Below, one piece after another: positions 1-20,134 of a stretch of DNA of 20,134 bases. The notes under the pieces are model-generated. The model did no database searches, was not told the origin of the DNA, and saw only the letters and a program-made list of their open reading frames with translations. The position numbers were made by a program, and so were the translations under genes. The DNA is from a virus: IMG/VR virus record IMGVR_UViG_3300028025_007030, positions 1 to 20,134 of that record, one strand, 5' to 3'. Every line of letters begins with the position of its first letter. The stretch's first letter is position 1.

Positions 1-80
1 TGTGGAGATATAATTGTTGAATCTTCTTTTAATATTCTTTTAGATTCAAATTTTTCTAAATATTTTTCTATAGGTCCCAT
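1..80 (-). CDS. 5' end of an unidentified gene, cut by the left edge
   Basis: An ATG at 78-80 opens a frame that stays open to the window edge, giving 26 complete codons that begin MGPIEKYLEKFESKRILKED. It starts 13 bases after the stop of the gene at 94-897. The A-rich leader (AAAAAATAAATT before ATG) matches other starts in this window. The visible part is charged and probably helical. The family cannot be recognised from so little sequence. It is called a gene because of strand, spacing and leader rather than homology. Confidence 0.55.
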   Translation of the reverse strand, partial: MGPIEKYLEKFESKRILKEDSTIISP

Positions 81-93
81 AATTTATTTTTTA

Positions 94-897
94 TCACCAA
101 AATCCTGAAAATGAGGATTTTAAACCTAATAATTTAGCATATCTTGGTAATCTACATGACCAATATGAAGGTTTAGTTCTATCTGTTTTATTTTTACAAT
201 CATGACGTGCAGCAAATGCTCTACGTGCTTTAGGGTCATTTATTTTAGCAGACATTCCTGCTTGTCCAAAGGATACTTTTTTAACTTTACCTTTATCTCT
301 AACGTAAACGTAGAATTTTTTAGATCCACCGCGTTTTGGTTTTCCAATTGGTGGAGTTTTCTTTTTATCTTCGGCTTCGTCTAATTTATCTTCCTCCAAC
401 ATAGGTAAATCTAAAGGTACTTTTTCTTCAAGTATTTTAATATCTTTTTCCTTTACTTTGATTTCCTTTTTACCTGTCATTGTATCATAGATAGATCTAA
501 GGTAAACCCAATCACCATCTCTTCCTATAATGTCGTATTCTTCACCTTCAAATTCTACAGATTCATATATTCCGTATTCACCTAAATTAGTTTCAAGTAA
601 AATTTCTTTGTCATCGTCATTTACATGAATAATTTCACGTAAATATAAGTAACGAGCTTCCGACCATAAATTAAGGAAAGCTTTGGAACCATAACGGAAC
701 GTGTTTTCGGTTAGTGGTAATTTATTATCCACGTGATAACGCAGATTTTCCGATAATATATCTTTTTTAACTAAACTTTCGTTTAATACTACACCAGCAT
801 TACCTGTATTATCACAATCATGGCAACCACAATTGCATTTATCTTTTTTAGGGGGAGTAGATAATACTTCTTTTATTAAATGTCTTAAACGTTCCAT
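94..897 (-). CDS. Conserved phage protein with N-terminal Cys cluster and structural-protein-type C terminus
   Basis: A 267-residue protein with three visible parts. Residues 21-28 form a tight cluster, CNCGCHDC (four Cys and one His in eight residues), that could bind a metal. Residues about 50-165 hold a conserved-looking segment with DNKLPLTENTFRYGS and TNLGEYGIYE. A Lys/Pro-rich linker (about 175-190) leads to a basic C-terminal module (about 192-258) with the pattern KKFYVYVRDKGKVKKVSFG ... RRAFAARHDC ... YWSCRLPRY. From memory, this C-terminal module recurs at the ends of prohead or other structural proteins in marine T4-like phages, which suggests a head-assembly or virion role. The start follows the TAG stop of the 909-2135 gene by 11 bases. 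It ends in TGA followed at once by TAA. The exact function is unknown. Confidence 0.8.
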   Translation of the reverse strand: MERLRHLIKEVLSTPPKKDKCNCGCHDCDNTGNAGVVLNESLVKKDILSENLRYHVDNKLPLTENTFRYGSKAFLNLWSEARYLYLREIIHVNDDDKEILLETNLGEYGIYESVEFEGEEYDIIGRDGDWVYLRSIYDTMTGKKEIKVKEKDIKILEEKVPLDLPMLEEDKLDEAEDKKKTPPIGKPKRGGSKKFYVYVRDKGKVKKVSFGQAGMSAKINDPKARRAFAARHDCKNKTDRTKPSYWSCRLPRYAKLLGLKSSFSGFW

Positions 898-908
898 ATT
901 GATAAATA

Positions 909-2135
909 CTATTTATTTGTTCTAATGTTCATTCGTAAAGGTAATACTTTACCAGCAGCATTCCTAGCTACAATTTGATATACTAAAGGAACTCTTTTTC
1001 CACCCTCTAGTACTTCACTTTCAGTTTCAATTCGAACTTCAAGTACTTTTGTTGAGGGACCAGGATATTTTACTTTAACTGAATCTGATTTTAGGTCACC
1101 TACCATTTTATAAGCATCCTCTGGGGTTGCTACGTGGTAAATAAATAATTTCCCTCCAGGTTTTTCTCTAACATACCAATAACCAAATCCAAAGGATGAA
1201 GCTAAAAGATTTTTTACTTTATCTAAATCAACTCCACTAACAGATTCCCAATTGTTTGGTGCACCTGTTTGGTTAATATAGTTATTTAATCCATCTGCTA
1301 TTCTTTGAGAATCAATTCCTAAAGTATCAAATATATCTGCAAATAATGGGTTATCTCCAGATTTAGATTTATCAAATATTACTTTGCCTTCTTTATCGAA
1401 TACAATAAATGGTATATTTCCACCATTGTAAATAGCAGAACCACCAACATTTTTAATTGATAGATAATAATCTTGGTTTGGAGCTTTAATTATAATATCT
1501 GCAATAGTTGGGCCTATTTCTTTTGGTCCATCAAATGAAAGTTGTCTTGAAGTATCAGATGCACCAGCAAATGAAATGTCTTCTGAAGTAATTTTGGTTG
1601 GGTCTATTTCTAAAGTAGTAAATATTTGTTTTACTTCATAATCTTCAATTGAATCTAAAGGAGTTCCAGCAAATGATTTTAGTTTACCAAGTAAACCTTG
1701 TTCATATTTTTCACCTTCATTTGCTCCACCTGCTAAAGTAATTTGTACTTGACCTTCACCTTCTAAATCAAATTCAAACATATTGTATTTTGAACTATCG
1801 TTAGGTCCTTCTTTAGGACTATATACTTTAACTTTAGGTGAATTAAATACTTTATTTAAAATTTCGATAAATTTATCTTTATCTATTTTATTAATATTAC
1901 CTATTCTATAGGTATCTTTCATTTTAGATAAACCAGCTTCTTTACCTTCTTTTGAGTTAACTATAGAATCAATTGCTTTACGCGTATTAGCTGCTTTAGT
2001 TCCCTCTCTTAAATCAATATTATGTTTAAACAATTCACGTTCTATTAATAACATATCTTGTTTATTTTTTAAATCAGGGTATCCTTTAGGAAACTTGTAA
2101 GCTATACTATGTAAAAATTGTTCTAAAATATCCAT
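909..2135 (-). CDS. Conserved phage protein, possible PD-(D/E)XK nuclease-like fold
   Basis: A 408-residue soluble protein with no signal peptide or membrane segment. The middle resembles a divergent PD-(D/E)XK nuclease core: a helix with E142/E145 (GEKYEQGLLG), then a strand with D213 (TIADIII), then a strand ending S226-I-K228 (YYLSIKNVGG). The usual D/E before xK is Ser here, so catalysis is doubtful and the fold may be kept only for binding. The N terminus is helical and Lys-rich. The C-terminal 100 residues are mixed alpha/beta with no motif I recognise. It begins at a TAATG overlap with the 2135-2608 gene, so the two are probably translationally coupled. It is certainly a gene, but the nuclease link is inference from spacing and secondary-structure expectation. 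Confidence 0.75.
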   Translation of the reverse strand: MDILEQFLHSIAYKFPKGYPDLKNKQDMLLIERELFKHNIDLREGTKAANTRKAIDSIVNSKEGKEAGLSKMKDTYRIGNINKIDKDKFIEILNKVFNSPKVKVYSPKEGPNDSSKYNMFEFDLEGEGQVQITLAGGANEGEKYEQGLLGKLKSFAGTPLDSIEDYEVKQIFTTLEIDPTKITSEDISFAGASDTSRQLSFDGPKEIGPTIADIIIKAPNQDYYLSIKNVGGSAIYNGGNIPFIVFDKEGKVIFDKSKSGDNPLFADIFDTLGIDSQRIADGLNNYINQTGAPNNWESVSGVDLDKVKNLLASSFGFGYWYVREKPGGKLFIYHVATPEDAYKMVGDLKSDSVKVKYPGPSTKVLEVRIETESEVLEGGKRVPLVYQIVARNAAGKVLPLRMNIRTNK

Positions 2136-2608
2136 TATGCCTCTGGTGTTTCTGCTGGTGGGGTTTCTTCTGGGGTTTCTGCAGGAGGGGTTTCTTCAGT
2201 TGGTGGGATACCTAAATCGGCTTCACCTTCTGCTCCTTCTCCACCTTTAACTCCATATCTTAAAATATTAGCTATAGATTGTGCTGCTCTTTCTTCTTCA
2301 GGTAAATTTAATAGGTAATATTTTTTACCTTCAACTTGAGCAATCCAACTACGTTTACCATAAATTAAATAAAAATTTTGATCATTTTTTAAATTAATTC
2401 TAAATGTGGTAGGACGTGGAGCAACCCAATCAATTGAAGCTAAAAAGCTATCGTATTCTGGGGTAAGCAAATCAACTAGAACTTCTTTTAATTCAGGGAA
2501 TTTGGTTAGCTCATCATATTGTACAGCTTCTTCAGGTGTAATCGTTTGATTTGAGTACACTTGTTTGATTAAAACCCTTAATCTATTTTGAAGTTCTTTG
2601 CGAGTCAT
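2135..2608 (-). CDS. Hypothetical phage protein with Pro/Glu repeat tail
   Basis: A 157-residue protein of unknown family. The N terminus (MTRKELQNRLRVLIKQVYSN) is a basic amphipathic helix of the same flavour as the starts of neighbouring proteins. The middle (about 60-118) looks like a small beta-rich domain. Residues about 133-157 are a low-complexity acidic tail built from ETPPAETPE units, encoded by a 27-base tandem repeat. It overlaps both neighbours by one base through TAATG junctions (2606-2610 and 2133-2137), pointing to coupled translation in one operon. No catalytic motif is visible. Its place among other acidic or helical small proteins suggests a virion-assembly or accessory role, but this is inference. 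Confidence 0.7.
   Translation of the reverse strand: MTRKELQNRLRVLIKQVYSNQTITPEEAVQYDELTKFPELKEVLVDLLTPEYDSFLASIDWVAPRPTTFRINLKNDQNFYLIYGKRSWIAQVEGKKYYLLNLPEEERAAQSIANILRYGVKGGEGAEGEADLGIPPTEETPPAETPEETPPAETPEA
2142..2195 (-). repeat. 27-base tandem repeat coding for Pro/Glu tail
   Basis: Two adjacent imperfect 27-base units (2142-2168 and 2169-2195) encode the repeated ETPPAETPE tail of the 2135-2608 protein. Differences are few, consistent with a duplication inside the gene. It is in frame, so repeat-number change would alter only tail length. Confidence 0.75.
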
Positions 2609-3297
2609 TATTTTTTAAGTTTAGCTAAAACAACTTCTTTAATTTTTGCTTTCATAGCCTGTGAAGTAGCAATTTTACCTGCTTTTTCATCAGACATTCC
2701 TTTATCTTTTAAAGTATCGTATATTTCACCTCTTTTTTTAACTTGTTTTTTAGACATTTTTTCATCAAGAGATGCACCGTTTACTATAGAATCGATTTGA
2801 GGTTCTTTTAATTCAAAATCAAGGTAATGTTTTACACTTGACATCATGTTTTTAGCAGTAGTAATTTTTGATTGTAACCAAGCCGGAAAATCAACTTCTT
2901 GTTCACCTTCAAACCCGTCCATCATTTTATAAAGATCCATAGCATATTTACCAATTTGGTAAAGTTCAGCTTTAATCATATGTGGTTCATTGTCTTGGTG
3001 GCCTATATCAAGATCTTCATCTAATTCTGTTTGCTTTTCATTTAAAGGCTTAGATAAAGCCGCTTGAATCATTTCTTTTAATTTTTGTTCTTGATCCATT
3101 GGTTCTTCAGTTGTTGGTTCCTCAATACTATTAGCTGACTTTTTTTTAACCTGGTTTACGGCAGTAGAATAAGCTACTCGCTCAGCCTCTCTGCCGTACT
3201 TTTTTACCAAATTGTCTCTTCGAGAATTAACGATGGCTAAAAATTTGTCGTAAATTTCTTTTGATTCATCAGATGAAAATGCCTCGTTAATATTCAT
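2608..3297 (-). CDS. Conserved helical phage protein of unknown function
   Basis: A 229-residue, mostly alpha-helical, charged protein. Three parts can be seen. An N-terminal helical segment (about 12-52) contains KKYGREAERVAYSTAVNQVK. A central segment (about 96-172) has the pattern DIGHQDNEPHMIKAELYQIG, then DFPAWLQSKITTAKNMM and SVKHYLDFE. A C-terminal segment (about 184-216) contains YDTLKDKGMSDEKAGKIATS. The central part resembles a family I know as a conserved hypothetical in many T4-like marine phages. The N- and C-terminal helical pairs resemble short ChaB-like or DNA-binding-like motifs of phage proteins. No enzyme motif is seen. The start lies 3 bases after the stop of the histone-like gene, and the stop overlaps the next start (TAATG). 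Confidence 0.75.
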   Translation of the reverse strand: MNINEAFSSDESKEIYDKFLAIVNSRRDNLVKKYGREAERVAYSTAVNQVKKKSANSIEEPTTEEPMDQEQKLKEMIQAALSKPLNEKQTELDEDLDIGHQDNEPHMIKAELYQIGKYAMDLYKMMDGFEGEQEVDFPAWLQSKITTAKNMMSSVKHYLDFELKEPQIDSIVNGASLDEKMSKKQVKKRGEIYDTLKDKGMSDEKAGKIATSQAMKAKIKEVVLAKLKK

Positions 3298-3300
3298 TTT

Positions 3301-3474
3301 TTAAGCTGCTTTGTCTTCTGCAGTTGAAGTTTTCTTAAATTCAGCGGCCAATTTTTTAATTGTATTAGCTGCACTACGTGCTCTACCACGAGCGGCTTTA
3401 GATGATTTTGAATGATCTGCTTCTAAAGCTGCTACCGCTTCTTTGATTGCGTTTAAAATTTCAGTTGTGTTCAT
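3301..3474 (-). CDS. Small histone H1-like protein
   Basis: A 57-residue protein starting MNTTEILNAIKEAVAALEAD. Its composition is rich in Ala, Lys and Ser. It pairs an acidic N-terminal helix with a basic region (about 23-48) containing SKSSKAARGRARSAANTIKK and a second helix ending in KLAAEFKK. This layout (short helix, SKA(A/G)xRxR, helix with Lys) matches small histone H1/Hc1-like proteins found across Bacteroidota and some of their phages. The probable role is nucleic-acid binding, either compaction of phage DNA or modulation of host nucleoid or transcription. It sits between the acidic protein (3504-3974) and the helical protein (2608-3297), in the same direction with 29- and 3-base gaps. 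The start is the only ATG giving the full first helix. The family call is by pattern, not alignment. Confidence 0.7.
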   Translation of the reverse strand: MNTTEILNAIKEAVAALEADHSKSSKAARGRARSAANTIKKLAAEFKKTSTAEDKAA

Positions 3475-3503
3475 AGATTTTATTTTTATATAAATTTAAT
3501 TGT

Positions 3504-3974
3504 TTACTGTTCTCCTCCACCAATATATTCGCTAACGAAAAATTTCAGTGTGTTTCCTACTTGTGTTTCAAGTTTCTCATTATTCATACCTTTTGCAATT
3601 TGAAATGCTTTCATCAAATGATCCATAAGATCAGCTTCAGTACCTTTCATATCAGCTGCAAGATCTTCTATACCCCCACCACCATCAACAGGTGTATCTT
3701 CAGCAGGTATATCTTCTATAGGTGCATCTTCAGCAGGTATATCTTCAGTTTCAGTGTCAGTTACTTCAACATCTGCTTCTTCGTCTTTTTTCTTTTTTGC
3801 CTCATCTAGGTCTTCATCACTATTTAATTCAGCAATAATCATCTCACGAATTTTATCGCGCATATTACCTTCATTAATACCATGAATATTAGTGTTTTTA
3901 CCTATTATAGTATTTAAATTCTCTAAAGCTTTACTTTCTTTCAAGAATTTTTTTAAATCAAAATTATCTGCCAT
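3504..3974 (-). CDS. Acidic phage protein with Asp/Glu/Pro repeat
   Basis: A 156-residue, strongly acidic protein. Residues 1-58 are helical and include IREMIIAELNSDEDLDE. A short Lys patch (AKKKKDEEA) follows, then a low-complexity block (about 70-98) of EDIPAEDAPIEDIPAEDTP type encoded by a 30-base direct repeat. The C terminus (about 104-156) is a predicted helical domain, DLAADMKGTEADLMDHLMKA and KFFVSEYIGGGEQ. No enzymatic motif is visible. Acidic flexible proteins beside small basic proteins in phage operons can be scaffold, core or internal head proteins, but nothing here proves that. The leader is A/T-only (AATAAAAAATAAAAA before ATG), the typical start context of this window. It lies 3 bases from the stop of the GAF-like gene. 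Confidence 0.7.
   Translation of the reverse strand: MADNFDLKKFLKESKALENLNTIIGKNTNIHGINEGNMRDKIREMIIAELNSDEDLDEAKKKKDEEADVEVTDTETEDIPAEDAPIEDIPAEDTPVDGGGGIEDLAADMKGTEADLMDHLMKAFQIAKGMNNEKLETQVGNTLKFFVSEYIGGGEQ
3691..3750 (-). repeat. 30-base direct tandem repeat in acidic gene
   Basis: Two adjacent 30-base units at 3691-3720 and 3721-3750 differ at only a few bases, mostly at the ends. They encode the repeated (E/P)EDIPAEDxP block of the acidic protein. The repeat is in frame and looks like a recent local duplication. Confidence 0.75.
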
Positions 3975-3977
3975 TTT

Positions 3978-4601
3978 TTATTTTTTATTATTTGGGTATA
4001 AATATTCGGAAAGTAATGTTCCTATTACTCCTACTTTTTGTCTTATAAATATCCATTCAGGAGTTACAACATTGTGTTCGTCTATAAATGATATCCCCAT
4101 CACACCTATTAAATGATTATTTAAATCATATAATCCAACCATACATAATGATTTTGTTTTAAATTGTGATGTTAATACATCAACTCCAAATGTATTTTCT
4201 TCTACTTCTACATCTAAAATTTCAAGTTCTCCATGTTGATGTACTTGAGATAAAGCTTTACTAAATAAAGATACTGGGATGTTTTGGAATGTTGTTTGTA
4301 GAGGAGGAAGTACAGGGTTACATTTTTCATAAAATACAGAAAATTTCTGGATGGATTTTCCTGTTGGGTAAAAATGCCCTCCATTGTGGAATTGGGCTAT
4401 CCAAACTCGATCACAATTTAATTCTTGCATTATGTCTTCTAATTGATGGTCAATTAAATTACTAGCTTCTAATGCTTCAGCCATTAAAGTATTTTTAGAC
4501 TGTTTTTCCATTTTTAATTTAACCCAACTAACAATTATAGGGCCAACTACTGCTGTTATTAAAGCAACAATTATAGTTGTTATCATTGCAAAAGTTTCCA
4601 T
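3978..4601 (-). CDS. Membrane-anchored GAF-like protein
   Basis: A 207-residue protein. Residues about 6-27 form one strong hydrophobic segment (MITTIIVALITAVVGPIIVS) followed by a Lys-rich stretch (WVKLKMEKQSK), so the N terminus is probably outside and the rest cytoplasmic. A helix (about 37-62) leads into a domain that looks like a divergent GAF/PAS-type sensor. Its key patterns are D64-RVWIAQFHNGG-75, SIQKFSVFYE and a C-terminal block SLCMVGLYD...LIGVMGISF. GAF domains bind small ligands or mediate dimerisation. No output domain such as a kinase or cyclase is present. The start overlaps the stop of the zinc-ribbon gene (TAATG). It might act in lysis timing or host sensing, but that is speculation. 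The membrane segment is solid, the GAF call moderate. Confidence 0.75.
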   Translation of the reverse strand: METFAMITTIIVALITAVVGPIIVSWVKLKMEKQSKNTLMAEALEASNLIDHQLEDIMQELNCDRVWIAQFHNGGHFYPTGKSIQKFSVFYEKCNPVLPPLQTTFQNIPVSLFSKALSQVHQHGELEILDVEVEENTFGVDVLTSQFKTKSLCMVGLYDLNNHLIGVMGISFIDEHNVVTPEWIFIRQKVGVIGTLLSEYLYPNNKK

Positions 4602-5173
4602 TATTTTTTTAATGAATTTAAATAGTTAATTACTTCGTCTAGGGATTCTTTTGCTCTTTCTTTATTAATCCCACCAACCCATCTTTCTACATCACCTGCT
4701 TCAGTAACAAAACTATCATTACTTTCTGATAATTTATCTTCTATAAAACTTTTATATTCTTCTATTTGATTGTCGATTTCTTTATTAAAGGTATCTCTTA
4801 AGTACTCTTCCCATTTACCTTCTAATTTAAGTTTAGTTTCAAATTTTGCTCTACAATCCAAGCAACAATTATATGATTTAAAATAAAATGGGTCTAATTG
4901 TCCATCCATTATTTGTTTACAGTCGGGACAAAATAAAGGAACAGCTGCTTTTTTAAATTTGTCTAATTTGGTAATATTTTCTTTAATACCATCTCTAATT
5001 GTCCAAGTTTTACCACCTTGTTCCCAAATATCACCTTCTTTATGTTCTTCTTGAACTTCACCATTGTATCCAATCCCAACTGTAGTTTTATTTCCGTGTT
5101 TACCTTTTATAAGGTTACGTAAACGTTCTACATCTCGTTTTTGAAATTCTTTTTTTAATACTGAATCTGACAT
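4601..5173 (-). CDS. Conserved phage zinc-ribbon protein of unknown function
   Basis: A 190-residue protein. The N terminus has a helical basic segment (KKEFQKRDVERLRNLIKGKH) and a beta segment GDIWEQGGKTWTIRDGIKEN. It is followed by a zinc-ribbon-like core with C82-PDC-85 and a second pair among C103, C104 and C107 (YNCCLDC). The C-terminal half (about 110-190) is a long charged helical region. This arrangement (EFQKRDVER at the start, then TWTIK-type strand, then FCPxC) matches a conserved hypothetical family I recall from T4-like marine phages. A structural zinc site is likely; the role is unknown. It overlaps both neighbours by TAATG junctions, so it is tightly coupled to the HAD phosphatase before it and the GAF-like protein after it. 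Confidence 0.8.
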   Translation of the reverse strand: MSDSVLKKEFQKRDVERLRNLIKGKHGNKTTVGIGYNGEVQEEHKEGDIWEQGGKTWTIRDGIKENITKLDKFKKAAVPLFCPDCKQIMDGQLDPFYFKSYNCCLDCRAKFETKLKLEGKWEEYLRDTFNKEIDNQIEEYKSFIEDKLSESNDSFVTEAGDVERWVGGINKERAKESLDEVINYLNSLKK

Positions 5174-5706
5174 TATAATCCTAGTTGTTTAAGTTGTTCT
5201 ATGGTGCTATTTGCAGAAGTATGTAATATTCCTATTCCACCAGCTTCATTCCATCTATTAATAGTATCTTCTCTATCGTCTATAAGTATTTTATTTTTAC
5301 CCGAAAAATCAGATTTAAATTTAGCAGGTCTAAAATAAATATTTTTCATCCCGTCTAAACGTTGAACCCAATCGCGTTTTCCTTCTCTAGATTCTGGGTT
5401 ATATGTAGGGGCTGTTAGAATATAAGGGTTATATGGTTTAATATAGTTCCATAATTCTTGTCCTCCAGGTTGCCAATTTAAATCAGCCCAATATTGGTAT
5501 TCGGTAATTCCTTTTTCCTTTAAACTATTGTTAAATAGGTTCCAAAACCCATCTCTATCTTGTGAATCAGCATGGCTAGTAGATTTACTAGTTAATTCTT
5601 CATATCCTCTATCAAAATCAACTAATACACCATCCATATCACAAAAAATGATATATTTTGGTTTGATTGCCTCGTATAAATCTAATAGTGTAGGTGTTTT
5701 TTTCAT
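5173..5706 (-). CDS. HAD-family phosphatase, probably a 5'(3')-deoxyribonucleotidase-like enzyme
   Basis: A 177-residue protein with a full set of HAD motifs. Motif I is D23-M-D25-GVLVDF, with the nucleophile Asp and the acid/base Asp both present. Motif II is T98 in PYILTAP. A Lys (K110, SREGKRDW) fits motif III. Motif IV is D143-D144 in ILIDDREDTI. Length and the VLVDF form of motif I fit phage-encoded 5' nucleotidase, deoxy (NT5C-type) enzymes, which remove phosphate from nucleoside monophosphates and adjust the nucleotide pool. It could also be a polynucleotide 3'-phosphatase-type HAD. It ends at a TAATG overlap with the zinc-ribbon gene and starts 18 bases after the nucleotidyltransferase fusion, within the nucleotide-enzyme cluster. 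Confidence 0.85.
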   Translation of the reverse strand: MKKTPTLLDLYEAIKPKYIIFCDMDGVLVDFDRGYEELTSKSTSHADSQDRDGFWNLFNNSLKEKGITEYQYWADLNWQPGGQELWNYIKPYNPYILTAPTYNPESREGKRDWVQRLDGMKNIYFRPAKFKSDFSGKNKILIDDREDTINRWNEAGGIGILHTSANSTIEQLKQLGL

Positions 5707-5724
5707 ATTAAAATTTAGGCAAAT

Positions 5725-7125
5725 TTACAACATATCTTTTACTCGTTCAAGTAATTCTTCATTAAAATCAACTCCATGTCGAAATTTAAATTGTTTTTCT
5801 AATTTTTCTGTTGAAAATCCTTTATCTTTTAACAATAAGTAAGCTCCTAAATCAGCATCCATTTCATTATCTTTTGAATACGGGCCTGTATGTCCTAAAA
5901 GTAAATGGGCTATTTCATGTGCTTCAACAATTTTCATGTCTTTGAAGTCTAAATCAGAGTTTACAAAAACTTCACCATCTAAAATAATTGTTTTACTTTC
6001 AGGGTAATAAAAACCATATCCATACTCCTCAAATAAAGGTTTTAAATTTGGATAGTTTTCGTTATTTTTAAAAACAACTAATATGTTTGTATCTGGTTTA
6101 AAGTTACTAGGATATGAAATTAAATCATCTTCTTTTTCTTCTTTTAAAACACCTTCAGTAATAGAATCCGTCCAATTTCTAAATATCATATTACCTTTTT
6201 CGTAAGCTTCACGTTCAATTTCAGGTAAATCTCCGTCTTCGTTTGTGTTTTGAGTTGAAATATTATTTAATTTACCATTACAATTTTGTTCATGGTGAAT
6301 CATTTCATGCGCAAATGAACGCATTACGTCTTTTGGATGACGATCCATTGTATATAATACTATAACTTGATTATTTGGATCATAATATGCTGTTTTACCA
6401 AAGAAATTTTCAGCATTTTCAGCATCGTCATCTACAAATTTAACTTTAGGTAAAGGTTGAATTTTCATTCCTTTACTTAACATGTATTGAATTAAAGAAG
6501 ACAACATTGTAGGGTAACTGAATTTGCTAGGTTCAGCATACATTATCTCGTTGAGTGGGGATTTTTGTAAAATAGACCAAACTTTGTCTTTTTCTTCGTC
6601 TGTTAGTTCAGTTGGGATATATGATTGGAATCTTTCTTTTTCTCCCCCAATTAAAGCAGCACGTGTATTAGTACCACTAATACGATCTTCTCCTTCTGAT
6701 TTGATTACAATGGTTTTAAAATTAGGATATTTTCCCTCTAGACTGTCAAAACGTTTTAAATCCCCTAAATCCATCTCACCTCGAATACCTACTACTGGGT
6801 AGTACATGGTTTCAGGGTTGTTTTTGATATAAGAAGTAACATCAGCTATTGGAGATGAGTTATCTGCTATTTTGATTTCAACATTAGGAGGTAAATATTT
6901 TTGATATATATCCCATACAGCTTTACTTTCCTCTTTAGTTACTCCATCTCTATCTTTATGACCAATTAAAACGATTACTTTATCAATGTTTGAGTTTTTA
7001 GCTACTTCATCTACTAATGCAAAATGACCTACTGTAGGTGGTTTAAATCCACCAGGTACTAAAGCAATATTTTTACTTTCTTGCTCTAAAATAGGTTGTA
7101 TAATTGATTTAACTAATAAATTCAT
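5725..7125 (-). CDS. Nucleotidyltransferase fused to two HExxH metallopeptidase-like segments
   Basis: A 466-residue multidomain protein. Residues about 18-190 are a cytidylyltransferase-like (HIGH-superfamily) nucleotidyltransferase. It shows G25-GFKPPTVGH-34 at the first strand/helix, VIVLIGHKDR after the second strand, and the late motif I149-SGTNTR-155, equivalent to the ISxTxxR of NMN/pantetheine-phosphate adenylyltransferases. Residues about 200-320 carry a zinc-metallopeptidase signature, H273-EMIH-277, with Glu candidates for the third ligand in E302-x-E304-x-E306. Residues about 335-466 carry a second one, H403-EIAH-407, followed by E421-MDAD-425. Both are gluzincin-like in spacing. 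The transferase's nucleotide substrate is not readable from sequence. The start overlaps the P-loop kinase gene by 17 bases. The fusion is unusual: see findings. Confidence 0.85.
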   Translation of the reverse strand: MNLLVKSIIQPILEQESKNIALVPGGFKPPTVGHFALVDEVAKNSNIDKVIVLIGHKDRDGVTKEESKAVWDIYQKYLPPNVEIKIADNSSPIADVTSYIKNNPETMYYPVVGIRGEMDLGDLKRFDSLEGKYPNFKTIVIKSEGEDRISGTNTRAALIGGEKERFQSYIPTELTDEEKDKVWSILQKSPLNEIMYAEPSKFSYPTMLSSLIQYMLSKGMKIQPLPKVKFVDDDAENAENFFGKTAYYDPNNQVIVLYTMDRHPKDVMRSFAHEMIHHEQNCNGKLNNISTQNTNEDGDLPEIEREAYEKGNMIFRNWTDSITEGVLKEEKEDDLISYPSNFKPDTNILVVFKNNENYPNLKPLFEEYGYGFYYPESKTIILDGEVFVNSDLDFKDMKIVEAHEIAHLLLGHTGPYSKDNEMDADLGAYLLLKDKGFSTEKLEKQFKFRHGVDFNEELLERVKDML

Positions 7126-7858
7126 TTACTTTATTTTTTGCTACATCTAGTGTATCAAATTCACGTTCTATATCTAAAAGTGATTTTATTTCTTGATTTG
7201 TTTTTTCTTTATCTGCTTTAGATTTTTCTACTTCTTCAGGTGATTTTTCTCTTCCTGTTGGTTGAGGGAACGCTTTAATTATTGATTGCACATCAAATGT
7301 AGGATCAGCATTTTCAGGGTCGTTATTTAAAACAACAATGTTATTTCCAAATGCTTGTCTATAAATATCAATATTTTTTACTACACCTTCCCAACTTTTT
7401 AATACAGCACTTGTAGGTAAACTTCTACCACGTTCCGCATTACGTTTTAAAGATGTCATAGGGGATACATAAAGTAATATCATAAATGTATCGTACCCCA
7501 TTGCCTCTAAATCTTCTTTTTTCTTAAGTAGTGGATTTGATGCAGCACCTGTGCCATCAATTACAACATTTTCTGAACTAGATAAGGTTTGTTTTTCTTT
7601 TTCTCTTGTTACTACTCTAGCTTTACCCATTAATTTAGCTGCTCGGGATAACTCTTCAGGTGACATTGAAGCAAAATCTTCCTTACCTAATTCTGTTTTT
7701 AACAATTCTTCATAAACGTCATCTACGTTTATTACTTTAAAATTTTTAAGACCTAATTGATTAAGTATAGTTGTCTTACCAGATCCAGCAGGCCCCGCCA
7801 TAAAAATGGCTTTAGGTTTTGATTGAATCTCTTTAAGTAATTGAACTAGACTTATCAT
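7109..7858 (-). CDS. P-loop kinase, zeta-toxin/AAA_33-like
   Basis: A 249-residue NTPase or kinase. The Walker A motif is G22-PAGSGKT-29 after strand KAIFMA. An acidic pair D46-D47 (VINVDDVYEE) occupies the place of the substrate or catalytic Asp of zeta-type kinases. D101-GTG-104 (NVVIDGTGA) is the next strand motif. An Arg-rich lid, KRNAERGRSLP, follows strand TFMILLYVS. The core is complete by about residue 195. The last 50 residues are a charged, coiled-coil-like extension. Zeta toxins phosphorylate UDP-sugars, but many phage members are polynucleotide, nucleoside or unknown kinases, so the substrate is left open. No epsilon-type antitoxin is next to it, which argues against a toxin module. 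It overlaps the following nucleotidyltransferase gene by 17 bases, suggesting coupled expression. Confidence 0.85.
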   Translation of the reverse strand: MISLVQLLKEIQSKPKAIFMAGPAGSGKTTILNQLGLKNFKVINVDDVYEELLKTELGKEDFASMSPEELSRAAKLMGKARVVTREKEKQTLSSSENVVIDGTGAASNPLLKKKEDLEAMGYDTFMILLYVSPMTSLKRNAERGRSLPTSAVLKSWEGVVKNIDIYRQAFGNNIVVLNNDPENADPTFDVQSIIKAFPQPTGREKSPEEVEKSKADKEKTNQEIKSLLDIEREFDTLDVAKNKVNEFIS

Positions 7859-7869
7859 AATTATACATA

Positions 7870-8643
7870 TTATGAATTTCGTTTAGCTACTGTTCTGAAT
7901 TCAGTAAATACTGGTGAATGGGTTGGGTTTTCTAGGTCAAATAAACGTTTTACTGTTTTGAAAATATCAATATTTTCTTCAAATGTTCTAGTTGATTCAA
8001 CTATTTCCCATCCTTTACCTTGCATTTTATCTTTTTTAGATCCACGTTTTGAAGATTTTAACCATAAAATACCGTAATGATCTATTTTTTTACCAAAACA
8101 TTCTTCATAACATTGTCCATAAACTGCCGTTTGTAATTCATATGTTGTTTGTAGTTGATTAGATGTTTTTAAGTCTAATAACCATAGTTTACCATTAATT
8201 TCAACAATTAGATCACATGTACCGGCTACTTTTAATTTATCTGAAAATAAGTGAACTTCTGTTTCAATTAAAGTAGGTTTAAAAGTTTCCCAAAACTCAA
8301 CAAAACGTAAAAACATTTGCCAAACATCTGGGTTATATTGGGGGCGACCTTTATCATCTAGAAATCTTAATTCTTCTCCATTTAAGTATGCTTCACTTAA
8401 TTCATGGACTTGGGTACCTTCTTCAGCTGCTTTTTTAACAATATAGTCAGCTGAAAATCCAACTTGTTTAAGCCAGTTTTCAAAGAATTTACCTTTAGGG
8501 TAATATCCTAAAACATATGTTACAGATGGATAATATTTTCCATTTCTTCTATAATAACGAGAATCAGGTAATGTTATTTGTTGAGCGTCATCTGAAATTT
8601 CTAAAATTCGATCATAGGATTTTTTAATATTCCTTTTTTTCAT
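7870..8643 (-). CDS. PD-(D/E)XK exonuclease, RecB/Cas4-like
   Basis: A 257-residue nuclease of the RecB/Cas4-like PD-(D/E)XK group. The motifs are in order: YPSVTYVLG near the N terminus; G76-TQVHEL with H80; E127/E129 (IETEVHLF); G141-TCD-144 (motif II Asp); L156-D157-L-K159-T (motif III DxK); and Q171-xxxY175 (ELQTAVYGQCY). All catalytic positions are present. The four-Cys iron-sulphur cluster of classical Cas4 is not seen, as only two nearby Cys are visible, so it is a cluster-free phage version. Its likely role is 5' or 3' end resection in phage recombination or replication, or degradation of host DNA. It overlaps the primase gene by four bases (ATGA), linking it to DNA replication. No CRISPR array is nearby. 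Confidence 0.9.
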   Translation of the reverse strand: MKKRNIKKSYDRILEISDDAQQITLPDSRYYRRNGKYYPSVTYVLGYYPKGKFFENWLKQVGFSADYIVKKAAEEGTQVHELSEAYLNGEELRFLDDKGRPQYNPDVWQMFLRFVEFWETFKPTLIETEVHLFSDKLKVAGTCDLIVEINGKLWLLDLKTSNQLQTTYELQTAVYGQCYEECFGKKIDHYGILWLKSSKRGSKKDKMQGKGWEIVESTRTFEENIDIFKTVKRLFDLENPTHSPVFTEFRTVAKRNS

Positions 8644-9566
8644 ATGGTATATAATTTTTTCTCCATTAAATTATATTGTGTTAAAGGAGAAACGGTTTGT
8701 ACAAGTTTAGTAAAATTTTCAAATCCCATTTCACTTGGGTCTTTTCCTTGCATTTCTACAAGATAAACTTCTTTTCCAATGTCTAAAAGTTGTTCACAAA
8801 AACCAAGGGCTTGTTTAACAGCATCGGTATCTAAGGCAATGTATATTTTTTGTACTTTAGATTCAACTAATCGTTTCATTAAATTAGGTTGAATATTTTT
8901 ACCAAATAGTGGAACCGCATTTCGTTTTATTGCTATTGCATCAAATGGACCCTCACATAATATGATAGGTAAATCCCAATTAATAAACAATTCAAACGGT
9001 ATTATATCGCGAGACGTTTCAGGGTTACGGTATTTGGTGTAAGGGTCTTTTTCAAATGATCTAGCGGTAAAATAATTTAATTTACCATTATTATCATATG
9101 AAGGTATAACAATCATATTATTATATTGTCCTGAATCACAGTAGCCTATATGGTATTTTAAAATATCTTGTTTAGATATATTTCGTTTTTTAAGGTAGGC
9201 TAAAGCATGTCTAGCTGTTATATCTTTATTATTGATAAATGTTTTAAATTCTTTTGGAAGTTCTAAAGAAGTATAAGTTATTTCTATACTATCATCAGAT
9301 ATATTTTTAACTAGTTTTCCAAGTTCTTGAAAGTAAGTAGCATCAACTTGAATTTGTTTAAATAAACTTTTAATTGTTTTTCCTTTTTTACTACACGCCC
9401 AACAAGCCCATGGGTTTTTTCCTTCTTTGTTTTCAGTAAAATTAACTTCTAATTTTGGTTTATGATGGTGACAAAAAGGACAAGTGTATGCTTGATTACC
9501 TCTAGCGGTACGTTTCCCTGCTCCTAAAACAGAGTTTACCAAATTTACTAGTAACTCATTTACCAT
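8640..9566 (-). CDS. DnaG-like DNA primase (zinc-binding plus TOPRIM)
   Basis: A 308-residue primase if started at the ATG 9564-9566. A zinc-binding domain at the N terminus has C29-PFC-32 and C55-WAC-58 (about 22 residues apart), as in DnaG/T7-type primases. The TOPRIM core shows the Glu motif L203-C-E205-G (IILCEGPFDAIAI), the DxD motif D246-T-D248 (YIALDTDA) and a late D276-PSE. No helicase domain follows, and the protein ends soon after TOPRIM, so a separate helicase must exist elsewhere. It should make RNA primers for lagging-strand synthesis. An in-frame TTG at 9579-9581 would add five residues. The ATG is preferred because it gives a normal hydrophobic first helix and other genes here use ATG. 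The stop overlaps the exonuclease start. Confidence 0.9.
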   Translation of the reverse strand: MVNELLVNLVNSVLGAGKRTARGNQAYTCPFCHHHKPKLEVNFTENKEGKNPWACWACSKKGKTIKSLFKQIQVDATYFQELGKLVKNISDDSIEITYTSLELPKEFKTFINNKDITARHALAYLKKRNISKQDILKYHIGYCDSGQYNNMIVIPSYDNNGKLNYFTARSFEKDPYTKYRNPETSRDIIPFELFINWDLPIILCEGPFDAIAIKRNAVPLFGKNIQPNLMKRLVESKVQKIYIALDTDAVKQALGFCEQLLDIGKEVYLVEMQGKDPSEMGFENFTKLVQTVSPLTQYNLMEKKLYTI

Positions 9567-9583
9567 AAATGCAAGATACAATC

Positions 9584-10039
9584 TTATTCTTGGGTAACAA
9601 AGTCTTTTGCAAAAAACTTACCTAAAATGTTAGTATTAAGCCACTCATTTGATTCTAAAACACCTAATTGAAATTGGTATTTACATTCAAAATATGTAAG
9701 TAGTTTTTTATTTGGTACAAGATGAATTATTTCACGTGTAAATTCTTCTTGTTTTCCCTCTTTTATTTTATGTTTGATGAATTCTTCTGAACCATAATAG
9801 GTTTTCCAATCGGATTCTTTTTGGATAGTATGGGTAGTTAATTTTCTTCCTCTGGTTGTAGGTTGTTCAGCTAATTCCTTTTTGGTTAATTTTTTCTTAA
9901 CGTTATGATATAATACTTTTTTACCTAAATATGATTTACCTGAGGGTTCATGGATGGTAAGATAAATAAAACCATATGTTTCTTGGGGGAAATCCTCAAG
10001 GGATTCTATTCTTTTATCTTTGTATAACCAATTTAACAT
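9584..10039 (-). CDS. GIY-YIG-like nuclease (Seg-type)
   Basis: A 151-residue protein resembling the GIY-YIG domain of phage nucleases. G23-FIY-26 stands for GIY, S36-YLGKK-41 for YIG, then W78-KTYYGS, R102 in TREII, E118 (YFECKYQ) as the metal-binding Glu, and N135/N137 (WLNTNI) as the late Asn. All active-site-type residues are present. There is no obvious C-terminal DNA-binding domain, so it is a minimal single-domain version. Such genes in T4-like phages may be homing endonucleases or domesticated repair or degradation nucleases. The lack of any interrupted gene or intron nearby favours a resident function. It sits between the tail-fibre gene (6-base gap) and the primase. Confidence 0.8.
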   Translation of the reverse strand: MLNWLYKDKRIESLEDFPQETYGFIYLTIHEPSGKSYLGKKVLYHNVKKKLTKKELAEQPTTRGRKLTTHTIQKESDWKTYYGSEEFIKHKIKEGKQEEFTREIIHLVPNKKLLTYFECKYQFQLGVLESNEWLNTNILGKFFAKDFVTQE

Positions 10040-10045
10040 AAAAAA

Positions 10046-11431
10046 TTAACTTATAGATCCTACAAAAGTACCTCCTATATTAGCAACCCATATGGTAGCT
10101 GCTCCAGAATTTGCAGCTAAAGTTACAGATGAAGTTGATGTTTGGCCTGCTCCTCTAGAGCATAGAACGTTAGTATGTCCTGAAGTAGTTGTGCTAGCTT
10201 GTATGGTGATTTGTCTGTTGAAGGGATTGACATTTCTAATATATATTTTTATTGATTTTCCATCTGTTAGGTCGGAGATAGTTAAGATTCTATTAGCTGA
10301 GAAGTTAGCTATCCAACTAGATATTGCACAATTAGGTGTAATATTAAGATTAGTTGCTCCACTAGTAAAATTACAAGTTCTTAAAATAACACTTCCACTT
10401 GTAATAAGCGCTAAAGATGAAGTTGTTGAATTTAAAGAATATGAAGAACTTATAGCATACGATGCTGTTAAATTATTTATAACACCAGTTTCACCAGTTA
10501 TAGAACCAGTCATGTTAAGTGATCCAGTAATAGAAAGAGATCCAGTATGAGAATCATTACCATTTTTAAGAATGTAACGAGCATCTGCTGCTGGTACATC
10601 TAAAGGTGATATTACTAACCATTGTCCCTCTCCAGTAATTGAACTAGTAGTATAAATATAAGCATCACCATTGTTGTTAGGGTCAACATCTCCAGAAATA
10701 ACCCATATTGTTCCTGGGGTAAGTGAACCTGTATTAGCTCCGGAAGAAGATATAACTAATGATGATGAATTCCCTGTTATTGTAGATGATAATGCTACTG
10801 AAACGTTTCCTCCAGGAGAAGGTAAAACTCCATTTACTGAAGTTACAAGACCTGAGGTAGGAATATTTGAGTTTAAAGCATATGAAGCAGTTATAGCATA
10901 AGATGCCGTTCCAAATAAACTTCCTGTTATGTCTGGAGCTAGTAAGCTACCAGTTACTGTTAATGAGTTTACTCTAAATGTAGATTCCCATTGGTTCAAT
11001 GCGGGGTTAACTTGGGTTACTTTAAAAGGATTTACATTGTAATTTGGGTCCCAGAATTTAATTCCATCTTGTCCAACTTGAATAATAGAACCTGAAGTAT
11101 TTGAAGAGTTGTTGGATTTTATTCCAATGCTACCAGGTTCAATAGAAAAAGTTGAAGTTAAAGATGGATCATAAGATGTTAATGTAATGGGTGTTCCTGT
11201 TAAAGTACCATCATCTAAGCTAATAAATGAACTTGAAGGAGCTACATTTATATCATATTGGCTTAATAATGTTGAGCCAAGAGCATTTATAGAACCAGTC
11301 ATATTAAACGATCCTGAAAGAGATATATCGTATTCTTCTATTCCGGTAAAGGCATCTATTGATTGGGTAACATGCCAAGGGCGGATTATTCCAAGAGAAG
11401 TTATTCCTGTTTTTGAGAATTGGTTAGCCAT
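10046..11431 (-). CDS. Tail fibre / virion structural protein
   Basis: A 461-residue protein with fibre-like composition (Ser, Thr, Gly, Asn; few charges). It has repeated short motifs of the kind seen in phage fibres: SGSFNMTGSI and TGSLNMTGSI, LTVTGSLLAPDITGSLFGT, and ASYAITASYALN / ASYAISSSYSLN. The N terminus (about 1-35, TSLGIIRPWHVTQSIDAFTG) looks like a conserved attachment segment. The C terminus (about 350-461) is a beta-rich domain without Cys clusters or enzyme motifs, perhaps the receptor-binding tip. No signal peptide is present. It lies directly after the tailspike gene (27-base linker) and before the GIY-YIG gene. Its likely job is to support or complement the tailspike in host binding. 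Confidence as a structural gene is high; the exact part of the fibre is inferred. Confidence 0.85.
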   Translation of the reverse strand: MANQFSKTGITSLGIIRPWHVTQSIDAFTGIEEYDISLSGSFNMTGSINALGSTLLSQYDINVAPSSSFISLDDGTLTGTPITLTSYDPSLTSTFSIEPGSIGIKSNNSSNTSGSIIQVGQDGIKFWDPNYNVNPFKVTQVNPALNQWESTFRVNSLTVTGSLLAPDITGSLFGTASYAITASYALNSNIPTSGLVTSVNGVLPSPGGNVSVALSSTITGNSSSLVISSSGANTGSLTPGTIWVISGDVDPNNNGDAYIYTTSSITGEGQWLVISPLDVPAADARYILKNGNDSHTGSLSITGSLNMTGSITGETGVINNLTASYAISSSYSLNSTTSSLALITSGSVILRTCNFTSGATNLNITPNCAISSWIANFSANRILTISDLTDGKSIKIYIRNVNPFNRQITIQASTTTSGHTNVLCSRGAGQTSTSSVTLAANSGAATIWVANIGGTFVGSIS

Positions 11432-11458
11432 TTAAATTTTATTATAAATATTAAATTA

Positions 11459-14400
11459 TTATTTTGATGCCCATCCTGTATTTCCTGTTCCTGATTCTTT
11501 TACATAAAGTGTAGAACCTACTCCACCCGTTAAATTAATATAAATAGTTCCTACGTCAGCAGCAAGTACTCCTTCAGGGGCTCCAGAACCTTTTAATTTT
11601 AATGGTGCATATATGTTACCTTCTGTTATCCAATAATCTGGTTGTTTTCCTGAGGGATTGATAGAGGTTGGGTTTGTAATATTTAAATTATTTCCTGAGT
11701 CAAAGAAATTTGTAAAAGAACTGGTTGGGGTTATATAAGCTCCTCTAATTTTGTTTCCATCTCCTATTAATGTATTTCCTATAAATGTAAAGTTAATTAT
11801 ATCAGCATTATTATTTGCTTGTAAAAAATATCCATCTATTTGAGAACCACTAAAATAACAATTTTGAATATTTAAATTTTCAATCGGGGATGCTAAAGTT
11901 ATAGGAACAGAATAAGCATCATATATTTTGCAATTGTTTAGATTTAATTGTTTTAAATTTAATCCATTGTCTGTTATAACTAACCTAGGAGCATTGGTTT
12001 CACAATTTGTTAGTGTTACAGGTGTATCATCATATAAACGTAAAGCAGAATAAAATGCACTAGAACCAGTGGAAGGAGATGAATATATAGTTTTTAAATT
12101 TTCAATTCTAAATTCATTTGAACCTCCGGTTAAGTTATTATTACTTAAATTAATTCCACAACGAGTATTATATGATTTTATATTTTTTATATTAACAAAA
12201 GAAGAAGTAATAGCAGAAATATTAAGACATATACTAGTATCATCAAAAGATGGATTATACATGTCAATATCTTCAATAGTTAAACGTTGAACTTCTGTAC
12301 CTACAGATGAAAAACCAATAGAACAATCATCTAGATTTAATCCCTTAATATATATTTCTTGCAGTCCATTATAATTTCCTGTTGATGCTCCAATATAACA
12401 ATCTTTAACATTACAATTTATTATATGTGTTGTTCTGCCTTCTATACTAAAACCATTAGGAAAATTAATAGGTGGTGGGGTACCATACCTATTAAATCCT
12501 CCAATTGCTGTACAATTATAGAAATACACTGAACCACAAGTAGCATGTGAATCAAATATTGAAGATGTTGTATGGGCTTTACCTATAAAATTTGTTATTT
12601 TATTTCCCCATCCTACACCCCTATCTGAATCTGTTCCAAATGTTATAGAGTGTCTATTACTTTCACTAGTACCACTAAAAGTTCCATACATTGTTGAATT
12701 ACCTATAGCTATACCATACCCAGCACCATCTTTATTAGCACCATAGTTATTAACATGAACTGTTGGTGAATAACAATCTATTACACTTAAAGAACGTTCA
12801 ATAGCCCCTATAATTTTGACATCAATAGTTGGAGTATCTAAATATTTTAATAAAATTCCTTTTGAATCAATTTGACCACCTTGTTCAACATTTAACGTTC
12901 CTATAGTTTCGAATTTGCCTGAGGTAATTTTAGAAATACTAGCGTCATTTGAAAGTAGGTATGTATCTTCCCACCAACCATAGATATAAATTTCCCCATT
13001 AGATCCGGTTGAATATACTCTTTGAATTTCTCCTTGGGTTCCACCTTCTGCTGATCCTGTATTAAATTGTTGTGCTGAGGTAACTTTAATTAAGTCTCCT
13101 TGTTTTATATTTAATTGAGATAAAGTTATTGGGTTTATTGAAGCTGTGGAATAACCTCTTAAAATATCAGAGGTAGCATTGTATCTTGAAGATCTACTTC
13201 CGGTTGCAAATAAAACAAAATCAGTAGTATCAGATATTAATTTAGAGGTTGGTTCACTAAATACTATAGTATTAGTAGCATTAATAGGTTGGTTAACATT
13301 ATAGATACCATTTAAACATATAGGAACATTTGTAACTCTAGATGCACTGAAAGAATTTTGAAGAGCATTTGTGTCATCAACTATTCCATTTCCTATAGCA
13401 CCATAATTTTCAGGGTAAATAAAACCACTTGATGTTAAATTTATAGGTAAATCAGTTAAACCACTACCATCTCCAATAAAAGAACTAGAAATAATTGATG
13501 CTGTTAATGGTTGATTAAATATTATACCATTTAAATTAAATACAGCTAAATCACTTCTATTGTTGTTTGAAGTACCATTTCCTATTATTACTAGAGAACT
13601 AGTATTATTTTGGGTATTATATCTACCCATTACACTTTGATATGAACCTGATGCTATAGTAGCTAAACCTTCAGCATGTGAAGCTGTTCCTAAAGTTCTA
13701 GTACCATATCCTTCAGCATGTGAAGCATATCCTGCTGCTATAGATTGGTATCCTTCAGCATGGGAGTATGTTCCATCTTGTCCAAATTCTGTAGCTCCCG
13801 CTTGCCCAGGAATACCTGTTCTAGTGAATGCTCCTTCAGCATGTGAATACCACCCACCTGCTATAGAAGCATACCCTTCAGCATGTGATGCTCTACCTAA
13901 AGCTTTTGTAATTGTTCCTTCAGCATGTGAATAATAACCAGAATACCAATTAAATCTAGCTTGTTCAGCGGCATATGAATCTACTTGATCTCCAGAACCT
14001 GCTGTTATGATACTGAAAGTAGCTGATGATGTATTCCAAGTACCAAAAGTAATAGGTGAATCATTTTGTGATACCCAAGCAGAACCTGAATATCTGTAAA
14101 GTAAATTATTATTTGTGTTGTACCAAATATATCCTGTTTTTAAAGGGTCACCGTCTTCATCTTGTGTTGGTGCCGACGCAGATATAAAAAATGGTTCAAC
14201 ATACATTCCACCAGCTTCTGTTCCTGAACCTTCAGCATGTGAGTATCTTGAATTAGCGTATGTTGATCTGCCTTCAGCATGTGCTGAAAAACCAGCATAT
14301 GTGTAAGAACCTTCTGAGTGCCCAAATCTGGAGGAGGTGGTTTGTTGTCCAGTTGCAAATCCATATCCATCTACAACTAATGCTTCATTTCCAAAAGCAA

Positions 14401-14863
14401 ATCCCCACCAATTTGTAACACCTTCTACAGGATAACCAAAAATGTCTAATGTAGGTACTAAAATTCTACTTCCACTACCACCAGCAAAAGCATATCTAAG
14501 ACTACTACTTACAAAATTTCCACTTCCAATTACATGTGACCAATCACCATTATTTATGTTATTTCTTCCCCCAACATATGAACCTCTCCCACTAATTGTA
14601 TTATCTTCTCCAGCACCATGTGAATATAAACCAGTTACAATTAAATCTTTTCCTTGTTTAAAACTTTGGGAAGGGTTAATGTACTGAAATAGATTACTTG
14701 AAAAAAAACTATTGTTTAGTTTATATTGAATATTATAATCTATTCCTGGGGGGGTTAAGGGGATATTAGTTAAACCAGAACCATCTCCAATAAAAGAACC
14801 TGTAAAAGATCCTGTTATTTCATAAAATTGCCCTGCTAACTGCTTAGGTTGGATTAATGCCAT
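11459..14863 (-). CDS. Tailspike with YadA-head-like repeats and pectate-lyase-type beta helix
   Basis: A 1134-residue modular tailspike. The N terminus has a fibre motif, SFIGDGSGLTNIP (about 24-36). Residues about 182-400 carry nine repeats of the SHAEG type with a 13-14-residue period, like the YadA-head (trimeric beta-roll) repeats of adhesins. They are broken by an inserted segment at about 213-308. A second SFIGDGSGLTDLP (about 463-475) precedes the classic opening of pectate-lyase-type phage spikes, Y487-GAIGNGIVDDTNALQ. Several hundred residues of parallel beta helix follow. The C terminus has the common fibre end VGSTLYVKESGTGNTGW. It probably binds, and possibly cleaves, a host surface polysaccharide. 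Catalytic residues of lyases or hydrolases cannot be assigned by eye. It forms a TAATG overlap with the small basic gene before it. Confidence 0.9.
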   Translation of the reverse strand: MALIQPKQLAGQFYEITGSFTGSFIGDGSGLTNIPLTPPGIDYNIQYKLNNSFFSSNLFQYINPSQSFKQGKDLIVTGLYSHGAGEDNTISGRGSYVGGRNNINNGDWSHVIGSGNFVSSSLRYAFAGGSGSRILVPTLDIFGYPVEGVTNWWGFAFGNEALVVDGYGFATGQQTTSSRFGHSEGSYTYAGFSAHAEGRSTYANSRYSHAEGSGTEAGGMYVEPFFISASAPTQDEDGDPLKTGYIWYNTNNNLLYRYSGSAWVSQNDSPITFGTWNTSSATFSIITAGSGDQVDSYAAEQARFNWYSGYYSHAEGTITKALGRASHAEGYASIAGGWYSHAEGAFTRTGIPGQAGATEFGQDGTYSHAEGYQSIAAGYASHAEGYGTRTLGTASHAEGLATIASGSYQSVMGRYNTQNNTSSLVIIGNGTSNNNRSDLAVFNLNGIIFNQPLTASIISSSFIGDGSGLTDLPINLTSSGFIYPENYGAIGNGIVDDTNALQNSFSASRVTNVPICLNGIYNVNQPINATNTIVFSEPTSKLISDTTDFVLFATGSRSSRYNATSDILRGYSTASINPITLSQLNIKQGDLIKVTSAQQFNTGSAEGGTQGEIQRVYSTGSNGEIYIYGWWEDTYLLSNDASISKITSGKFETIGTLNVEQGGQIDSKGILLKYLDTPTIDVKIIGAIERSLSVIDCYSPTVHVNNYGANKDGAGYGIAIGNSTMYGTFSGTSESNRHSITFGTDSDRGVGWGNKITNFIGKAHTTSSIFDSHATCGSVYFYNCTAIGGFNRYGTPPPINFPNGFSIEGRTTHIINCNVKDCYIGASTGNYNGLQEIYIKGLNLDDCSIGFSSVGTEVQRLTIEDIDMYNPSFDDTSICLNISAITSSFVNIKNIKSYNTRCGINLSNNNLTGGSNEFRIENLKTIYSSPSTGSSAFYSALRLYDDTPVTLTNCETNAPRLVITDNGLNLKQLNLNNCKIYDAYSVPITLASPIENLNIQNCYFSGSQIDGYFLQANNNADIINFTFIGNTLIGDGNKIRGAYITPTSSFTNFFDSGNNLNITNPTSINPSGKQPDYWITEGNIYAPLKLKGSGAPEGVLAADVGTIYINLTGGVGSTLYVKESGTGNTGWASK
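13668..14322 (-). repeat. Array of 42-base SHAEG-coding repeats in the tailspike gene
   Basis: Eight copies of a 13-base core (ccttcagcatgtg on the plus strand, one with a substitution) begin at 13668, 13710, 13752, 13833, 13875, 13917, 14229 and 14271. A diverged ninth begins at 14310. Most steps are exactly 42 bases (14 codons). Exceptions are one 81-base step, one 39-base step and one 312-base gap that holds an inserted coding segment. The conserved core encodes SHAEG or AHAEG. Confidence 0.9.
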
Positions 14864-15006
14864 TATCTACCTTGTGCTACGTATGGTTTAATGTAATTTT
14901 TACTAGTTTTTGTTTTGCTAGTTTTTGATTTTGCATGAATCCCAGGACGTTTTTTTCTAGGTTTTTTTACAAATGAAATTGCGGATTGTAACTTTGCTTT
15001 TGCCAT
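14863..15006 (-). CDS. Small very basic conserved phage protein
   Basis: A 47-residue protein starting MAKAKLQSAISFVKKPRKKR, followed by PGIHAKSKTSKTKTSKNY and ending in VAQGR. About a third of its residues are Lys or Arg, with no acidic residue. Short proteins with the RPG(I/V)HAK...SKNY...GQGR pattern recur, from memory, in many unrelated tailed phages, including T4-like ones, usually unannotated. The charge suggests binding to nucleic acid or to an acidic virion partner. It lies between two virion genes: the stop overlaps the tailspike start (TAATG), and the start lies 13 bases after the stop of the 15020-16120 gene. Its leader shares an AATATTTATAATAAAAT stretch with the fibre gene leader. 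Confidence 0.75.
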   Translation of the reverse strand: MAKAKLQSAISFVKKPRKKRPGIHAKSKTSKTKTSKNYIKPYVAQGR

Positions 15007-15019
15007 TTTATTATAAATA

Positions 15020-16120
15020 TTATAAATCTAAATTAATTAATATGGTTGTATCTGTTACTGATGAAATAGGTAATGGTTGGGATAATTTAGCTACAGCTAT
15101 TAAATCATTATCATTATTATATAAACCTACTGTAGTTACGTAAGGAGTAAAAAACGAACCCGTTACAAAATTATACATGGTTCCATTACCATTTGAAGTA
15201 CATCCATTACTTCCTGAAATTAAAGTGCTTCCTGAAATTAAGGATGGGTTTTGAGAGAAATTAAATTCATTTTGTCTTATAGTACATTTATACTGGAGTT
15301 CATATATTGTAGTGGTACTTTCAAAAGAACAAGTAATTAAATTTGAATTAAAGAAAGTAGTAAATAAACCTCCATAATACGATACTGGGTAAGTAGATGA
15401 AGTTCCATATGAAGAAGAACCATATCCATCTATAATTCCAAGCAATTCAGAATTAATAACAGCTATTCCATGCTCATATATTATGTTTCCTACATGAAAA
15501 TCATTAACATTATATAATGAACTACTAAAAGTTAAATTTCCGTTATAATCATCCGTAATAGTACCCCATACGTTTGATAAAGAAAAACTACCTAATTTTA
15601 TGTTTTCACCATATACTTTTGAAGGTATAGAAATTACTCCTATTTTTGATCCAGATCCTGTAGGGAATATCCTTTTTGGAGGAAGAGTAGTAGTTAAATA
15701 ATTGTAATTATTAGTAGTAGATGAAGGACCTGTTAAGGCATTTAAATTAATTGCAGTAGAAATATCAGGTACAAAATCAGTACTATCAAATGAAGCAGTT
15801 GCCGCTATTGAACCTGAAGGGTTGTCTAGAAAATTTGAATAATATAAATGTTTGATTGATTTATATATTAAATATTCATTTTGAGTATAAGGAATATACC
15901 CAGTATTTTGGGAAGGTTGCCAAGGGTTTGTTGTTACATTTGTTCCAATATATATAGAAATCCCTGGGGTGTTTAGTGAATTAGGCGATCCTCCATAAAG
16001 TGCTGTAGTTCCATAATTAACATACCCATAACCATCTATTCCTTGAAAAATAAAAGATTTATTTATCTCAAAGGGAGATAAGACTACATCTGAAGTAAGG
16101 AAGGGTTTGAATACACTCAT
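15020..16120 (-). CDS. Virion structural protein, baseplate- or neck-associated type
   Basis: A 366-residue beta-rich protein, poor in charged residues and rich in Ser, Thr, Tyr, Asn and Gly, as in virion proteins. No signal peptide or enzyme motif is visible. Notable segments are QGIDGYGYVNYGTTALYGG near residue 26, YNVNDFHVGNIIYEHGIAVI around 205-225, and a C-terminal domain (about 285-366) with NEFNFSQNPSLISGS, YVTTVGLYNNDNDLIAVAKL and ILINLDL at the end. This C-terminal domain is clearly related to the end of the next gene (16125-17186). An 18-base tandem duplication at about 15210-15240 doubles the LISGS motif. The exact virion position is unknown. Neighbours (fibre, spike, other virion genes) suggest the baseplate region. 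Confidence 0.8.
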   Translation of the reverse strand: MSVFKPFLTSDVVLSPFEINKSFIFQGIDGYGYVNYGTTALYGGSPNSLNTPGISIYIGTNVTTNPWQPSQNTGYIPYTQNEYLIYKSIKHLYYSNFLDNPSGSIAATASFDSTDFVPDISTAINLNALTGPSSTTNNYNYLTTTLPPKRIFPTGSGSKIGVISIPSKVYGENIKLGSFSLSNVWGTITDDYNGNLTFSSSLYNVNDFHVGNIIYEHGIAVINSELLGIIDGYGSSSYGTSSTYPVSYYGGLFTTFFNSNLITCSFESTTTIYELQYKCTIRQNEFNFSQNPSLISGSTLISGSNGCTSNGNGTMYNFVTGSFFTPYVTTVGLYNNDNDLIAVAKLSQPLPISSVTDTTILINLDL

Positions 16121-16124
16121 TCAT

Positions 16125-17186
16125 TTAAAAATCTAATTTTACTCTAACAAGAATTTCTTTGGTAAAATCTTTTATTAAAGGTCTAGATATTTTTGCTACT
16201 GCTAATAAATCTGTAGTATCATTATACATCCCTATAGTAGTAATATATACTTGAGGGTGGTTAATGAAATTTTCAAATATTACTTCACCTGTTGAACCTG
16301 ATATAAAGCTAGGGTTTTCTGAGTAGTTAAATTCACTATTTCTAGCTCTAACAAATATATAATCTGAGGTTATTGATTCTTGGGAATTTAATGAAAAATA
16401 TCCTCCATTAGAAATAGCATCAAATAATAATTCATTATTTAATCCATCTGAATCATAACTTCTACTTGGGATTAATCCAATAGCATAATCTAAAGCATAC
16501 GGGTTTAACATAATTAAACCTAAATCTGGGAATACCATTCCGTAAGATCCTGAAGCCGGGGTGTAACTATTAGTTGAAACTCCAGTTCCATTTGAACCGG
16601 AAACTAATTGAAATACTCTAGTTGATCCTATAAATGTATTAGTAGTTAAATCATTTGAATTATCTGTTAAAGTAACAGTATTACCATAAGCTCCTCCTGA
16701 TCCTGAAAGTACTAAATTAAGTGAGCCTGGAAAAAGTGATTCTTTATACAGGGCACGTTCAATAGTTAATACCCAAAAATGATCTCCTAAAATAAGAGTA
16801 GGATTAAGGGTTACATCTCCACACGGGCTATATGCAACATTAGCAGATGCTCCAAATAAAAAGTTTTGGGTTTCATCTTCTAAAATTAACGATCTATATT
16901 GCCCGTATAATGTTCTTGTTGGAGAATATCCAGGTACTATATTATTGTATAACTCACTTCCACTACCTAAAGAATCACAATATGCTATATCAAATTGGAT
17001 TCTTGAATCAAAAGAAATAGATTCAGTTTGATATACAGCTAGATAATAATTTCCCGTTGAAGATGCTAATTGGGTAGAAGAGCTATAGAAAGATGTTAAG
17101 GTTGGATTTCCTGTTGACCATAAAGTAGAAGTTATTGAATCTGTGCTTACTACAAAATCTTCAGAATCTAATCTTTTATATGACAT
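16125..17186 (-). CDS. Virion structural protein sharing a C-terminal domain with its neighbour
   Basis: A 353-residue beta-rich protein without membrane or enzyme signatures. The N terminus is MSYKRLDSEDFVVSTDSITS. The middle contains FDIAYCDSLGSGS and YSPTRTLYGQYRSLILEDE. From about residue 281 it carries RNSEFNYSENPSFISGS, YITTIGMYNDTTDLLAVAKI and a final RVKLDF, matching the C terminus of the 15020-16120 protein in order and spacing. In T4-like marine phages, genes of this kind lie among baseplate and tail genes as unnamed structural proteins. It starts 12 bases after the preceding gene's stop and is followed by the paralogous gene after 4 bases. The sequence TATAAATA lies directly against its ATG, too close to be a promoter for this gene. 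Confidence 0.8.
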   Translation of the reverse strand: MSYKRLDSEDFVVSTDSITSTLWSTGNPTLTSFYSSSTQLASSTGNYYLAVYQTESISFDSRIQFDIAYCDSLGSGSELYNNIVPGYSPTRTLYGQYRSLILEDETQNFLFGASANVAYSPCGDVTLNPTLILGDHFWVLTIERALYKESLFPGSLNLVLSGSGGAYGNTVTLTDNSNDLTTNTFIGSTRVFQLVSGSNGTGVSTNSYTPASGSYGMVFPDLGLIMLNPYALDYAIGLIPSRSYDSDGLNNELLFDAISNGGYFSLNSQESITSDYIFVRARNSEFNYSENPSFISGSTGEVIFENFINHPQVYITTIGMYNDTTDLLAVAKISRPLIKDFTKEILVRVKLDF

Positions 17187-17198
17187 TATTTATATTTT

Positions 17199-17864
17199 TT
17201 ACTGTGTTACGTAATTAATAGTAATAGGGATTACTAATCTAGCTCCACTATCTAAACCTATAAATGTTAAAGTACCATTTATTGAAGGGTTTGAACCAAA
17301 CAAAGTATTCACTGTTGTTCCTCTAAGTGTAAATTGAGTTCCTATTATAGTTTTAGAAACATTTGTTCCTAAGGTTGTTGTTGAGTTTATATTTGCCGTT
17401 GTAGCAGCTGTGGTGTTTATACCAGTTGCAGTAAATGTATTTAACAACCTAACATCAGAAACTGTACATGTGTAACCACTAGTTTCAAATGTTTGAGCAT
17501 TTCCTAAATAATTTAATGTTTGTGGAGTGATTGTGATTGATGATCCTTGTTGTAAAGTAACAGCACCATACCCTAAATCAAGTACAGGTAATTTAGCTGT
17601 TCCACGAGGTAAAGTAGCTAATTTATATTTCATAATTTGAGTTTCAATAGGAAATGCCTCTAGTAAAGGCATATTCTCAATTGCTTCTCCATAAAATGAA
17701 GATCCTGAAGGGTGGTTTGGGTTGTATAAGGTATAGTCTATTTCATCATCTGATAGGGCAAATTGTGTTATTCTAAAAGAACCATCATTTCTAGCTAAAA
17801 GTTCTCTACCTTTTTTTGTTAAAATAGCGTCAACCGTGACAACTTGATTATTTAAATATCCCAT
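17199..17864 (-). CDS. Conserved T4-like virion structural protein (MGYLNN type)
   Basis: A 221-residue protein with a recognisable N-terminal half: MGYLNNQVVTVDAILTKKG, then ARNDGSFRITQFALSDDEID, YTLYNPNHPSGSSFYGEAIE and NMPLLEAFP (to about residue 75). I know this N-terminal pattern from unnamed structural proteins of many T4-like phages of aquatic bacteria. The C-terminal half (about 95-221) is Thr/Asn/Gly-rich and looks like an immunoglobulin-like or beta-sandwich extension that may vary between phages. No catalytic motif is seen. A 39-base linker before it, one of the two longest in the window, contains a possible promoter. The start MGYLNN is strongly supported by family memory. Confidence 0.85.
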   Translation of the reverse strand: MGYLNNQVVTVDAILTKKGRELLARNDGSFRITQFALSDDEIDYTLYNPNHPSGSSFYGEAIENMPLLEAFPIETQIMKYKLATLPRGTAKLPVLDLGYGAVTLQQGSSITITPQTLNYLGNAQTFETSGYTCTVSDVRLLNTFTATGINTTAATTANINSTTTLGTNVSKTIIGTQFTLRGTTVNTLFGSNPSINGTLTFIGLDSGARLVIPITINYVTQ

Positions 17865-17883
17865 TTTATTTTATTATGAATGT

Positions 17884-17912
17884 ATTATATGTAATAAATA
17901 TCACTAAAGCAA
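17884..17912 (-). promoter_or_regulatory. Possible sigma70-like promoter before the MGYLNN gene
   Basis: On the minus strand TTGCTT (17907-17912) is followed after exactly 17 bases by a perfect TATAAT (17884-17889). The ATG of the gene at 17864 lies about 20 bases beyond. This is one of the two longest linkers. The -35 box overlaps the end of the upstream gene. Such matches arise by chance in AT-rich DNA, and Bacteroidota promoters use a different consensus (TAnnTTTG), so this is only a candidate. Confidence 0.25.
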
Positions 17913-20134
17913 GCCTTTTTGTGTAAGATCAGCTACAAACACATCAATATTTTTATTTAGTTCAGGAACTATATATTCAGGAGTAATAATATAAGGTCCT
18001 ACTGAGTTGATAGGTTTAAATCCTTCAAATACAATTTGTGAAGCATCATCAACATATCTTCTAATTAAAAAGTGATCTAAATTAAATACTGAGGAGCTAG
18101 CACTAACAGGAAGATCAGCATTAAAATGGACTTCAATTGATCCAGTTTGAGTAATTCTACCTGATCCACTTTCGGCAGGTCCAAATATTTTTCCTACTTG
18201 ATAAGCAAAATCTTCTCTTCCTTCAAATCTAAATTCATCAGCATATTTTATAGACCATGGTAATGCTATAGGGTTAAAACCTGATCCAGAGATATCAATT
18301 TGTCTAACATTTGAATCATATAATTCAACTAATGTTTGGTTTGATGATGTTATAACATATGGGTAATTTGTGGTATCAACATATCCCCAAATTGAATTAA
18401 TTCCAGAGGATGTAATTGGTTGGGTATATGATGGATATTGGTCTATTTTAAATTGTGAGTTTTTGGAGCATTTAAAGGTAGATGTAAATGGAGAGTCACT
18501 ATCCCATTCTATATATATAAAATACTGATCTCCTGTGGTTAGGTTAGAGCTGGGAATTGTTATAGGGGAAGGAAAACTTATAACCCCATTTGTAAAATAT
18601 TCAAGTGGTGGTACTGTTATATCTATTGTGTGAGATATATTTTGATATTGGGTTCCTTTATAAAATTTAATAGTTATTGTAAAAGATACATACGCACCAA
18701 ATAATTGAGGTTCATTTGGATCTTTAATACAGGTAAAATTAATAGTTGGATTAAATATTAAATTAACACCATCTTGGATACTTAATAGAGGAACTTGATA
18801 TCCATTATTTAAAAAATATGTTAAACCATAAACAGAAGAATTAAATAATATTTTTGTTGGAGTATTAAAATTTATAATTTGTTGATCTGTAGTTCTTTTA
18901 AACAATGCAACATAATTTCCAACATTTCCTGTAGGGGAAGGAACAATATCTTCAAAACTCATTGTAGTATTCCATTGTGCACCTGGGGTACTTCCTGATT
19001 GGGTGTATAAGATAGGTTCAAGTCGGGCTCCTCCTCTAATTACTTTTCTATATTCTGTTGCTTCTCCACTTCCAGGAATAGTTGAGTTAATTTTAAATCT
19101 TTCTCCTGTAATAAATGTTCCTTGAGTATTTTGAAGTGAATTAGGGGATAAATTTGGAGTAACTATATTTCCTGTTTCATCTATTAAATATTTAATTTGG
19201 AAAGAAGAAGCATTCATTTTTTCGGGTGCCCAACTTCCTCCCATTTCACCATATGCTACATATGATTTTAAGTTTTCAGCAGTTGGAATTTTACCAAACG
19301 TACCTGTATCACCTTTAGTCCATTTATTTATTTTTTGAGATGTTGATTTTGACCCTTCATAACGTGGAATTATATTGCGTTTTAAAGTGTAATTTGAGTC
19401 TTGAACTGCGGCTTTTTGAGCATTATCGTTTATTATTTGAGTAAAATTTGTTGGGGTTAGTAGATTTGTAACATAATCTACTTTTTGGAAGTTTTGACTT
19501 AAACGATTATCTTCAACATTATTTAATAATGCATTTTCATCACTATTGTAAAAATTAGGAAATGAAACATAAGGTTCAAAAATAACAACAGGATCACAAC
19601 TTGAAGTAATTACTGCTCTACTTTGGGTTACTTCAAATATTCCACTTACAATATCTACAAATCCACTATAATATGAACCCCTTGTAAGTTTTAAATAGTA
19701 TTGATCACCTTGAATAGGGTAAACTGAGGAGGAAAGGGAAGAATAAGTTAATGTATTTAAATCGTGAAATTTTGAAGATAAAGAAGATTCAACTCCATTT
19801 CGTAATTGAGTTAAACTTACTTTTCCAAATATTGGAATACTACCACTAGTGGAAAGAGAAGCAGTAATTGAAATAGGTGTATTTGGTGTATTTCCAAAAG
19901 TTAATATCCCAGAGGATGTATCAAAATATGATAAAGTATCTCCAAATTCTACATTCCAACTATCAATTATCATTTGATTTCTTCCTGGGGGGAATTGGTA
20001 GGAATTACTTAAAAGAGAAAGAGTATAATAATCTAATACTTGATTTGGAAGAGAAGATGAATTATAAAATTTAGTTGTTCCGTATAAATAATAAGTGGAT
20101 TTTTCATTTAATAATTCTAAATCATACTCAGTAT
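17904..20134 (-). CDS. Large virion structural protein, 5' end cut by the right edge
   Basis: At least 742 residues are visible. The frame is open to the window end without a stop, and the first visible residues (about TEYDLELLNEKSTYYLYGT) continue smoothly into NSYQFPPGRNQMIIDSWN. The Met at 19971-19973 is therefore probably internal. Composition is that of a virion protein: beta-rich, Ser/Thr/Asn/Pro-rich, no enzyme motif. Recognisable segments include SSCDPVVIFEPYVSFPNFYN, a helical part near QKVDYVTNLLTPTNFTQIIN, VIRGGARLEPILYTQSGSTP and WNTTMSFEDIVPSP. These segments resemble large structural proteins of aquatic T4-like phages. The C terminus, LIRRYVDDASQIVFEGFKPI then a TPEYIVPELN segment, may mediate assembly. 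It is followed by the MGYLNN gene after 39 bases. The virion location is not certain. Confidence 0.8.
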   Translation of the reverse strand, partial: TEYDLELLNEKSTYYLYGTTKFYNSSSLPNQVLDYYTLSLLSNSYQFPPGRNQMIIDSWNVEFGDTLSYFDTSSGILTFGNTPNTPISITASLSTSGSIPIFGKVSLTQLRNGVESSLSSKFHDLNTLTYSSLSSSVYPIQGDQYYLKLTRGSYYSGFVDIVSGIFEVTQSRAVITSSCDPVVIFEPYVSFPNFYNSDENALLNNVEDNRLSQNFQKVDYVTNLLTPTNFTQIINDNAQKAAVQDSNYTLKRNIIPRYEGSKSTSQKINKWTKGDTGTFGKIPTAENLKSYVAYGEMGGSWAPEKMNASSFQIKYLIDETGNIVTPNLSPNSLQNTQGTFITGERFKINSTIPGSGEATEYRKVIRGGARLEPILYTQSGSTPGAQWNTTMSFEDIVPSPTGNVGNYVALFKRTTDQQIINFNTPTKILFNSSVYGLTYFLNNGYQVPLLSIQDGVNLIFNPTINFTCIKDPNEPQLFGAYVSFTITIKFYKGTQYQNISHTIDITVPPLEYFTNGVISFPSPITIPSSNLTTGDQYFIYIEWDSDSPFTSTFKCSKNSQFKIDQYPSYTQPITSSGINSIWGYVDTTNYPYVITSSNQTLVELYDSNVRQIDISGSGFNPIALPWSIKYADEFRFEGREDFAYQVGKIFGPAESGSGRITQTGSIEVHFNADLPVSASSSVFNLDHFLIRRYVDDASQIVFEGFKPINSVGPYIITPEYIVPELNKNIDVFVADLTQKGLL

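Follow-up and report, generated by a model that had tools for sequence, protein, structure and literature searches.

The open reading frame (ORF) at positions 5725-7125 of the window (the whole stretch of viral DNA that was analysed, 20,134 nucleotides) probably encodes a precursor polyprotein of injected internal head enzymes, which an S77 prohead protease would cut in trans. Judged from sequence, this reading is given a probability of about 0.77. The 466-aa protein joins a nucleotidyltransferase (NT) to two zincin-like peptidase modules (M1 and M2), a fusion that makes sense because the junctions carry the [L/I]-x-E motif of prohead proteases. The phage is probably a T4-type (S77-protease) myovirus that infects Flavobacteria.

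Features of the open reading frame

The ORF begins with an ATG at 7125 and ends with a stop codon at 5727-5725. The 466 residues placed there by the first-pass annotation were borne out exactly, and the strand, absent from that annotation, is minus. The features are as follows.

5725..7125, minus strand: whole ORF, 466 aa, proposed capsid-targeted polyprotein NT-M1-M2
7084..7125, minus strand: proposed capsid-targeting propeptide, residues 1-14, MNLLVKSIIQPILE, ending I-L-E (alignment; low pLDDT at 9-15)
6547..7083, minus strand: NT module, HIGH-superfamily nucleotidyltransferase, residues 15-193 (Pfam, PHROGs, alignment, Foldseek)
6547..6555, minus strand: proposed prohead-protease site L191-N192-E193, between NT and M1 (alignment; pLDDT <50 at 189-201)
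6139..6546, minus strand: M1 module, zincin-like (DUF6782), residues 194-329 (Pfam, AlphaFold, alignment, stand-alone homologues)
6295..6309, minus strand: HEMIH, residues 273-277 (H, E, H invariant, 48/48)
6208..6216, minus strand: E304-R-E306, candidate third zinc ligand of M1 (both E 48/48; on helix 300-321)
6154..6162, minus strand: proposed protease site I322-T-E324, end of M1 (E324 41/41, I/L322 46/48)
6139..6147, minus strand: proposed protease site L327-K-E329, between M1 and M2 (L327 and E329 12/12)
5728..6138, minus strand: M2 module, Peptidase_M78 (ImmA/IrrE-type) domain, residues 330-466 (Pfam 6.9e-6, alignment)
5905..5919, minus strand: HEIAH, residues 403-407 (H, E, H invariant, 14/14)
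5851..5865, minus strand: E421-M-D-A-D425, candidate third ligand of M2 (E421, D423, D425 14/14)

Domain content

Conservation was counted in an alignment of 51 sequences of relatives, in which the totals differ from column to column (e.g. 48 or 14), and an AlphaFold model of the 466-aa protein was built with 51 sequences. Confidence of the model is very low at residues 9-15, 189-201 and 323-400.

The NT module has the [H/T]xGH and ISGTxxR motifs and the Rossmann-type fold of the HIGH superfamily, and is modelled confidently. GGFKPPTVGH occupies residues 25-34 and ISGTNTR residues 149-155; G25, G26, K28, P29, P30, G33 and H34 are kept in 47/47 relatives, and S150, G151, T152 and R155 in 48/48. 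The match to Pfam CTP_transf_like is weak (E 0.035), PHROGs assigned cytidyltransferase families 3041 (1.7e-11) and 395, and the best Foldseek matches in the PDB are NadM NMNAT and phosphopantetheine adenylyltransferase (PPAT; E 5e-6 to 1e-5). All NCBIfam substrate equivalogs searched (NMNAT, NaMNAT, PPAT) scored far under cut-off, e.g. 22.9 versus 103 bits. A bifunctional NadR, split into a kinase and an NMNAT, was considered and rejected: the kinase encoded upstream fits zeta toxin best (2.2e-10), with AAA_28, the NadR kinase type, only at 4e-4, and the NCBIfam equivalogs are far under cut-off. As a guess, NT could adenylylate NMN/NaMN, for NAD+ salvage against NAD+-depleting defences, or another small molecule. 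NAD+ salvage is used by phages and has been discussed against such defences (PMC9503650).

M1 matches the Pfam putative metallopeptidase DUF6782 (E 1.9e-6, over cut-off). Residues H273, E274, H277, E304 and E306 are present in 48/48 relatives, and the model has a strand-strand-HExxH-helix (264-282)-Glu-helix (300-321) arrangement of the zincin type. M2 matches Peptidase_M78 (E 6.9e-6, 26.3 bits versus a cut-off of 22), with H403, E404, H407, E421, D423 and D425 in 14/14 relatives, and PHROGs placed the 466-aa protein in metallo-protease phrog_87. M2 relatives are few in the alignment, and M2 was modelled poorly, residues 323-400 having a pLDDT <50; a PDB sequence search with an M2 profile returned nothing meaningful. 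ImmA/IrrE peptidases, which M2 resembles, cut repressors.

All motifs named in the first-pass annotation (GGFKPPTVGH, ISGTNTR, HEMIH at 273, HEIAH at 403) were located in the ORF, and its domain calls, an NT followed by two zincin-type segments, proved right by Pfam, PHROGs, conserved residues and, for NT and M1, AlphaFold. It had proposed His/Glu conservation as a check; the HExxH residues are invariant in 48 (M1) and 14 (M2) relatives, which rules out a chance occurrence of HExxH. Structure prediction, also proposed there, returned the zincin-type helices for M1 and a low-confidence model for M2. Among its third-ligand candidates E421 and D425 of M2 stand, whereas in M1 E304/E306 are better placed than E302 (42/48).

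Some relatives carry an alternative third module, M3 (L008:1509-2105 and 27 further loci), in which a HEIEH motif is conserved. The AlphaFold model of M3, fairly confident (pLDDT 82), gave no PDB fold match under E 0.3, and no Pfam match was obtained. M3 is possibly an undescribed zincin family, a label taken from the conserved HEIEH-type residues alone.

Proposed cleavage motifs and module shuffling

The S77 prohead protease of T4, gp21, cleaves at the signal L/I-X-E; N-terminal capsid-targeting propeptides ending in this signal bring proteins into the head and are removed by gp21 (PMC9026906). At the N-terminal site I12-L13-E14 of the ORF, I/L12 is found in 45/45 and E14 in 44/45 relatives. 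Between NT and M1, residue 191 is L/I in 44 and V in 4 of 48 sequences and residue 192 is variable; this linker is predicted to be flexible (pLDDT <50, 189-201), yet E193 is invariant.

LxE is short and lone occurrences carry little weight; the motif was also counted over many junctions. A viral-contig search gave 64 loci, to which an M2 query added 12 and an M3 query 28, partly overlapping, for about 100 loci. Across them the protein is a mosaic, in which at least 13 modules change partners, join up or stand alone. NT-M1-M2, NT-M1-M3, NT-M1, NT-M1-M2-HAD nucleotidase and M1 alone were all seen; the fusion for which a survey of phage homologues had been suggested recurs, as one of many module orders. 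Longer chains of up to about 1230 aa add a zinc ribbon, an ART-like domain (Tox-ART-HYD1), DUF6934, a HELIH segment, an N-terminal Pol-beta NTase and a putative DUF5872-like module. The HAD domain stands alone with an N-terminal LLDLYE, and is fused behind PLNE elsewhere (L006/L070 and others).

[LI]xE lies at -11..+3 of module starts in 91/114 cases (0.80), versus 0.18 at random positions, and control motifs (ExL/I, [LI]xD, [LI]xK, [LI]xN, [KR]xE, [LI]xxE, [LI]E) reach 0.02-0.27. The module-start signatures were made by hand after the sequences had been looked at, which is why a version based on BLAST HSP breakpoints matters; at those boundaries [LI]xE was found at 0.53 (starts) and 0.66 (ends) versus about 0.27, with controls mostly near background. 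When each of the 13 modules was counted once, 12/13 had [LI]xE (p ~3e-8; controls near background). There are counter-cases: [VM]xE takes the place of [LI]xE at some junctions, and no [LIVM]xE lies within 14 residues of three module starts. V and M may belong to the local protease specificity, because [VM]xE is also raised at junctions (0.15 versus 0.04).

An insert of about 24 residues, GTCGYxTDxxTGKxLxTPGGIEE, was observed between modules in seven loci (L005, L014, L046, L049, L069, L071, L087; e.g. L014 residues 195-218). It has [LIV]xE on both flanks and therefore would come free as a short peptide. The 1130-aa chain at L049:2977-6366 combines a Pol-beta NTase, NT, zinc ribbon, ART (Tox-ART-HYD1-like), HELIH segment and M1; most of its junctions have [L/I]xE.

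The protein might instead be injected uncut, with the propeptide alone removed and the internal LxE motifs left as relics of fused tagged genes. Fusion of once-separate tag-bearing genes would indeed leave internal LxE, and the virion RNA polymerase of phage N4, a polyvalent protein, is packaged unprocessed (PMC5512222). Relics would not be expected to persist at E193 in 48/48 and at L327/E329 in 12/12 relatives within otherwise variable linkers, and this explanation is regarded as unlikely.

Head-maturation machinery in relatives

The prohead protease and capsid genes are absent from the 20-kb window. S77 protease relatives are encoded in 11/12 long related contigs, among whose major capsid proteins (MCPs) conserved GLLE and ILLE/LLLE-type sites occur in the N-terminal propeptide region; most of the S77 proteases have LNES/LNEG near the C-terminus. 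Flavobacterium phage immuto (NC_055915; host Flavobacterium sp. LMO8) encodes a portal, a capsid protein and a prohead protease of T4 type, its gp070 being Pfam Peptidase_S77 (8.9e-35). [LI]xE occurs in the first 16 residues of 18/28 immuto proteins from tail spike to MCP versus 22/151 elsewhere (p 1.6e-7), the head-locus group having been picked by map position after a first look at the sequences. In the same test [LI]xK (p 0.009) and [LI]xxE (p 0.001) were raised far less, and other controls were not significant. No immuto virion proteome was found among the papers searched. The 841-aa immuto gp079 (L066:18039-20564) resembles two adjoining window genes, 2608-3297 and 2135-2608, an apparent further fusion or fission of head-locus genes.

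Stand-alone M1 homologues of about 140 aa were found at loci L038-L044, L050, L051 and L062. Their N-termini read MIKLSSLLSE followed by IYAEPS, or MITLTNLLNE followed by VYAEPS (pattern MxxLxxLLNE), and fused M1 is preceded by SPLNE (IMYAEPS), TPIEE (VMYAEPS), TPIQE (IMYAEPS) or GGIEE (MYAEPS). A search for NT in eight contigs with stand-alone M1, which may be incomplete, found none. M1 looks like an autonomous unit, because it occurs alone and NT was not found in those contigs.

These data bear on autoprocessing, in which M1 or M2 would cut the chain itself. Zincins are the commonest domain of polyvalent proteins and were proposed to free neighbouring domains (PMC5512222), and M1 is present in nearly all collected relatives, though these were partly found by M1 searches. 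The junction motif, however, is identical to the known specificity of the S77 protease that such phages encode; it is also present at the N-termini of non-zincin head-locus proteins, in the MCP and in the protease; and M1 without a detected NT is not merely a processing domain. Autoprocessing is accordingly thought improbable. The simplest reading is that the M1 and M2 peptidase domains would be cargo and not the processing enzyme. The first-pass annotation had listed a self-processing polyprotein among its options: "polyprotein" is the best-fitting role, but "self-processing" is disfavoured by [L/I]xE separators that fit a separate S77 protease.

Neighbouring genes

The following genes of the window carry the N-terminal motif.

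7109..7858, minus strand: P-loop kinase, zeta-toxin-like (Zeta_toxin 2.2e-10), upstream, 17-nt overlap with the ORF
5173..5706, minus strand: HAD 5'-deoxyribonucleotidase, downstream (PHROGs)
3504..3974, minus strand: head-locus protein, N-terminal FLKE, LKE at 3936-3944 (weak phrog_1052 head assembly)
94..897, minus strand: head-locus protein, N-terminal LIKE, IKE at 868-876 (N-terminal motif, Pfam)

The kinase begins MISLVQLLKE (LKE at 7829-7837), a proposed capsid tag as in the 466-aa ORF, and may be a further packaged enzyme, because its N-terminal LLKE tag matches that of the NT-M1-M2 ORF. The HAD nucleotidase begins MKKTPTLLDLYE, with LYE at 5671-5679, and the 94..897 protein has an internal KLDEAE ahead of a DUF5754-like C-terminal domain. 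The tail genes of the window are without an N-terminal tag, unlike the kinase, the HAD nucleotidase and the LIKE and FLKE proteins. The tail/fibre-like protein of 1134 aa encoded at 11459-14863 of the window contains numerous repeats of the SHAEG type. The gene at 9584-10039 matches a PHROG named "NAD synthetase" (4.7e-29), but homing-endonuclease families match as well, and the PHROG's name is probably an annotation error that has spread through databases.

A cytoplasmic metabolic or host-takeover fusion enzyme without a link to the head, e.g. one combining NAD+ or coenzyme A salvage with a peptidase acting on host proteins, would suit the resemblance of NT to NMN/NaMN adenylyltransferases and PPAT and the use of NAD+ salvage by phages (PMC9503650), but is very unlikely given the position in the head/tail late region, the N-terminal LxE and the cyanophage homologues detected in virions.

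Proposed processing and function

For the favoured precursor polyprotein, the following course from packaging and cleavage to injection and targets is proposed. The N-terminal 14 residues would act as a capsid-targeting sequence and pull the chain into the prohead core. During head maturation the S77 protease (T4 gp21 type) would cut after [L/I]-x-E at E14, E193 and E324/E329, giving three compact enzymes: NT of about 179 aa, M1 of about 131-136 aa and M2 of about 137 aa. These would stay in the head and enter the host with the injected DNA. There, NT would transfer a nucleotide by chemistry like that of NMN/NaMN adenylyltransferase or of phosphopantetheine adenylyltransferase, and the two zincins could, as a guess, cut host or defence proteins. 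Several separate enzymes freed in the head are more likely than the single chain first suggested, which would both nucleotidylate and cleave targets. An anti-defence role, another early suggestion, is possible for the released parts; a PADLOC search for anti-defence families gave weak matches (E >= 0.004).

More broadly, and with somewhat less confidence, a large group of Bacteroidota T4-type phages (perhaps also cyanophages) appears to build its injected arsenal as cassette polyproteins, in which exchangeable plug-in modules each stand behind their own [L/I]xE site, a single capsid tag brings in the whole set and release is by the head protease. If so, one short motif marks both head-packaged phage proteins and the cut points of precursors, and fusions now "hypothetical" or misnamed, such as a 907-aa "NMN adenylyltransferase", become a list of predicted injected enzymes. 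Packaging would be separated from function, which would explain the presence of unrelated enzymes in one chain, and in proteins of the polyvalent type the prohead protease would replace embedded zincins as the proposed agent of release.

Comparison with known systems

The 907-aa protein is immuto gp088, annotated as NMN adenylyltransferase alone. Like the ORF it contains NT and M1, and the order primase, exonuclease, NT-M1 polyprotein, 5'-nucleotidase is shared; it differs in an N-terminal Pol-beta NTase and in a C-terminal third zincin-like domain (HEIEH) in place of M2.

Mass spectrometry of T4-like cyanophage virions (S-CREM2, S-SCSM1 and S-CBWM1) found cytidylyltransferase/NMNAT-like proteins, although the authors of the S-SCSM1 study considered carry-over of a highly expressed protein possible (PMC10665884, PMC9602691). 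These NTs (PHROG 395/3041) share with the ORF the NT superfamily and an N-terminal FLxE (S-CREM2 MKNFSSFLTE; P-SSM4 MKKFSAFLKE; S-SSM5 MKKFSAFLTE), whereas those checked carry other C-terminal parts, without M1/M2. A distant stand-alone M1 relative in cyanophage B23 begins MNYKQFLRE.

The T4 internal proteins (IPI-III, Alt) have a short propeptide ending in [L/I]xE, an S77 protease, a late head locus and proposed injection (PMC9026906). The ORF likewise has an N-terminal [L/I]xE propeptide, and the S77 protease is encoded in relatives, outside the 20-kb window. The T4 proteins have one function each and a site at the N-terminus (in Alt also near the C-terminus), whereas here enzymes stand in tandem, each junction has a proposed [L/I]xE site, and phages exchange the modules.

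Polyvalent proteins (Iyer et al. 2017, PMC5512222) are modular phage chains that contain zincins, ARTs and Pol-beta NTases; packaging and injection have been proposed for them, and the analogy with polyproteins is already made in that paper. The chains described here also hold several unrelated catalytic domains each, recombined between phages (at least 13 modules, many orders). The combination of a HIGH-type NT with DUF6782/M78 is not among the polyvalent-protein domains described in the sections consulted, which credit release to embedded zincin or assemblin-like peptidases. Zincins are likewise embedded in the 466-aa chain, but its junction motif fits a separate S77 prohead protease acting in trans.
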